Of a stretch of 64,000 nt of DNA, positions 1-64,000 are shown one piece after another. The notes beneath the pieces were generated by a model. The model was not told the origin of the DNA. It made no database searches and saw only the letters and a list, made by a program, of their open reading frames with translations. Source of the stretch: Collinsella sp. An2 (lineage in GTDB: Bacteria > Actinomycetota > Coriobacteriia > Coriobacteriales > Coriobacteriaceae); contig NZ_NFJW01000002.1 of the NCBI RefSeq assembly GCF_002160065.1, positions 62,001-126,000 of the forward strand, written 5' to 3'. A program made the position numbers and the translations under genes. Numbering within the stretch: the first letter of the stretch is position 1; every line of letters begins with the position of its first letter.

Positions 1-3000
1 GAAGGTCTTCGATCGGGAACCGTCGGCGGCGGTCTCGACGCCGGCAAGGTTGTCGAGGTCGAACGAGATGGCACCGAACGTCACGTTGCCGTTCACATCA
101 TTGGTCGCGGTGGCACCGTCGCCCTCCGGCATCGGCGCGGCCGGGTCGTCCGAGGACAGCGTGAATGTGAACAGGCCCTCCAAGTCGGGATTCGCGGCCT
201 CGCCGTCGGCGTAGACGAACGACTTGCTGCCGGACGGGGCCACCTCCACCGACTCGCCGGTAGAGTACGTGTTCGTGAACGCGATGCCGCCTCCAGGCAG
301 GTTGGCGGTGGCAGTCAGCGTGCCGTCGCCGCTGTCCACGACCGTGACCGTGAAGTTAAAACTGCTCGCATTGGCGCTCACGCCGGCGGGCAGACTGTTG
401 GTCACCTCGTAGGCGGTGTAGTTCAGCGTCCACGTGCGCTGGCCATCGGCGTTCACACCCTTGGTCGCGTAGCCAGCAGTGACCGCCTGCGGCAGCGAGG
501 TCAGCGTGCCCGTACCCTCATCCGCGGTCGTGTAGCCGAGGCTGCCGAAGCTGACGGTGCCGTCGGCGGTGTTTTTCGCGGTGGCGACCGGATCGAGAAG
601 GCCGTTCGCGGTGCGTGGGGCGATGGCAAACGAGAACTCGTCGGCCTGCAGGCCGCGTCCGGTCAGCGTCTTGGTCGCAGACACGTTGGCGGCACCGCTA
701 TCACCGGTCGTAGCTTTATAGGTGTTAGTGAACACGAGCGCATCGGAGGCATCATCGCCCGTTGTCACCAAAGTCGCCTCAAGCTGACCCGTCATCTGAT
801 TCGGGGCGACGCTCACGGTTACGACCTTCTGCGACTCGTCCTTGGAGAGGCCCTCGATGCTGAAGTCGTTTTCGGTTACCACAAATTGATAGGTGCCCTC
901 AGCGCTGAACGTGATGTTGCCGAACGACTTCTGATGCACGCCATCGCCGTTCTCATCAGTCGCGCTGATAGAAATCGACGCCGGATTAGGCATGGTCACG
1001 GTGCCGACCTTAACGGCTTCCTCGGTTTCTTCGCCATACGGAGCAATCGTGAAGTCAAAGCTCCAACCATCGTCCCAGTCGGTGCCCACCACACGCTTGG
1101 TCACCACCAGGTTGGTGGCACCGTCGAGCATGGCGCTCGGTGCCCATGTATTGGTCACCGTGGTGGTCGCGGTCTCATTGAACTCAATCGTGCCTATCTG
1201 GTTATCGTCGTACAAGGTCTTGAAGTTTGCCACCTGCTCCTCGGTCACCTGATAGGTAACACCTGCGGGGATATTAGTGAATTGCGCGGTCTGGCCGGCT
1301 TCTAACTGGAACGTCACTGCGCCGTCTTCACCCACGGTGACATCCGCGGCTTCACCATCGCCGATTGCCAGCCGCATGCCGGCAGCCGTAGCTTCGTCCT
1401 GCGTCAGCGCAATGGTGTCCTCCTGACCCTCTTCCGCAGGATGCACAAAGGTCACCGTGAAGTCGAATGTCGCATCCTGGTTAGCGCCCTGACCTGTCAC
1501 CACCTTGGTTACATTGAGCGCGCCAACCTGCTGGTCTTTGATGTGCACAATGGTCACGCCGGTGAACAGATTAGTGACGTTCGCGCTGATATCCTGACGA
1601 GGCGTTGTTGCATGATCGGCAATGTCGCACTGCTCAATTGACAAGCCCGGGACCCCCGCCTCTACGGTATAGGCCCCTCCACTCATCATCTCGTAGTCGA
1701 GCACCGCATCGCCGTCATCCGCAAACTCAAGATGCTGAGTTGATGCACTGCCGTTCGGAACCCATTTCCAAGAGCCATCGTTCTGCTGCTCACGCAACTG
1801 CGGCGTCGCAACGATATCGTGCAGCGTCGCGTCAACATCGTCGGCGGTGGCAAACTGTACCATCGAACGCACGATACGTCCCACGCCGCGGGTCACGCTG
1901 ACTCCGTCGCCATCCGTTCCAGCGTCGGCGTACACGCCCGTGTCGTCGACGATGATTTTGGCAAAGTTCTGGTTCAGCGCATAGCTACTCGGAGCCGCCG
2001 TCTCAACCACATAGTACGTACCCGGCTCGAGCTCGGTAAAAATCACCGCGCCGCCAAGATCGATCGAGTCCCCGTTCTTCTTGCTCAACGTGCGGGTCGT
2101 GTCCGTCTGAATCGCGTCTTCGGCCGTCACATCATCCTTGAGGGTAACCGAACCGTCCTCGGCAACATTTACCTGATCAGCCTTGAAGAGCGACATGGTG
2201 GCACCGTCAACCGCATTGCCGTTCTCGTCGGTCTTCTGCACCAACACGCGATTCAGGATATTGGAAAGGTAGATGCGCGCCGAGAACTGACGGTCGAACG
2301 TGTCGGGATTTGTCACAGCGTACGTATTATCCTCAGTCGCCCCGGCAAGAGTGCTTGCCGTGGTGTAGTAGTACGCTCCACGATAGCTTGTTCCGCTCTT
2401 ACTATTCGCATCCTTGAAGAACTCATAGTCCTGGATTCGCCCAGGCAGATTCTTGATTTCAGTCTGATAGGCACCTGACGTGGAGATGGTGAACACCGCG
2501 TTGGTTGATTTCCCCGCTGCGATGATGTCGCTCATTGCGTTCTTCTTGCTCACATTCCAGCCACTGAGAGCATCACCCGTGACCGGGTACCACTTTCCGT
2601 CGCTGCCCTGCTGCTCGATGACTGCGAAGAGGACACCACTCTGTAGTTCGTCCTTGCTCAACGTACCGTTGTCCTGCCGATCGATTTGAACATCGCTTGT
2701 CGTCGTGGCGGTCACCTTAGGCTGCGCGTACGCGCCCGTTGTCCACGGATCGCTTGAAAGCAGCAGATTGGTTTCTTTTCCGTTTGCCGTTTGATCGGCA
2801 TCGTAGTGCTGGATATACAGCGGTATTTCCGTTGCGGCCCTATAGCCATCAGGTGTGTCGGTCTCGACAAGCGTGATGTTCTTGACGCCATCAGCCCACA
2901 GTCGATCAAGCGTGATGGGATAGTCGTCCTGACCGATAAGCGTAACGGTGCCGTCCTTCTCCGTCACGACGCCTTCGCAAATGAGGTTCTCGTCGGAGAT

Positions 3001-4334
3001 TTCCTTGTCATTGGTGGTGTCGTACACGTTGAACGTCGCGCCGTCGATAAAGTTGCCCTCCTGATCGACCTTGGACAGCTCGGTCTCGGGGATGCTCACC
3101 AGGTTGTAGCGCAACGACATGTTGGAGTCGTTGTTGCCGCGCTCAAGGTAGAAGAAGTCGAGGGTATGGTAGGTCTCATCGGCAAACGTGCTACCGCTAC
3201 CGTTGTTGCTCCATTTGACGTTGTTCTCAGCCCGCGCGTTCTGGTAGCATGCGCGAAGCGTCTTCATGTTATCGGGCGTAACGTCATCGCCACTCGAAGC
3301 AGTCACTTTAATCTCGCCCGTGCTGAAATCGATAGTGATGCGCGCGGCGTCGTGGATGCCGCCCAAGTCGCCCACGAGCACGTCGTCGATGTAAATCCAC
3401 ACGTCGTCATCGCCCGAAAACTCGTAGGTCACCTTGTCAGCGTCTTCCGCGTCATTTACATGACCGCCATACTGCTGCACGAACTGCGTGGACATGTGCA
3501 TGCCGAAGTAGTGGTTAAGGATATTACTCGAAGCCTTAACGTCCTTCTGGACAAGAGCGGAGTTCTTGCCATTCTCGGTAAATACATCCGCCGCATTGTT
3601 GAAAGGGAAGAATTGGCCATTAGGCGAGTTGGTGCCTTCGTGCATCACACCCCAGGTGTTGTAAAGCGTAAAAGTGTTGGCGCTGGAATCGAACGCTGCA
3701 TAATTGGCACTCTCGAAGCTGCCACCCTGAGCTTTCGTCTGCTCCGACGAGGCGTTGTAATAATAGTAGCCATCAGAGTCTACCTGTAGCAGACCCTGCA
3801 CGCCATAATAACCTTGCTTGCCGGCTTGGCTGGAATCATCGAAAAGGTACGCAAGAGGCTCGTCAGCAAGCACCTGCGTGCCGCCTTGACCATAATTATT
3901 ATTGTTCAGATTAACCCATCCGCTAATCGTTCCGGCAGCAATTGAGGGATAACCGTCGACCAGCGTGTTTTTAACTATGCCCGTGCGAGGCCCGTTGCCA
4001 GCATTGGTCCATGAATTGATAACATCGCTTGCGTCCCGAGGCGTACCCGTATTGAACTTCAGCTGATGGTCATTGTTAATACCACCGTTATAGTTATAGT
4101 TATCGTCCTCGCTAGGCGCTTCAGTATTGGCTGTCCAATAATCGAACAGGTCGATCGTCGTCCCGTTGGGCGAGACGCCCTGCACGGTGTACTTCGCGTC
4201 CGTCACTGCCGCCTTCGCAATCGTCGGAAGGCAGAATACCGACGTTGCAACGAGCGCCAAAACTGCAAGGGCTGAGGCTATCTTCCTGGAGCGCCCCCCC
4301 CCGAACTTATTTTCGTTCTCCTAAATAAACCCAT
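1..4334 (-). CDS. Giant cell-surface protein 1 (fibro-slime, SpaA/Cna-B and FctA-type domains); 3' part beyond window; phase OFF
   Basis: Partial gene of at least 1,440 codons reading off the left edge. I choose ATG at 4334: it has a strong GGAGG (4345-4349) ten bases upstream. With the 9-G tract present (4294-4302) the ATG frame ends after 18 codons. With 10 G it runs into a textbook signal peptide (basic stretch RSRKIA, hydrophobic core, cleavage after TIAKA) and an open frame to base 1. Around residues 240-400 lies a fibro-slime/PA14-like domain (SGDDDVWIYIDDVLVGDLGG), a carbohydrate-binding type seen in adhesins. SpaA/Cna-B-like domains follow near residues 420 and 700 (KTDENGNAVDGA). At least four FctA/Spy0128-like isopeptide domains come next (ATKTLTGRGLQADEFSF, ending VFTNTY). 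The anchor is outside the window. Role as a stalked wall-anchored adhesin is inference from these families. The OFF reading could be a homopolymer sequencing error. Confidence 0.85.
4294..4302 (-). repeat. Poly-G tract (9 G on coding strand) inside the signal-peptide region of surface protein 1
   Basis: Nine consecutive C on the plus strand, i.e. nine G in the minus-strand coding sequence, about 11 codons after the ATG at 4334. Frame arithmetic: the in-frame condition is 7 or 10 G; 9 G gives an 18-codon peptide ending in TAG. Homopolymeric G tracts at this position are the classic substrate for slipped-strand phase variation. Confidence 0.85.
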
Positions 4335-4967
4335 GTGCAATCATCCTCCCCGTCTACGCTGTGTAGGCATGTCTCGCTACATTCCGTGTGAACTAGCCGG
4401 TTTATCAGCAGTTATGTCGAACTGTAGGTAGAGAGGAATCGTTTTGCCAGAAAGCCGCAGGTCGGCCCCACGAACAATTTTGTATGGGGAGTGCCAATTT
4501 TGTGGCCCGTTACCTGCGCCAAACCATTTGCCGAATTTTTCCGGCCGTCAACGGCTCAAATGTTGCGAAATCGTCAACATATGACGAGTCAACCGATTTT
4601 TCGCAGCGCGGCAGACCAAAATCCGGGGGCGCGGAAAGCCGCAAAGGCCGCTCCCGCGCCGGCAAATCCACGCCGCACGGTTCATACGGAACAAAACTGA
4701 GCGTCTGCGACCGCGTTATTCGCCGAAGCTCAGTTTTGCTCCAGAATCGGAGCTGATTCCGGAGCATTACTGAGCGTTGCCGAAACGTCAGCAGGAGCTC
4801 ATGGCAAAGATAAGCTGGACGCACGCGCTGCCCCATAAGCCACGAATCCCCCAGCCGCCTCGCAGGCCCACCCTCGCCCTCCCCTCACCCAACCCCACCC
4901 ATCGCAAAAAGGCCGGCGCAGGAACCGCTCCCTGCGCCGGCCTTGTGCCGTCTATGTCGCCTTGTCG
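4335..4967. other. Intergenic region with hairpins and short repeats
   Basis: No convincing gene; the ORFs here lack ribosome-binding sites and family resemblance. It holds the 5' leader of surface gene 1. It also has an imperfect inverted repeat (TTGCGAAATCG at 4563-4573 against CGATTTTTCGCA at 4594-4605) and an 11-bp perfect one (CAAAACTGAGC at 4692-4702 with GCTCAGTTTTG at 4728-4738). A third ACTGAGCGT-like copy lies near 4769. These resemble the extragenic palindromes found elsewhere in the window. Confidence 0.6.
4909..4944 (-). terminator. Rho-independent terminator after the surface protein 2 / winged-helix unit
   Basis: Perfect 14-bp stem (4909-4922 with 4931-4944, core GGCCGGCGCAGG) and an 8-base loop. 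On the minus strand it is followed by TTTTT. It lies just beyond the stop codon at 4968, so it ends the transcript that contains surface gene 2 and the winged-helix gene. Confidence 0.9.
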
Positions 4968-5345
4968 CTACTCGGTCGCTCCGTCCTCGCCGTCCAAAGC
5001 CGGCTTGTGAGCCTTCGAGCGCTTCTCGGTGTTAAACGTCTTTGCCCGGGCTATGCCGAACTCCGTGGCCACGTACTCGTTGCCAAGCTGTGCGCCCGAG
5101 GTGTCGAAGACGGGGGTTGACTTGACCTCGCCGTCGCGGCGGAGCCTGGTGAGCGCCCGGTCGAGCGATCGCTCGCAGCACCCAAGGCGATGCGCCAGGT
5201 CTGCCTTACGGAAGGTCACCGACCCTCGCAGCTCGGTCTCGCGCACAATCATCTCCAGCACGCGCTCGTGCACGAATGCGTGGCGACCGTTGATACGTCG
5301 GCTGATTCCTGTGAGGGACGAGCCCTCCCCCTTCTTCATAGCCAT
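4968..5345 (-). CDS. Small winged-helix DNA-binding protein, coupled to surface protein 2
   Basis: 125 residues. The central part (about residues 25-95) reads as a winged helix-turn-helix: a long first helix (FVHERVLEMIVRETELRG), then FRKADLAHRLGCCERSLDRA as helix-turn-recognition helix, a basic stretch LTRLRRDGEV and a possible beta wing (GNEYVATEFG). The C-terminal tail is charged. Its ATG is three bases after the TAG of the giant LPXTG gene and the pair shares the terminator at 4909-4944, so it is almost certainly co-transcribed and translationally coupled. A second ATG two codons downstream is possible. I do not recognise a named family. A regulatory role toward the surface genes is inference from fold and position. 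Confidence 0.75.
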   Translation of the reverse strand: MAMKKGEGSSLTGISRRINGRHAFVHERVLEMIVRETELRGSVTFRKADLAHRLGCCERSLDRALTRLRRDGEVKSTPVFDTSGAQLGNEYVATEFGIARAKTFNTEKRSKAHKPALDGEDGATE

Positions 5346-5348
5346 GAG

Positions 5349-8300
5349 CTACTTCTCACCCCGCTTCCGCAGAATGACGGCGCCAGCGATGCAGACGATA
5401 CCGATGCCAGCCACGGCGGCGATGGTCGCAGGTGCGGTGTCGCCGGTGCCAGGCAGCTCGTCCTTGGGCTGCTCGGACTCTTCAGGCGTAGTCGGTGTGG
5501 TCGGCTCTTCAGGAGTCTCAGGCTCCTCAGGCTCGACCGGCTGCTCGGGTTCCTCGTAATCGTTGGTGAAGACGATGCTGTCATCAACGCTCCACGTGAC
5601 CTGCAGCTTGCCATCGACCTCGGTAACCGTAGCGGTCGCTCGATGGGTGGTCTGATCGTAGGTTACGCCATCATGCTGAATGCCCTCGGTGTCCGGGTCG
5701 TCGTCCGCAGGCAGGACCTCAGAAATGACAAACTCGTAGGTTCCTTCCTTGTAGAAGGTGAAACCCTTGCCGAAGCTCACGCCGCCGTCAGCCGCGTTTG
5801 TAGCCGTGAGGCTCTTGGGAGAGACGTCTTCGCCGTAGTCCTTGGCGGTCGCGATCTGGAAGGTGAACTCGCCAGCCGTAAGGTCACGCCCGGTCAGGGT
5901 CTTGGAGATGTCCGTATCGGAATCCGTAGGATCGGACGGCTCGCTGGGCGTAGGCTCTTCGGGCTCGGGCTCGGGCTCAACAGTGCCACCACCGCCACCG
6001 TTGTAGGTGTTGGTAATCGTCGGGTTATTGCCCTCGACCGTTGCCTCAAGCTGGCCGTTGTTATCGGTCACCGTCACCGTAATAGTCTTGGGCTCGTTGT
6101 CGTAGTCCCAGTTTCCATCGGTAGTAGTCGTGATCTCGGTCACCGTGAAGGTATAGGTGCCCGCCTTGGTGAAAGTAAAGTCACCGAATTCAACCGTTTC
6201 GGAACCCTGCTTGCCCTTAAGGTCGTTAGTCGAAACCGTCCAGCCGTCATCGGGCCAACCAAGGATGCCGGTCGGATCTCCAGAGGCAAGCGAGAGCTTG
6301 AACTCGAATTCAGACGGAGCAGCTGCACCTGTAACCGTCTTGGTTACCTTGAGGTTTTCCTCGTCGTCGCCAACGGTCACGTATTCAGCCTCGTACGTGT
6401 TGGTAAACACGCCGCTATTCACATTGACGCTAGCCACGAGGCTCCCGTCCTCGTTCTCACTTACCGTCACCGTCACCTTGGCGACATTGTCCGAATAGGT
6501 AATGGCCTCATTGTCGCCATGAACCTCGCGCACCTCATATTCATAGGTACCGGCCTGTGTGTATGTAATCGGCCCAAAGCCAAAGGTCGCCTCATCAGAT
6601 TGACCAGCGTCAGGCCCTGTCACAGTTACTCGGTTAGTGCCCGGTGTTGGAATCAGAATCGAAGTACCATCAGGTGCCTCAGCGTTGACGGGCGCAATCT
6701 CAAAGGTGAACGCATCACCGTCCCACTCTTTGCCAGTAAACACCTTCTTGAGGCCAAAGTCGGCTGCTTCAACCTGAACCTTAGTACCCTCCTCGTACAC
6801 GTTTGTAAAGGTGAGGTTGGCAGAGCTGTCCTTATCGACGCTTGCAACGAGCTGGCCATCATCGCCACGCTCCACATTCACCACCACTAGACGCGGAGTG
6901 GTGTCATAGGTCAAATCAATATCGGACCCAGCTTGCTCTGCCACGTCAAAGTAATAGGTGCCCTCACTCTTGAACGTTATGTTGCCGAAATAATTGCTAT
7001 GCGCTTCATCTTCGTCAGTGATGGTCAAGCTGTCAGCGTTATCAGGAAGCAGGATGCTCCCGTTGTCTATCGCGCTCTGTGTCGCATATCCATGGGCGGT
7101 CAGAGTGAATACGAATTCATCTTCACTTGTCCAATTACGCCCTACAAGCTGCTTCGTTACATCAAGGTATGTAGCGCCGTCCAACGTGGCGTCGTTTTCG
7201 CCATTCGAATCGTACGTATTCACAAAGGTCGTGTCGCCCGTAGTGTTAACGAGAACAGACTCAAGGATTCCGTCCTGATCAATGTCCTCCACTCTATAGG
7301 TAGACGTGAACACATTGCCCGAATAGGTCATATGCTCATCGAAGGCTTCTTCGTTCTCGGCAGGAACAACCTCTTTGATTTGGAGGGTGTAGACGCCTGG
7401 TTCGGTGAAGATAATTTTACCGAACTGAACCTTGCCATTGGCGTCATTGCTCATGACGGTCGGGCTGGGCAGAGTGACGCCATTAACCGGAGGTTCAGAA
7501 ACCCCGTCAAGAGCGCCGATGCTTAGAATACTCAGCTCAAAGCTAAATTCGCCTTGCTGAAGCGGCGTCGAGCGATCGCCCTCGAGAACCTTGGTTATTT
7601 CAAGGGGAGTCTGTACTGCTTTATCGAGATTGAAGCTGTTGGTGAAGACCACTTCATTAACGGTGGCATCCTCCCCGACTGGGGTGAATACCGAATCGTC
7701 GTAAGAGCCCTTTTCAATCGAGTCAATGCTCGGAATGTATTCGTTTTTCTCCTCGTCAAATTGAACATTGATCGTCACTAAAAACGCAGTCGTATCGTAC
7801 GTAAGTCCAGGAATCCGATTCTCCTCTGATGGGATTTCCTCAGTAATGATGTACTGGAAGTTCTTGGCGTTCTGCCCGTCCATATCAGAGGCCGTATATG
7901 TAATGTCTCGCAACAGCTCAATTCTGCTTACAGGAAGGTTGTCGGAACCAACACCGTTGGCATTCCCCTGAGCATAGGTCTTTCCCATCGGCGCCCCATC
8001 GACCGGTGTGACGTCGAAGTAGAACTGCCCCTTTGTCAGCTCGCCTCCCTCGAGAACCTTCTTGCCGTAAAGACTAATCGAGTTGTCTTGGTCAGTAGTC
8101 TGAGGAGTATAAACGTTTGTGAATGTTGGATTTGCTCCTTCCACAACCGTAGCAGAGAGCTCGCCCTTCATATTGTCAGTAACCTCAACAACGACAACCT
8201 TGTAGTCCTCGGCATAATACATGTTGGGGTCAGCATTTTCGGGCACAACTTCCCTAATTGCGAAACTGTAGCGCCCAGCAGCGTTGAACACAATGTCGCC

Positions 8301-11300
8301 GAAGGATTCCTTGTGGCCCTGGGAATTCGACGTGATTTCGATTCCATTCGCGTTATCGGGCAGTATTACGGATTTGCCTATGGCCTGATCAGTAAAGTCA
8401 TCAGCACCAGACAGCTCGAAAGCGAAGGAGTCTTCCTCCTCCCACTCACGCCCAACGAGGTTTTTCGTTACCGACAGGTTGTCCGCACCGCTCAGCGTAA
8501 CCGACTCCGGTTCGTATGTATTGGTAAAGACACCCGCGCCACCATCCGTAAGCTCGACGCCCTTAATCTCGGCAGAGACCTGGAGCTTACCAGCACCATT
8601 ATCCGTCACGGTAAAGGTTACGCGAGCAGTGTCCGTACTGTAGGAAACACCCTGCGTGTCGGTGCCTTCGGCGGGCTGAGTCTCAGCCACGTCGTAGGCG
8701 TATGTACCGGCCTTGGAGAAGATAAAGCTACCAAACGAGAAGCCCTTATCCTCATCGGCGCCTGTCACCTTCGCCGTCGTATCCTGGGGCATAGCAGCCT
8801 CAAGATCGTCTTCGGACACAGTGGAACGCTCGGCGTTAGGCGTCAGCGTGAACTCAAAGCTGTCCGTTTGCTTCCAATCGCGGCCGATAAGCCGCTTTTC
8901 GAAGTTGACGGAAGCCGGGTCTGCCGCAGACGCGTGGTAGCTGTTCACAAACGAGGCCGTAGGATAGGTGCTGGCATCATTGGTCTTGAAATCAGCGCTG
9001 TTATAGGTAGTCGATGCGCCGTCCTTTGTGACGGTAGTGACGGTGCTCATGGTACCGTCGCCATCGTTGGACACGGCGATCTGAACCGTTACCGGCTGGC
9101 CGTCATAGGTATAACCGTCCCCCTCTTGATGTTCGTCGGTTTCCGCAACGATGAAGGTAAACGTCTTGCCCGCGTCATCCTCGTCGAACGTCAGGTTGCC
9201 AATACCCTTCCACATGGCAGCGGTGCCGTCGGGGGCTCCCTGCTCGTTGGAAAGCACCGTCGTAGCTTCCGCTAGCTTGGCCGCGGAATCCGCGTCATCC
9301 TCAGGCGTGGTCACGGTGAAGTTAAACTGGTTGGCAGTGAGCGCGCGGCCGTTCAGCGTCTTGGAGAACCAGACGCCACCAGCCTCGCTGTCGTAGTCCA
9401 TCGAGGACGCATAGGTGTTGGTAAAGGTAGCGGAACCGTTCGTGGTTACCGGGGCGGTGATGGTCAGCTGGCCGTCAACGTCCTTTACCTCGAACTGCAC
9501 CTGATATGTATGGCTGTCATACTTCCATGCAGCATTGGGAGCATCCTGCTTCTCGGTGATGTTGAACGTATAGGTGCCCGGATGCGAGAAGGTCAGGTTG
9601 TCGAACTGGACGTTCTGCGAGCCATCCTTCTCGATGGCGGTCGTACTCCTCGAGGTGCCGTCGGCGTCGATGCCCGTCACCCAACCGTTGGTCACGGCGT
9701 CCGCAGTGCCTTTGTCAGCCGCCTCCATGATGAAGGTAAACTGCCCGTTGGCACCAGCAGCGCCATCAAGCTGCTTGGTGATCTTCAGCACGTTGGACAC
9801 GCCCTCGGTGGTTATCGAGGAAGCCCGGTAGCTGTTGGTAAACGTAAAGCCGTTGCCGGTCACCGTGGCGATGACGTTGCCAGTCTTCTCGTCCTGCGTA
9901 ACGGCGATGGTCACCTTCTTGGCCGACATGTCATACGTCATGCCCTGATATGTCACAGTCTGGGCGACATCGTCACGCACACCGTTGTCCAGAGCCTCTT
10001 GCGGAATATCCTCTGTTATCTGGTACTCGTACGTTTTGCCCACGTCGTCAATGCCGAACTCGATATCCGAGAATTCGATGGCACCGGTTCCGAGGTTGCC
10101 TGTACGGGTCTCGCCGGGCATGGGGGCGCCAGCAGTCACGGCAGTCAGGTTGAAATAGAAGTCGTTGATGTCAAGCACACTACCGGACGTAGCGTCGGTG
10201 AAGTTCTTGGTACCTGTAATGTTGGCATAGTCGACATCGTCGCCGCCGAAGGTGTTAACGAACGCCGCGGTGGCAGCGATCGGCCACTGGCTCTCATCCT
10301 CACCCGTGGAATCGCCCTTGTCATTGAACGTATTGTATATGGAGCCGATAGAAGCGCTGAGATTGCCGGCGCCGTCGTCGGTCACCTTGACCGTCACGCG
10401 GTACACAGCGTTGGAGTAGGCCAGGCCGTACTCGTCGCCCTCGGCCTCCTGTACCAGGTAGACATATGTCCCCACACGGTCATACTGGATAGAGCCAAAC
10501 TGGAAGGCAACCTCCTGGTCCTCCGCATAATCGTTGCTGTTATCATTCGTCAACGTAACGGAAGCAACACCATCCTGCGCGCCCTCGGGAAGCGGCGCGC
10601 CCTCGCTAGAAGCAGCAGGCTTTAACGTGAAGGTGAAGCTCTCTCCGTCCTTCCAATCTCGTCCGGTCAGATTCTTTGTGCCTTTGATGCTGCCATCGGC
10701 CAAGCTGGTGGCAGCCACGGTGTATGCGTTGGTATACGCCACTTCAATGGTGTCATTAGATGCGACGGTGCCCTCTGCAATCGCACCGTTCTGGCTGGCG
10801 ACGCCTTCAACCGTGTTGGAAGCGGTGTAGCCGTCAGCGGCGGTCTCAGTCACCGTAAAGCTGGTGTTGGCAGGAAGTCCGCTGATAACCACGCGCTCGC
10901 CGTTCTTAAGCGTGAGGGTGCCACCGTCGGAAATCTGACCGGTTGCGACAGGCTGGGCGCCGTCCTCAAGCTTCTGCACATTACCGTCGACAGCGAGCGG
11001 TTGGCCGGCAGCGTTGTACTTGACGTAATCGAAGTTTCCGGAAACGGTGGTATCCGCACCCCCGAAGTCGACGGTGTAGGTGAAGTCCTTGTCGTTGTGC
11101 TCGGCACCAGTGTTGCCCCAGTCAACGGTCTTGCTGATCTGCAGCGAGCCGGAAACCGGGTAGCTGATCTTACCGTTGTTGCCAAGCGAGACGGTCACGT
11201 CCGAACCGACCCAAGAAGGACTGATGGCATCCTTTGCAGTGCTCGTGGTGTTGTCGGACTTGGCGGCCTCAAACTCCGTAGCGCGCGTCAGGCGCGGAGA

Positions 11301-13579
11301 GCCCTTCTGGATGTAATACGTCCCGCTGTCAGAGTTGAACCGAACATATTGACCAAGTTGCCCCTCTTGTGCGGTAAAGGACACCCATTCAGTATGGAGA
11401 CCGTTCTCAGCATAGTATGTGCGCTGATAGTAGTACGTGCTGCTAGGCGTGTAGCTTGTTGCAGGGTTGTTAGTATCCTCCGTCGCGTAGATAGGGGTGT
11501 CCTCGGTGAAGTAGTAGAAACTATTGGTATCTGCCGGCTGGAAGGTAGCCGTAGTGGTTCCCGCATCGCCCCTGCTATATGCATTGGAGAGGAAGTAGAC
11601 GTTACCGTCATCGTCGATGTGACTGGAAATATAGTTCGCCGAAAGCTTCGACGCATCGATATTGTCGCCATCCATCACGTCAGACTTGAGCCCAACGGTG
11701 TAGAACACACGGATGGGGTATGCGTCGCGCACCGAAGTCGTAGTAGTCGTTTCACCGTCAACCGTCGTGGTATTCGCGGTATACAGACGAAGCGGCACCA
11801 GGTTGGACGGAATACGAACGGTAACGGTGTCGCCTTGCTCCAGTGTTGCTCCGTGGCTAACGGTGATTTCGATAGTGCTCAGATCATGATCGCCAGGATA
11901 GACGACCCCATCATCTGTACCGTTGCTGACGGTTCCCTGGAAGGTGTAGGTAGTAGAAACACCATCATCCGAGTTCGTGGATGACACCTGAGTGAACTCC
12001 TCGCCGGCAAAAACAATGGCCTTGAAGTTCTTTACTTCCATATAGCTGCCGAGAGTATCGGTAAACGTGAGGTAACCGACATTCTCACCACCGATGTTCG
12101 TCGTGCTCTCAATAGGTGACGTAGCTCCAGTGCCGAAATCGTCATAAATGGATTGGAAGACGTCATTCAGAGATTCCGCGTTATCCGCTGCAAAGTAGTA
12201 ATCGCCGTCGGCACGTTCGCCCAAGGTGCAGTTATCAGAAAAATCAGCTCGGCTACTATCTGTATTGTGGGATTGAGCAGTGGGATAATTGCTCGATACC
12301 GCGTTCATGAAGTAGTTTGCGTCGTGGGTGGTGTTTCCGGTGCCGGTCAAATCGTTTGGATCAGCACCCTGGAACACGCCAATGGAGTAAACGGTGACCC
12401 CGTCTGCTTTCATCTCCCGCGAAGTATTGACGGACTTGCCCGCGTTATCGTTCTCGACGCGCTGGCCGCTGCCAGGCATACCGTCGGTGAAGAAGATGAC
12501 CACCTTTTTGGCATCGCTGCGGGCGCCGTCGCCCACACCGCCATTTTGGCTGCCATCTATGATGCTCTGGGCCATTTCAAAGCCCTTATCGGCTTCCGTA
12601 CCTCCGCTATAGGTTAACCCGGTTACATAGTCCTTCAGGTCGGTAGCATTAGCGCCTTGGGTGCAATTAATGAAGTACTGTTGATCGCGCCAGCCACCCG
12701 TGCTAAATGCAGAGGCGTTATCAGAATACGAAACGATAGAAACGCGATGCTGTTGCGAGGCATCCTTGCCCGCGTTCTCATCGGCAACGGTATCAATGAA
12801 GTTGGTGACCGCGGCCTCCATAGCCTGATCGATACGAGTTCTGCCCGTAGTCGAACGCGTATAGAACTGGATGTGGGAGTCATCGGGATCTTGCGCACCC
12901 GTCTTGGGATAAACCCGGTCACCGGTATCCGCACGACGCCAACCCCAATCCGGGTCCTCAAGTATTCCCCAGCCACCAAAATTATGGCGCTCAACTTGAA
13001 CGTACGTTCCATCATCATCCTGAATATAGTACGTCCCATTATCTCTAATGCTATACGCTTCGCTGTATTCGTAGCTCGTCAAATAGCTATCGTCCATCGA
13101 GCCGGAGCGATCGAGAACGAGCACAATATCGAGCGGCTGGTTGATAGTGGTCTGACCGGAAATGTTCGCCGCGGAAGACAATGCCGAGAGCCCGACGAGC
13201 GCGGCGTTCTCGTCGTTCTCGATCTTGAACGTCGGCTCGCCGCTCGTACTGGTCAGCTGGACATCGTCGCTGTACACGGACTTGTCGGTCCAGATGCGGC
13301 CGGTGTTTTTGGTGGAGTCGCCCCCCTGCGTGGAAACACCGGTTCCGTCAGTGTTGCTATACCACGTGTCATGCGTGTCGGGGTCTGAAATCCAGACACC
13401 CGTTTCAGCCGCGCGGGCAATACCTGCAAAGGACACTACCGACACTGCCAGCAACAGTGCCGACAGCACGCCGATCAGGCCCACCCGCCTAACTTTGGCG
13501 GAAGTGCGAGGCGTCTCACCAAAGATTACTCTTTTGAGACGCCCCCCCCCCGCAACTTATTTCGTCCAGAGCTTGCCAT
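5349..13579 (-). CDS. Giant LPXTG adhesin 2: VWA head, about 12 FctA-type isopeptide domains, LPGTG anchor; phase OFF
   Basis: About 2,743 residues when in frame. I choose ATG at 13579, with AAGGA at 13589-13593; the tract length present (10 G, 13542-13551) makes it end after 17 codons, whereas 11 or 8 G joins it to the long frame. The long frame alone would be called from GTG 13484, but that start lies inside the signal peptide and loses its basic part (KVRR). The order is: signal peptide ending ARA; VWA domain with complete MIDAS (DRSGSMDD, GGTEADKG, FFTDGMPGSG); a linker domain; then twelve repeats of about 110 residues of the type TKxLxGRxW...FTNTY. The Lys, Glu and Asn of FctA/Spy0128 isopeptide folds are visible. 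A Pro/Glu-rich spacer, LPGTG, hydrophobic segment and RKRGEK tail close it. Known family role: sortase-anchored tip adhesin or stalk. The ligand is unknown. Confidence 0.9.
13542..13551 (-). repeat. Poly-G tract (10 G on coding strand) inside the leader of surface protein 2
   Basis: Ten consecutive C on the plus strand, ten codons after ATG 13579. In-frame lengths are 8 or 11. The tract abuts a 9-bp perfect inverted repeat (GGCGTCTCA 13510-13518 with TGAGACGCC 13535-13543), which could stall the polymerase and favour slippage. This is the longest mononucleotide run seen in the window; the second longest G/C run is the equivalent tract of surface protein 1. Confidence 0.87.
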
Positions 13580-13617
13580 GACTACCATCCTTCACTCTCA
13601 GTGCACGTTACGTTTAC

Positions 13618-13634
13618 TGTGCATTTCGTGCACA
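13618..13634. promoter_or_regulatory. Palindromic operator candidate upstream of surface protein 2
   Basis: TGTGCA-N5-TGCACA perfect palindrome about 40 bases upstream of ATG 13579, with a further GTGCAC half-site nearby at about 13602. Position between likely promoter and start suggests a repressor or activator site. The binding protein is unknown. Confidence 0.4.
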
Positions 13635-13927
13635 TCCACCGTTTTGGCACAGCGATAGATAGTCAAATTCTAGGCAGCGTCACCTTGACAATCATCAAAT
13701 CATTTTGTACCCCCTCTCTCCGAACTTGCTTAAATTGCAAGTCGGGCGGCGGCATATACCTGCGAAGAACCGTTCACCGATAATTCGCCGGCCACTTGTC
13801 ACATTCGTAACATCAGACGTCGCGCTGCTACCCCTTTGTCTTAACTTCAACGGGCGCCACAACCGCGGCACCGTCGGCCACAAACTCCATCTCGCACGAA
13901 CCTAAGCACGCTCAGATTCCTTCGATA

Positions 13928-14023
13928 CAGCTTCTCAGGATGTCTCTCAGTAAAAAATGCAGCTTTTCAGGACGAGTTTTTCAGAAAATTGCAGCTTTTT
14001 AGAGATTCGCTACTACGAGCGTC
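13928..14023. repeat. Three tandem copies of a 32-bp AT-rich unit
   Basis: The motif CAGCTTYTYAGGA begins at 13928, 13960 and 13992, an exact 32-base period. Between motifs the sequence is A/T rich and more variable. The third copy is diverged. Function unknown. Confidence 0.6.
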
Positions 14024-14104
14024 CCTTGGAGGGACGGCACCGGTGCCCTCTATACATGCCATGGGTGAGCGACGCCCGCCCACCGTCAACATGCGAGCTG
14101 GCTA

Positions 14105-14240
14105 ACATGTGGCAAAACACACGCTCGTCCTCGCGTATGGTCCTATCTTGTAGCAATCCACACGCTCGGACCGTCAAAAACGACCCCTGAGCGTGTGAAT
14201 TGCCGCAATTCTGAAAACGAGCGTGTGATTTGCCACAATT
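14105..14240. repeat. Nested palindromic repeat with four copies of a GCAA-N-CACACGCTC motif
   Basis: Outer arms GTGGCAAAACACACGCTCG (14109-14127) and its inverted copy (14218-14236) differ at one base. Inner arms near 14152-14170 and 14188-14205 are diverged copies of the same motif. All four copies together can fold as a nested hairpin. No gene; an extragenic palindromic repeat. Confidence 0.65.
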
Positions 14241-14467
14241 TATGCAGCCACGCGAAGCTGCCACCACGTTACACGAGCTCACAGCCCGCCCCGCCACCTC
14301 GCACAGGCACCTCGCCGCCATGGCCACGCAGCCACTCCGCCGCCCCACGCAAGCCCGCCGCCACCTCGCCGCCGCACGCTCGTCCCCGCCCACAAAAACG
14401 AGGGCCGAGCCATCAGGCCCGACCCCCACAAGTCACAACAATGTCCTCAGGCCAACATCCTCAGACG

Positions 14468-15772
14468 CTAGTCCCATGCCTCGCGGCCCTTAAGAGCGCG
14501 CAGGCCAATGTCGTGGCGAAGCGTCTTGCCCTCGAACTCAATCTTCTCGCAGGCCTCGTATGCCAGGTTGCGCGCAGCCTCGAAGGTGTCGCCCAGCGCA
14601 GTCACCGCAAGCACACGGCCGCCGTTGGTCACCAGCTCGCCCGCCTCGTTCACAGCAGTGCCGGCGTGGTACACCGTCACGTCGTCCATAGCAGCGGCAT
14701 CCTCGACGCCCGTGATGACCTTGCCCTTCTCGTAGCTGCCCGGATATCCCGCAGAGGTAAGCACCACGGCCACAGCCCACTTGTCACTCCACGAGAGCTC
14801 GACCTCGTCCAGATGCTGCTCAGCACAGGCCAGCATGACCTCTACCAGGTCGTTCTGCAGGCGCGGAAGGATGACCTGCGTCTCGGGGTCACCGAAGCGC
14901 GCGTTGAACTCCAGCACCTTCGGCCCGGCAGGGGTCAGCATGAAGCCGCCATACAGGCAGCCGCGGTAGTCGATGCCCTCGGCGGCGAGCTCGACCACCA
15001 CGTCAACCATGATCTGTTCCATGGTGGCGTGCTCCTCGTCGGTGACGATGGGCACCGGGCTGTAGACGCCCATGCCGCCGGTGTTGGGCCCGCGGTCGCC
15101 CTCAAGCGCACGCTTGTGATCCTGCGAGGTCGCCATGGGACGCACGGTCTTGCCGTCGGTAAAAGCCAGCAGCGAACACTCCGGACCGGTGAGCATCTCC
15201 TCGATAACCACCGTGGAGCCAGCCTCGCCAAACGCACCGGCGAAGCACTCGTGCACAGCCTCCTCGGCCTGGGCAAGCTCGGTGGCCACCACGACGCCCT
15301 TACCCGCAGCAAGGCCGTCGGCCTTCACGACCAGCGGGGCCCCCTGCTCGCGCACGTAGGCGAGCGCGCTTTCCTCGTCGGTGAAGGAGCCGTATGCAGC
15401 CGTCGGCACGCCCGCGCGCTCCATGACCTGCTTGGAGAAGAGCTTGGAGCCCTCCATCTGCGCGCCGGCGGCGCCAGGACCAAAGCAGGGGATTCCCGCC
15501 TCGCGAACGGCGTCGGCAACGCCTACGACCAGCGGAGCCTCGGGGCCGATGACAACCAGCCCGCAGCCCATCTCACGCGCGAACTCTGCCACGGCGGCGG
15601 GGTCGTTCTCGTTCAGATCGACGTTCTCGCCCACCTCGAGCGTGCCGCCATTGCCCGGAGCGATGTACAGCGTGCCACAATGCGCGGACTCGGTGAGCTT
15701 CTTGGCAAGGGCATGCTCGCGCCCACCACTTCCAAGCAGCAGGATATCGATGGTCTGGGACGCTTCAATCAT
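14468..15772 (-). CDS. purD: Phosphoribosylamine-glycine ligase
   Basis: 434 residues, the usual PurD length. GAR synthetase joins 5-phosphoribosylamine and glycine with ATP, the second step of de novo purine synthesis, in the cytosol. Seen: N-terminal [16 protein letters not shown]-grasp core with [16 protein letters not shown] and [10 protein letters not shown]; metal/ATP site [11 protein letters not shown]-terminal [11 protein letters not shown]. The start is ATG 15772 with AAGGAG nine bases upstream; an upstream in-frame ATG at 15856 has no such site. It is in line with degV, purA and dnaB on the same strand, but a terminator separates it from degV. Confidence 0.96.
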
Positions 15773-15935
15773 GGTGAGCTCCTTGTCAGTCGATCGGCCG
15801 ATGCGCTCCGTCGTCCAAAGCGGTACCGCACGCCTTGAATAGCACATCTGTATCATATGAGATTGCGCGCCCGGCCGTGCCGAAGACTTGAGAAGCCAGA
15901 AATCTCAGCGAAATCGACCGCTGCCGCGCTTTAAG

Positions 15936-15963
15936 AAGAAAGGCCGGGGTCGCCGACCTTTCC
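15936..15963 (-). terminator. Terminator after degV
   Basis: On the minus strand AAAGGTCGG-CGACC-CCGGCCTTT followed by CTTCTT. One G-T wobble pair is present only in the minus-strand RNA, which supports that orientation. It lies about 40 bases beyond the degV stop. Confidence 0.6.
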
Positions 15964-16000
15964 ACCAATTCATTTGTACGGCCCGCCAAGGACAGCGGCG

Positions 16001-16912
16001 TTAGAACTGCGGCGTCAGGTACTCCGCAATGCCGTCCAGCTCGGGCGCGTGCAGCGCCTCGGGATAGCAGAAGATGCCGATGGCGCCGTTGCCCACATGC
16101 GTGGCAATCACCGGCCCGATCGTGGCCTCGGTGATCATGCGAACGCTCGCCCCGGTCTTCTCCAGCGCCTCGCGAATCTTGCTGGCCTTCTCCGCTGCGT
16201 TGGTGTGCAGCAGGTAGTAGACCATGGGCCCCTTCTCCTGCGCGAGCGCGGCCACATGCTTGGCCATGAAGGAGATGGCGTTCTTGACGCCCTTTGCCTT
16301 GTGCTCGACCTCGATGCTCCCGTCCTCAAGCAGGCCGATGACCAGCTTGATGTTCAACAGCGAGGTCACAAAACCCTGGGCCTTCGTGGCGCGCCCGCCC
16401 TTCACGAGGTTCTCGAGCGTGTCGGGCACGAAGTGCAGGGCAAACCCCGCGCGCATCTGCGAGATATGCTCGATCGCCTCGTCGATCGTGCCGCCCTTCT
16501 GCGCAATGACGGCAGCCTCGAGCACCATGGCGCCCTCGCCCACCGTGGCATGGCGGCTGTCTACGACCTCCAGGCGCACGCCCTCGGGAAGCTGCGAGGC
16601 AATCGTACGCGCGCTCTCGATGGTCGCCGAAAGCGCCCGCGCAAGGTGAATCGAAAGGATCTGCGTGTATCCCTCGTCGATGAGTTCCTGGTAGACCGCC
16701 AAGAAGTCGCCCGGCGTAGGCTGGGAGGTCTGCGGCAGGGCGCCACTGCCGTCCATAAGGCGCAGCAGTTCGGGCGTGGAGATGTCCACGCCGTCCCGAT
16801 AATCCTTCCCCTGGAACAGCACGTGGAGCGGGACGATCCGAATGTTCAGGCGCTGCGCCAGCTCCAGCGGGATGTCGGACGCGCTATCGGTGACGACGGC
16901 AAAGCTATTCAT
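16001..16912 (-). CDS. DegV-family fatty-acid-binding protein
   Basis: 303 residues, typical for DegV/FakB-type proteins, which bind fatty acids and in Firmicutes present them to a fatty acid kinase. Seen: start MNSFAVVTDSASDIP with the TDSxxD motif; TSQPTPGDFLAVY, the family TSxPs motif; SRHATVGEGAMVLEA; and the C-terminal lobe GNGAIGIFCYPE. I choose ATG 16912, which has AAGGAG just upstream; the open frame extends to 17284 but that part reads as noise and overlaps the purA terminator. No FakA/DAK2-type kinase is visible in this window. Confidence 0.92.
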   Translation of the reverse strand: MNSFAVVTDSASDIPLELAQRLNIRIVPLHVLFQGKDYRDGVDISTPELLRLMDGSGALPQTSQPTPGDFLAVYQELIDEGYTQILSIHLARALSATIESARTIASQLPEGVRLEVVDSRHATVGEGAMVLEAAVIAQKGGTIDEAIEHISQMRAGFALHFVPDTLENLVKGGRATKAQGFVTSLLNIKLVIGLLEDGSIEVEHKAKGVKNAISFMAKHVAALAQEKGPMVYYLLHTNAAEKASKIREALEKTGASVRMITEATIGPVIATHVGNGAIGIFCYPEALHAPELDGIAEYLTPQF

Positions 16913-17008
16913 GGCACTCCTTGCTCTCTGCAGCTTGTGGTGTTGAGCCGCCGGGTCGCGCCGCAGGCCCGGCAGCGGCGCCGGGACTCCCCCGAAGTCG
17001 CGCGGCGC

Positions 17009-17042
17009 AAAAGGGCCAAGGCCGCGTTGGCCTTGGCCCTTT
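17009..17042 (-). terminator. Terminator after purA
   Basis: A 14-bp perfect stem (AAAGGGCCAAGGCC and its complement) with a 5-base loop, beginning five bases beyond the purA stop at 17047, followed on the minus strand by TTTT. Confidence 0.8.
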
Positions 17043-17046
17043 GGTG

Positions 17047-18330
17047 TTACCAAGAGCGGTTGATGGTCTGGTCGCGGTCCGGTCCGACCGACACGAAGGA
17101 TACGCGCGTATGCGAGAGCCGCTCGACCAGCGCCACGTAATCCTGCGCTGCCTGCGGAAGCTCTTCGAAGCTGCGGCAGCCGGTGATGTCGCAGCACCAA
17201 CCGGGTACTTCCTCGTAGACCGGCACGGCATGGGCGAAGACGCTCTCGTGCTCGGGCACCGTGGTGTAGCGCACGCCGTCGCACTCATAGGCCACGCACA
17301 CCTTGATGGTGTCGAAGGCCGAGAGCACGTCGAGCTTGGTGAGGGCGATGTCCGTCAGCCCGTTCACGCGCGCGGAGTAGTTGGCGATCACGCCGTCAAA
17401 CCATCCGCATCGACGACGGCGGCCGGTGGTCACACCGTACTCGTAGCCGTTCTCGGTGAGGGTGTGGCCCTCCTCGGTCTCATAGGCAAGCTCGGTGGGC
17501 ATGGGGCCCATACCCACGCGGGTGATGTAGGCTTTCATGATGCCCAGCACGCGGTCGATGTTCTTCATGCCCACGCCCGAGCCCGTCACGGCGCCGCCGG
17601 CGGTGCAGTTGGACGAGGTCACATAGGGATAGGTGCCATGGTCGATGTCGAGCAGCGTCGCCTGCGCGCCCTCGAACAGGATGCTCTTGCCCTGCTCCAC
17701 AAGGTCGTTGAGCAGAAGGCCGCTCTCGCAAATGTAGGGACGCAGCCGCTCGGCCATGGGCAGGTACTCGTCGCAGATCTGCTCGACGGTATAGGTTGGC
17801 ATATTGAAGAGCTTCTCGAGCTGCGGATTCACGCGATCGAGCGCGCGGCCCAGCTTGTCGCGGAAGACCTGCTCGTCAAGCATGTCCTGCATGCGCAGGC
17901 CCACGCGAGCCATCTTGTCCTGGTAGCACGGGCCAATGCCGCGACGCGTGGTGCCGATGTTGTGATCGCCCAGCAGCTGCTCGAAGGCGCCGTCGAGGTC
18001 CATGTGATACGGCATGATGATGTGCGCGTTGCCCGAGACCTTGAGGTTCGCGGTCGAGACCCCGTCATGCTCAAACATGTCGATCTCTTCAAGCAGGACC
18101 TTCGGGTTCACCACGCAGCCGTTGCCGATCACCGAGATGCACTCGGGATACATGATGCCCGAGGGCACCTGGTGGAGACCGTACTTCTTGTCGCCCACCA
18201 CAATGGTATGCCCGGCGTTGTTACCGCCCTGATAGCGCACGACGCAGTCGTAGTCCCCGGCGATCAGGTCGCAGATCTTGCCCTTGCCCTCATCGCCCCA
18301 CTGGGTTCCGACCAACACTGTCGACGGCAT
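17047..18330 (-). CDS. purA: Adenylosuccinate synthetase
   Basis: 427 residues, full length. It condenses IMP with aspartate using GTP to adenylosuccinate, the first committed step to AMP. Seen: P-loop GTQWGDEGKGK at the N-terminus; RYQGGNNAGHTIV; RGIGPCYQDK; the effector/loop region GVTTGRRRRCGWFD; KLDVLSAFDTIKVC near the guanine site; and SVGPDRDQTI at the end. ATG 18330 is preceded by AAGGAG. A GC-rich 18-bp palindrome (18356-18373) sits in the leader just before the ribosome-binding site. Neighbouring dnaB on the same strand recalls the dnaB-purA linkage seen near the origin of many Gram-positive chromosomes. Confidence 0.97.
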   Translation of the reverse strand: MPSTVLVGTQWGDEGKGKICDLIAGDYDCVVRYQGGNNAGHTIVVGDKKYGLHQVPSGIMYPECISVIGNGCVVNPKVLLEEIDMFEHDGVSTANLKVSGNAHIIMPYHMDLDGAFEQLLGDHNIGTTRRGIGPCYQDKMARVGLRMQDMLDEQVFRDKLGRALDRVNPQLEKLFNMPTYTVEQICDEYLPMAERLRPYICESGLLLNDLVEQGKSILFEGAQATLLDIDHGTYPYVTSSNCTAGGAVTGSGVGMKNIDRVLGIMKAYITRVGMGPMPTELAYETEEGHTLTENGYEYGVTTGRRRRCGWFDGVIANYSARVNGLTDIALTKLDVLSAFDTIKVCVAYECDGVRYTTVPEHESVFAHAVPVYEEVPGWCCDITGCRSFEELPQAAQDYVALVERLSHTRVSFVSVGPDRDQTINRSW

Positions 18331-18441
18331 GATGCATCTCCTTCTAAACCGTCGTTCCGGCCCGCGGGCCGGACGAGAAGCGTTCTTATTCGTACGCGCG
18401 GCTCGCGTGCAGCGCAAAGCGCGCGTCGACTCAACCTCTTC

Positions 18442-18471
18442 ATTATATCCATCGGCACGAATGCTAACCGT
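18442..18471 (-). promoter_or_regulatory. Candidate purA promoter
   Basis: Perfect TATAAT on the minus strand at 18447-18442, about 110 bases before the purA ATG. The -35 region (near 18465-18470) is a poor match. The palindrome at 18356-18373 would lie in the transcribed leader. Confidence 0.4.
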
Positions 18472-18612
18472 AGACGCTCGGCAGGTGGCAGCAATCGTGC
18501 CTGTAGGCGCAAGGCGCCATAGGTGCGGCGGCAGCGCAGGCGACGCTGCGAAACGTCGCCGCGGGGCGGCGCTGCGCTACCCCGTCCCCTGCCGCGGAGC
18601 GCGGCGGAGCCG

Positions 18613-20016
18613 TTAGTCGTGCACGCCATCCAGCTCGTAGAACTTCGTGGACGCCGGCAGGAACATGAGGTCCACGTCGCCGATGGGGCCGGAACGGTTC
18701 TTGGCCACGATGACGCGCGTCACGCCCTCGTCCGGTCGGTCGTCGCGGCTCGCCTCCTGCTCGTCGCTCGAGCGGTCCAGGAACATGACGATGTCGGCGT
18801 CCTGCTCGATCGAGCCCGATTCGCGCAGGTCCGAAAGCTGGGGTCGCTTACCGGTACGGCTCTCGACCGCACGCGAGAGCTGAGAGAGCGCGATAAGCGG
18901 AATTTCCAGGTCTTTTGCCATGATCTTGAGGCCACGGCTCATCTCCGAGACCTCAACCGCGCGGTTCTCGGCGCGGCGTCCCGGAGGCGGGCTCACCAGC
19001 TGCAGGTAGTCCAGGATGATGACGGCCTTCTCTTTGTTGTGCAGCATGCGGCGCGCCTTGGCGCGGATCTCGGTCACCGTGGTGCCGGGCGTGTCGTCGA
19101 TGAGGATGTCGAGCTTCGAGAGCTCCTGCGTCGCCTCGTTGATGTTGGCCCACTGCTCGGGCGAGATGCGGCCGGTGCGGAAGTCCGAGATGGACAGCAT
19201 CGCGTGCGCACAGATGAGACGCTGGGCGATTTCCTTGCCGCTCATCTCGAGCGAGAAGAAACCGACGGTGAAACCCGCCGCGGCGGCATTCAGCGCCAGG
19301 TTGAGTGCGAACGAGGTTTTACCCACAGCAGGACGCGCGCCGATGATGATGAGCTGGCCCTCGCGGAAGCCCAGCAGCAAGCGGTCCAGGCTGGGAAAGC
19401 CCGTGGGCACGCCATGCGCCTGGCCGCCGGCGGCGCACACCTCCGAAGCCTCGTTGTACGCCTCGATCATGAACTCGGTGAGCGACTTGTACGAGCTGGA
19501 CACCTCGCGCTCCGTCACCGACAGCAGCATACTCTCGGCGCGCTCGACAACCTCCTTGGTGTCAAGCGGTGCATCGTAGGCCAGGGCGTTGATCTGGTTT
19601 GTGGCGCCGATGATCTCGCGGAGCATCGAGTCGCGCCGCACAATACCGGCATGGTGCTGCCAGTTCACCAGCGCGATCGTGTTGCCCACGAGCTCCAGGA
19701 TGTACGCCTCTCCGCCAACCTGCGCCAGCGTCCCCTCCGACGTGAGGTAGTCGATCAGCGAGATCGAGTCGATGGGGATGCTGCGCTCGTTCATCTCCAT
19801 CATGGCGGTAAAGAGCGTGCGATGCGACGGACGATAGAAGTCGTCGGGGCGAAGCTCCGAGATGGCATCGGAGACCACCTCGGGCGAAAGAATCATGGCA
19901 GCGAGCACGTTGGCCTCTGCCTCGGCGTTGTTGGGCAGCCCCTGGCGCGCGCCGCGGTCGGACGCGCCGGCGGGCGTCCACGCGTAATCGCTGTACTCGT
20001 TTGTCGATGCGTCCAT
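18613..20016 (-). CDS. dnaB: Replicative DNA helicase DnaB
   Basis: 467 residues. It is the hexameric helicase that unwinds the replication fork with primase. Seen: N-terminal domain beginning at LPNNAEAEANVLAAMI (about residues 27-130); RecA-like domain starting GVPTGFPSLDRLLLGF; Walker A GARPAVGKTSFAL; SLEMSGKEIAQRL; Walker B VIILDYLQLV; SQLSRAVESR; LRESGSIEQDAD; C-terminal VAKNRSGPIG. ATG 20016 is chosen over GTG 20022 because AAGGAG is spaced correctly only for the ATG. No intein is seen in the Walker A region. The upstream 630 bases hold DnaA-box matches. Confidence 0.97.
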   Translation of the reverse strand: MDASTNEYSDYAWTPAGASDRGARQGLPNNAEAEANVLAAMILSPEVVSDAISELRPDDFYRPSHRTLFTAMMEMNERSIPIDSISLIDYLTSEGTLAQVGGEAYILELVGNTIALVNWQHHAGIVRRDSMLREIIGATNQINALAYDAPLDTKEVVERAESMLLSVTEREVSSSYKSLTEFMIEAYNEASEVCAAGGQAHGVPTGFPSLDRLLLGFREGQLIIIGARPAVGKTSFALNLALNAAAAGFTVGFFSLEMSGKEIAQRLICAHAMLSISDFRTGRISPEQWANINEATQELSKLDILIDDTPGTTVTEIRAKARRMLHNKEKAVIILDYLQLVSPPPGRRAENRAVEVSEMSRGLKIMAKDLEIPLIALSQLSRAVESRTGKRPQLSDLRESGSIEQDADIVMFLDRSSDEQEASRDDRPDEGVTRVIVAKNRSGPIGDVDLMFLPASTKFYELDGVHD

Positions 20017-20650
20017 GTGCACTCCTTGCGTCGGGCAGTCCCCCGCCTAGAACGGCAGCGCGCGGTAACGATGGTGCGGGGTCGGCAGGCCCCCGAGGCA
20101 AAGCCCTGGGAACAGCCACGGCACCGATGTCGTTTACAGCCAGGCACATCCCGGCCCCACGTCCGTCCTTAGCTGGGGAGCACCCATGGTACGGTATCCG
20201 CACGTCAGGCGAACAGGCCTGCGCAGCGGGTTTTTCTTTCCACACCGCCCTGTCGATAACCTTGCGCGACAACCCTGCGCAAATAGTGGTTTTCAACGTT
20301 ATCCACAATTTTGGTTGCCTATTGTGACTAGTTTTCCACAGCCAAGCGTCTGACCTGCGATTATTCAGTTTGACGCTCTTCTTACTGCGCTTTTACCAAA
20401 TGCTATTTGTGCATTTTGTGAACTCGCAGGTAAAGAATACCTTCTTATACATTGCGCAGGAAAACACCATCGCTTGCTAAAGCATATGCTCGCGCGATTC
20501 GCTGTGTACAACGTCTGTTCGGTGATGACTTTTCCCGACATTCCGCAAACGACCTGTGGATTTCTTCTCTGCCGATTTTGTCAAGTGAAAACCTTGTTGA
20601 AGTCCTGCCTCAACGGCTTTTTAATAACCCCGCAGGCGCGCCGGGCCTCC
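20017..20650. other. Intergenic region upstream of dnaB, AT-rich right half
   Basis: About 630 bases with no supported gene. The half next to dnaB is GC-rich; from about 20280 to 20620 it is clearly AT-richer than the flanking genes. Contains the DnaA-box cluster listed separately. Confidence 0.6.
20236..20340. promoter_or_regulatory. DnaA-box cluster upstream of dnaB
   Basis: TTATCCACA at 20299-20307 is an exact consensus DnaA box; TTTTCCACA at 20332-20340 is one base off. TGTCGATAA at 20251-20259 (reverse strand) and CTTTCCACA at 20236-20244 are weaker, and TGTGGATTT at 20555-20563 is a further weak match. Together with the AT-rich stretch to the right this could be a DnaA-controlled promoter, a DnaA-titration site or part of an origin. 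The absence of dnaA/dnaN next to it argues for the first two. Confidence 0.45.
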
Positions 20651-21577
20651 CTACTCCGTCCAGCACTGGACGCCGGACAGACGGGTCATGCCCAAGCTCT
20701 CCTGCAAGGCAAACGAAGCCGCGTTGTCGATTACAACCTGGCCGAACGGTACCCTGCCCGCCGCCAGCATGCGATTGACCGCATGAGCCTCGAGCTCTGT
20801 CGCATAGCCGTGACGCCGATGCTCGGGAAAGACCTCGAGCATGCCGATCGCCGACTCGTCGTGCTCGCCGATAAAACCCACAAGATCGCCCTGGGCGTTG
20901 TAGCCGCCCCACACCCAGCCGTCTGCGAGGTGGCGGGCTATATCCTCCTCGGGAAGCATGTCGTAGTGCGCCGCGACAACTGCGAGGTCGCCAGGACCGA
21001 GCTGCCGAATGTCGAGCGTACCCGCCAACGGCAGCGGATGCTCGCGCTCATAGAGACAGATGTTGTAGCAAGAGCCCCGCGAAACGGGAAAGCCCAGCGC
21101 CCGGGCCTGACGGGCATCATGCGTCATGAGTATGGGGCGCTCATCGCGCGGAAGCCGGGCGGCGTCATGCAACGTCGTGCCGCCCACAAGAAGGGGCATG
21201 CTGCCGATACGCTCCGCTGCGGACGCGTCCTGTGCGGCGAGGAAATACATCCCCGACCCCGTCGTTCGCACGAGCACGCCGTCGGCGCCCACATAGAGAT
21301 AGTCGGCACGGCCGAGGCACAGCATCTCAGCCAAGGTCACGAGCTCGCGCGGGTCGGGCTGGGACGCAATGAAGGCAAGGGCGCGCTGCAGGTTATCGGA
21401 AGCTGTCGGGGCTACTGCTGGGATCGCTGCCGCTGCTGTCGGCTTTGACTCCGTACGCTGAGCTTGGTCACACGTGAAACACTCGGCGTCGAGCATATTC
21501 CTCGACGCGTCTTTTGCCGCCGCGCTCTCTGCAGTCTCACATTTCGTCCTAGAAGGCTCCTCCGGCTTATCGCCCAT
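20651..21577 (-). CDS. GNAT-family N-acetyltransferase-like protein
   Basis: 308 residues. The C-terminal 130 residues look like a GNAT fold: IRQLGPGDLAVVAAHYD, GFIGEHDESAIGMLEVFPEH, then the acetyl-CoA loop HRRHGYATELEAHAVNRML and VVIDNAASFALQESLGM. The middle (about residues 60-170) is an extra domain (ADYLYVGADGVLVR, MYFLAAQDASAAERI), like two-domain GNATs. The substrate is unknown. Start ATG 21577 follows GGGGGAG; the frame extends upstream to 21796 but that part crosses a 22-bp tandem repeat. The first 35 residues are charged and low in complexity. Confidence 0.8.
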   Translation of the reverse strand: MGDKPEEPSRTKCETAESAAAKDASRNMLDAECFTCDQAQRTESKPTAAAAIPAVAPTASDNLQRALAFIASQPDPRELVTLAEMLCLGRADYLYVGADGVLVRTTGSGMYFLAAQDASAAERIGSMPLLVGGTTLHDAARLPRDERPILMTHDARQARALGFPVSRGSCYNICLYEREHPLPLAGTLDIRQLGPGDLAVVAAHYDMLPEEDIARHLADGWVWGGYNAQGDLVGFIGEHDESAIGMLEVFPEHRRHGYATELEAHAVNRMLAAGRVPFGQVVIDNAASFALQESLGMTRLSGVQCWTE

Positions 21578-21755
21578 TTGCACGCTCCCCCGCCATACCT
21601 CGTTGATTGCAGAAGCATACACAATACTAAAGAACCGCCGATCCACGCCGGAAGCACAAGACAGGAACACATGGATGGGCTGGGAGGGTTGTCCCCGCAT
21701 CCAGCGCTGAGAGGGCATCCTGGCCCTGCCCAGAGCTGCGGCCGACCTTGCCCCC

Positions 21756-21865
21756 GGCCAGAACCGCTGGCCATCCCGACCAGAGCCGTGGACCATCCAG
21801 ACCAGAGCCGCGGGCCATCCCTACCAGAGCCGAGGACCATCCAGACCAGAGCTGCGGGCCGCGCC
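21756..21865. repeat. Five tandem copies of a 22-bp unit
   Basis: Units begin at 21756, 21778, 21800, 21822 and 21844 with consensus GACCAGAGCCGYGGRCCATC. A possible sixth, decayed copy starts near 21728. The array lies about 180 bases upstream of the acetyltransferase start. 22 is not a multiple of three, so a coding role is unlikely. Confidence 0.75.
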
Positions 21866-21918
21866 GACCAGGCCTTTCGACATGATTCTTCCAGGGGAGA
21901 CCTCTCCGCGTCTTTTGA

Positions 21919-21972
21919 AGTCCTCGATTTGGACGTTTTTGAGCCCTAAAACGGCCAAATCTAGGACTTCGT
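21919..21972. repeat. Extragenic hairpin, 23-base arms
   Basis: GAAGTCCTCGATTTGGACG (start 21919) pairs with its inverted copy ending 21972, with two mismatches and an 8-base loop. No U-tract, so more likely an extragenic palindrome than a terminator. Confidence 0.55.
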
Positions 21973-22230
21973 TTGAACAGGACGAGATACACGCGCTCAC
22001 AACTAAACGCTGACCCCCTATCAGCCATCGGCTCAACCCTCTTGCCGTCATCTGACCGACCCTCCCCCAGCCTCTCCAGCTAGCCTCCTCCAACTTCTCC
22101 CGCCGCCCCTCCACCAGCCTCTCCCGCCAGCCCTCCTCCAACTACTCCTCAGCCTCTCGCCGATACGCTGCCCAATAAGCCCTTGCGCTCCATCGCACTA
22201 AAGCGTAAAGTCTCAACTGCTTTGCTCGAC

Positions 22231-22248
22231 ACTTTAGTTAACTAAAGT
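22231..22248. promoter_or_regulatory. Perfect 18-bp palindrome, operator candidate for the amino acid importer
   Basis: ACTTTAGTTAACTAAAGT is its own complement and ends 20 bases before the ATG of the binding protein, overlapping the likely -10 region. A dimeric repressor site is the simplest reading; the regulator is not in the window. Confidence 0.6.
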
Positions 22249-22268
22249 ACTACCTTGAAAGGCCTCAG

Positions 22269-23150
22269 ATGATGGACATGTCTACCACGCCCACGCGCCG
22301 CAGGTTTACGCTGATTGCCTGCTTCGCCACCCTTCTTTGCGCCGTCGCGCTGCTGGCCGGCTGCAATTCCTCTGCACCGGCCAACGATGCCGCCGGATCT
22401 GCCGACACCGATGCTGCAACCGAGGACACCGGCGCCGCAGCTACCGGCACCCTGATCGTGGGCTTCGACCAGTCCTATCCGCCGTACGGCTTCGTGGGCG
22501 ATGACGGCGAATTCACCGGCTTCGACCTTGACCTTGCCGCCGCCGTGGCTAAGAAGGAGGGCTGGAACGTCCAGTACGAGGCCATCGACTGGGATGCCAA
22601 GGACACCCTGCTTAACTCGGGCGCCATCAACTGCATCTGGAACGGATTCACCATGGAAGGCCGCGAGGACGATTACACCTTCTCCGAGCCCTACATGCTG
22701 AACGAGCAGGTTGTCGTCGTGCGCGCCGACAGCGACATCGAAAGCCTTGACGATCTGGCCGGCAAGACGGTCATCACCCAGGTCGACTCCGCCGCGCTCG
22801 ACGTGCTCGAGGGCGACAAGGCCGACCTCGCCGCCACCTTCGCGTCGCTTGAGCAGATCGGCGACTACAACACCGCCTTCATGCAGCTCGAGTCCGGCGC
22901 CGTCGACGCCGTGGCCTGCGATCTCTCCATCGCTGCCTACCAGCTTGCCGCCAACCCGGACGCCTACGTGCAGCTTGACGAGGCCCTCTCCTCCGAGCAC
23001 TACGCCGTCGGCTTCAAGCTGGGCGACACCGAGACCGCCGACGCCGTGACCGAGGCGCTGCGCGAGCTCAACAAGGACGGCACCGTCAAGGAGCTCTGCG
23101 ACAAGTACGCCGAGTACGGTCTGTCCTACGACAACTGGGTCCTGGAGTAA
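22269..23150 (+). CDS. Amino acid ABC transporter, substrate-binding lipoprotein
   Basis: 293 residues. The N-terminus has an arginine-rich stretch, a hydrophobic segment and lipobox LLAGC (Cys at about residue 33), so it is a membrane-anchored lipoprotein, followed by an Ala/Asp/Thr-rich linker. The mature part is a type 3 periplasmic-binding fold: GFDQSYPPYGFVGDDGEFTG, FDLDLAAAVAKKEG, NCIWNGFTMEGRE and GKTVITQVDSAA. That family binds polar amino acids. It is the first gene of an importer set with permease (23327) and ATPase (24062). GAAAGG precedes the ATG. A GC hairpin just after the stop probably lowers read-through so that binding protein is made in excess. Confidence 0.93.
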   Translation: MMDMSTTPTRRRFTLIACFATLLCAVALLAGCNSSAPANDAAGSADTDAATEDTGAAATGTLIVGFDQSYPPYGFVGDDGEFTGFDLDLAAAVAKKEGWNVQYEAIDWDAKDTLLNSGAINCIWNGFTMEGREDDYTFSEPYMLNEQVVVVRADSDIESLDDLAGKTVITQVDSAALDVLEGDKADLAATFASLEQIGDYNTAFMQLESGAVDAVACDLSIAAYQLAANPDAYVQLDEALSSEHYAVGFKLGDTETADAVTEALRELNKDGTVKELCDKYAEYGLSYDNWVLE

Positions 23151-23156
23151 ACAGGT

Positions 23157-23191
23157 GCGCGGCCGGCGGCGAGGTGCCCCGGCCGCGCTTT
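23157..23191 (+). terminator. Attenuator-type hairpin after the binding-protein gene
   Basis: 10-bp stem GCGCGGCCGG / CCGGCCGCGC with a 12-base loop, followed by TTTCCC. Weak U-tract, so partial termination is likely. Confidence 0.6.
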
Positions 23192-23326
23192 CCCGCCGTC
23201 GAGGACGGGGCCATTCGTCATGCTCTATGCTTGGGTGACGGATGACCCCGTTCCCCATGTTGGGAACACGTCCACCCCGTCGCCGGCCATCGACACCCGA
23301 GGGCCGCCACGTACCAAAGGAGACAC

Positions 23327-23980
23327 ATGGACATCGCCACCATGCTGCAGATGCTCTTCGAAGGCTTCCTGGTGAGCATGCAGATCTTCGCGTTTACGCT
23401 GGTCGGCGCCGTGCCGCTGGGCATCGTCGTCGCGCTGCTGCGCATGAGCCGCATCGCGCCGGTACGCCTCATCACGCGCCTCTACATCTCCGTGATGCGC
23501 GGCACGCCTCTTATGCTGCAGATGTTTGCCATCTACTTCGCGCCGTACTACGTGTTTGGCATCCAGCTTTCAACCGATTCCAAGTGGTATGCGACCATCG
23601 TCGCGTTCATCGTGAACTATGCCGCCTACTTCGCCGAGATCTACCGCTCGGGCATCCAATCCATTCCGCGCGGCCAATACGAGGCCGCCGAGGTGCTGGG
23701 CTACTCGCGGGTGCAGACCTTCGTGCACATCGTGCTGCCCCAGGTGGTCAAGCGCATCCTTCCCGCCATGGGCAACGAGGTCATTACGCTGGTGAAAGAC
23801 ACCTCCCTGGCCTTCTCAATCGGCGTGGCCGAGATGTTCTCCACCGCCAAGGCCCTCGTCGCCTCACAGGTAAGCATGCTGCCCTTCGCCATCGCCGCCG
23901 CGTTCTACTGGGTCTTCAACCTCATTGTCGAGATGGTCTTGAACGCAATTGAGAAGCGCCTGGACTACTACCACGACTAG
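23327..23980 (+). CDS. Amino acid ABC transporter, permease
   Basis: 217 residues, HisM/GlnP-type membrane subunit that forms the channel for amino acid import. Hydrophobic segments at about residues 10-40 (FLVSMQIFAFTLVGAVPLGI), 60-80, 85-105 and 180-205. The family start of helix 3 MRGTPLMLQMF and the cytoplasmic EAA loop EAAEVLGYSRVQTFVHIVLP, which docks the ATPase, are clear. AAAGGAG precedes the ATG. Lies 176 bases after the binding protein and 81 before the ATPase on the same strand, so one operon. Confidence 0.94.
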   Translation: MDIATMLQMLFEGFLVSMQIFAFTLVGAVPLGIVVALLRMSRIAPVRLITRLYISVMRGTPLMLQMFAIYFAPYYVFGIQLSTDSKWYATIVAFIVNYAAYFAEIYRSGIQSIPRGQYEAAEVLGYSRVQTFVHIVLPQVVKRILPAMGNEVITLVKDTSLAFSIGVAEMFSTAKALVASQVSMLPFAIAAAFYWVFNLIVEMVLNAIEKRLDYYHD

Positions 23981-24061
23981 CTCACCTAGCCCCGCCGACG
24001 GCGCCGCCCGCGCCGGGCGAGACTGCGCCCCTTCATTCAGCCTTCTTCTCGAGGAGTCATC

Positions 24062-24847
24062 ATGACCGCATCACAGCAGACCTCCCCCGCACCCGTCGTG
24101 ACACTTTCTGGCGCCCGCAAGGCGTTTGGTGACAACGAGGTGCTGCGCGGCGTGTCGCTCGCCGTCAAGCCGGGCGAGGTCGTCGCCATCATCGGGCCGT
24201 CGGGCGGCGGCAAGTCGACGCTGCTGCGCTGCCTCACCCTGCTGGAGACGCTCGACGCCGGCTCGCTGAGCTACGGCGACCTCACTGTCGCGCAGGACGA
24301 GGGCGGACGCACGCGCTATGTTAAAGGTCCCGAGCTCAAGCAGGCCCGCGACCGCTTTGGCCTGGTGTTTCAGAACTACAACCTGTTCCCGCACATGACT
24401 GTCATGAAAAACATCTCCGACGCGCCTATTCGCGTGCAGAAGCGTCCACGAGCAGAGGCTGAGGCCGAGGCGCGCGCCCTCATTGCGAAGATGGGGCTTG
24501 AAGGCTGCGAGGAAAAGGTGCCGTGCCAGCTTTCGGGAGGTCAGCAGCAGCGTGTGAGCATTGCCCGTGCGCTGGCCATGAACCCCGAGGTACTGTACTT
24601 CGACGAGCCCACGAGTGCCCTGGACCCCGAGCTCACGGCAGAGGTGCTGCGCGTTATCAAGGAGCTTGCCGCGGAAAACATGACCATGGTCATCGTGACC
24701 CACGAGATGGGCTTTGCACGCGACGTCGCGGACCGCGTCATCTTTATGGACGGCGGCGTCATTGCCGAGGAAGGTCCGGCGAGCCAGGTCATCGATCACC
24801 CGCGCGAGGCCCGTACCCGTGCGTTCCTGAGTCGCCTGGAAGAGTAA
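24062..24847 (+). CDS. Amino acid ABC transporter, ATP-binding protein
   Basis: 261 residues, GlnQ/HisP type. Seen: Walker [13 protein letters not shown]-loop [14 protein letters not shown]; signature [15 protein letters not shown]; Walker [16 protein letters not shown]; switch His in [17 protein letters not shown]. It energises import through the permease encoded upstream. GAGGAG precedes the ATG. A terminator follows. Confidence 0.95.
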
Positions 24848-24885
24848 GCGAACTTGCGACAAGAGTACAGAACAAGGTAGACAGC

Positions 24886-24926
24886 AGGCCCGGGGCATCC
24901 GCGTGCGCAACGGATGCCCCGGGCCT
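24886..24926 (+). terminator. Terminator hairpin after the ABC importer operon
   Basis: 16-bp perfect stem (core GGCCCGGGGCATCCG) with a 9-base loop, 38 bases after the ATPase stop. The U-tract is poor, but stem strength and position support it. Confidence 0.7.
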
Positions 24927-25075
24927 TGAACACGATGCATCATAACCACCGAGCGCAACCCCGAAGATGTCTCCGACGCGCCAGGGCTTCATCGATGCCG
25001 TTCTGGTCTTCAGCAGCGGACAGTATGCACGTCCGCGGCGCCCCTCAGGACTCAGAGGCAGCAAAAGGAATTGGA

Positions 25076-25228
25076 TGTGTGCAAAAACGCCCGTTTTGTA
25101 CGACTGGAATCTCCCATCTGGCTCTGGCCGACCCTCGCATCGGCAAAACGCCAGGTAAATATCTGCATAAACAGCTTGTAAAACTGCATATCGGAATCCA
25201 GTCGTACAAAACGCCGATTTTTACACAC
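25076..25228. repeat. Inverted repeat, about 34-base arms, 85-base AT-rich centre
   Basis: The left arm begins TGTGTGCAAAAACGCC at 25076 and continues through GTTTTGTACGACTGGA; the right arm (25195-25228) is its inverted copy with a few changes. The centre is AT-richer than the surroundings. No transposase-like ORF fits inside, so a MITE-like or extragenic palindromic element. Confidence 0.6.
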
Positions 25229-25257
25229 AACAGGAGTCGTTTTCTACCCCGCCCGGG

Positions 25258-25524
25258 TTTCCCAGGTGCCCCAGGTTGCCACGAACGTCGAGGGCAAACG
25301 CCTAGCGGCGGCGCCCGAAGTTTGCGACAAGCTGAGTCAGGGAAAACCCTGCGCTGAGGCGCCCGAGATTGCCTTGAACGAGGAGGGAACGCACCCCGGA
25401 CAGTTGGCCTCGGCGCCCTGAGCGCCCGAGATTGCGAGCGACAAGCCCACCCCACCTGGCTTTCCCAGGTGCCCCAGGTTGCCACGAAAGCCGAGGGCGT
25501 ACGCCTGACGGCGGCGCCCGAAGG
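25258..25524. repeat. 63-bp direct repeat pair
   Basis: Two copies at 25258-25320 and 25462-25524, both beginning TTTCCCAGGTGCCCCAGGTT and ending GGCGGCGCCCGAAG, with about nine differences. The intervening DNA holds two copies of GCGCCCGAGATTGC. Composite repeat of unknown function. Confidence 0.65.
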
Positions 25525-25560
25525 CTTGAGCGGCAAGATGGGGTGCCTGGGAAAGCCAGG

Positions 25561-28221
25561 CTATTCGGTGCGGAGAGCGGTGACCGGATCCTTCTTCGCC
25601 GCCATCCGGCTGGGCGCCAGCCCCGCCACAAGCGACAGCACGACCGAGATGATCACAAGCGCGATACCCGGTCCAACCGGCACAGCAGCCAGGTTCTCCA
25701 CGCCGGCAACCTGGTAGATGATCGCATTCACCGGAATATCCAGCAGCACGGTCACGCCCACGCCCAGAAGACCCGACACCAGTCCGATGATGAACGTCTC
25801 GGCGGTAAAGATGCGACTCACGTCGCGTTTGGAAGCACCGATGGCGCGCAGGATGCCGATCTCCTTCGTACGCTCGAGCACGCTGATGTACGTAATGATG
25901 CCGATCATGATGGAGCTCACCACGAGCGAGATCGCCACGAACGCAATGAGGATGTAGGTCAGCGCGTTCACGATGTCGGTCACACTCGACATGAGCATGC
26001 CTACGATGTCGGTGTACTGAATCTCGGTACCCTCGCCGTCAGCGCGAATCTGCTCGTTGTAGTCGGAGATGAGGTTGTCGATGTACTCCTTCGCTTCAAA
26101 GTCCACCGGGTAGATGCTGATCTGCGACGGGTCGTCGAGGTCGGCCTTGCCGAGTGTCTCCAGGTTGCCGTCGTAGGTGGCGTTATCCGTCTGGTCGGCC
26201 ATACGCTCGGAGAAGGCAGAGGCGGTCTCGTCGTCGGACATGCCCGACGAGCGCATCTCGTCCACATACGCCTGAATCTGCTGACCCTGCTCGCCCGGCA
26301 TCTGAGCAACCATCGCCTCGATCTGGTCCATCGTGAGGCTTGTCCCCACGTCGTCCGAGAACGGAAGTCCGGTAAACACGTCGGTGGTGGGGTCGGCCTC
26401 CTGGGCCTGGACCACGGGGCTCGCGTTGACCTGGTCGATCACATGCTCGATGAGCTCGGGCGTATAGAGCACCATGCCCCAGTTGGAGAGACTCGAATCC
26501 TCAGTCTGCTGCGCGATGCCCACGACGTGGAGCTCTTCGGCGTTGTTCACCACATCGGTCATAAAGGCGTCGTCGTCGCTCATGTCTGCCCAGGTCCCGT
26601 CGTCCTGCTGGGCGTACTTCGAGCTTTCGGGCACCAGCTTGAACGTGAGCCCCATGAGGTCGTCGTAGGTGTACGAGCTCGACTCCACCGAGTCGACCGA
26701 GCGGCCGGCGATGACATCCGCCATCATGCCGCGCAGGTCGCTTTGGTCCAGCAGGCCCAGCGCGTAGAGCGTGTAGTCGGAAATCCGGCCGTTCTCATCG
26801 GTAAGAATCACGACCTCGTCCCAGTTCTGGGGCTCATGCCCCGCCACCATGGTGAAGTCGCGCGACCACGCGTCGCGGTTGGGCAAAAGCTCGTGGAAGG
26901 CGTCGTAGCTTGAACCCATGGAGGACATCATCTCGGTCTGTGTCTCGCCCGACGTCGAGATGCCAAGGGCGTCCAGGACCGTGGCGGGATTCACCTGCAC
27001 CGGTCCCTTCGACGTGTCGCTCGCATACACGTTGAGCGGCGTGTCGTAGGTGTACTTGATCGCCGTCACCTGGTCGTCGATATCGTCCGGGTTAGAGTCG
27101 AGCCAGGCCTTGATGGCCTTCATGTCGTTCTCGTTGGCGCCGTCAGCCACGCTCGAGACCATGTCGGTCACGAGGTCCTTCGACTCGACCGTGCCGTCGG
27201 CCGCGCGGCGCGTGACGTCGGCCGCAGCGCCCATCATCGAGCTCATCATGCTCGAAAGGTCGACGCTCGTCTCCTGAATGGTGAGCGGGTAGCTCCCCAT
27301 GGTGGATTCCTCGGTCTCGGCAATGTAGTTCTGCGCGCCGTCGGAAAGCGACAGGATGAGCGCGATGCCGATGATGCCGATCGACCCTGCAAACGCCGTG
27401 AGGAACGTGCGGCCCTTCTTGGTCATGAGGTTGGTGAACGACAGCGAGAGCGCCGAGCGGAAGCCCATGGAGCGCTTGCCTTTCCTGGCGTCCTCGACGG
27501 CATGCTGCTGAATCTGTTCGGGGGTGAGCCGCTCCGCCTCGGAGTCTACCGGGCGCGAGTCGCTGGTAATGAGGCCGTCCTGGATGCGCACGATGCGGTC
27601 GGAGTATCCCTCGGCGAGCTGCGGGTTGTGCGTGACCATGATGACGAGGCGATCCCGGCTGAGCTTTTTCAAGATCTCCATGACCTCGACGGAGGTCTCA
27701 GTGTCAAGGGCGCCCGTGGGCTCGTCTGCCAGGATGATCTCGGGGTTGTTCACGATGGCGCGGGCGATGGCGACGCGCTGCATCTGACCGCCCGACAGCT
27801 GGTTGGGCTTCTTGTGCATCTGCTCGGCCAGGCCCACCTGCGCAAGCGCCTCTTCGGCGCGGCGGCGGCGCTCGGCCTTTGGCGTGCCCGAGAGTACCAG
27901 CGCCATCTCGACGTTGGCGATGACCGTCTGATGCGGAATGAGGTTGTAGCTCTGGAATACGAAGCCCACCGAGTGGTTGCGGTACGTATCCCAGTCGCGG
28001 TCGTGGTAGCTCTTGGTGGACCTGCCGTTGATAACCAGGTCGCCACGGGTGTATTGGTCCAGTCCGCCGATGATGTTGAGCAGCGTCGTCTTGCCGCAGC
28101 CGGACTGGCCGAGGATGCTCACAAACTCCTGGTCGCGAAACGTGACGCTGATGCCCTTAAGCGCGTGGACCACAGAGTCGCCCGACGGATAGTCTTTGGT
28201 GATGCCTTTGAGTTCAAGCAC
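25561..28221 (-). CDS. Fused ABC ATPase-FtsX-type permease (MacB-like transporter)
   Basis: 886 residues. The N-terminal ATPase (about residues 1-230) has Walker A GQSGCGKTTLL, signature LSGGQMQRVAIARA, Walker B IILADEPTGALD and switch MVTHNPQLAEGYSD. A basic linker and first membrane helix (TFLTAFAGSIGIIGIALILS, near 300) lead to an extracellular domain of nearly 450 residues. Three C-terminal helices (YILIAFVAISLVVSSIMIGI and others) with the FtsX motif LERTKEIGILRAIGASKRDV follow. MacB-type pumps act in antibiotic, peptide or lipoprotein handling; the substrate is unknown. Start GTG 28221 has AAGAAGGG upstream; the frame extends to 28458 without ATPase-like sequence. It stands alone, divergent from the methyltransferase gene. 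Confidence 0.9.
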   Translation of the reverse strand: MLELKGITKDYPSGDSVVHALKGISVTFRDQEFVSILGQSGCGKTTLLNIIGGLDQYTRGDLVINGRSTKSYHDRDWDTYRNHSVGFVFQSYNLIPHQTVIANVEMALVLSGTPKAERRRRAEEALAQVGLAEQMHKKPNQLSGGQMQRVAIARAIVNNPEIILADEPTGALDTETSVEVMEILKKLSRDRLVIMVTHNPQLAEGYSDRIVRIQDGLITSDSRPVDSEAERLTPEQIQQHAVEDARKGKRSMGFRSALSLSFTNLMTKKGRTFLTAFAGSIGIIGIALILSLSDGAQNYIAETEESTMGSYPLTIQETSVDLSSMMSSMMGAAADVTRRAADGTVESKDLVTDMVSSVADGANENDMKAIKAWLDSNPDDIDDQVTAIKYTYDTPLNVYASDTSKGPVQVNPATVLDALGISTSGETQTEMMSSMGSSYDAFHELLPNRDAWSRDFTMVAGHEPQNWDEVVILTDENGRISDYTLYALGLLDQSDLRGMMADVIAGRSVDSVESSSYTYDDLMGLTFKLVPESSKYAQQDDGTWADMSDDDAFMTDVVNNAEELHVVGIAQQTEDSSLSNWGMVLYTPELIEHVIDQVNASPVVQAQEADPTTDVFTGLPFSDDVGTSLTMDQIEAMVAQMPGEQGQQIQAYVDEMRSSGMSDDETASAFSERMADQTDNATYDGNLETLGKADLDDPSQISIYPVDFEAKEYIDNLISDYNEQIRADGEGTEIQYTDIVGMLMSSVTDIVNALTYILIAFVAISLVVSSIMIGIITYISVLERTKEIGILRAIGASKRDVSRIFTAETFIIGLVSGLLGVGVTVLLDIPVNAIIYQVAGVENLAAVPVGPGIALVIISVVLSLVAGLAPSRMAAKKDPVTALRTE

Positions 28222-28526
28222 GATAGGCCCTTCTTGTAGAGACGATGCGGCGGCGCAGATAAGACGTGGCATGTGCCAGCGCGCAGAGATAGCCCGCCCC
28301 AGCAGGCACAGGCATGTCGCCGCAACAATATTGATGTATGGTACCCATTTTTCGCGCAGGACGTGGCACCCACATGGCTTGGCTATACTTAAGTCCCGCT
28401 CCCACCCTGGTTCCCCGTGGTGCCAGATGCCTTGACCTGCCAAATCGTGCCACATCAACGACTGCAGGAAAGGTGCGATGACGTGGAGCGAAGCACCGAA
28501 CAGGCGACGACGAAAGAGGGCGCGGC
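28222..28526. other. Divergent promoter region
   Basis: About 300 bases between the divergent transporter and methyltransferase genes. A TATACT at about 28388 could be the -10 box for the plus-strand gene, without a clear -35. No gene or strong repeat seen. Confidence 0.4.
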
Positions 28527-29837
28527 ATGAGCAAGGTCACCGGGCGCGAGCGCAAGGCGCGCAAAGACAACGCCGGACCCTGTCCCATCATGCGTTCGTG
28601 CGGCGGCTGCGCGTGGCTGGGCATGCCCTACCGCAAACAGCTTGCACACAAGCACGAGGCCATGACGGAGCTCTTCGCGCCGCTCTTTACGCGGCTTCGG
28701 TGGAACGTCGAAATCGAGCCCGTCCTGGGCATGCGCGTGCTTGCAGACGGCGAGCGGGAACAGGAAGGCTACCGCCCTCTTCGCGATGCCGTAGTCACCA
28801 CCGATGATGGCAAACTGCCCGCGCCCCGAGGATTTCGCCACAAGGCGGCAACCCCGTTTGCGCCCGGCCCCAAGGGAACGTTGCGCTGCGGCTTCTTCGC
28901 CCGAGGAACCCACACGATCGTTCCTGCCACCACGTGCGCCGTCGAGGCCCCCGGAGCGCGTGAAATCCTGCGCGGGGTCGCCCGGGTCGCACAGGCCTGC
29001 GGCGTCACCGCCTATGCCGAAGACGTTCGCCGCGGCATGCTGCGCCACGCCGTGGTTCGCATGGGGTGGCGTACCGACGATGCCATGCTCACGGTGGTCA
29101 CCGCCCACCGCGACCTCGCCCGCCTGGATGAGTTCACCCAGGCGCTCGCTGAGCTCTCGCCCCGGCTGGTCACCGTCGCACAGAATATAAACCCCCGGCC
29201 TGGCAACGCCATCCTGGGGCCCGGCACCCGAACACTTGCCGGACAGGATCGCATGCAGGACCGGCTGCTGGGCTGCACCTTCGAGATCTCTCCCACGGCG
29301 TTCTATCAAACGAATCCCCAACAGACGGAAGTCCTCTACCAGCTGGCCATCGACGGCATGGATCTTCGCGACGGAGACGTGCTCATGGATGCCTACTGCG
29401 GCAGCGGTACCATTGGCCTGTGCGCGCTGCAGGAAGCGCAGGAAGTTGGGCGCTCCGTGCGTCTGACGGGCGTCGAGCGCAACCAGGCGGGCATCGCTGA
29501 CGCGCAACGCAATGCCCAGGTCAACCATCTGGAAGACCGTGCGGAGTTCGTCGCAGAGGACGCCACCGCCTTCATGAAGCGCGCTGCTACGGAAGGCCGA
29601 AGCATCGACGTGCTTGCCATGGACCCGCCGCGTGCAGGCTCGACCCCGGAGTTCTTGGACGCCGCTGTGGCGCTTGGCCCGCGGCGCATTGTCTACATCA
29701 GCTGCAACCCCACCACCCAGGCGCGCGATCTGGAAACGCTGGCCGCCGGCGGATATCGACTTGAGCGCCTGACCCCGGTGGATATGTTCCCGCACACCGA
29801 CCACGTCGAAACCGTCGCCGTGCTCACGCGAGGCTAG
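28527..29837 (+). CDS. 23S rRNA (uracil-C5)-methyltransferase, TrmA/RumA family
   Basis: 436 residues. The family uses S-adenosylmethionine to methylate uracil-C5 in rRNA or tRNA; the RlmC/RlmD group acts on 23S rRNA. Seen: Fe-S ligands with RumA spacing C-x5-C-x2-C (PCPIMRSCGGCAW) and a fourth Cys near residue 137 (PATTCAVEA). Also QTNPQQTEVLYQLA, SAM motif DAYCGSGTIGL, MDPPRAGS, catalytic Cys in YISCNPTTQARDL and general base Glu in PHTDHVETVAVL. The N-terminal TRAM domain present in E. coli RlmD is missing. AGAGGG precedes the ATG. Which uracil is modified cannot be told from sequence. Confidence 0.92.
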   Translation: MSKVTGRERKARKDNAGPCPIMRSCGGCAWLGMPYRKQLAHKHEAMTELFAPLFTRLRWNVEIEPVLGMRVLADGEREQEGYRPLRDAVVTTDDGKLPAPRGFRHKAATPFAPGPKGTLRCGFFARGTHTIVPATTCAVEAPGAREILRGVARVAQACGVTAYAEDVRRGMLRHAVVRMGWRTDDAMLTVVTAHRDLARLDEFTQALAELSPRLVTVAQNINPRPGNAILGPGTRTLAGQDRMQDRLLGCTFEISPTAFYQTNPQQTEVLYQLAIDGMDLRDGDVLMDAYCGSGTIGLCALQEAQEVGRSVRLTGVERNQAGIADAQRNAQVNHLEDRAEFVAEDATAFMKRAATEGRSIDVLAMDPPRAGSTPEFLDAAVALGPRRIVYISCNPTTQARDLETLAAGGYRLERLTPVDMFPHTDHVETVAVLTRG

Positions 29838-30280
29838 GCGCTTGTTCCGCGTGCGCGGGCAACGCCGTCGGAATGGCGAAGGGCGAAAGGCGCCGCGCGT
29901 TTGCAGCAGCCGAAACGCCACCGGAACGCGGATGCAGCATAGCTTGTTCACGTTCAAACCGTTCGCGCCGCGCTGAGCGGCGCCCGCGAACCCCTCACGG
30001 CGCACCTAAATGGCCCGTCCACGCTGTACCTACGATTGTTCGTTTCGGTTTTATGCAGTTTATTGGAGACTTGGCGAGTAGACACCTCATTTGGGCCCTG
30101 GAATCCTGCGGTTTTGTTGGCGAGATCGGCCGTCTACTCGAGGATTCCCGAACTAACTGCATAAAAACGAAACGAGTTTCGCAGCCCGCCCAAAAAACCT
30201 CGACATCCCCCCACCGGACTGCCCCGCGGCGGCCGTCGCAGCAGCCGCGGGACAGCTGCGCCCAACATGACACGCCGCTC
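29838..30280. other. Intergenic region carrying a 145-bp palindromic element
   Basis: About 440 bases between convergent genes. The centre is the palindromic element listed next. The rest shows no gene. Confidence 0.6.
30041..30181. repeat. Palindromic element, copy 1 of a family shared with 45653-45800
   Basis: Outer arms CGTTTCGGTTTTATGCAGTT (from 30041) and its inverted copy ending 30174. Inner arms CGAGTAGAC (30075-30083) and GTCTACTCG (30132-30140). The right half is very similar to copy 2, in the same orientation, and the spacing of all arms is kept. The plus strand reads GFVGEIGRLLE in both copies, but DNA identity alone may explain that. Confidence 0.8.
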
Positions 30281-31567
30281 TTAGCCGGTGGCAAGGGCCT
30301 CCAGCCAGGCGAGGTAAACGCTTGGATAATGCCCTGCGAGCAGACGCAGGGGATTTGCTGCTGCGACAACGGCCGCAGCATGTGCGACGGCAACCGGGTC
30401 GGCCAGCGAGTCCGGAGAGACCAGGATGCCAGAGAGCTCGTCCAACAGCGTCTCGACCTCACTTGGAGACATCGGCTCGTGCGCGCACAAAACCCCAGTG
30501 AGCGCCCGATACGCCTCCCGCATACCAGCCGCGTCCTCCGCCGACGCACCGGACGGCATACCTATGGACACGTCGCGCCCAAAGCGAACGTATCCCCAGG
30601 TGGCCAGCGGCAGGCGCGGTACCAGATCTGCCGTGTTCACCACGTTGACGATGGTGTCGTAGCGCGCGGAGCGGGCCGAGGCGTCCGTGGTTGAGCAAGG
30701 CGCGGCGAAGGTGTAGCCAAGCGCTTCGTCGTCGGCACCCCACTGCGCGCCCACGTCGCCGTCGATGGCGCGCGCCGCAACCATGCCGGCAATCGCGCCG
30801 CCTCGGCTGTGGCCGCAGGTAAGCACGGTGACGGCATCTCCCTGCGCGTGCGCGGCGTCCACCCACCGCCCGACTTCTCCGGCAATCTCGTCTGCCAGCA
30901 CCCGGTAGCCCGGGTGGTCACCCGAGGAGGACAGGTCGGCGTTGCTTAGCCACTCGGACCCATAGCTCCCGCGCACGGCAACCACGATGACCGAACGCGA
31001 ACCATCATCGCCGCTCGCCGCGAGGCGGCGGCGTGCGACGGTATAGGCTCCCAGGTCCTCGTCCTGCGTAAACACGTTGAGCACCTGGTCGGCAACCTCG
31101 CTTCGAAAGCGATAGGAATCGGTCGAGACCTCGGAGAAGCCCAGTTGTTCCAGCGCCTGCTCCATGTAGGCAGGACCTTGGCTTCCCTCCTGATAATGCC
31201 CCGACTCCGAGTAGGCAAGCGTCGAGAGCGCGGCACAGGTGAGGGCAAGCTCGCTGTTCCACGATGCCGACGCGCGCCCAAACCAGGCGTCGTCCCATGT
31301 GACGCGCAGCTCGTGCTCGCCTGGAACATCGAGCAACGTCAAGGTGAGCGGCACTTCGCGCGCGGAGCGCAACGCTTCGGGCGTTGTCCGGTCCAGAGGC
31401 GCAGGAAGGCCCTGTGCCTCGGCGACGGCAGCGCACTTGACCTGATACCGCAGAACAAGGCCGAATCCCAGCGCGAGCCCTACAACCAGCAACGCCATGC
31501 CGGCAGCCGCCATGGCACGCCGCACCATACGACGAAAACCACCCTGTTGCATGCCGCTGCGGAGCAT
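30281..31567 (-). CDS. Lipase class 3 (alpha/beta hydrolase), membrane-anchored or secreted
   Basis: 428 residues. The N-terminal basic region and hydrophobic helix (GMALLVVGLALGFGLVLRY, about residues 23-41) suggest a signal anchor. The catalytic region has the nucleophile elbow GHSRGGAIAG, the oxyanion strand VIVVAVRGSYGSEW, the acid in VNTADLVPRLPLA and the His in GHYPSVYLAWLE. These form a complete class 3 triad, expected to cleave lipid or other ester bonds outside the cell. AGGAGAGG precedes ATG 31567. No neighbour points to its substrate. Confidence 0.9.
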   Translation of the reverse strand: MLRSGMQQGGFRRMVRRAMAAAGMALLVVGLALGFGLVLRYQVKCAAVAEAQGLPAPLDRTTPEALRSAREVPLTLTLLDVPGEHELRVTWDDAWFGRASASWNSELALTCAALSTLAYSESGHYQEGSQGPAYMEQALEQLGFSEVSTDSYRFRSEVADQVLNVFTQDEDLGAYTVARRRLAASGDDGSRSVIVVAVRGSYGSEWLSNADLSSSGDHPGYRVLADEIAGEVGRWVDAAHAQGDAVTVLTCGHSRGGAIAGMVAARAIDGDVGAQWGADDEALGYTFAAPCSTTDASARSARYDTIVNVVNTADLVPRLPLATWGYVRFGRDVSIGMPSGASAEDAAGMREAYRALTGVLCAHEPMSPSEVETLLDELSGILVSPDSLADPVAVAHAAAVVAAANPLRLLAGHYPSVYLAWLEALATG

Positions 31568-31757
31568 CGGGACCTCTCCTTGCCTGACTGCCTCACATCA
31601 TGAGCATACGGAAGGATTATGGATGCGCCGTGGGCATACCCTTACGCTTTTATAAGGTTTTAAGAGCACGGCAGCCGGAGCAGGCAGATGTCCGCGTCGC
31701 GGGGATGCCACGGGCAGCGACTTCCCCGCAACGCCGCATCTCTCTGAAAGCCTTGTC

Positions 31758-32357
31758 CTAGGCGCCCTGCGCGAGCTCGGAGGCGCTCAGCTCGCGGCCA
31801 AGCGTGTAATAGACGTGCTCGCCGGCGCAGCGCTTGCAGTAGGTGTGCCCGTCGCGCTCGACGCCGCGCCCGTCGTGCACGCGCTCGCCACACACCTCGC
31901 ACACCTGCGTGGCGCGAGGGCGACCGGGCAGGTCGAACTCGCGGAAATCCGGCAAGTCGACCTCGTTGACGCAAAACAGGTCGTTATCTGAGATGCCGGC
32001 AAAGAAGGCAAGCATCTCATCTTTGCCGTGCGGCGCCTTCGGCACGTCCGGTCGCTGGGTGATACGAATGGCCTTGTTGCTCGCCAGGTCGAGGAAGCTC
32101 GCCGCCATGATGCCATAGTCGTACCACTTGAGCCGGCGACGCCCCAGATGGCAGTTGGCCACCGAGATGACTGCGTCGGCCAGGCATCGGTCGCACTCGA
32201 CAAACGCCACGAGGTCGCGATAGGTGTCGGGGTCCTCAATGTGGAAGTAGTCCATGGCCACGCGCGCCATACGCGTACCAATGACCTGACCTGCGCAAAG
32301 ATGGCCGTGGAAGGCGACGGCGCGGTCCAGGTCTTCTTCAAACGTGCGTTTGAGCAT
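31758..32357 (-). CDS. FmdE-like protein with C-terminal zinc ribbon
   Basis: 199 residues. The N-terminal part has the FmdE/Tuf-type motif FHGHLCAGQVIGTRMARVA and CDRCLADAVISVANC. The family is named after a formylmethanofuran dehydrogenase subunit, but bacterial members are widespread and of uncertain role. The C-terminus (about 150-180) is a zinc finger, CEVCGERVHDG...HTYCKRC. AAAGGAACACC precedes the ATG. No molybdopterin enzyme gene is nearby, so metabolic role is open. Confidence 0.85.
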   Translation of the reverse strand: MLKRTFEEDLDRAVAFHGHLCAGQVIGTRMARVAMDYFHIEDPDTYRDLVAFVECDRCLADAVISVANCHLGRRRLKWYDYGIMAASFLDLASNKAIRITQRPDVPKAPHGKDEMLAFFAGISDNDLFCVNEVDLPDFREFDLPGRPRATQVCEVCGERVHDGRGVERDGHTYCKRCAGEHVYYTLGRELSASELAQGA

Positions 32358-32444
32358 GGTGTTCCTTTCGTTGTATCGTGCCGCAGCCGCCGGGGGATGC
32401 GGGCAGGTGGAGGCGCAGCGGCAGTGCGGCGGCTAGCGCGGGGC

Positions 32445-32552
32445 GCAACCGCGAGGACAGCGCGACGACCGGCGCGGCATGCGACCGCGAGGGCAGCGCG
32501 ACAACCGGCGCGGCATGCGACCGCAAGGGCAGCATGCGGCGACCCGGGACAG
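32445..32552. repeat. GC-rich 36-bp tandem repeat, about 2.5 copies
   Basis: Units start at 32445, 32481 and 32517 with core CAGCGCGACAACCGGCGCGG; the first two differ at a few bases and the third is decayed. It lies in the short gap between the PHP and FmdE-like genes. 36 is a multiple of three, but the frames through it look spurious. Confidence 0.7.
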
Positions 32553-32579
32553 CGCGGCCGTTAAGGCAGCGCGCAGCAC

Positions 32580-33407
32580 CTAGGCTGCAGCACCGCCTTT
32601 GAGCGCACGCAGATCGCACACGCCGGACACCGCAAGTGCTTCGAGCAGCGTGTCGCGGTCGCGGTTCATGATGAGCTCCTGCGGGAAGTGAATCTCTTCC
32701 AGCAAGCGCTTGGCGCACGGGTAGTCGCCGATAGCGGGTGCGATATGGGCGTCGCTCGACACGCAGATGCCCACGCCCAGCTCGGCACAGCGCACTGCGA
32801 TGTCTCGACATGCCTGATGGTGCCTGCCCGCACCTTCCAGGCTGTGGTTGTTGATCTCGATGAGCTTTCCCTGCTCCTTGGCGCAGCCCAGGACCTCATC
32901 CAAGTCGTAGGGAATGCCCGAGCGGCCCGTGTGCCCCAGCACGAACACCTTGGGGTTCTGCAGCACACACACATACATCTCGGTCGTTTGCGCCAACGTA
33001 GCATCGGCGGCAAAATCGCCGTTGTGAACGCTCGCTACCAGGTAGTCGAGCGATTCCACCACCCGGTCGTACAGCGTCCAGTCGCGACGGAAGCGCTTGC
33101 CCACGATGGACTCGGGCACATGAACGTCCTGGCCAAAGAGCCCGCCCTCGAGCGACACGATATCGGCCTCGGCGCCGCGCAGCAGCGTCACGCCGTCCCA
33201 CACACGCGGCCACACGACCTGGTTGTAGAAAAACTGGAAGTTGCGAATATCGGGCTCAGGGAAAAGCATCGAGCTCATATGGTCTGCCGAGCCCAGAAGC
33301 TCCAGGCCTGCCGCCCGCGCCGCGGCAACGTTTTCGCCGATGGTCGAGTATGCGTGGCGCGAGAACAGCGTATGCGTATGGATGTCCGTCGCGATGGTGT
33401 AGGACAT
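32580..33407 (-). CDS. PHP-domain phosphoesterase (YcdX-like)
   Basis: 275 residues. PHP domains are trinuclear-metal hydrolases; YcdX-type members act as phosphatases on unknown substrates. Metal-ligand motifs in order: DIHTHTLFSRHA, LLGSADHMSS, YLVASVHNGDFA, FVLGHTGRSGIP, LIEINNHSL and CVSSDAHIA. The set is complete. I choose ATG 33407, with GAGGAGG upstream, over the open frame to 33722, which is noise. Between the aminotransferase and the FmdE-like gene on the same strand; an operon is possible. Confidence 0.9.
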   Translation of the reverse strand: MSYTIATDIHTHTLFSRHAYSTIGENVAAARAAGLELLGSADHMSSMLFPEPDIRNFQFFYNQVVWPRVWDGVTLLRGAEADIVSLEGGLFGQDVHVPESIVGKRFRRDWTLYDRVVESLDYLVASVHNGDFAADATLAQTTEMYVCVLQNPKVFVLGHTGRSGIPYDLDEVLGCAKEQGKLIEINNHSLEGAGRHHQACRDIAVRCAELGVGICVSSDAHIAPAIGDYPCAKRLLEEIHFPQELIMNRDRDTLLEALAVSGVCDLRALKGGAAA

Positions 33408-33523
33408 TGCATCCTCCTCGGTCGACTGGTCGGTATGGTCTATGAGTCGCACCTGGGCGTAAACGTGCCGGCCATGGACTTCACACGTCATCGCGGCCGG
33501 CGCGTTTTCCCAAGACAAATACC

Positions 33524-34735
33524 CTACTTGGCGCAGACTCCGTAGTCCTGGGCCAGACGCTGCCAGGCCGGCAGCGAGCGCTCGATGACCTCGGGCGCGA
33601 CGCAGTAGCCCACGCGCACCCAGCCGGTCACGCCAAAGCTGTTGGATGGCACCGGCAGCAGCTCGTAGGCGCGAGCGCGCTCGCAGAATGCCTCGGCATC
33701 GGGCTCGAGGGCACGCACCCACAGGTAGAAGGCCCCGTCGGGCTCCACGTAGGTATACCCAAAGGAGGAAAGCGCCTTCGTAAGCGTCTCACGATTGCGC
33801 GCATAGGCCTCGACGTTGACCGGCTCGTCCACGCAATCGACCACCACGCGTTGGAAGAGTGCCGGGGCACACACGAAACCCAGTGCACGCGCCGAGCCCG
33901 CGACAGCGGCCATGACGCGGCGGGCGCCCTCGCTCACCTGCGGCACCAGCACCCAACCGACGCGCTCGCCCGGAAGCGACAGGGACTTGCTGTAGGAGTA
34001 GCACACCACGGTGTGCTCGTAGATGCTCGGAACCCAGGGAACCTCGGCACCATAGGTGAGCTCGCGATACGGCTCGTCGGAGATGAGGACCACCGGCTGC
34101 GGATGGCCCAAGCCCTCCGTGCGGCGGGCATTCTCCTTCTCGAGCACCGCCGCGAGCGCCTCGAGCGTTGCACGCGTGTAGACCGCGCCTGTGGGGTTGT
34201 TGGGCGAGTCCACGATCACCGCCGCCGTCCGCGGCGTGATGGCGCGCTCGACCGCAACCGGGTCAAGCTGGAAGGTCTCGGGATCCGCGGGCACCTCGAC
34301 ACAGACGGCGCCAGCGGTCTCGATCCACACGCGATACTCGGGGAAATACGGTGCGATCACAATGATCTCGTCGCCCGGTGTGGTCACGGCGTGGACCGCG
34401 CAGGAGACCGACGCGGCCGCGCCGACCGTCATGAACACGTCTTGCGCCGTGTACGAGCAGCCAAAGCGCCGGTTGAGGGACGAAGCAACCGCCTCGCGCG
34501 CCGCGGGAAGACCCGGAGCGGGCGTATATCCGTGCAGCTCCGCCGGCGGCACCTCGGCAAGCGAGCGCTCGATGGATGCACGCACGGCGTCGGGCGCAGG
34601 AATGCTCGGATTTCCCAGGCTGAAGTCGAACACCTTGTCCGCCCCGATCTGTGCTTTGCGCTCGTTCGCGTAGGTGAAGATCTCACGGATGACCGAGCTC
34701 TCGACCCCGTATCCATACATGGCCTCGTTGATCAT
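33524..34735 (-). CDS. PLP-dependent class I/II aminotransferase
   Basis: 403 residues, usual length. It transfers an amino group between an amino acid and a 2-oxo acid using pyridoxal phosphate. Seen: FDFSLGNPSIPAP and HGYTPAPGLPAAREAV at the N-terminus; PYFPEYRVW; VIVDSPNNPTGAVY (PLP-ring Asn); LISDEPYRELTY; PLP-lysine in YSYSKSLSLPGERVGW; C-terminal Arg in GWVRVGYCV for substrate carboxylate. AAGGAG precedes ATG 34735. The amino acid used is not clear from sequence. Confidence 0.93.
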   Translation of the reverse strand: MINEAMYGYGVESSVIREIFTYANERKAQIGADKVFDFSLGNPSIPAPDAVRASIERSLAEVPPAELHGYTPAPGLPAAREAVASSLNRRFGCSYTAQDVFMTVGAAASVSCAVHAVTTPGDEIIVIAPYFPEYRVWIETAGAVCVEVPADPETFQLDPVAVERAITPRTAAVIVDSPNNPTGAVYTRATLEALAAVLEKENARRTEGLGHPQPVVLISDEPYRELTYGAEVPWVPSIYEHTVVCYSYSKSLSLPGERVGWVLVPQVSEGARRVMAAVAGSARALGFVCAPALFQRVVVDCVDEPVNVEAYARNRETLTKALSSFGYTYVEPDGAFYLWVRALEPDAEAFCERARAYELLPVPSNSFGVTGWVRVGYCVAPEVIERSLPAWQRLAQDYGVCAK

Positions 34736-34841
34736 GGCTGCTCCTTAGCTTGTTTGTGTATCCCGCCCATCATACGCCAATCCACCGTGCACCAGGCACG
34801 GTCGCGCGGCGCCGATACCGCAATGACCCAATCTACGACAA

Positions 34842-34883
34842 CGGCCCGCTGCCGCCTTCTCACCGAAAGACAACAGCGGGCCG
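34842..34883 (-). terminator. Hairpin after ftsH, probable terminator
   Basis: 10-bp perfect stem CGGCCCGCTG / CAGCGGGCCG, 27 bases beyond the ftsH stop. Loop of 22 bases and only a weak T-rich tail. Confidence 0.5.
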
Positions 34884-34910
34884 AACTAACCCTGTAGCGG
34901 AGGACGGGGC

Positions 34911-37238
34911 CTATACCTCGTCGTCCTGAGCTTCTGCAGCGTCAGAGGCATCAGAAGCTTCCGGTGAGGCAGGCTCCTCCGAAGATGCCCCCTCCTCGGC
35001 AGCCATGCTCGCGGCTGCGTAGCGGGCGGCATCCTCCGCAAGCTCCTCGTCGCTCATGCGCGGCTTGCGTGCGGATGCGGCCTGCTTGGGCTCGTCCTCG
35101 CCCGCCGTCCGGTGCTCCTGCTCGTGGGCAAGGTACTCGTCCCACTTGTTATCAAGCAGCGCCTCGACCGCGTCGCCCTCGACCGTCTCGCGCTCAAGCA
35201 GGACGTCCGCCATCAGCTGCAGCTGGTCGCGACGCTCCTCCAAAATCGCCTCGGCGCGGCGGTGTGCCTCACGCATGATGCGCTGCACCTCAACGTCGAT
35301 GCGGCGCGCGGTCTCCTCGGAGTAGTTCTCGTGGTCAGCGTAGTCGCGACCCAAGAACACCTGGTGCTGAGCCTCGCCGAAGACCATGGTTCCCAGCTCT
35401 TCGCTCATGCCCAAGCGCGTGACCATCTCGCGGGCCATCTTCGTGGCGCGCTCAAGGTCGTTCGAAGCGCCCGACGTGATGTCGTCGCACATGAGCTCCT
35501 CGGCCACGCGGCCGCCCAAGAACACGGCAAGCTCGTCGAGCATCTCGTTTTTGGTCTTGAGGAAGTGGTCCTCGGTGGGCAGCTGCAGGGTGTAGCCCAA
35601 AGCCTGGCCGCGGCTCACGATCGAGATCTTGTGCACCGGATCCGAATGCTCCAGGATGTGTCCCACCAGCGCGTGTCCACTCTCGTGGAAGGCGATCGTG
35701 GTGCGCTCCTGCTTCGTCATGACGCGGCTCTTGCGCTGCGGGCCGGCGATAACGCGCTCCATGGACTCCTCGACCTCCGACATGGAGATGAGCGGCTTCT
35801 TGCGGCGCGCCGCCAGAAGTGCGGCCTCGTTCATGAGGTTCGCCAGGTCGGCGCCGGTAAATCCAACGGTGAGCTGCGCGAGCTTGTCGAATTTCACGTC
35901 GTCGGCAAGCGGCTTGTTACGGCCGTGGACGCGCAGAATCTGCTCGCGGCCCGCGACGTCGGGGCGGTCGACCGTGATCTGGCGGTCAAAGCGGCCGGGA
36001 CGCAGTAACGCAGGGTCCAGGATGTCGGGGCGGTTCGTTGCGGCGATGAGAATCACGCTCTCGCTCTCCTCGAAGCCGTCCATCTCCACCAGCAGCTGGT
36101 TCAGAGTCTGTTCGCGCTCATCGTGACCGCCGCCCAAGCCGGCGCCGCGCTGGCGGCCGACCGCGTCGATCTCGTCGATGAAGATGATCGAGGGAGCCTG
36201 CGCCTTCGCCTCCTTGAAGAGGTCGCGCACGCGGGACGCGCCCACGCCCACGAACATCTCTACGAAGTCTGAGCCCGAGATGGAGAAGAATGGAACCCCC
36301 GCCTCACCGGCAACGGCCTTTGCGAGCAGCGTCTTGCCGGTGCCTGGAGGGCCCACGAGCAGTACGCCACGGGGAATCTTCGCGCCGAGCTTGCGATAGC
36401 GCTCGGGATTCGCCAGGAAGTCGCGCACCTCCTCGAGCTCTTCCACCGCCTCGTCAATGCCCGCCACGTCCTTGAACTTGACCTTGGGACGAGTCTCCTC
36501 GTTGGTCTTGGCGTTCGTCTTACCAAACTGCATGGTCTTGCTGTTCGCGCCCATCATCTGACGCAGGAAGTAGAACATGAGCACGATGAGCAACACGGTG
36601 GGCAGCACGCTCACCAAGAAGTCGCTCCAGAAGTCGGGATTGCTCGTGTCCACTTCATAGGTGGTGTCGGGGTGCTTCGCCATGAGCTCCGCCAGCGAGT
36701 CCGACCCGACATAGGTCGATTTGAACTGGACAAGCTCATCGTCCTTCGAGGTATTGGCGTCGTCCGGCCAATATTCACCCGTCACCGAGCCGTTCGCAAC
36801 CGTATAGGTCAGGCTGTCGACGCGGTTGTCCTCGATGGCGCTTACCAGCTGGTTGGTCGGAATCTCCTGAACCTGGTCTCCCCCGCCAAAGCCCGGGCCC
36901 ATGTTGAAGAACATGTAAGCCAACAATACGCAGGCCAGCAGGAAATAGAGCCATGTGGCGCGCGAAGGCGGACGGCGCGGGCCGCGGTCGCCGCGATTGC
37001 CCTTGCCACCAAGCAGCATGTCGTCGAAGTTGCCAAGCAGCGGGTCGCCGGACGGACGCCGATTCGAACCGCTGCGCCTGTCGTCGCGGTCGTCGCGGTT
37101 ACCTCGACTGTCTCGGTCACCTCGGTCGGTCGAGGTCTTCGAATCCCCCGAGGTGCTCGGCTTCTCGTCTTTATGCGAGCCGTCGCCCTCGGCAAGGAGA
37201 GCGACGGCCTCTAGATCGTCATGGATACGAAACGTCAT
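34911..37238 (-). CDS. ftsH: ATP-dependent zinc metalloprotease FtsH
   Basis: 775 residues. It is the membrane-bound AAA+ protease that degrades misfolded membrane proteins and some regulators. An unusual charged N-terminal extension of about 95 residues, rich in Arg-Asp ([12 protein letters not shown]), precedes the first membrane helix ([17 protein letters not shown]). The FtsH extracellular domain and second helix ([17 protein letters not shown]) follow. AAA part: [42 protein letters not shown]. Protease part: HESGH zinc motif. An acidic Ala/Glu-rich tail ends it. The ATG directly follows the hpt TAG, with GGAGG inside the end of hpt, so it is translationally coupled in tilS-hpt-ftsH. Confidence 0.97.
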
Positions 37239-37787
37239 CTACGAATAAACCTCCGGTTTGAGAATGCCCACGTAGGGGAGATTGCGATACCGCTCGGCGA
37301 AGTCCAGGCCATAGCCCACCACGAAGGCGTCCGGGCAATGGGTGCCCACGTACTTGGGATTGATCGCCGCCTGCTTGCCCTCGATGTCCTTCCAGAGGAA
37401 CGTCGCCACCTCGATCGAGGCGGGATGACGGCTGGAGAGGTTCTTCATGAGGTACTTGAGCGTAAGACCCGAGTCAAGAATGTCCTCGACGATGAGCACG
37501 TCGCGACCCTTGATATCCATATCCAGGTCTTTGACGATACGCACAATACCCGAGCTCTTCGCCTTGTCGCCGTAGCTGGACACAGCCATGAAGTCGATGG
37601 ACAGCGGCACGTCGATGGCGCGCATGAGATCGCCCATGAAGACCACCGCGCCGCGCAGCACGGCGATGAGCACGAGGTCCTTGCCCTGGTAATCCTGGGA
37701 AATCTGCTGACCCAGGCGTTTCACGATGGCCGCGATCTCCTCCTCAGAGAACAAAACGGTTTCGACATCGGGATGCACGGTGCTCAT
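37239..37787 (-). CDS. hpt: Hypoxanthine phosphoribosyltransferase
   Basis: 182 residues. It salvages hypoxanthine (and usually guanine) to IMP/GMP using PRPP. Seen: FSEEEIAAIVKRLGQQI; LIAVLRGAVVFMGDL; PRPP loop VLIVEDILDSGLTL; base-binding PDAFVVGYGLDFAERYRNLP. ATG 37787 with AAAGGG upstream is chosen; the frame extends to 37865 without homology. It abuts ftsH (no gap). The usual tight junction to tilS is broken here by a 550-base repeat region. Confidence 0.96.
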   Translation of the reverse strand: MSTVHPDVETVLFSEEEIAAIVKRLGQQISQDYQGKDLVLIAVLRGAVVFMGDLMRAIDVPLSIDFMAVSSYGDKAKSSGIVRIVKDLDMDIKGRDVLIVEDILDSGLTLKYLMKNLSSRHPASIEVATFLWKDIEGKQAAINPKYVGTHCPDAFVVGYGLDFAERYRNLPYVGILKPEVYS

Positions 37788-37875
37788 GGATACCCTTTCT
37801 GTTGCGAGAAACGATCGCGCCTCGGGCCGCGGCAACGAAAGCAGGGCCCAGATCGACGTGGTCAAGGTGTACCCG

Positions 37876-37905
37876 TATATAGTACCAGCAAGACCAGCGA
37901 TACAA
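37876..37905 (-). promoter_or_regulatory. Candidate internal promoter for hpt-ftsH
   Basis: On the minus strand TTGTAT (37905-37900), 18 bases, then TATATA (37881-37876), about 90 bases before the hpt ATG. Would allow hpt-ftsH to be made independently of tilS, downstream of the repeat arrays. Confidence 0.35.
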
Positions 37906-38009
37906 CGGCAGCCGCTTTACAGACACCAGGTAAACAACCGTGACAGGTGGCTGTGTAGCCGTGACGCTCGTCCGCGCGGGCGCAGCCTAGAGATAGATCG
38001 CTCATCCCC

Positions 38010-38330
38010 CGAAGTTACGTACCGTCGATGTGCGTTACATACCGGCAACGTAAGTTGCGTACCGGCAGCGCGAGTTACGTACCTCAAAATAAAGTTAGAC
38101 GAACAAATCGGCCGTTTCTCCCCTGTTTTTGGACGAGAAGCGGCCGATTCACGCTCGCAATTTAAGTCGGCGGCACGTAACTTGAAACGACGGCACGCAA
38201 TTCGAAGCGGCGGCACGCAGCGTGAAAACACGACACGTAACTCGAGTCGATGGCGCACAACGCAGCTTGGCAGCCCTGACGCACTCAGTGCACAACATGA
38301 AAGCGTGGCACGCAACGTGCGTCGGCGGCG
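38010..38330. repeat. Two inverted arrays of 20-bp repeats around a central hairpin (tilS-hpt gap)
   Basis: Left array: GTTAC-type cores at 38014, 38034, 38054 and 38074, exact 20-base period, consensus AGTTACGTACCGGCAACGYR. Centre: AATCGGCCGTTTCTC (from 38106) pairing with GAGAAGCGGCCGATT (to 38149), one wobble. Right array: units CGGCACGTAACTTGAAACGA and relatives beginning at 38171, 38191, 38211 and 38231, with decayed units to about 38330. They are close to reverse complements of the left units. The whole can form a long cruciform or RNA hairpin within the tilS-hpt-ftsH transcript. No gene. Confidence 0.85.
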
Positions 38331-38337
38331 TCCCTCG

Positions 38338-39969
38338 TTACGATATCGAGCGGAGAGTAAGCTTGACGAGCACCCTCGTTGCCGCCGTGCACTTGAAGCG
38401 GTCGTCCAGTCGAAGGCCTCCCAGCCACACCACCGTGCCACTGGGCGCGGTACGAACCACCGGAACGAGCGGGCGCTCGGCCACGGGAACCTGTTCCTCT
38501 CCCAGAATGTCCGACACCTTCTTCGTACGACCATGCATGCCCAACGGGCACATGAGGTCGCCCGGCGCCGGAGCATCGACCCACAGTCGTGCCGACAACG
38601 CTTCTGCAGGAAGTCCCTCGCCCGCTTCTTTAAGGCGCACAAGGTCGGACTCGGCATATCCCAACGACGCTGCATCCACAAACGCGACACGCGCATGTGC
38701 AACGGACGCGGTCGTAGATGCAGGTACCGCCGTATCGGCAGGCCGCTCTTGTTGTGATTCGCCGGCACTTCCAGACACGTCGGCCTGTGCAAGCCGCTGG
38801 ACCTCTTCGCGGGCGAGGGCCACAGCATCGGTTCCTGCCGGCACACGCAACAGCTCCGCCGTGAGCGTCGCCTCATTTGCCAGAGCCATGCGACCCGGAA
38901 CCGCCAGCCATCCTGCCACAAGCGTCTCCCGCGCATCGGCTGTACGCAGGGCGAGCGTCCCAAACTCCATGCGGGCGTCGATGCCGTTCGGCAGCGTCAG
39001 CGATCCCTCACCCGCGGCAACACAGGCAAGAACGGCTTCCACGTGGCGCATCTCAAGACGCGCCTCGGGATCGAGTGCCTTCACCGCCAGGCGCACCATG
39101 CGTCGGGCGATGGCGACCTCGGAAGCTGCAAGCCTTGTCGCATCCAGCACGACGAGCCCGTCCTGCTGTCGACGGATGCACGTGCGCAAGGCCCGCGCCG
39201 CGAGTTGCGACATGAAGGCGTCCTCGTCTCCCAAAATGTCACAGGTCGCGCCGATGATGCGCGGAAGGTTCTCGTTGCGCTGACGCGCCACGGGCAGCAC
39301 GCGGTGACGCACGAAATTGCGCAGGTAGGTGGTGTCCTGGTTGGATTCGTCCTCACGCCACGATATGCCAGCCACCTCCAGGCGATGGCAAAGCTCTTCG
39401 TGGGTGTAGTCCAGCAGGGGGCGCACGATGATATTGCGGCGGCGAGGAATACTCGAGAGGCCCGCCGGACCCGAGCCCTTGATGGCATTCATGAAGAAGG
39501 TTTCCGCGCGATCGCTCGCCGTGTGCGCGGTCACGATACGCGCGGCCGTACGGGGACACCCCGCCTCCTGACACAGTTCGCGCACGTATCGGCGGGCGGC
39601 TGCATAGCGAACCTCCCGCGCGGCAGCCTCGAGGTTGCGCCCGCCCAGATCGCTAAACGAAGCATGCTCGACGCAGAGGGGCAGACCATAGCGTTCACAG
39701 AGCTCGCGCACGAAGGCCTCGTCGGCGTCCGACGCCGCACCCCTCAGATGGTGATTCACGTGCAGAACATGCAGGCGCTCGCGGGCGATGCGCGCCGGAC
39801 CGCGACCATCCTGCAGGTCAAGCCGGGAGGTGCAAGCAAAGACCGTAAGCGCCGTAGAATCGGCGCCGCCCGACACCATAAGCACCACCGGCGCGGCGGA
39901 CGTCCGTGAATCCGCGCTGCGTGCCGCCGCGGGCGTCCTCTGGATATAATGCTGTGCCACCGTTGGCAT
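38338..39969 (-). CDS. tilS: tRNA(Ile)-lysidine synthetase
   Basis: 543 residues. It converts C34 of tRNA-Ile(CAU) to lysidine so that it reads AUA; essential in most bacteria. Seen: PP-loop VLMVSGGADSTALTVF; HVNHHLRGAASDADEAFV; TAHTASDRAETFFMNAIKGS; LSSIPRRRNIIVRPLLDYTH; TTYLRNFVRHRVLP; C-terminal TilS-C-like region RLWVDAPAPGDLMCPLGMHG. It is longer than many TilS because of an inserted Ala-rich linker before the C-terminal domain. ATG 39969 follows a perfect AAGGAGG. First gene of tilS-hpt-ftsH; divergent from the MBL gene 57 bases away. Confidence 0.95.
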   Translation of the reverse strand: MPTVAQHYIQRTPAAARSADSRTSAAPVVLMVSGGADSTALTVFACTSRLDLQDGRGPARIARERLHVLHVNHHLRGAASDADEAFVRELCERYGLPLCVEHASFSDLGGRNLEAAAREVRYAAARRYVRELCQEAGCPRTAARIVTAHTASDRAETFFMNAIKGSGPAGLSSIPRRRNIIVRPLLDYTHEELCHRLEVAGISWREDESNQDTTYLRNFVRHRVLPVARQRNENLPRIIGATCDILGDEDAFMSQLAARALRTCIRRQQDGLVVLDATRLAASEVAIARRMVRLAVKALDPEARLEMRHVEAVLACVAAGEGSLTLPNGIDARMEFGTLALRTADARETLVAGWLAVPGRMALANEATLTAELLRVPAGTDAVALAREEVQRLAQADVSGSAGESQQERPADTAVPASTTASVAHARVAFVDAASLGYAESDLVRLKEAGEGLPAEALSARLWVDAPAPGDLMCPLGMHGRTKKVSDILGEEQVPVAERPLVPVVRTAPSGTVVWLGGLRLDDRFKCTAATRVLVKLTLRSIS

Positions 39970-40026
39970 GAATCGCCTCCTTATCGCGTAGTCCACATTG
40001 TATCCTCCGGGGGATGAACGAACACC

Positions 40027-40851
40027 ATGGCCCATCACGACCACACCCTGCACCTGCACATCCTTGGCAGCGGATCCAAGGGGAACTGCGCCCTTGTCGA
40101 AGGACCCGAGGGGCTCGTCATGATCGACTGTGGCTTCTCGCGGCGCGAGACCCTAAACCGCATGCATGAGTTGGGACTTGAGGAAACACAGGTGCGCGCG
40201 CTGCTCATCACCCATGAGCATGGCGACCACACGGGCGGCATGCCGGTGTGGTGCCGCCGCTTTGACGGCGAGGTCTTTGCAAGCGCCGGCACTCTGCAGG
40301 CGCGCAAGGCAACCGCCGAGGTCGATGCGCACGAGTTTATGCCGGGGGATGTTCTGCAGGTGGCAGGCTTGACGGTAGAGACCTTCCCCACCTCGCACGA
40401 CGTGGTGAACCCCGTCGGCTTTCGTTTCTCATGTGGCGACGACGCCGTGGGGTTCGCAACCGATACCGGCTTTGTGACCCCAGGCGCACTCAGGCTCCTG
40501 CGCGACGCCCGCATCCTTGCAATCGAGAGCAACCACGACCTACCCATGCTGCGCACCGGCGACTACCCACGCTACCTGCAGGACCGCATTGCGAGCAACG
40601 AGGGACACCTCTCCAATGCCCAGGCAGCCGAAGCGGTGCGCGAGCTGGTGGGAGAACACACGCAGCAGCTTGTCGCCATGCACATCTCGCAGGAAAACAA
40701 CCGTCTGAGCCTTGCCGTACGCGCACTTGCTGAAGCCCTGGGAGCGCAGCTTGACAATGAGCTTGGTTCCTCGGCGACCCTTGTGCGCCGCAACGGCCCC
40801 GACCTGCATATCCGTGCCGCCGGCCAGAATCGTCCCATCAGCGTGTGGTAA
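40027..40851 (+). CDS. MBL-fold metallo-hydrolase (YycJ/WalJ-like)
   Basis: 274 residues. Metallo-beta-lactamase fold with LHILGSGSKGNCALVEG at the N-terminus, metal motif LLITHEHGDHTGG (HxHxDH), further ligands in TFPTSHDVVNP and GFATDTGFV, and the family ESNHDLPML segment. YycJ/WalJ-type members are suggested to act on DNA or RNA as 5'-3' exonucleases. Assignment to that subgroup rests on GSGSKGN, SNHD and length. The ribosome-binding site is weak (GGGGGAT, spaced far), so expression may be low. Confidence 0.88.
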   Translation: MAHHDHTLHLHILGSGSKGNCALVEGPEGLVMIDCGFSRRETLNRMHELGLEETQVRALLITHEHGDHTGGMPVWCRRFDGEVFASAGTLQARKATAEVDAHEFMPGDVLQVAGLTVETFPTSHDVVNPVGFRFSCGDDAVGFATDTGFVTPGALRLLRDARILAIESNHDLPMLRTGDYPRYLQDRIASNEGHLSNAQAAEAVRELVGEHTQQLVAMHISQENNRLSLAVRALAEALGAQLDNELGSSATLVRRNGPDLHIRAAGQNRPISVW

Positions 40852-40906
40852 CTGCCAGGCCAACCGATGCCGGACCAATCACTGTCAATCCCTTCAACAG
40901 GCAAAA

Positions 40907-40934
40907 GCCCCGGCGGGGAAATCCTCGCCGGGGC
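40907..40934 (-). terminator. Terminator of hsp20, possibly bidirectional
   Basis: 9-bp perfect stem GCCCCGGCG / CGCCGGGGC, loop of 10. On the minus strand TTTT follows; the MBL gene ends 55 bases to the left, so it may serve both. Confidence 0.75.
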
Positions 40935-40997
40935 ATATGCACGTCATGCTATTGAGAAGCGCCTAAAGGTCGATTGCCAGCTTGCGAATACCGATTG

Positions 40998-41423
40998 CTA
41001 GTCGATCGAGATCTTCGTGACGTTGCTCTTCTCCTGAATCTTCGGGACGGTGACCGTAAGCACGCCGTCGGCATACTTAGCAGACAGGCCCTCGCTTGCG
41101 GCGTCCTTCAGATATACGCCACGGGTCGCGCTGTAGGACGTGAACTCCTTCTGCAGGTAGTTCTTGTCCTTGTCCTCTTCCTTGTCCTGAACGTTGACGG
41201 AGATGGACAGACGACCCTCGTTGAGTTCGACGTCGATGTCGTCCTTGCTCACGCCCGTGAGATACGCCTTGACCTCATAGCCGGTACCCGTGTCCTCGAC
41301 GTCGATGGGGAACGCCTTCGCAAGCGGCGCGTTCGCGAAGTCCATCATGTCGTCGAGTGCATCAAAGAGGCTCGTGGTGGGACGAATACCAAACATCGAA
41401 CGATAAGGAATCATGCTAGCCAT
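40998..41423 (-). CDS. Small heat-shock protein, Hsp20/alpha-crystallin family
   Basis: 141 residues. It is an ATP-independent holdase that binds unfolding proteins. The alpha-crystallin domain runs from FPIDVEDTGTGYEVKAYL to GVLTVTVPKIQ, with the family ELNEGRLSISV and the G-x-L motif (DGVLTV). The short N-terminal arm (SMFGIRPTTSLFDALDDMMD) and the C-terminal KISID, an I-x-I tail, are present. I choose ATG 41423 with AAGGAG upstream. A 13-bp inverted repeat in the leader at 41555-41589 probably controls it. Confidence 0.94.
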   Translation of the reverse strand: MASMIPYRSMFGIRPTTSLFDALDDMMDFANAPLAKAFPIDVEDTGTGYEVKAYLTGVSKDDIDVELNEGRLSISVNVQDKEEDKDKNYLQKEFTSYSATRGVYLKDAASEGLSAKYADGVLTVTVPKIQEKSNVTKISID

Positions 41424-41554
41424 AATCAACCACTCCTTTTGTGGATTGCCTCGACCCTGCTTTGGCTGGTCGGGGACTTCTTTGGACACTGCTGTTATTC
41501 CCGCCTCAAACCATTTCATACATCTCATATCAAGTTTTTTAAGCGTCACAGTAT

Positions 41555-41589
41555 CATCAAATTTAAGTCCTTGACACTTAGATTTGATG
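41555..41589. promoter_or_regulatory. Inverted-repeat operator candidate upstream of hsp20
   Basis: CATCAAATTTAAG (41555-41567), nine bases, CTTAGATTTGATG (41577-41589): 13-base arms with one mismatch, 132 bases before the hsp20 ATG and 99 before the gene at 41688. Does not match the HspR (HAIR) or CIRCE consensus. Confidence 0.5.
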
Positions 41590-41687
41590 AACCTGCATTT
41601 TTGGTTAATGCCTCTACACACAGCGAGTGGTCCATTCCAGACCTTTAGAATAGGAAGAGTACTGTTTCGTTTCTGTCGAAGGATGCT

Positions 41688-42290
41688 ATGGATACCCAAG
41701 CGAGGACAGAACGCACCCCACAGGGCGTGAATCAGCCGGACCGCAGCGTCCGCGCGCAGTCCGCCCCCACCCCTGAGCAGCCTCAGCCTCAACACCCGTG
41801 GCAAAGCGCCGATGCCCCGGCGGTCGCACCGTCGTCCGCATCCTATGCGCAGCCCACGGCGTCCACGCTTGCGACACCTGTCGAGCCCCAGGCGCCACGC
41901 CAGCCCTATCGGCACCATGCGGCGCATATTACTCAGGACCCCATCGTCGATGACGGCATCTCGTACCAGCATGCTCCCGACCCGCGAGGCGCGGCAACGG
42001 TGCCCGGCAGGCGCCATATGGGCACCGCAACCTCGGATCCTCAATACCTGCCGCCCACCGATCGACGTGGGCAGCGGCCCGCATCCGCTGCAGGTGGCGC
42101 TGGACCCCGCGGTGCGGGCGAACGACGCGCTCAGCTGCACTACGAGCGCTACCTCGAGACGCCCAAGCCTGGAAAAAGCATCTTCACCTCGCGCTACGAG
42201 CGGTCTCGCCGACGGAGCGCGCGCCTCGTGATCGTGGTGTTGGTACTTGCCGTGCTCGTGGGACTCGTTTGGTTCTTCTTCCTGCGCTAG
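41688..42290 (+). CDS. Proline/glutamine-rich protein with one C-terminal membrane helix (unknown function)
   Basis: 200 residues. Residues 1-145 are low-complexity, rich in Pro, Gln, Ala and Ser (PTPEQPQPQHPWQSADAP). A basic patch SRYERSRRRSARL then leads into a terminal hydrophobic helix VIVVLVLAVLVGLVWFFFLR. This is a tail-anchored layout with the disordered part most likely cytoplasmic. GAAGGA precedes the ATG. The cysteine desulfurase starts 29 bases after its stop, so the two are probably one operon. I do not recognise a family. Confidence 0.75.
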   Translation: MDTQARTERTPQGVNQPDRSVRAQSAPTPEQPQPQHPWQSADAPAVAPSSASYAQPTASTLATPVEPQAPRQPYRHHAAHITQDPIVDDGISYQHAPDPRGAATVPGRRHMGTATSDPQYLPPTDRRGQRPASAAGGAGPRGAGERRAQLHYERYLETPKPGKSIFTSRYERSRRRSARLVIVVLVLAVLVGLVWFFFLR

Positions 42291-42318
42291 CGGCGACGCA
42301 CTGCAATCGGGAGCCACC

Positions 42319-43560
42319 ATGTCTCAATCTCCAACGCCATATATCTATGCCGACAACGCTGCCACCACACCGCTGTCGCCCGTCGCGCTTGACGCCATGA
42401 TGCCGTATCTCACAAGCACCTTTGGAAACCCCAGCGGCATCCACCGCATCGCACGCGACGCAGCCCGCGCACTCGAGGCGGCGCGGCGAGACGTTGCCTC
42501 GTGCCTAGGGGCAAACGCGGACGAGGTGTACTTCACCAGCGGCGGTTCCGAGTCGGACAACTGGGTGTTGCGCGCCGCCGTCGCACGATTCCGCGATCTC
42601 TGGGGCTCCAAGACCCCCGTGCGCGTAATCACCTCGGCCGTCGAGCACCATGCCATCTTGCACTGCTGTCGCGCACTCGAGCGCTCGGGCGTCGAAGTCA
42701 CCTATCTTCCCGTGGATAACCAGGGCTTTGTCTCGGCCGACGACCTTGACCGAACGCTTACCGAGCTCGAGCGTGCCGATGCATCGGAGCATGAAGCCCC
42801 CGCCGCGGCACTCGTCTCAGTCATGCTCGCCAACAACGAGGTGGGCACCATCGAGGACATCGCCTCGCTGGCCGCGGTCGCCCACAGCCACGGCGTGCCC
42901 TTCCACACGGATGCCGTCCAGGCGGTTGGGCATATTCCCATCGACGTCCACGAGCTGGGCGTCGACGCGCTATCGCTTTCGGGTCACAAGTTCCACGGAC
43001 CGCGCGGTGTGGGCGCCCTTTATCTGCGCGACGGCTTCTCGCTTCCTCCCCTCATTGAAGGAGGCGCGCAGGAGCGCGGCGAGCGTGCCGGCACCGAAAA
43101 CGTCGCGGGCATCGTCGGCATGGCCGCGGCCCTCAAAACATGCGTGGATAACCTCGACGAGCGACGGGCACATGTGGCGCAGTTGCGCGACCGTCTTGTT
43201 GCGGGCATCGTTGGCGCTGTTGATGACGTGCGCCCGACTGGTCCATCCGACCCGTATCGTCGCCTGCCGAGCATCGCCTCGTTTATCTGCCACGACGTAG
43301 ACGGCGAGCTGCTGGTCATGCTCCTCGACCGCGCGGGCGTGGCCGCAGCTACAGGGTCTGCCTGCTCGACCGGCTCGACCGACCCCTCGCACGTCGTGAC
43401 CGCACTAGGCGTGACCGATCGGTCGTGGAACAGAGGAACGCTCCGCCTGTCCCTTGCCGACGACATTACCGATGCCGACGTCGACCTTCTGATAGAACGC
43501 GTGACGGCCATCATCAAGCGCGCCCGCACCATGAGCGCCATGAGCCAGATATCGCTGTAA
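42319..43560 (+). CDS. Cysteine desulfurase (NifS/IscS family)
   Basis: 413 residues. It removes sulfur from cysteine with pyridoxal phosphate to feed Fe-S cluster or tRNA thiolation. Seen: IYADNAATTPLSP; GNPSGIHRIARDA; FTSGGSESDNWVLRAAV; VEHHAILH; LANNEVGTIEDI; HTDAVQAVGHIPID; PLP-lysine SGHKFHGPRGVGALY; GERAGTENVAGIVG; catalytic Cys in ATGSACSTGS. The IscS-type ATP-like loop length suits the NifS/IscS group. GGGAG precedes ATG 42319. No iscU or mnmA is adjacent in this window. Confidence 0.94.
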   Translation: MSQSPTPYIYADNAATTPLSPVALDAMMPYLTSTFGNPSGIHRIARDAARALEAARRDVASCLGANADEVYFTSGGSESDNWVLRAAVARFRDLWGSKTPVRVITSAVEHHAILHCCRALERSGVEVTYLPVDNQGFVSADDLDRTLTELERADASEHEAPAAALVSVMLANNEVGTIEDIASLAAVAHSHGVPFHTDAVQAVGHIPIDVHELGVDALSLSGHKFHGPRGVGALYLRDGFSLPPLIEGGAQERGERAGTENVAGIVGMAAALKTCVDNLDERRAHVAQLRDRLVAGIVGAVDDVRPTGPSDPYRRLPSIASFICHDVDGELLVMLLDRAGVAAATGSACSTGSTDPSHVVTALGVTDRSWNRGTLRLSLADDITDADVDLLIERVTAIIKRARTMSAMSQISL

Positions 43561-43689
43561 ATCCCCCGCAGCCGGCGACGCACGCCGCGTAAACCCACGA
43601 ACCGGGGGGCTTAGGCAGCCATGCGAAGCCAGAAGGCACGCCTTGGGCAGCCGGCCGTCGGCATCGACCCCTCTCCTCGCTACAAAAAA

Positions 43690-43711
43690 CGGGCACCCCG
43701 AAGAGTGCCCG
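43690..43711 (-). terminator. Terminator after phosphoglucomutase
   Basis: 7-bp stem CGGGCAC / GTGCCCG, 8-base loop, followed on the minus strand by TTTTTT (43689-43684). Lies about 30 bases beyond the stop at 43743. Confidence 0.88.
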
Positions 43712-43742
43712 CCCGAGTCATCTATGAACGTTGCGCGATGTA

Positions 43743-45437
43743 CTACGACAGCAGCTTGCGGCCAGCAGCCTCGATCGCATCGATCTGCGCGTCGGCAGCC
43801 GCGGCGTCATCGCCCTTGGCAAAGATGTAGAGCTTGATCTTGGGCTCGGTGCCGGAAGGACGCACGATAGCCTTGTCGCCGCCCTCGAGGTCGAACTCGA
43901 TGACGTTGGCCTTGGGCAGACCGTTCACGCCGGTCTTGTAATCCACGACGCCCTCGACCTTGGCGCCGGCGATTTCGGTCGGAGCCTCGGCGCGCAGGTT
44001 GGCCATGATGCCGGCCATCTTGTCGGCGCCCTCGGCACCCGGATACGACAGCGAGATGGTCTTGTTATGGTAGTAGCCGTACTTCTCGTACAGGTCGTGC
44101 ATGGCCTGAACCAGGTTCTTGCCCTGCAGCTTGTAGTACTGGGCCATCTGGCAGATGAGCATCGAGGCGTTGACGGCGTCCTTGTCGCGCACGTGGTCGC
44201 CCGAGAGGTAGCCGTAGCTCTCCTCGAAACCAAAGATGAAGCGGTCGACCTCGCCCGCGTCGGACAGGCTCGTGATGATGTCGCCGATGTACTTGAAGCC
44301 CGTGAGGCAACGACGCATCTCGAAGCCATACTCGGCAGCGAGTGCATCGACCATGGCGGAGGACACGATGGTGGTCACTGCGACCTTCTTGGAGAGGTCC
44401 TCGCCGCGCTCAGCACGCATCTTGCAGATGTAGTCAAGCAGCAGCACGCCCATCTCGTTGCCGGTCAGCAGCGTGTAGTCGTCGCCATCCTGGCAGGCAA
44501 CGCCCACGCGGTCGGCGTCGGGGTCGGTTGCGAGCAGCAGGTCGGGCTGGACCTCCTGGCACAGGTCGATGCCCTTCTGCATGGCCTCGCGGATCTCGGG
44601 GTTAGGATACGGGCAGGTCGGGAAGTTGCCGTCCGGGTCCTTCTGCTCGGGGACGATGGTGATATCGGTGATGCCCACCTTGTTGAGCACCGTGGTGACG
44701 GGGATGAGGCCCGTGCCGTTGAGCGGCGTATAGACAAGCTTGAGCGGAGCGCTGGCAACCTGCTCCTCGGTGAGGTTGCTCACCGACTTGTCGACCACGG
44801 CGTCGTAGTAGCGCTCGAGGCAGTCGTCGCCGATCCACTGGATCTTGCCCTGCTCGACGGCCTCATCGAAGTCCATGGTCTTGATGCCGTTCCACATATC
44901 GACGCCAGCGATGGCGGCGGAGATGGCGTCGGCGACCTCGGATGCGATCTGGCAGCCGTCGGGACCGTAGGCCTTATAGCCGTTGTACTGCGCGGGGTTA
45001 TGCGAGGCGGTCACGCAGACGCCGCCCGAGCACTTGAGGTCGCGCACAGCCCAGGAAAGCGTTGGCACCGGGGAGATCTTAGGATACACCTTCGCAACGA
45101 CGCCGTTGGCCGCAAAGATGGAAGCGGCGGTCTTGACGAACAGCTCGCCGTTGTTGCGGCTGTCGCGCGCGATGGCGACAGTGGGGTTCTCGAAGTTCTT
45201 GACGAGATACTCTGCGAAGCCCTGGGTGGCGCGACCGACCGTATAGATGTTCATACGGTTGGTGCCGGCTCCCAGCGTGCCACGAAGACCCGCCGTACCG
45301 AATTCAAGATCCTGGAAGAAGGCGTCGGTGATAGAATCCTCGTCACCGGACTCCTTCATGCTCTTAAGCTCAGCAAGAAGCTCTTCGTCTTTAACGTTGG
45401 CAAGCCACGCGTCAAGAAGCTCATGTACATCGACCAT
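43743..45437 (-). CDS. Phosphoglucomutase/phosphomannomutase
   Basis: 564 residues, the long PgcA-type alpha-D-phosphohexomutase. It interconverts glucose-1-phosphate and glucose-6-phosphate, supplying sugars for glycans and storage polymers. Domains in order: FGTAGLRGTLGAGTNRMN; active phosphoserine loop VCVTASHNPAQYNGYKAY; metal loop LATDPDADRVGVA; sugar-binding GFEESYGYLSGDHVRDKDA; phosphate-binding IVRPSGTEPKIKLYIF. ATG 45437 with AAGGAAGG upstream is chosen; the frame extends to 45629 without family similarity. Confidence 0.95.
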   Translation of the reverse strand: MVDVHELLDAWLANVKDEELLAELKSMKESGDEDSITDAFFQDLEFGTAGLRGTLGAGTNRMNIYTVGRATQGFAEYLVKNFENPTVAIARDSRNNGELFVKTAASIFAANGVVAKVYPKISPVPTLSWAVRDLKCSGGVCVTASHNPAQYNGYKAYGPDGCQIASEVADAISAAIAGVDMWNGIKTMDFDEAVEQGKIQWIGDDCLERYYDAVVDKSVSNLTEEQVASAPLKLVYTPLNGTGLIPVTTVLNKVGITDITIVPEQKDPDGNFPTCPYPNPEIREAMQKGIDLCQEVQPDLLLATDPDADRVGVACQDGDDYTLLTGNEMGVLLLDYICKMRAERGEDLSKKVAVTTIVSSAMVDALAAEYGFEMRRCLTGFKYIGDIITSLSDAGEVDRFIFGFEESYGYLSGDHVRDKDAVNASMLICQMAQYYKLQGKNLVQAMHDLYEKYGYYHNKTISLSYPGAEGADKMAGIMANLRAEAPTEIAGAKVEGVVDYKTGVNGLPKANVIEFDLEGGDKAIVRPSGTEPKIKLYIFAKGDDAAAADAQIDAIEAAGRKLLS

Positions 45438-45898
45438 TTGGTGTGCCTTCCTTTCGAGCCACGATGATCCATCCTGCTGACCCGTGCACAGCAGCGATGG
45501 CGAGCGACAGGCGCTCTTACTTGCCATGATACGGCAAGCTTCGTGACGGAATCTCGACATACCGGCGAGCGTGGCGGATTGTAAGGCGGCAGGCAAAACA
45601 CCTCGACGTGGGTCGATCGGCGCCAGCAATAGTGGGTTACTAAATGCGTGCCAGAAACTCGTTTCGTTTTTATGCAGTTGTTTTCGAAATTCCCGAGTAG
45701 ACCGCCTTCTCAGGCCTCTGAATCCAGGGGCTTTGTCGGCGAAATCGGTCGTCTACTCGAGGGTTCCCAAACTAACTGCATAAAACCGAAACGAGTTTCT
45801 CACGGCTGGATTGTTTTGCGGCTACCAACGCTCCGCGTTTGCTTGAGGCTCGCGCCCCGAGCGGGGTTCGACCCCCGTAGGACCCCCTGATATGAAAA
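45438..45898. other. Intergenic region carrying the second palindromic element
   Basis: About 460 bases between phosphoglucomutase and the tRNA-Ala terminator. The only structure is the 148-bp element at 45653-45800; short ORFs crossing it are not supported. Confidence 0.6.
45653..45800. repeat. Palindromic element, copy 2 of the family at 30041-30181
   Basis: Outer arms AGAAACTCGTTTCGTTTTTA (from 45653) with the inverted copy ending 45800; inner arms CGAGTAGAC (45694-45702) and GTCTACTCG (45751-45759). Arm order, spacing and the right half match copy 1. Two unlinked copies in one window imply a genome-wide family. Confidence 0.82.
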
Positions 45899-45918
45899 GA
45901 CCTCGCCGTAGCGAGGTC
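45899..45918 (-). terminator. Terminator after tRNA-Ala
   Basis: 8-bp perfect stem GACCTCGC / GCGAGGTC with a 4-base loop; minus strand continues TTTT. Begins 11 bases beyond the CCA end of tRNA-Ala. Confidence 0.82.
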
Positions 45919-45929
45919 AATAAGATCGA

Positions 45930-46005
45930 TGGTGGAGGTTAGGGGGATCGAACCCCTGACCTCAGGCTTGCAAAGCCCGCGCTCTCCCAGCTGAGCTAAA
46001 CCCCC
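45930..46005 (-). tRNA. tRNA-Ala(UGC)
   Basis: 76 bases including encoded CCA. Acceptor GGGGGTT pairs with AACCTCC (one G-U). D-loop AGCTCAGCTGGGAGAGC, anticodon loop with TGC, T-arm GGGGTTCGATCCCC. A clean cloverleaf. Confidence 0.97.
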
Positions 46006-46013
46006 AATGTAGT

Positions 46014-46058
46014 AATAAACACCCCAGCGGCGACTCGGCTCTCGCTGGGGTGTTTATT
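46014..46058 (-). terminator. Hairpin between tRNA-Ile and tRNA-Ala
   Basis: 16-bp perfect stem AATAAACACCCCAGCG with its complement, 13-base loop. Ends in TTTATT on the right arm in plus orientation; on the minus strand the 3' side is T-poor, so it may terminate tRNA-Ile or serve as a processing signal. Confidence 0.6.
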
Positions 46059-46068
46059 GCGAAAGGAA

Positions 46069-46145
46069 TGGTGGACCTGACAAGATTCGAACTTGTGACC
46101 TCCCGGTTATCAGCCGGACGCTCTAACCAACTGAGCTACAGGTCC
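46069..46145 (-). tRNA. tRNA-Ile(GAU)
   Basis: 77 bases including encoded CCA. Acceptor GGACCTG with CAGGTCC, D-arm TAGCTCAGTTGGTTAGAGC, anticodon loop CTGATAA (GAT), T-arm AAGTTCGAATCTT. No rRNA gene is adjacent although this Ile-Ala pair is typical of 16S-23S spacers. Confidence 0.97.
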
Positions 46146-46512
46146 ATCGCGCTCACAAATAATAGCCCAGAACATTCGAACGCGTCAACAACTTTTTTCA
46201 GATTCTTTCGGAGAATCTTCGAGGTTGTCGAAACCGCAGCATATCACCCATATCCACATAGCCGGGCACCACGTTGCCGGACTTTCCGGCGCGCGTCCGT
46301 AGCACCGAGAGAGCGGGAATTTTGGCACATTTTTCCAGCTGCTCTCATCGTGAGACGTCGGATTCATACACAGCACCCACCGACGCTACCAGCTATAACT
46401 CCCTACATCGAGAAACGGGTTAGATTCCTGCGAGGTTTTGGTAAGAAGCAGCGAGCATCCCGTTAGATGCCCGGGGTTACCCTCGCCTTCCACCGAGTGA
46501 TGGGAGGAAGGT
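46146..46512. other. Intergenic leader of the DUF11 surface protein
   Basis: About 370 bases, AT-richer next to the tRNA. A small hairpin AGATTCT-TTCGG-AGAATCT lies near 46199-46217. The ORF that crosses tRNA-Ile here is an artefact. No convincing promoter boxes were identified. Confidence 0.5.
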
Positions 46513-49500
46513 ATGGACATCCGCAACCATCTCTACACCCTTTGGCGCACCTGCCGACGTGCGGTGCGCGACGGGCCCGTGAAGAAGGTAAGACAGCTCT
46601 GCGCGCGAACACAGCGTAACGAGACGCCGCCAGCGCCACCGTTGACGCATCAGCACAGGCACCGGCGCGGCATCGGAGCGCTCATAGCCGGCGCAACCAT
46701 CCTGGGAGGACTTGCTCCTTTGCTCTGGAGCGCCTATGCCGCGCCCGGTACGGCCGTCATCGAACGCGTCGCCGAAAACGAGTTCGAGCCTTTGGGCTAT
46801 GAGGCCTCAATCGACTTCACCGACATCGAGGTCATCGATGGATTCCAAGAGGTCCCAGACATCGGCGTCTACTACGACCACCGCGGCATCGGGGACCCAG
46901 GGGTCGGAGAGACCATCGACCCCGACGACCTTTATGGACAGGTCACAGGCACACCGGGTTTTGCCCTGGACGGCACCGACAGCAGTCTGAAAGGTCGCGC
47001 GGCGCTGCGCTACACCGGCGGCACCTATGGAAACGACCTCTACGACGCCATCGTCACCTTCGAGGACTGGAATGTTCTGGAACCGATCAACGGATGGGAG
47101 AGTCACTGGAGCTACGGCTTCCACGATGTCTTCCAGCCGGGCATCTATATCTCGAAGGACTACAAGGCGCAGTCCGATAAGGACACCGGGTATCAGAACT
47201 TCAACATCTACACGGTTGGTCTGGACGCACTGCAGGTGTCGGTCGAGTTTGTATATGCCGGCACGACCTCACCGTTCCCGGCTAAGGGCCATATGACGTG
47301 CATCGACCTGGATACGTTGCAGGCGTTCACCTTTGGCGGCGCCATTACGGGCGGACGCATCGTGGCCGAAAACGACCACCTCACCCTTGAGCGCGACGAC
47401 ACCTATGTCCAAAGTGCAGACACCGCGCTGTCCGTCGATTTCAGACACTCGCCAGACCAGTATAAGAACGGGCTTGTGGAGGTGTTCTACGACACCACCA
47501 AGGATGCAAACAACTTGGGCACTCCTATCGAGCTCTACTTCTATCCCGCGTGGTATGGTGATCGGGGCGATACCCAGGCCTTCTTTGCTATGACGAGCGA
47601 CTTTCTCACGCTGCCGAACCCCAATGAGAATCCGTCTGGTCAAACCGATATCACCAAGACGGCCGACAAGACGTCGGGGGTCTCGATGGGCGACCATGTG
47701 GAGTATACGGTCGATTATCAGGCGCATGAGCAGGGTGTGAACTGCCGCCTGGGCTATCGCTATACCGCACTCGACATCGTTGACGTGTTGCCAGCCGAGA
47801 TGCGCTATGTCGACGGCTCGGGCAAACTGCTCGATGGCGACGGCAATGACATCACCGAGCAGGCAGGTGTGGTCGTCTTTGAGGGAGACAACGAGCACCC
47901 GGTAGAGAATACCGTTCGATTTGAATTCGACCGCGACTACCTGTCCACGATGCCCATGACGGGCGAACACTATCGCTTTGTGTTTGCGGCGGAACTCACC
48001 GAATATCCTGCAGACGGCAGCCTTACCGTACGCAACAGCTCCTATGCGCTCATCAACAACACCGGCAACGTGCCCTCGAACAACGTCGATACCGAGCTGG
48101 TGAAGCCGGAGCTTGTCGTGGATAAATCGGCCGACGCCTATGAGTACGAGGTGGGCGATGTCGTGACCTACACCGTCGTCTATCAGCAAACCGCCGCGAA
48201 CGCCCAGGCGCGCAACACGATCGTGTCCGACAACGTTCCCGAATACCTCGAACTCATTCCCGATAGCGTGAGTGCAACCGGCGTCAAAGATCTGCCGCCC
48301 GTCGAGGTCAACGCCAACGAATGGTCTATCGACTTCGACAAGTTCAACTACGGCGACGAGCTCGTGGTGACCTATCAGGCACGCGTCCGGCAATCGGGCG
48401 TAGGCAAAGAGGTCGTCAACAACGCGGGCATCCATGCGAACAACGCAGCCGATGCCGACGACCCCGTAGAGATCTATATCAATACGGCAAACATGGATAT
48501 CTCGAAGGATGTTGATCGCTACGAAGGCTATGTCGGAGCAAGCGACCAATTCCCAGGATACTTCGAGTACACCGTCCGCGTCTCCAACACCCAGGCCGGC
48601 ACGGTCGCTAACGACGTCGTCATCACCGACGACAGCCTGCCTGACGGCATGCGGCTGGGGCGCAACAACGACGGTTCCCTCATGATTGCCAGCATCACCG
48701 AAAACGGCACGACCGTCGAGGCGTCGTGGACAGGAGACCGTGCCGAGGGCACGCTGTCGGACATCTCGTATCGCATCGGCGACGACGACCATACGCATGA
48801 CCAATACACGACCGTGACGCCCCACTGGAACCTCGATCCCGAGGGAAATGGGTGGCGCATGACAATCGACCACCTGGATTACGGCGTTGAGCTCACCATT
48901 GTCTATCGAGCCTGCCCGGAAGATGCGGTAGCGGGCTGGGAGGTCGTCAACAAGGCCGGCGTCGAGGCGGGCAACAGCCTGCCCGACGATGACACCGCCA
49001 AGGTGTGGATCAACCAGCCCCATCTTGTCGTCGAGAAGACAGCGAGCAACGACAGCTTCACCGTCAACGACGAGATTCTCTACCACGTTGTCGTCGACAA
49101 CGAGACGCCGGGAACGCTGGGGAGAAACCTTGTCATCTCCGACCTGGCACACACCGAAGGTGTCGAGTTGCTGCGCGACACAATCAAGGTTTACGACAGC
49201 CGCGGAGAAGACATTACCGATGCCTGCACCGTCACCTACAAGCACAGCCCTCAAGGCGGCGAGACGTTCATAGTGGAGACGCACCGCAACATCGTTCATT
49301 CCGCAGACGAGCGACCTCTCTGGGAAGACGGCGAGCTGAAGAACGTCGACGGTAACAACCCCCTTGGTGTTGAAGGTGAGACGCAGGTCTCCGTTGAATA
49401 CCGCGTGAAAATCAACGATTCCGAGCTTGCAGGACAGACCGTCGACAACACCGCCCTTGCCGTCACCGATGAGCCGAACACCCAAACAACCGACGATGAG

Positions 49501-51492
49501 GTCGTCGACGTCAAGGGACCGAGGCTTGTGGTGGACAAGAACTCCGACCAAGAGGTCTATCAGGCAGGCGAGACGGGACAATACACCCTTGTGGTGCGCC
49601 AAACCCGTGAAGACGTCGTTGCAAAACAGGTCGTTATCGTCGACAAGATGGACGAGGCGGGGCTCGCAAGCATCGTCGAGGGGTCCGTTGCGGCCACGGG
49701 ACCTGACGGAGAGTCCATCGACGCCTCAGCGACGTATATAACCGACGAGGACACCGGAGACATCGTAGGCTTCGAGCTCGAAACGAACACCGACCTTGCT
49801 GATGAGGGAACCATCACCGTGACCTACGACGTCACCATGAAGACGGCAGGATCAATTCTGAATAACAAAGTCCAGGCCTCAGCCACCAATGCCATAGGTG
49901 CCGTCGACGAGCACGAGGTGCGCATCGTTGACCCCTACACGCAGGTGGCGCTCACCAAAGAGGCGGACAGCAACACGCACCGCATCGGCGAGACGGCTGT
50001 CTACACCGTAACCGCCGCCATAGCGGACCACCCTGCAAAGAACGTCGTCATACGCGACACGAGCCTGCCCGACACGATGCCGATCGACCTGAGAGGCATC
50101 GAGGTTGAGGTCGACGAGCGCGATGTCGACAACTTCCAGCTCGACGTCGATGGAAACGGCTTTGCCGTTCATCTGGGAGACCTGGACGCAGGCACGGTGG
50201 CACGCGTCGTCTACACCGCTCAGGTGCGCGACGAGCGTCTGATGGGTCAGTCCGTCGTCAACACGGCCATGCTCACTTCGGATTCGCTTGAAGATCCCCT
50301 CCGGGCCGATGCATATGTAACCGTTCCCGTCGATGAACCCGACGTTACCCTCACAAAAGATGTCGATCGCGACCAGATACACGTGGGCGAAACGGTCACC
50401 TACACCATCGAGGCGCAAGTTGCCGAAGGCACAGAGGGCGCCAAGAACGTCGTCATTGGAGATGCCAGCCTGCCCGATACCATGCCGATCGATATGGCAA
50501 GCATACATGCATGGCTTGACGGGCGTGAAATCGACCCGGTGACGGCGGATATCTCTGGCAACACCTTCACCATCGGCTTTGGAGACCTCCGGCAGCTGGA
50601 GTCCGTCCGCGTCACCTATCAGGCAACCGCCTCAGACGAAGGACTCGCCGGTACCGAGGTCGTCAATACGGCCACGCTCACGAGCGATAGCCTTGACGAC
50701 CCGCTGACAGACACGGCAACAGTCAAGGTCGTCGACGAGACGCAGACCGTCCTGGACAAACAGGCGTCAGTAGACGAGGCCCAGGTTGGAGACACGATCA
50801 CCTATACCGTGACCGTCGTCGCAGGCACCAACTTGACCGATGCGGTCATAACCGATTCGGACTTGCCGCGGGGCGTGGTGATCGACGAGCAGTCGATTGA
50901 GCTGACGGTGAACGGCGAGCGTATCGTCGCAGCCCCGACCATGGAAGGAACCGGATACACCGTACAGGTGGGAGACCTTGCTGCTGGAGACAAAGTCACG
51001 CTTACCTATCACGCCGCCGTCGAGGAAGACGTTGAGACCACACGGGCCGAGAACACGGCCACGCTCACCAGCCCCGACCTCGCAGAGCCTGTTGCCGACA
51101 CCGAGACCGTCACAATCGCGGAGCCGGAACAGCCTGGCACCCAAGAACCCGACGACGAGCCGAAGGAACCGGACAAGCCCTCACAGGACGAGCCGGAACC
51201 TGAGGAGCCCGACGACGAGAAACCGAGTGACGAATCTCCAGAGCCAAGCGATGACAAGACGGCCGATCCGGAGGAGCCGACGAGCTCCGACGATGAGACG
51301 CCCAAAGCCTCGACGCCGACCAGCTCGAAGGAGCCCGGGAAGAACCTTGGCAAAACCGGCGACGTCACCGCTGGCATCATGCCCCTGGTAGGAGCCGCTG
51401 TCGCCCTTGCGGGGGCTGGAGGCATCTACGGATATCACCGTCATCGCCACCGCGATGACCAGGATACCTGGGGCATTCATCACACCTCGTAG
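46513..51492 (+). CDS. Large DUF11-repeat surface protein with atypical LGKTG sorting signal
   Basis: 1,659 residues. A long basic leader (about 50 residues) precedes the hydrophobic part IGALIAGATILGGLAPLLW and cleavage near SAYAAPG, so export is expected. Residues about 75-380 are a unique N-terminal domain with no family I recognise (FGGAITGGRIVAENDH). Then come eight DUF11-like repeats of the form DITKTAD...GDHVEYTVDY or VVDKSAD...GDVVTYTVVY, each ending in a NTA-type strand. A Pro/Glu/Asp-rich wall-spanning spacer and NLGKTGD, a hydrophobic helix and HRHRHRDD tail follow. This is an LPXTG layout with Gly in place of Pro. GGAAGG precedes the ATG. A class B sortase gene follows by 120 bases. 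Confidence 0.9.
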   Translation: MDIRNHLYTLWRTCRRAVRDGPVKKVRQLCARTQRNETPPAPPLTHQHRHRRGIGALIAGATILGGLAPLLWSAYAAPGTAVIERVAENEFEPLGYEASIDFTDIEVIDGFQEVPDIGVYYDHRGIGDPGVGETIDPDDLYGQVTGTPGFALDGTDSSLKGRAALRYTGGTYGNDLYDAIVTFEDWNVLEPINGWESHWSYGFHDVFQPGIYISKDYKAQSDKDTGYQNFNIYTVGLDALQVSVEFVYAGTTSPFPAKGHMTCIDLDTLQAFTFGGAITGGRIVAENDHLTLERDDTYVQSADTALSVDFRHSPDQYKNGLVEVFYDTTKDANNLGTPIELYFYPAWYGDRGDTQAFFAMTSDFLTLPNPNENPSGQTDITKTADKTSGVSMGDHVEYTVDYQAHEQGVNCRLGYRYTALDIVDVLPAEMRYVDGSGKLLDGDGNDITEQAGVVVFEGDNEHPVENTVRFEFDRDYLSTMPMTGEHYRFVFAAELTEYPADGSLTVRNSSYALINNTGNVPSNNVDTELVKPELVVDKSADAYEYEVGDVVTYTVVYQQTAANAQARNTIVSDNVPEYLELIPDSVSATGVKDLPPVEVNANEWSIDFDKFNYGDELVVTYQARVRQSGVGKEVVNNAGIHANNAADADDPVEIYINTANMDISKDVDRYEGYVGASDQFPGYFEYTVRVSNTQAGTVANDVVITDDSLPDGMRLGRNNDGSLMIASITENGTTVEASWTGDRAEGTLSDISYRIGDDDHTHDQYTTVTPHWNLDPEGNGWRMTIDHLDYGVELTIVYRACPEDAVAGWEVVNKAGVEAGNSLPDDDTAKVWINQPHLVVEKTASNDSFTVNDEILYHVVVDNETPGTLGRNLVISDLAHTEGVELLRDTIKVYDSRGEDITDACTVTYKHSPQGGETFIVETHRNIVHSADERPLWEDGELKNVDGNNPLGVEGETQVSVEYRVKINDSELAGQTVDNTALAVTDEPNTQTTDDEVVDVKGPRLVVDKNSDQEVYQAGETGQYTLVVRQTREDVVAKQVVIVDKMDEAGLASIVEGSVAATGPDGESIDASATYITDEDTGDIVGFELETNTDLADEGTITVTYDVTMKTAGSILNNKVQASATNAIGAVDEHEVRIVDPYTQVALTKEADSNTHRIGETAVYTVTAAIADHPAKNVVIRDTSLPDTMPIDLRGIEVEVDERDVDNFQLDVDGNGFAVHLGDLDAGTVARVVYTAQVRDERLMGQSVVNTAMLTSDSLEDPLRADAYVTVPVDEPDVTLTKDVDRDQIHVGETVTYTIEAQVAEGTEGAKNVVIGDASLPDTMPIDMASIHAWLDGREIDPVTADISGNTFTIGFGDLRQLESVRVTYQATASDEGLAGTEVVNTATLTSDSLDDPLTDTATVKVVDETQTVLDKQASVDEAQVGDTITYTVTVVAGTNLTDAVITDSDLPRGVVIDEQSIELTVNGERIVAAPTMEGTGYTVQVGDLAAGDKVTLTYHAAVEEDVETTRAENTATLTSPDLAEPVADTETVTIAEPEQPGTQEPDDEPKEPDKPSQDEPEPEEPDDEKPSDESPEPSDDKTADPEEPTSSDDETPKASTPTSSKEPGKNLGKTGDVTAGIMPLVGAAVALAGAGGIYGYHRHRHRDDQDTWGIHHTS

Positions 51493-51501
51493 CATCCGTA
51501 T

Positions 51502-51586
51502 GCCGGCGCCGCAGAGTCCCCAATGGGCGCGGCGCCGGCCTTGGCAGGGCCCGGCGGGGTCGGAGCACTTCGACTCCGCCGGGCCC
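51502..51586 (+). terminator. Two consecutive GC-rich hairpins between surface protein and sortase
   Basis: First: 11-bp perfect stem 51502-51512 / 51529-51539 (GCCGGCGCCGC). Second: 16-bp stem 51547-51562 / 51571-51586 with one G-U pair. No strong U-tract follows, so they may limit rather than stop read-through into the sortase gene. Confidence 0.55.
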
Positions 51587-51612
51587 GGATATTGCACACC
51601 CTGGGAGTCGAT

Positions 51613-52425
51613 ATGTTCTCAACACCTACTATGGGGCGTCGCACATTCATCCTCTTGGCACCGTTTGCTGTTGCCGCGGCGGCGGGCGGCTGGCTCTGCG
51701 CACCTTACCTACAAGGCGAATGTGAATACGCACGAGTACGAGAAATAGCGGGCGCGCAACCTCCGACAGATGTCGCAGATGCCTCGAACGAACGGAAACC
51801 AGCTGCGACGACGGCCGATGAAGACCCCTGCATGGACCGCTCGTTTGATTGGAACGCGCTCTATCAAATCAACTCCGACGTCATCGGCTGGATCTATATC
51901 CCCAACACCCCGATTGACTACCCGATCGTGCAGGCTCCCGTCGACGATCCCGAGCGATACCTCCACACGACCTTTGAGGGAGCCGTGTCCTACCCCAACA
52001 ACCAGGGCTCCATCTATCTCGATGCAAGCAATGCCGGCGATGGCCTTAACGCCTCAGCCCCGCTTCTCTACGGGCATCAGCAACTCAACGGCTCCATGTT
52101 CTCGGCATTGAGCAACAACCACATCACCGGTGTCCTCGAAGAACACGACCAGGCATATGTCTACACGCCAAGCACGACGTGGCGCATAGCGCTCTTTGCG
52201 GCAAACGCTGTCGATGCCTCCACCGAAACAGTTCAGACGTCGTTTCGTGATGCCTCAGAGCTGCAATCGATGCTTGAAGAAAAGCTCTCGGAGTCCGAAG
52301 TTATTCTCTACGATCCAGGCCATATCGAGCAGCTCTGGACGTTTTGCACCTGCAGCTATGGCATCTGGCAGAACCAGCGAACCCTCACCTATGGATATGC
52401 AATCGAGCGTAGAGACGCTACATGA
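51613..52425 (+). CDS. Class B sortase
   Basis: 270 residues. Sortases are membrane transpeptidases that cut a C-terminal sorting signal and join the protein to the cell wall. Signal-anchor helix FILLAPFAVAAAAGGWLCAP at residues 11-30. Class B hallmarks: SDVIGWIYIPNTPIDYPIVQ and NNQGSIYLDASNA. Catalytic His in LLYGHQQLNGSMF, Cys in LWTFCTCSYG, Arg in QNQRTLTYGY. The catalytic motif is TFCTC where class B usually shows TLSTC. ATG 51613 with GGGAG upstream is chosen; the longer frame from 51523 would run through two hairpins. The neighbouring LGKTG protein is the obvious substrate. Confidence 0.9.
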   Translation: MFSTPTMGRRTFILLAPFAVAAAAGGWLCAPYLQGECEYARVREIAGAQPPTDVADASNERKPAATTADEDPCMDRSFDWNALYQINSDVIGWIYIPNTPIDYPIVQAPVDDPERYLHTTFEGAVSYPNNQGSIYLDASNAGDGLNASAPLLYGHQQLNGSMFSALSNNHITGVLEEHDQAYVYTPSTTWRIALFAANAVDASTETVQTSFRDASELQSMLEEKLSESEVILYDPGHIEQLWTFCTCSYGIWQNQRTLTYGYAIERRDAT

Positions 52426-52573
52426 TCACCGACGAGCTACCCGACTGGGACGGAGCATCGTCCGGCGTGGTGCCCACAAGCCCAACGACGTAGGCAGCGC
52501 CAAGGCCAAGTGCAACCGCAAGAGCAACGCCGATGATATATGCAAGCCAGTGCTTCTTGATAAACGAGAACAC
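52418..52573 (-). CDS. Small single-helix membrane protein (51 residues), unknown function
   Basis: GTG 52573 has a perfect GGAGG five bases upstream. The product begins FSFIKKHWLAYIIG and continues through one hydrophobic helix (VALAVALGLGAAYVVGLVG), then a short polar tail (TTPDDAPSQSGSSS). It is convergent with the sortase and overlaps its last eight bases. Inferred as a real gene from the ribosome-binding site and clear helix; family unknown. Confidence 0.6.
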   Translation of the reverse strand: MFSFIKKHWLAYIIGVALAVALGLGAAYVVGLVGTTPDDAPSQSGSSSVIM

Positions 52574-52726
52574 AGAGCCCTCCAAACCATCTACAACACA
52601 TCGTATGCTAGCAGCTTTTACCAAGGCTCACCGCCACGGCTCCACAACCCACCGGCTTCACACGTCGCGCAAGCTCAGAAGCGGGTACACCAAAATCAAG
52701 CATCAACCTACGGAGAAGGGAACGCC

Positions 52727-52969
52727 ATGGACAAGCATCTCGAGCTCTATCACATGCCCTCATGCCCCTACTGCCTCAAGGTCCGCCGTTACATGGACGA
52801 GCACGGCATAGAGATTCCCCTGCGGGACATCACCGCCGACGCGGCCGCACGCGACCAGCTTAAGCGCGTGGGAGGTAAGGTGCAGGTGCCCTGCCTCTTC
52901 ATCGACGGCACGCCGCTCTATGAGTCCGACGACATCATCGCCTACCTCGCCGCGCACGTCGCGGCGTAA
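52727..52969 (+). CDS. Glutaredoxin-like protein (CPYC)
   Basis: 80 residues, thioredoxin fold of glutaredoxin size. N-terminal ELYHMPSCPYCLKVRRYMDE carries the CPYC redox site; cis-Pro region KVQVPCLFID; C-terminal LYESDDIIAYLAAH matches the GST-N/glutaredoxin pattern. It is expected to reduce disulfides or mixed thiols in the cytosol. GGAGAAGGG precedes the ATG. The long upstream frame is spurious. Follows the small membrane protein, on the opposite strand. Confidence 0.9.
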   Translation: MDKHLELYHMPSCPYCLKVRRYMDEHGIEIPLRDITADAAARDQLKRVGGKVQVPCLFIDGTPLYESDDIIAYLAAHVAA

Positions 52970-53078
52970 CGGCTGCCACGGCGGCGCGGCGAACGCGGCG
53001 AAACAGCGGCCACAGTGCCCATCAGCGGCCATAACGCCGTTCTGCGCGCCTGCGCGCCACGCATCGACATGCGACAGG

Positions 53079-53138
53079 GCCCTGGCCTCGCCTCCTGAGG
53101 TGTTCGTATAGAACACGTCTCAGCAGACGGGCCAGGGC
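53079..53138. terminator. Long bipartite hairpin between convergent genes
   Basis: Outer stem GCCCTGGCC (53079-53087) with GGCCAGGGC (53130-53138). Inner stem CTGAGGTGTTC (53095-53105) with GAACACGTCTCAG (53111-53123), loop GTATA. Between the glutaredoxin and M28 genes, both of which end here, so a bidirectional terminator or structured element. Confidence 0.55.
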
Positions 53139-53165
53139 TCTGAGTGATAACGAGCGAAATCGCAC

Positions 53166-56100
53166 CTACGAACGACGGATAACCTCTGTCACGACGTCGG
53201 CCACCAAGTCGACGTTTTCAGGATTCACGTTGTACGGCAGGTCCACCTCGCTGTGCGAGCACGCGAAGTTGGGGCCGTCGATGCCGGCAACGGTAAGCGA
53301 GCGCAGGCTCATGCTCATGGCCGCGTAGGCATCGGTCGTCTCGTAGGGCATCTCGACCGACGCGAACTCGTTGTGGAACGCAGCAGATACCTTGCGCACC
53401 AGATTGGTGATGCGCTTGTCGCCCTTGAGCACGCGGTTCTCGCCCTCGGTTGCCACCATGGCAAGCTGTCCGGCACCGACGCATTCAAGGTTGATGAGGA
53501 ACACGCCGCGCAGCTTGTCGCGGTGGGTCGACAGGAACGCCTTCATTCCCGCGTTGTCGTACTCGGAGGCACCCGTCGCGACAAACCAAATGTCATGACC
53601 GAGCAGCTCGTCGTCGGCCATCGACGTGATGGCGTCGCGGAGCTCGCGCTCGGACACGCCCTCAGCGCCGGTAGCTCCACCCTTCCAGCCATCATCGAAG
53701 TTATCCCACGAGCCGATGTCTCCACCGGTACGCTTCGCATCGAAGTCTTCATCGACGCCGAGCCAATCGCTCATGCTGGACTCTTCCTGGCGCTTGCGAT
53801 GGAACAACCCGCCGCGGGAACGGCCCTTGCCCTGCGAGCGCGAGGTATCGGGAACAGAGATGGTCTCAAACGGCGACGAGGCGGCCTGGGAAGCGGGTTC
53901 CGCGGCATCCTGGTCGACCGACGGCGGTGCGGGCACGCGGCGCGCAGACGCAGCCTCGTGGTCGGACACAAATGGATCTGCCGGCGTCGACGAAGGATCG
54001 GGAAGATCAAAGAGCGACGAACGGCTTGAAACCGGTGTCTGGTTGAGAGACGGCTGCGCCGGATCGGGAACGGTCCTAAAGGCCGGGCGCGTCGTGCGTG
54101 CCGGGCGCGGCGCGGGAGGACGCTTCGCCGTGATCTCGGCCATGAGCGAATCGATCGTCTCCTCCTCGCTCACCTCGGCTGCAGGCGCAGGCTCGGGTGC
54201 GGGCGCAGCCGCCTGGGTAGACGTGACAGCGACAGAGGGCGCGGGCTTCGGAGCGGCCGGAGTGGCCACGGTCGCCTCAGGAGCCGGCGCGACGGGGGCA
54301 GCAGACGAAGCGGCGGCGTCATCCATAGGCGGCATCACGAACAGCTGCGTGTCCCCATATACGTCGACCTCGCCGGTTCCTGCGGGCGCGGCAGCCTCCT
54401 GAGGCTCCGCCACAGGTTCGACATCGGCGCTGTCGTAGCCAACGCTATCAACCGGCTCCGGCATATCGTCTGCCGTCGCCTCGACATCATCGGCGTCATC
54501 GGCACCAAACGCATCCTCAGACTCGAGCTCGGCCTCCTCCGCGGCATCGGGCACCACGGTAAAGCCCGCCTGCGTGGCCCCATCGTGCGTCGACAGCGGC
54601 TGGAAGACAGCCGTCGCCTCCAGCGCGGGAGCCTCGCTCTCCTCAGTCCACGATGCCTCGTCGGATTCGGCGGTATCGTTGCCTTCCTCAAACGGCTCGG
54701 CGTCGACAGCTTCGTCCTCGCCTTCGAAGGAATCATCTGCAAATCCATCTTCGACGAACTCGTCGGTAACGGCTTCGCCAGTCTCGGCCGGCTCTTCGAA
54801 CCCCTCGGCCGCCTGCAGGTCCTCGGGCGTGATGTCCTCGTACTGGTCTTCCTCGGAAGCACCGGTAAGATTCCGCGCCGTGCTCTCGATCTTCTCAACC
54901 GCATCTTTACCAAACTGCAGAGCGGTGCTCAGGAAGCGAGACGCCCCTTCGCGAACATTCGCCAGGGTCTCGGCAAACGCCGGACGGGACGGACTCACCT
55001 GCTGGATGGGCTGGTGGCGCACCGGCGGGCGATACGGAATCTCAGGGCGCTCGCGACGGGCGGGCTCATCGAACGCTTCGTCCGAGACTTCAGAGACGGT
55101 CTCGACATCAATGCGCTCGGACACCTCAGCGTCGGCGACAGCGGGGAACACACCGGTCTTTTCGGCATCGGGCGGCACCTCATCGAAAGAAGCCTCGTCG
55201 GCCTCGGCAGCAGGAGCGGCAGGCGCGGGGGCGGGCACAGCAGCCGGAGCGACATCGGCGGCGAACACCTCGGCGGAAGCTTCCTGTGGCTCAGGCTCTG
55301 CGACCACAGCTGCGGGCGCAGGTACAACCCTCTTGGGTGCAGGTGCGGGCTCGGGCTCCACGTATTCAAGAATGGTCGACTCGGAGACCATGCCGAGCGC
55401 ATAGATGGCATCGGCGCCAAAGCGATAATTGCCCGCCGCATTCAGCGGACCGCGCTGCTCCTCCTCGGCGACATACTCCTCCACGGCGGACGCATCCAGA
55501 GCGTCTTCATCCGCAACGAGGTCGGTGTCGGCGCTCGGCTCGGCAGCAGACTCCTCAGCAACCGCGGCCGCGGGCGCAGACTCATCGAAGAAGTCGGTCG
55601 GCATCTGCATAGCAACGGTCGAACCAAGCGGATCGGCTGCCGGAGTGGCAGGTACGTCTGATTCGGTCTCCGCGGCAGCTTCATCGTCGGCGGGTGTCTC
55701 CTCAAACTCAGCCTGCTCCTCCTCAAACGCCTCGGCGTCATACGCCTCATCGACGGGCTGCTCGGCGTCATCCAGATAGTCGCTGTAGTCCGGCTCGGCG
55801 GCCTGCTGCGCTGCGGCAAGCTGCTCGGCGGCAATACGCTGCTGCTCGGCGTAGTACTCTTCGAACGGCGTATCCTCGGGGAACTCGTCGCCACGCTCGT
55901 ACGGGGCGACGGCATCCATAACGCCCAACATGGAGGCGACGGAGGACTTGTTGCACACCGAACCAGAGGTGTAGGGAAGCACGAAGCGGTTCAGGAAGAC
56001 CGCGACGGCGTTGGCAAGCGGAACCAGGGCCACCACGATCGCCGCAAGCCACAGGACGGTCTTGACGGCACCCGGCAGCGGTAGAAGGCGAACGATCGCC

Positions 56101-56618
56101 ACCACCGCAGGGGCGATCATGGCAAGCGGCAAAAGCTTAGAGATCGCCGGGCGATACGACGCGTAGGGCATGCGCGAAAAGATGTCGGCACGCGGCGAGT
56201 CGTAATGGGCGACCACGACGACAGGGCGGTTGCGCGGCGAGGCCAGAGGGCCCGACGCCTTGTGATAGGCGATCACGTTCTGGGAAAGTCCGCCGGCACC
56301 AAAGCTGGACAGCACAGGTCGCCCGGTACGCTCCATGGTGTAGAGCACGGCGGCGACAACGGTGAGCAGCAGGCCTACAATGCCCGCAGCCCCTCCCACA
56401 CCCATAAGGACGGCGCCCACAAAGGCCACGACGCCCAGACCGGCGAGAACAAGCTTGCGCGAACCGGAGGCGCTAAACTCCTGCATCTCGGGAGAAAAGC
56501 CATGATTTGCGAAGATGCGCGCAAGGTCCTCGGCCGCGGCGCGCTCCTCCTCGCTGCATGCCGGCGTAATCCCCGTATTCTGGAGAAGATGGTTGAGATA
56601 TTTTTGCGTGCTGGCCAT
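53166..56618 (-). CDS. M28-type membrane peptidase homologue with a giant acidic insertion and degenerate active site
   Basis: 1,150 residues. N-terminal part: a short helical domain, two hydrophobic helices (LVLAGLGVVAFVGAVLMG and IVGLLLTVVAAVLYTM), the first M28 metal motif VVVVAHYDSPRAD, then two more helices (LLPLAMIAPAVVAIVRLL). A region of about 700 residues, Ala/Glu/Asp/Pro-rich and probably disordered, separates it from the C-terminal M28 half (DIWFVATGASEYDNAGM, VFLINLECVGAGQ, NFACSHSEVDLPYN). Ligand changes: the GADDN-like motif reads SVCNKSS, and the GxEE pair reads GASE. Peptidase activity is therefore doubtful; a scaffold role is possible. ATG 56618 has GGAG upstream. Confidence 0.82.
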   Translation of the reverse strand: MASTQKYLNHLLQNTGITPACSEEERAAAEDLARIFANHGFSPEMQEFSASGSRKLVLAGLGVVAFVGAVLMGVGGAAGIVGLLLTVVAAVLYTMERTGRPVLSSFGAGGLSQNVIAYHKASGPLASPRNRPVVVVAHYDSPRADIFSRMPYASYRPAISKLLPLAMIAPAVVAIVRLLPLPGAVKTVLWLAAIVVALVPLANAVAVFLNRFVLPYTSGSVCNKSSVASMLGVMDAVAPYERGDEFPEDTPFEEYYAEQQRIAAEQLAAAQQAAEPDYSDYLDDAEQPVDEAYDAEAFEEEQAEFEETPADDEAAAETESDVPATPAADPLGSTVAMQMPTDFFDESAPAAAVAEESAAEPSADTDLVADEDALDASAVEEYVAEEEQRGPLNAAGNYRFGADAIYALGMVSESTILEYVEPEPAPAPKRVVPAPAAVVAEPEPQEASAEVFAADVAPAAVPAPAPAAPAAEADEASFDEVPPDAEKTGVFPAVADAEVSERIDVETVSEVSDEAFDEPARRERPEIPYRPPVRHQPIQQVSPSRPAFAETLANVREGASRFLSTALQFGKDAVEKIESTARNLTGASEEDQYEDITPEDLQAAEGFEEPAETGEAVTDEFVEDGFADDSFEGEDEAVDAEPFEEGNDTAESDEASWTEESEAPALEATAVFQPLSTHDGATQAGFTVVPDAAEEAELESEDAFGADDADDVEATADDMPEPVDSVGYDSADVEPVAEPQEAAAPAGTGEVDVYGDTQLFVMPPMDDAAASSAAPVAPAPEATVATPAAPKPAPSVAVTSTQAAAPAPEPAPAAEVSEEETIDSLMAEITAKRPPAPRPARTTRPAFRTVPDPAQPSLNQTPVSSRSSLFDLPDPSSTPADPFVSDHEAASARRVPAPPSVDQDAAEPASQAASSPFETISVPDTSRSQGKGRSRGGLFHRKRQEESSMSDWLGVDEDFDAKRTGGDIGSWDNFDDGWKGGATGAEGVSERELRDAITSMADDELLGHDIWFVATGASEYDNAGMKAFLSTHRDKLRGVFLINLECVGAGQLAMVATEGENRVLKGDKRITNLVRKVSAAFHNEFASVEMPYETTDAYAAMSMSLRSLTVAGIDGPNFACSHSEVDLPYNVNPENVDLVADVVTEVIRRS

Positions 56619-56836
56619 CTGCACTCCGTATCCTGTGTTCCAACGTGTGGACCCATGGTGACAGATACCGCCATGTGCCCGCCATATTCTGTCGAAAGTA
56701 TACCGCGACTCCAATATATCTGCAGCTTTAGTACCCACGCCTCCGCATGCCCGACGCGAATACCACCCATCTCCACATGCACTAAAATGGTGGGGATTAT
56801 GCATCGAGCGGGTATCCATGATGGAGGTGCGGGCGC

Positions 56837-57862
56837 ATGCCCTCGAGATCGACGGAGCGAGAGGACGCGGCGCAACGCCTCCTCAACCTGGTGTTCACCC
56901 TGTCCTGTGCCACCATGCCGCTCACCACCGAGCAGATCGTCTCCGACACCGACCTTGGCTATGGGTCGGATAATCGCGCGTCGGACCTGCGCAAATTCCG
57001 CCGTGACCGCGAGGAGCTCGCACGTCAGGGCATCCTCATCACCGAGGTTCGTCCTGAGGGAACCCCCGAAACCGACCCGGGACGCTGGGCCATCGACCGC
57101 GAGCGAACCTTCGCCGCAGGCGGCATCGTCACCGCCGACGACGCCGACTTGCTCGTACATGCGATCGACGACTACCTCTCGGTTCCCGGCAATCCGCTAG
57201 CTCGTCCGCTCTCCAGCGTCCGCCGAAAGCTCGTCGCCGCCGGCATGACAACAGATACCCTCTCGGCGGACGGCGGAGAGGGCCCGACAGACGGCAAAGC
57301 GTCGAGCTTGAGCCCCATGCTCGACGCCGTCTGGACATCCTACGCGCTGCGGCTGGCACTACCCATCGCCTATCGCGATGCCCGGGGCAACCTTATCAAG
57401 CGAACCGTCTCCATCTACGGCCTGTTTTCACTGGACGGACGGACCTATTTCACCGGCCTCGATGACCATACGAACACCGTTCGAACCTTCCGCATCGACC
57501 GCGTGGAACGCGCATGGCGGCCGAAGGGATCCTATGTGATTCCCCCGGACTTCAACATCCGCGACCACCTGTTTCTACCGTTTGATTTCTCCCGCAACGA
57601 GGCGATGGCCGCTCGATTCACCCTGCCCGACTCCACACCGCGCGAAGAGGCCCTGGCCATCGGTGGAGGACGCGGCAGCCTGAAGCACGACGACGAACAC
57701 GCCTGCTGGACGTGGGATGTCGAGGTGCGCGACCTACGCGCTGCCGCGGCGTTCGCCCTTGCGCACGCTCGCAGCGGCCTGCGTCCCGTGCAGCCGAAAG
57801 CGCTCGTCGACTGCTGGTGCGAGCTCGTAAAGGAGGCGATCGCACGCCATGAAAACCGATGA
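56837..57862 (+). CDS. WYL-domain transcriptional regulator 1 (PafB-like)
   Basis: 341 residues. N-terminal winged helix (ERE..AAQRLLNLVFTLSCATMP, then LTTEQIVSDTDLGYGS and LRKFRRDREELARQGI). The central WYL domain includes LRLALPIAYRDARGN and RTYFTGLDDHTNTVRTFRID. C-terminal WCX-type extension. WYL proteins bind nucleic acids or small molecules; in actinobacteria PafB and PafC pair as a DNA-damage activator. GGAGG precedes ATG 56837. It overlaps the next WYL gene by 14 bases, so translation is coupled. Divergent from the M28 gene. Confidence 0.88.
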   Translation: MPSRSTEREDAAQRLLNLVFTLSCATMPLTTEQIVSDTDLGYGSDNRASDLRKFRRDREELARQGILITEVRPEGTPETDPGRWAIDRERTFAAGGIVTADDADLLVHAIDDYLSVPGNPLARPLSSVRRKLVAAGMTTDTLSADGGEGPTDGKASSLSPMLDAVWTSYALRLALPIAYRDARGNLIKRTVSIYGLFSLDGRTYFTGLDDHTNTVRTFRIDRVERAWRPKGSYVIPPDFNIRDHLFLPFDFSRNEAMAARFTLPDSTPREEALAIGGGRGSLKHDDEHACWTWDVEVRDLRAAAAFALAHARSGLRPVQPKALVDCWCELVKEAIARHENR

Positions 57863-58760
57863 GCAGGTGCGAAAGGCACTTCAGTTGCTCGAGGCGCTCA
57901 GCGCCGCGAAGGGGCAGCGGGTGGACGTTCAAGCCGTGTGCGCCTCCCTTGACCTGGATGAAGCGGAGCTCGACAGCTGCCTGAACCTGATCTCCAACCT
58001 TGCCGACCGCGAAACCGGGGCTCGGGCCGTCGTGGACCGGTCGAATAACGAGGTCGTGCTGCATGGAGACGCAGGGCGTCTCCAAACCCTTCGTCTGGAC
58101 ATCTCGGAAGGCATGGCGCTTGCCGCCGCGCTGCGCGACCTCCACATCGGCAAAGAAGCAGCCGACCGCCTGCGCCGCGGGCTGCTCCCCCTGGACTGGA
58201 CGCCCGATGAAGGGTCTTCTCAACTTGCAGGGGGTGTAGCGTTTGGACCATGGTTCCCGGTGCTGCGTGAGGCGCTTGAAGACGGCGTGCGCTGCAGCTT
58301 GACCTACCGCACGCAGGGCGAACGCGAGGCCCGGGCACGCATCGTAGACCCCGCCGCAATCGAGACCCGCGCCGACGCAGCCTACCTCCTCGCCTGGGAC
58401 GTCGAAAAGGACGCCGAACGTCGCTACCGGCTCGACCGTATCGCCGACGTGCAGCTGACCGAAGATTCCGCCGAACGACACCCCTATCGCGGGGAATCGA
58501 CTGCCGACAGCCTCGCGCGCACGGGCGAGCGCGTCGTCCTAGCCATGGACGCAGGTACCGCCGCCGGCATCGACTGGGACGGCGCCCTGCCTCCTGAACC
58601 CGACGTCCACAACCCAGAAGAGGTTCGTGTGACGGTCTATGTGGGGTCACGACCCTGGCTCTTCGACCAGGTGCTGGCGAGCGGCGGGCACATGCGCATC
58701 GTCGAGCCCCAAGAGGCGGCGGATGCGTTTCTTACCTACGCTCGCAGCTTGCTTCAGTGA
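57849..58760 (+). CDS. WYL-domain transcriptional regulator 2 (PafC-like)
   Basis: 303 residues. Similar layout: N-terminal KALQLLEALSAAKGQRVDVQ as a winged helix, middle linker, WYL core CSLTYRTQGEREARARIVDP with YLLAWDVEKDAERRYRLDRI, and a C-terminal WCX-like domain PEEVRVTVYVGSRPWLFDQV. Starts inside the end of the first WYL gene (14-base overlap), the arrangement expected for a heterodimeric pair. AAAGGAG is upstream of the ATG. The stop codon overlaps the convergent helicase gene by seven bases. Confidence 0.88.
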   Translation: MKTDEQVRKALQLLEALSAAKGQRVDVQAVCASLDLDEAELDSCLNLISNLADRETGARAVVDRSNNEVVLHGDAGRLQTLRLDISEGMALAAALRDLHIGKEAADRLRRGLLPLDWTPDEGSSQLAGGVAFGPWFPVLREALEDGVRCSLTYRTQGEREARARIVDPAAIETRADAAYLLAWDVEKDAERRYRLDRIADVQLTEDSAERHPYRGESTADSLARTGERVVLAMDAGTAAGIDWDGALPPEPDVHNPEEVRVTVYVGSRPWLFDQVLASGGHMRIVEPQEAADAFLTYARSLLQ

Positions 58761-61654
58761 CGTCCGCGCTCGTGTGAGCGCCGCCATAACTCAAGGTAGT
58801 GGCCCACCTGCGCCGCGTCGATGCGCTGGTACGAACTCACCGGCAACGACGTGAGGAACTTCTTGCCGTATCCCTTGCTCACAAGCCGTGAGTCGGCAAG
58901 CACCAGCACACCGGTATCGGACGACGAGCGAATGAGGCGCCCCGCGGCCTGCTTGACCTCCAGGACGGCCTCGGGCAGTGCATAGCGTGCCCAAGCGCGA
59001 TCCTCTCGCAGGTTGCGCTCGCAGGAAAGCGGATCGGTGGGGCTTGCAAACGGCAGTTTGGGGATGACGACGCAGCGCAGCGTCTCTCCCGACGCATCGA
59101 AGCCTTCCCAAAAGGCCTTGAGAGCGAAAAGCGACGACGAGCGCTCGGACAAAAAGCGGTCGCGAAGACGCTTGGGGGAGCTTCCCCTCAGCTGACAGTT
59201 AAGCTCCAGTCCGTCGGCAGCAAGCACAGGCTCCACGCGCTCATACAGGTCTTCCATGTCCCGACGGTTAGTAAACAGCGTGAGGGTCGAGCCGCCCATC
59301 GCCCGATGAACATCGACGAGCAGATGCTCGAGCGCCGAGAGGTAGGCGTCGCGACTCCGCGGATCGGGAAGGTCGCCCGCGACCACCACGGCCATGTTGG
59401 AATCGAAGTCATAGCTCGAGTCCAGGTGCAGCGTGCGCGAGGTTCCCTTTGGAAGCCGGTCGAGGCCGATAGCGTGGTTGAAGTGGTCGAAGCTTCCCGA
59501 GATGCTGATCGTCGCCGAGGTAAAGATGGCGCTTTTGACCTCGGGCAGCCATTGCTCGGCAAGGGCCTCGCCGATGTCCAGACGCTCCGCCGTAAGGGCC
59601 TCGCCTCCGGCCTTGAGGCGACGGTTCACCTGGAACGAATAGACATAGCGGTCATCCTCCCCTTCAACGACCAGCTTGAGCCCATCTGCGAGCTCTTTGA
59701 GACGCCGCTCGCCGTCCGCAACGTCGGCTGCGGCATCGGGACGCTCCTGTCCCACTGCCTCGATCAGCGAAACAAGCGAGCGGTCCGCCTGCTCCAGGGC
59801 ATCAAGCGCCACCTGGGCCGGGACGCAGAAGCGCTGCCAGGCCTCGCTTTCACGTACTTCGGGGCCAACCCATGTGTTCGTGAGGTCATAGCCGCCGCTG
59901 CGTGCAGCCCCAGCGAGCTCGCGGATGCCATCGAAGACGCCCGCCATGGCAATCGACGCGCGGTTGACCGCCGCGACAGCCTTCGCCGTCAGCCCCATGT
60001 AGAGCGTCGCCGCATCGGACCCTGCAAGGTCCCTGGTAATCTGTCCCAGCGCTCCCGACCGTTCACTTCCCAGCCGCTCAAAGACGGTCCGGGATTCGTC
60101 GGCCGAGACCGTAATCGCCCACTGGCGGCGCGCCTCACGCTCGACCGCATGGGCCTCGTCGACAACCCAATGCCTGATGGGGGGCAGAATCTTGCCATCC
60201 GCTGCGACGTTTCGAAACAGCAGGGAGTGGTTGGTCACCACCACGTCGGCGCGGGCGGCGCGGCGACGGGCGCCGTGCACCAGGCATCGATCGGGGAAGA
60301 AGGGGCACAGCCGGCGCGCGCACTCGCGCGACCCGGTAGTGAGGTCCTGGCGATTCACGCTGCGCCACCGAATGCCCAGCGAATCAAGATCGCCGTCGGG
60401 TGACTGGCAGACATATGCATAGATCACCGCGACGGCGGTCAGCGTGTCGGCGGGGTCGCGAGTGGTGCGAATCTCGGTTGCCGAGCGGCTCATGCGCTCG
60501 AGTTTTCGCAGGCAGGGATAGTGGTCATACCCTTTGAGGGCACAGTATGACAGGCCGCCGTCCAGCTCGCGGGCAAGGCGCGGCAGCTCATGGAACATCA
60601 GCTGGTCGGCCAGGTTGTTCGACTTTGTCGCAACACCAACGGTGATGTGGTTGCGCTTTGCCGCCTGGGCCAGCGGAACAAGATAAGCGATCGACTTCCC
60701 CACGCCCGTCCCGGCCTCGATCACGCGGTGCGTCGACGTCGCCAGGGCGTCTCGAACCTCGACCGCCATCTCAATCTGCTCGGCACGCGGCTCATAGCAG
60801 GGATACATGCGGTTGACCAGGCCGCCTGGGGCAAACGCCGCCTCGACCTCGTCGGCACGAGGCAAGTCGAGCCTCGGCAGGTCGTCGGCGTCGACCTTGT
60901 CAGGCGCCTGGTCGGCGTTCACGACCTCGGTACGGGCCGCTGCGAGCGAGAAGATGGCGCCAGGCGTCTCCTGCGCCAGATACGAAAAAATCGGTCGATA
61001 CGACCAGGGAACATCGGGGTGCATGTCTGCCAGGCGGGCTGCAAGACCGGCAGGAAGGTCCGAGAGCGCCGTGAGCAGAATGTGCCAGACGCCGGCGAGG
61101 GCATCGACATCGTCGTTGGCGCGATGGGACACCGAACTGCAGCCAAACACCTCGGCGATAAACGACAGCTTGTGCGAGGCCAGACGCGGCAGGGCGATGC
61201 GCGACAGGGCGAGCGAATCGATCCAGATGTCGCTCACGTTCACGCCGCCGCGAACCGACTCGATGAACGTACGGTCAAAGGTCGCGTTATGGGCAACCAC
61301 GGGGCGGCCCTGTACAAACTCTACCAGGTCGGCCACGGCCTCACGGGCCGACGGCGCATGGGCCACATCGGCATTGGTGATGTGCGTAAGCTGCGTGATC
61401 TCGGGGGGAATGAGGGCGTGAGGCTTCACAAACGTGTCGAACCGTTCGGCGACCTGGCCTCGCGAGAGCCGCGCGGCAGAAATCTCGATCAGCTCGTTCT
61501 CCTGCGCAGAAAGCCCCGTTGTCTCGGTGTCGAGGATGATCACGTCTTCCTCAAGCAGACCAAACTCTCGCGTCTTCGCGCGCTCGGCGAGCGAAGCATA
61601 CGCCTCGACAACGAATGCCGGCGTTCCCGGCAGAACAGCCTCGTCTATGGTCAC
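58754..61654 (-). CDS. DinG-type exonuclease-helicase (DEDD exonuclease plus XPD-like helicase)
   Basis: 966 residues. N-terminal DnaQ-like exonuclease (about 35-200): VIILDTETTGLSAQENELIE (ExoI), HNATFDRTFIE (ExoII), HRANDDVDALAG (ExoIII). Helicase: Walker A VIEAGTGVGKSIAYL, DEAH in WVVDEAHAVE, and the C-terminal motor with FWEGFDASGETLRCVV and GRLIRSSSDTGVLVLAD. Four cysteines in YPCLRK, SRECARRLC and PDRCLVHG suit the XPD-type Fe-S cluster. It probably repairs damaged or structured DNA. GTG 61654 after AAAGG is chosen; the upstream part has no similarity. Its 3' end meets the WYL pair. Confidence 0.93.
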   Translation of the reverse strand: MTIDEAVLPGTPAFVVEAYASLAERAKTREFGLLEEDVIILDTETTGLSAQENELIEISAARLSRGQVAERFDTFVKPHALIPPEITQLTHITNADVAHAPSAREAVADLVEFVQGRPVVAHNATFDRTFIESVRGGVNVSDIWIDSLALSRIALPRLASHKLSFIAEVFGCSSVSHRANDDVDALAGVWHILLTALSDLPAGLAARLADMHPDVPWSYRPIFSYLAQETPGAIFSLAAARTEVVNADQAPDKVDADDLPRLDLPRADEVEAAFAPGGLVNRMYPCYEPRAEQIEMAVEVRDALATSTHRVIEAGTGVGKSIAYLVPLAQAAKRNHITVGVATKSNNLADQLMFHELPRLARELDGGLSYCALKGYDHYPCLRKLERMSRSATEIRTTRDPADTLTAVAVIYAYVCQSPDGDLDSLGIRWRSVNRQDLTTGSRECARRLCPFFPDRCLVHGARRRAARADVVVTNHSLLFRNVAADGKILPPIRHWVVDEAHAVEREARRQWAITVSADESRTVFERLGSERSGALGQITRDLAGSDAATLYMGLTAKAVAAVNRASIAMAGVFDGIRELAGAARSGGYDLTNTWVGPEVRESEAWQRFCVPAQVALDALEQADRSLVSLIEAVGQERPDAAADVADGERRLKELADGLKLVVEGEDDRYVYSFQVNRRLKAGGEALTAERLDIGEALAEQWLPEVKSAIFTSATISISGSFDHFNHAIGLDRLPKGTSRTLHLDSSYDFDSNMAVVVAGDLPDPRSRDAYLSALEHLLVDVHRAMGGSTLTLFTNRRDMEDLYERVEPVLAADGLELNCQLRGSSPKRLRDRFLSERSSSLFALKAFWEGFDASGETLRCVVIPKLPFASPTDPLSCERNLREDRAWARYALPEAVLEVKQAAGRLIRSSSDTGVLVLADSRLVSKGYGKKFLTSLPVSSYQRIDAAQVGHYLELWRRSHERGRH

Positions 61655-61697
61655 TGGTAGCCTTTCATTCCCGCTCGACACTCCTACTCGGCGGACC

Positions 61698-62654
61698 TTA
61701 TTCCCCCGCGCGCTCGAGTCCCAACTCAATCAGGCGGTCGCATACCTGTGCAAAGGTCATGCCCGCATGGCGCACCTCGTCGGGATACAGCGAGGTATCC
61801 GTCATGCCCGGAATCGTGTTGGTCTCAAGAATCACCGGACCATCCGCGGTCACGATAAAGTCGCTGCGAGAGAAGCCGTTGCAACCAAGCGCGCGATGAG
61901 CGGCACAGGCAAGCTGCTGAGCACGCTCGTAGTCATCCGCGTCAATCTGCGCGGGAATGCGATGTACCAGGGAGGGGTCAATGTACTTGACGTTCAGGTC
62001 GTAGAACTCGGCGTTCTCCTGCTTACGAATCTCCACGATGGGCAGGGCCATAAGCTTGTCACCTTCATAGACGCCGACCGTGATCTCGGTGCCTACCAGG
62101 CGCTGCTCTACCAGCACCTTGTCACCATGCTCAAACGCGACCTCAAGCGCGCGGGGAAGCTCGGACGCGCTCTTGACGCAGCTCACGCCATAGCTCGAAC
62201 CGTTGACAGCGGGCTTCACGAAGCACTCCGGGCCCAGCTGATCCATGATGGCGTCGACATCAATATCGTCGCCGCGCTCTACAACTACACCCTTGGCGAT
62301 GGGAATACCGGCATGCTCGTACAGAACCTTCGAGATGTCTTTGTCGGCTGCACAGGCACTGGCGGCAACACCCGAGCCCGTGTAGGGGATATGCAGGTAT
62401 TCAAGGATGCTCTGAATCATGCCGTCCTCGCCGCCCAGCCCGTGGAGAGCGATGAACGCAGCATCGTAGCCACCCTGGGCAAGGTCATGTAAAAACCCCT
62501 CTGAACCCGGGTCGAGCGTCTCGACAGTGCCGTAGCCGGCCTCCTTGAGAGCGACGACCACGTTGGCGCCGGATGCTTTCGAGATTTCGCGCTCATCGGA
62601 GATGCCGCCCGACAACACGACCACACGCATCGCGTCCTTGTTCTTCCTGCTCAT
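61698..62654 (-). CDS. ddl: D-alanine-D-alanine ligase
   Basis: 318 residues, normal Ddl length. It makes the D-Ala-D-Ala dipeptide of peptidoglycan precursors with ATP. Seen: MRVVVLSGGISDEREISKASG; HGLGGEDGMIQSILEYL; PYTGSGVAASACAADK; CFVKPAVNGSSYGVS; ATP-grasp end VILETNTIPGMTD. The family loop SxS-Y-G is VNGSSYGV. ATG 62654 preceded by GGGAGG is chosen; the frame extends to 62714. Tyr at the Ddl loop suggests D-Ala rather than D-lactate as acceptor. Confidence 0.95.
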   Translation of the reverse strand: MSRKNKDAMRVVVLSGGISDEREISKASGANVVVALKEAGYGTVETLDPGSEGFLHDLAQGGYDAAFIALHGLGGEDGMIQSILEYLHIPYTGSGVAASACAADKDISKVLYEHAGIPIAKGVVVERGDDIDVDAIMDQLGPECFVKPAVNGSSYGVSCVKSASELPRALEVAFEHGDKVLVEQRLVGTEITVGVYEGDKLMALPIVEIRKQENAEFYDLNVKYIDPSLVHRIPAQIDADDYERAQQLACAAHRALGCNGFSRSDFIVTADGPVILETNTIPGMTDTSLYPDEVRHAGMTFAQVCDRLIELGLERAGE

Positions 62655-62766
62655 GATGCGCTCCCTCCCAAGGTGGTTTTTCCCGCCTTGCGTCATTTCT
62701 TGGTCTCGACTCACGGTATCTTATTGTATATAGATACGATTCGGTTCCACCATTGAAAGGTATGCA

Positions 62767-63813
62767 ATGGAAGAAACAAACAAGCGCCCCGACATCCGCT
62801 CTCTTACCCCCGATGAGCTGGGCGTCCTTCTGCGCGACTTGAAGCAGCCGGCCTTTCGCACCAAGCAGGTCATAGAGTGGGTCTTTGATAAGAACATCAG
62901 TTCGTTTGACGAGATGACGAATGTTCCTAAGTCCCTGCGCGAGCAGCTTGCCCAGTCCTTTACGTTCAACCTGCCCGAAGAGGTTGCACGACAGGTCTCG
63001 GCAGATGGATCGCGTAAGTACCTACTCCGCTTCTCCGATGGCGTCGCCGTCGAGACGGTCGCCATGCCAAGCCGCTCGAAGCTCGCAGTATGCATCTCGA
63101 CACAGGCTGGCTGCGCAATGGGTTGCGTCTTCTGCGCCACCGGCCTTGCGGGGCTTACCCGTTCGCTTACCGCCCAGGAGATGGTCGATCAGGTGCTCCA
63201 CGTTGCCAATGACTTCAACGAGCGCGTGACCAGCGTCGTCTTCATGGGTCAGGGAGAACCTTTCAATAACTTCGACGCCACGGTCGAAGCGCTGCGCAAG
63301 CTCAACGCAGAGCACGGCCCGAATATCGGGGCACGTCATCTCACCGTTTCTACCTGCGGCATCATTCCTCGCATTCGTCAGTTTGCCGAACTTCCCGAGC
63401 AGTTCACCCTTGCCATCTCTCTGCACTCCGCCATCCAGCAGACTCGCAACCAGCTCATGCCCGGTGTTAAGAAATACACGCTGCCGCGCCTGTATGAAGC
63501 CCTGCAGAACTACACCGAAAAGACCGGACGACGCCCGACGTACGAATACGCCATGATTGAGGGAGTCAACGACACCGATCCCGAAATGCGAGCGCTCTGC
63601 GACTTCTGCGAAGGAACGTTGTGTCACGTTAACCTTATTCAGCTGAACGACATTCGCGACAGCCCCTTTAAGCCGTCGCCGCAGAAGAAGGTCGAAGAGC
63701 TTCAGCGGAGGCTGATGACGCGCGGCGTCGAGACGACCATTCGTGTATCGCGGGGGAGTGACATCGACGCGGCCTGCGGTCAGCTCAAGCAGCGTCTTAC
63801 GACCCATAAATAA
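62767..63813 (+). CDS. rlmN: Dual-specificity 23S rRNA/tRNA adenine-C2 methyltransferase
   Basis: 348 residues. RlmN is a radical-SAM enzyme that methylates C2 of A2503 in 23S rRNA and A37 in some tRNAs, using a methyl-Cys intermediate. Seen: N-terminal FRTKQVIEWVFDKNIS; SAM cluster QAGCAMGCVFCATG (CxxxCxxC); VFMGQGEPFNNFDATVEALR; LTVSTCGIIPRIRQF; AISLHSAIQQTRNQLMPG; C-terminal methyl-carrier Cys in IDAACGQLKQR. GAAAGG precedes the ATG. A strong hairpin follows at 63865. Confidence 0.97.
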   Translation: MEETNKRPDIRSLTPDELGVLLRDLKQPAFRTKQVIEWVFDKNISSFDEMTNVPKSLREQLAQSFTFNLPEEVARQVSADGSRKYLLRFSDGVAVETVAMPSRSKLAVCISTQAGCAMGCVFCATGLAGLTRSLTAQEMVDQVLHVANDFNERVTSVVFMGQGEPFNNFDATVEALRKLNAEHGPNIGARHLTVSTCGIIPRIRQFAELPEQFTLAISLHSAIQQTRNQLMPGVKKYTLPRLYEALQNYTEKTGRRPTYEYAMIEGVNDTDPEMRALCDFCEGTLCHVNLIQLNDIRDSPFKPSPQKKVEELQRRLMTRGVETTIRVSRGSDIDAACGQLKQRLTTHK

Positions 63814-63864
63814 TCATATTTGCATCGGGCTCATCCTTTGAGCCTCTTGTTGCTGCTTCACATG

Positions 63865-63902
63865 ACGAGCCCCCATGTTTTACGTGAAACATGGGGGCTC
63901 GT
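63865..63902 (+). terminator. Terminator after rlmN
   Basis: 16-bp perfect stem (core GAGCCCCCATGTTT) with loop TACGTG, 51 bases beyond the stop. The tail GTTGGT is a weak U-tract. Confidence 0.8.
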
Positions 63903-63951
63903 TGGTATCAGGAGATCCTAACCGTTCGTGATGTATGTCTAACCCAAATAC

Positions 63952-63963
63952 TTAGGTACCTAA
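63952..63963. promoter_or_regulatory. Perfect 12-bp palindrome near the right edge
   Basis: TTAGGTACCTAA in an AT-rich stretch (about 63930-63985). It may be an operator of the next gene beyond the window. Confidence 0.35.
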
Positions 63964-64000
63964 ATATTACTTAATATCCAACAGATTCCCATTGCTGTGC

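Follow-up and report, generated by a model that had tools for sequence, protein, structure and literature searches.

The window, i.e., the whole stretch of 64,000 nucleotides of Collinsella sp. An2 DNA that was analyzed, carries on its minus strand a gene for a giant adhesin, A1, whose body spans 5349..13541 and amounts to 2,711 aa when counted from GTG 13484. A1 combines a signal peptide and a VWA domain with 12 isopeptide domains of the FctA/Spy0128-like kind and a C-terminal LPGTG motif with a positive tail; among solved structures, the streptococcal T18.1 pilin backbone (8f70) is its best relative. The A1 leader starts at the ATG at 13577..13579, which is preceded on the same strand by GAAGGATGGTAGTC; a ribosome-binding site, GAAGGATGG, ends 5 nt ahead of this codon, and a run of ten G (G10) follows at 13542..13551 (minus strand), 28 nt from the A of this ATG. 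A sigma-70-like promoter was sought just upstream of A1, and none was found. Repeated GTGCA/TGCAC palindromes, possibly an operator, are located at 13590-13640 on the minus strand, just upstream of the A1 start.

Reading from ATG 13579 yields 16 codons at G7, 2742 at G8, 20 at G9, 17 at the assembled G10, 2743 at G11, and 21 at G12; the body frame is reached at G8 or G11, either of which places a complete signal peptide on an open frame of ~2,742 codons. The tract length and frame state are those of one assembled consensus, and those of the relatives likewise come from consensus assemblies. A search of viral_contigs with the leader sequence, aimed at other isolates, gave no match. At G10, the adhesin frame has its first ATG/GTG/TTG at GTG 13484, a codon situated in the hydrophobic core, without a basic start and with at best a poorly spaced AGGCGG ahead of it. 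The basic residues of the signal peptide, RLKR...KVRR, are coded in the body frame between the tract and GTG 13484, and the body thus appears to be built for entry from the upstream ATG. A preliminary description of the locus had placed the ATG, a good ribosome-binding site, and the G10 tract at these positions, had predicted a stop after 17 codons at G10 and the full frame at G8 or G11, and had named GTG 13484, within the hydrophobic core, as the sole in-frame start at G10; the coordinates and the frame arithmetic bear this out in full. Its "2.7-kb-residue" frame needs a small correction, the length being ~2,700 residues.

The Adjoining Putative Winged-Helix Gene and the Sortases

The ATG of a gene for a 125-aa protein with a MarR/PadR-like predicted fold (4968..5345, minus strand) lies 3 nt past the A1 stop codon. 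Pfam returned no family above cut-off for this protein; its single-sequence model reaches a core pLDDT of 83-91, and Foldseek with this model retrieved ZitR (E 1e-4) and the PadR-type Rv3488 (E 9e-4) at TM values of 0.57-0.60. With moderate confidence, the protein is predicted to be a winged helix resembling MarR/PadR regulators. A close relative of the gene comes after a second adhesin, A2, with zero gap, and the tight junction between adhesin and winged-helix gene, GGTGAGTAACATG and its variants, occurs in three genera of the family, with or without an upstream G tract. Since the 3-nt spacing predicts translational coupling, the A1 tract would switch the winged-helix gene too. A third gene of this winged-helix family, L032, has its own in-frame G9 in an N-terminal extension (372-380 of L032; C12:60372-60380, outside the window), which an in-frame GTG downstream of the G9 could bypass.

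A broken sortase was also considered for the pair of small frames that follow A1, and this was rejected: the first is the intact winged-helix gene, and the second is without a family match. No sortase stands beside A1 or A2; the genome holds three, the nearest being at C12:41626 and at window position 51892. Far from A1, at 46513-52425 on the plus strand, a 1,659-aa DUF11/AgI-II-C2 surface protein is directly followed by a sortase (match 51892-52395).

Further Tract Loci and Their Placement in the Genome

Five loci in the genome follow the same design, namely the two FctA/LPXTG proteins A1 (G10) and A2 (G9), and, on other contigs, three S-layer-homology (SLH) proteins, L033 (G10), L034 (G10), and L038 (G9). 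At the four loci besides A1, a tract of G9-G10 is positioned ~10 codons past an ATG and precedes an open frame of 1,190-1,713 codons. Of the five, L034 alone is assembled in frame; A1, A2, L033, and L038 have out-of-frame lengths. The ATG of A2 is found at 4332..4334 (minus strand), preceded by GACGGGGAGGATGATTGCAC, and its G9 tract at 4294..4302 (minus strand) is out of frame as assembled and in frame at G7 or G10 (1,723-1,724 codons); the A2 body (1..4293, minus strand), which contains FctA, SpaA, and DUF7601 domains and an LPSTG end, continues past the left window edge to C12:61161. The three SLH genes have a common leader, AAAGGC(C/T)GGT(G/A)CCGCCATG, a motif that was sought in 67 genomes of the family and is present in this genome alone. 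A fourth SLH gene, L043 (G9), was dropped as a candidate switch on account of in-frame ATGs downstream of its tract, which a signal-peptide-like stretch follows.

G runs of at least seven are no commoner in the window than in shuffled sequence, and the genome holds 13 tracts of at least G9, as against ~70-90 expected from base composition. Five of these 13 lie on the sense strand, ~10 codons past an ATG and ahead of an open frame of >1,100 codons. Fewer than 0.1 such placements would be expected even with 845 long genes packed in the genome, a count that is itself an upper bound (P ~7e-8). Because G runs are not over-represented, and five of the 13 sit near the ATGs of long frames, it is placement, not length, that constitutes the signal. 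Those of the other G9 tracts that were checked are mostly intergenic.

Off-Frame Stops and Hairpins Downstream of the Tract

The longest off-frame run after the tract has a median of 8 codons, whereas randomly chosen sites within these genes average 38; in 20,000 resamplings, runs this short never occurred, a result that is indicative, the genes being partly related. This suggests selection for prompt termination in the off state. Directly 3' of the A1 G10, the 30 nt at 13512..13541 (minus strand) form the hairpin-forming sequence CGTCTCAAAAGAGTAATCTTTGGTGAGACG, and the 45 nt past the tract have a folding energy of -13.4 kcal/mol (z -2.4). The same position, directly 3' of the tract, is occupied in L033, L034, and L038 by a GCTCA-TTC-TGAGC hairpin or a variant of it. 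A general model of hairpin plus slippery tract was tried on 22 tracts and rejected, strong hairpins being found at A1 and the SLH genes and not as a rule.

Homologs within the Class and Beyond

A search of 348 genomes of the class, for which residues 1-778 of the A1 body served as query, gave 51 matches, and the 5' ends of the 50 besides A1 were read. A tract of G9-G12 stands between the ATG and the signal peptide in 16 of the 51 homologs (A1 counted); most of the others, chiefly from one large genus with MSKYTRGLLAV-type starts, lack a tract. Tract length and frame state differ among close relatives: two homologs with near-identical leaders have G9 in frame (G056) and G10 out of frame (G057), the Gordonibacter sp. 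An230 gene has G9 in frame (G283) as against G10 out of frame in G268, and the close relatives G111 and G227 have G9 and G12, respectively, both out of frame. Together with A2, the three SLH genes, and a sister-species adhesin (L112), the 16 homologs make up 21 tract genes, the bodies of which, ~1,200 to 3,900 codons long, remain open. Six of the 21 are in frame, where ~1/3 would be expected under free frame drift, the genes being related and not fully independent, and the statistic having been computed on 7/22 with one weak locus that has since been dropped. This count is compatible with one third and not with purifying selection on the frame.

Some relatives display further features near the start. 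The L167 gene (G045 ortholog, 68% identical) bears a G9 past its ATG and a second tract, G8, where the signal sequence ends. Neither of these tracts is in frame, and the arrangement is either a gate of two tracts or an error of assembly. In the L175 adhesin gene (G037), the G10 tract is preceded at ~190 nt by an eleven-C run, possibly a second switch of the promoter type. A 7-bp inverted repeat, CTATCGC-N8-GCGATAG, precedes the adhesin ATG by ~55 nt in L185 and L189 and is conserved between these two species.

In three homologs from Firmicutes, the tract is absent and the basic start of the signal peptide directly follows the ATG. Two of them are ~40% identical to A1, and the third, L048 of Lachnoclostridium sp. 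An131, is 63% identical and is closer to A1 than nearly all of the relatives from the class to which A1 itself belongs; this closeness suggests that an A1-type gene may have been transferred between gut phyla.

Comparison with Known Systems

In Bifidobacterium breve UCC2003, two pilus clusters (bbr_1889 and bbr_0113) rely on slippage during replication at a G tract that separates a short leader from the large frame of a surface protein, and the joining of both frames leads to surface pili; one of the loci has a 2,674-codon frame behind G10, and similar G tracts are listed in other bifidobacteria (Penno et al. 2022, PMC9187656). At one B. breve locus, the annotated tract length was present in only 37% of molecules, and at the G10 locus, losses of one G amounted to 6.5% as against 0.1% for gains, i.e., ~65 to 1 (PMC9187656). 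A1 resembles bbr_1889 in its anatomy, in which G10 lies between a short leader with a good start and a giant LPXTG frame without a start or signal of its own. However, the B. breve pilus cluster contains a dedicated sortase, whereas A1 has no adjoining sortase and is followed by a small winged-helix gene; the host of A1 also belongs to a different class, and SLH proteins in its genome bear the same switch design. This host falls, with Gordonibacter, in the order Coriobacteriales and, judging from the composition of its family, probably in the Coriobacteriaceae. A1 thus shares an LPXTG pilin-type protein and a G tract with the bifidobacterial sortase-dependent pilus system and, lacking the adjoining sortase, is outside it.

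Among Gram-positive bacteria, the FctA/Spy0128-type isopeptide pilins and the VWA adhesins are similar to A1, which has a VWA domain, twelve FctA domains, and an LPXTG end; A1 differs from them in being much longer and outside a pilus operon. In Neisseria, Campylobacter, and Helicobacter, several surface genes per genome carry homopolymers at their 5' ends, in which slippage results in translational on/off switching. These organisms differ from the host of A1 in being Gram-negative and in the gene families involved, and we know of no coupled winged-helix gene like that of A1 in their simple-repeat systems.

Proposed Switching Mechanism and Its Alternatives

We propose, with a probability of roughly 0.87, that the A1 G10 tract, near the 5' end of the gene for a giant adhesin anchored to the cell wall, is a reversible switch operating by slipped-strand mispairing. 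Translation would start at ATG 13579, and replication that adds one G or removes two would join the leader to the 2,711-residue body and supply the start of the signal peptide; the in-frame product would then be made, secreted, and anchored via its LPXTG end. At the remaining tract lengths, translation would end within ~24 codons. Tract lengths would be expected to vary within one population and expression of A1 to follow the frame, all experimental support for the latter coming from B. breve, and the winged-helix gene would probably be switched together with A1 via translational coupling or polarity. The preliminary description had likewise claimed phase variation by slippage, a claim sustained by orthologs that differ in tract length and frame state, by the open long bodies, and by the dependence of the body on the upstream ATG. 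Its phrase "locked OFF", however, has to be abandoned: the consensus length is out of frame, yet the tract is intact, and the wording contradicts the proposed slippage mechanism. Its claim of an OFF state in most sequenced cells also goes too far, as it derives from a single assembled consensus, and what that consensus supports is an out-of-frame tract.

If the loss bias of B. breve holds, the in-frame G11 would be rare for A1, because the loss of one G leaves it out of frame. By this analogy, the on state would be reached less frequently by A1 than by bbr_1889, and more frequently by L033, whose frame is restored when a single G is lost. An adhesin-regulator operon, in which the winged-helix protein would repress or activate other surface genes and so create a regulated set of alternative surfaces, not independent coins, is conceivable but doubtful.

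Alternatively, the frame could be corrected at the level of the RNA or the ribosome, with RNA polymerase slippage or hairpin-aided ribosomal frameshifting such that, whatever the tract length, the full-length adhesin would be supplied at a steady low level. Polymerases tend to slip on G runs, and the strong hairpin directly past the A1 tract, together with the common hairpin type of the three SLH genes, would suit such a process; however, at most other tracts the hairpin is absent or weak, the lengths of the tracts differ among relatives in the DNA itself, and off-frame reading meets early stops. Ribosomal frameshift sites, moreover, usually have a spacer before the hairpin, whereas the A1 hairpin abuts the tract. 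Correction of this kind is hence considered unlikely. It is far less probable still that the real start is GTG 13484 or another internal codon, which would render the upstream ATG and the tract irrelevant: this GTG is in frame at G10, but its position in the hydrophobic core and its poor upstream context, described above, argue against it, and homologs with and without the tract have the basic part upstream of the corresponding point.

The out-of-frame state of A1 itself may be explained in two other ways. A homopolymer error in the assembly, behind which the true length would be constant and in frame, has in its favor that the assembly is a draft of 46 contigs and that such errors occur. We regard it as quite improbable, since out-of-frame lengths recur in about two-thirds of the 21 tract genes, across many assemblies and ahead of bodies that stay open over thousands of codons; the G12 of G227, out of frame, is on a contig of >4 Mb, and an error would not explain why the tracts occur at this one position in surface genes. 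Decay into a pseudogene that is fixed off would also account for the assembled frame; it is scarcely credible for a gene with 2,711 open codons, intact domains and LPXTG anchor, an intact adjoining downstream gene, and a neighbor, A2, of the same design.

Implications

A literature search, which left out most subscription journals, found no report of a poly-G switch for the class Coriobacteriia. Relative to B. breve, the new elements are another class of Actinobacteria, the SLH proteins, the lack of an adjacent sortase, and a winged-helix gene that follows the LPXTG adhesins in tight coupling. Switching of giant adhesins by poly-G tracts, which has been shown for bifidobacterial pili, would thus extend to a second lineage of gut Actinobacteria, in which one genome has five such loci, the proteins concerned fall into two classes that differ in anchoring, and the adjoining regulator-like gene is conserved. 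For these gut bacteria, such genes would be entered in catalogues of genes and in proteomes as truncated or absent, though they may be just switched off, and comparisons of adhesion between strains would need to control for tract length.
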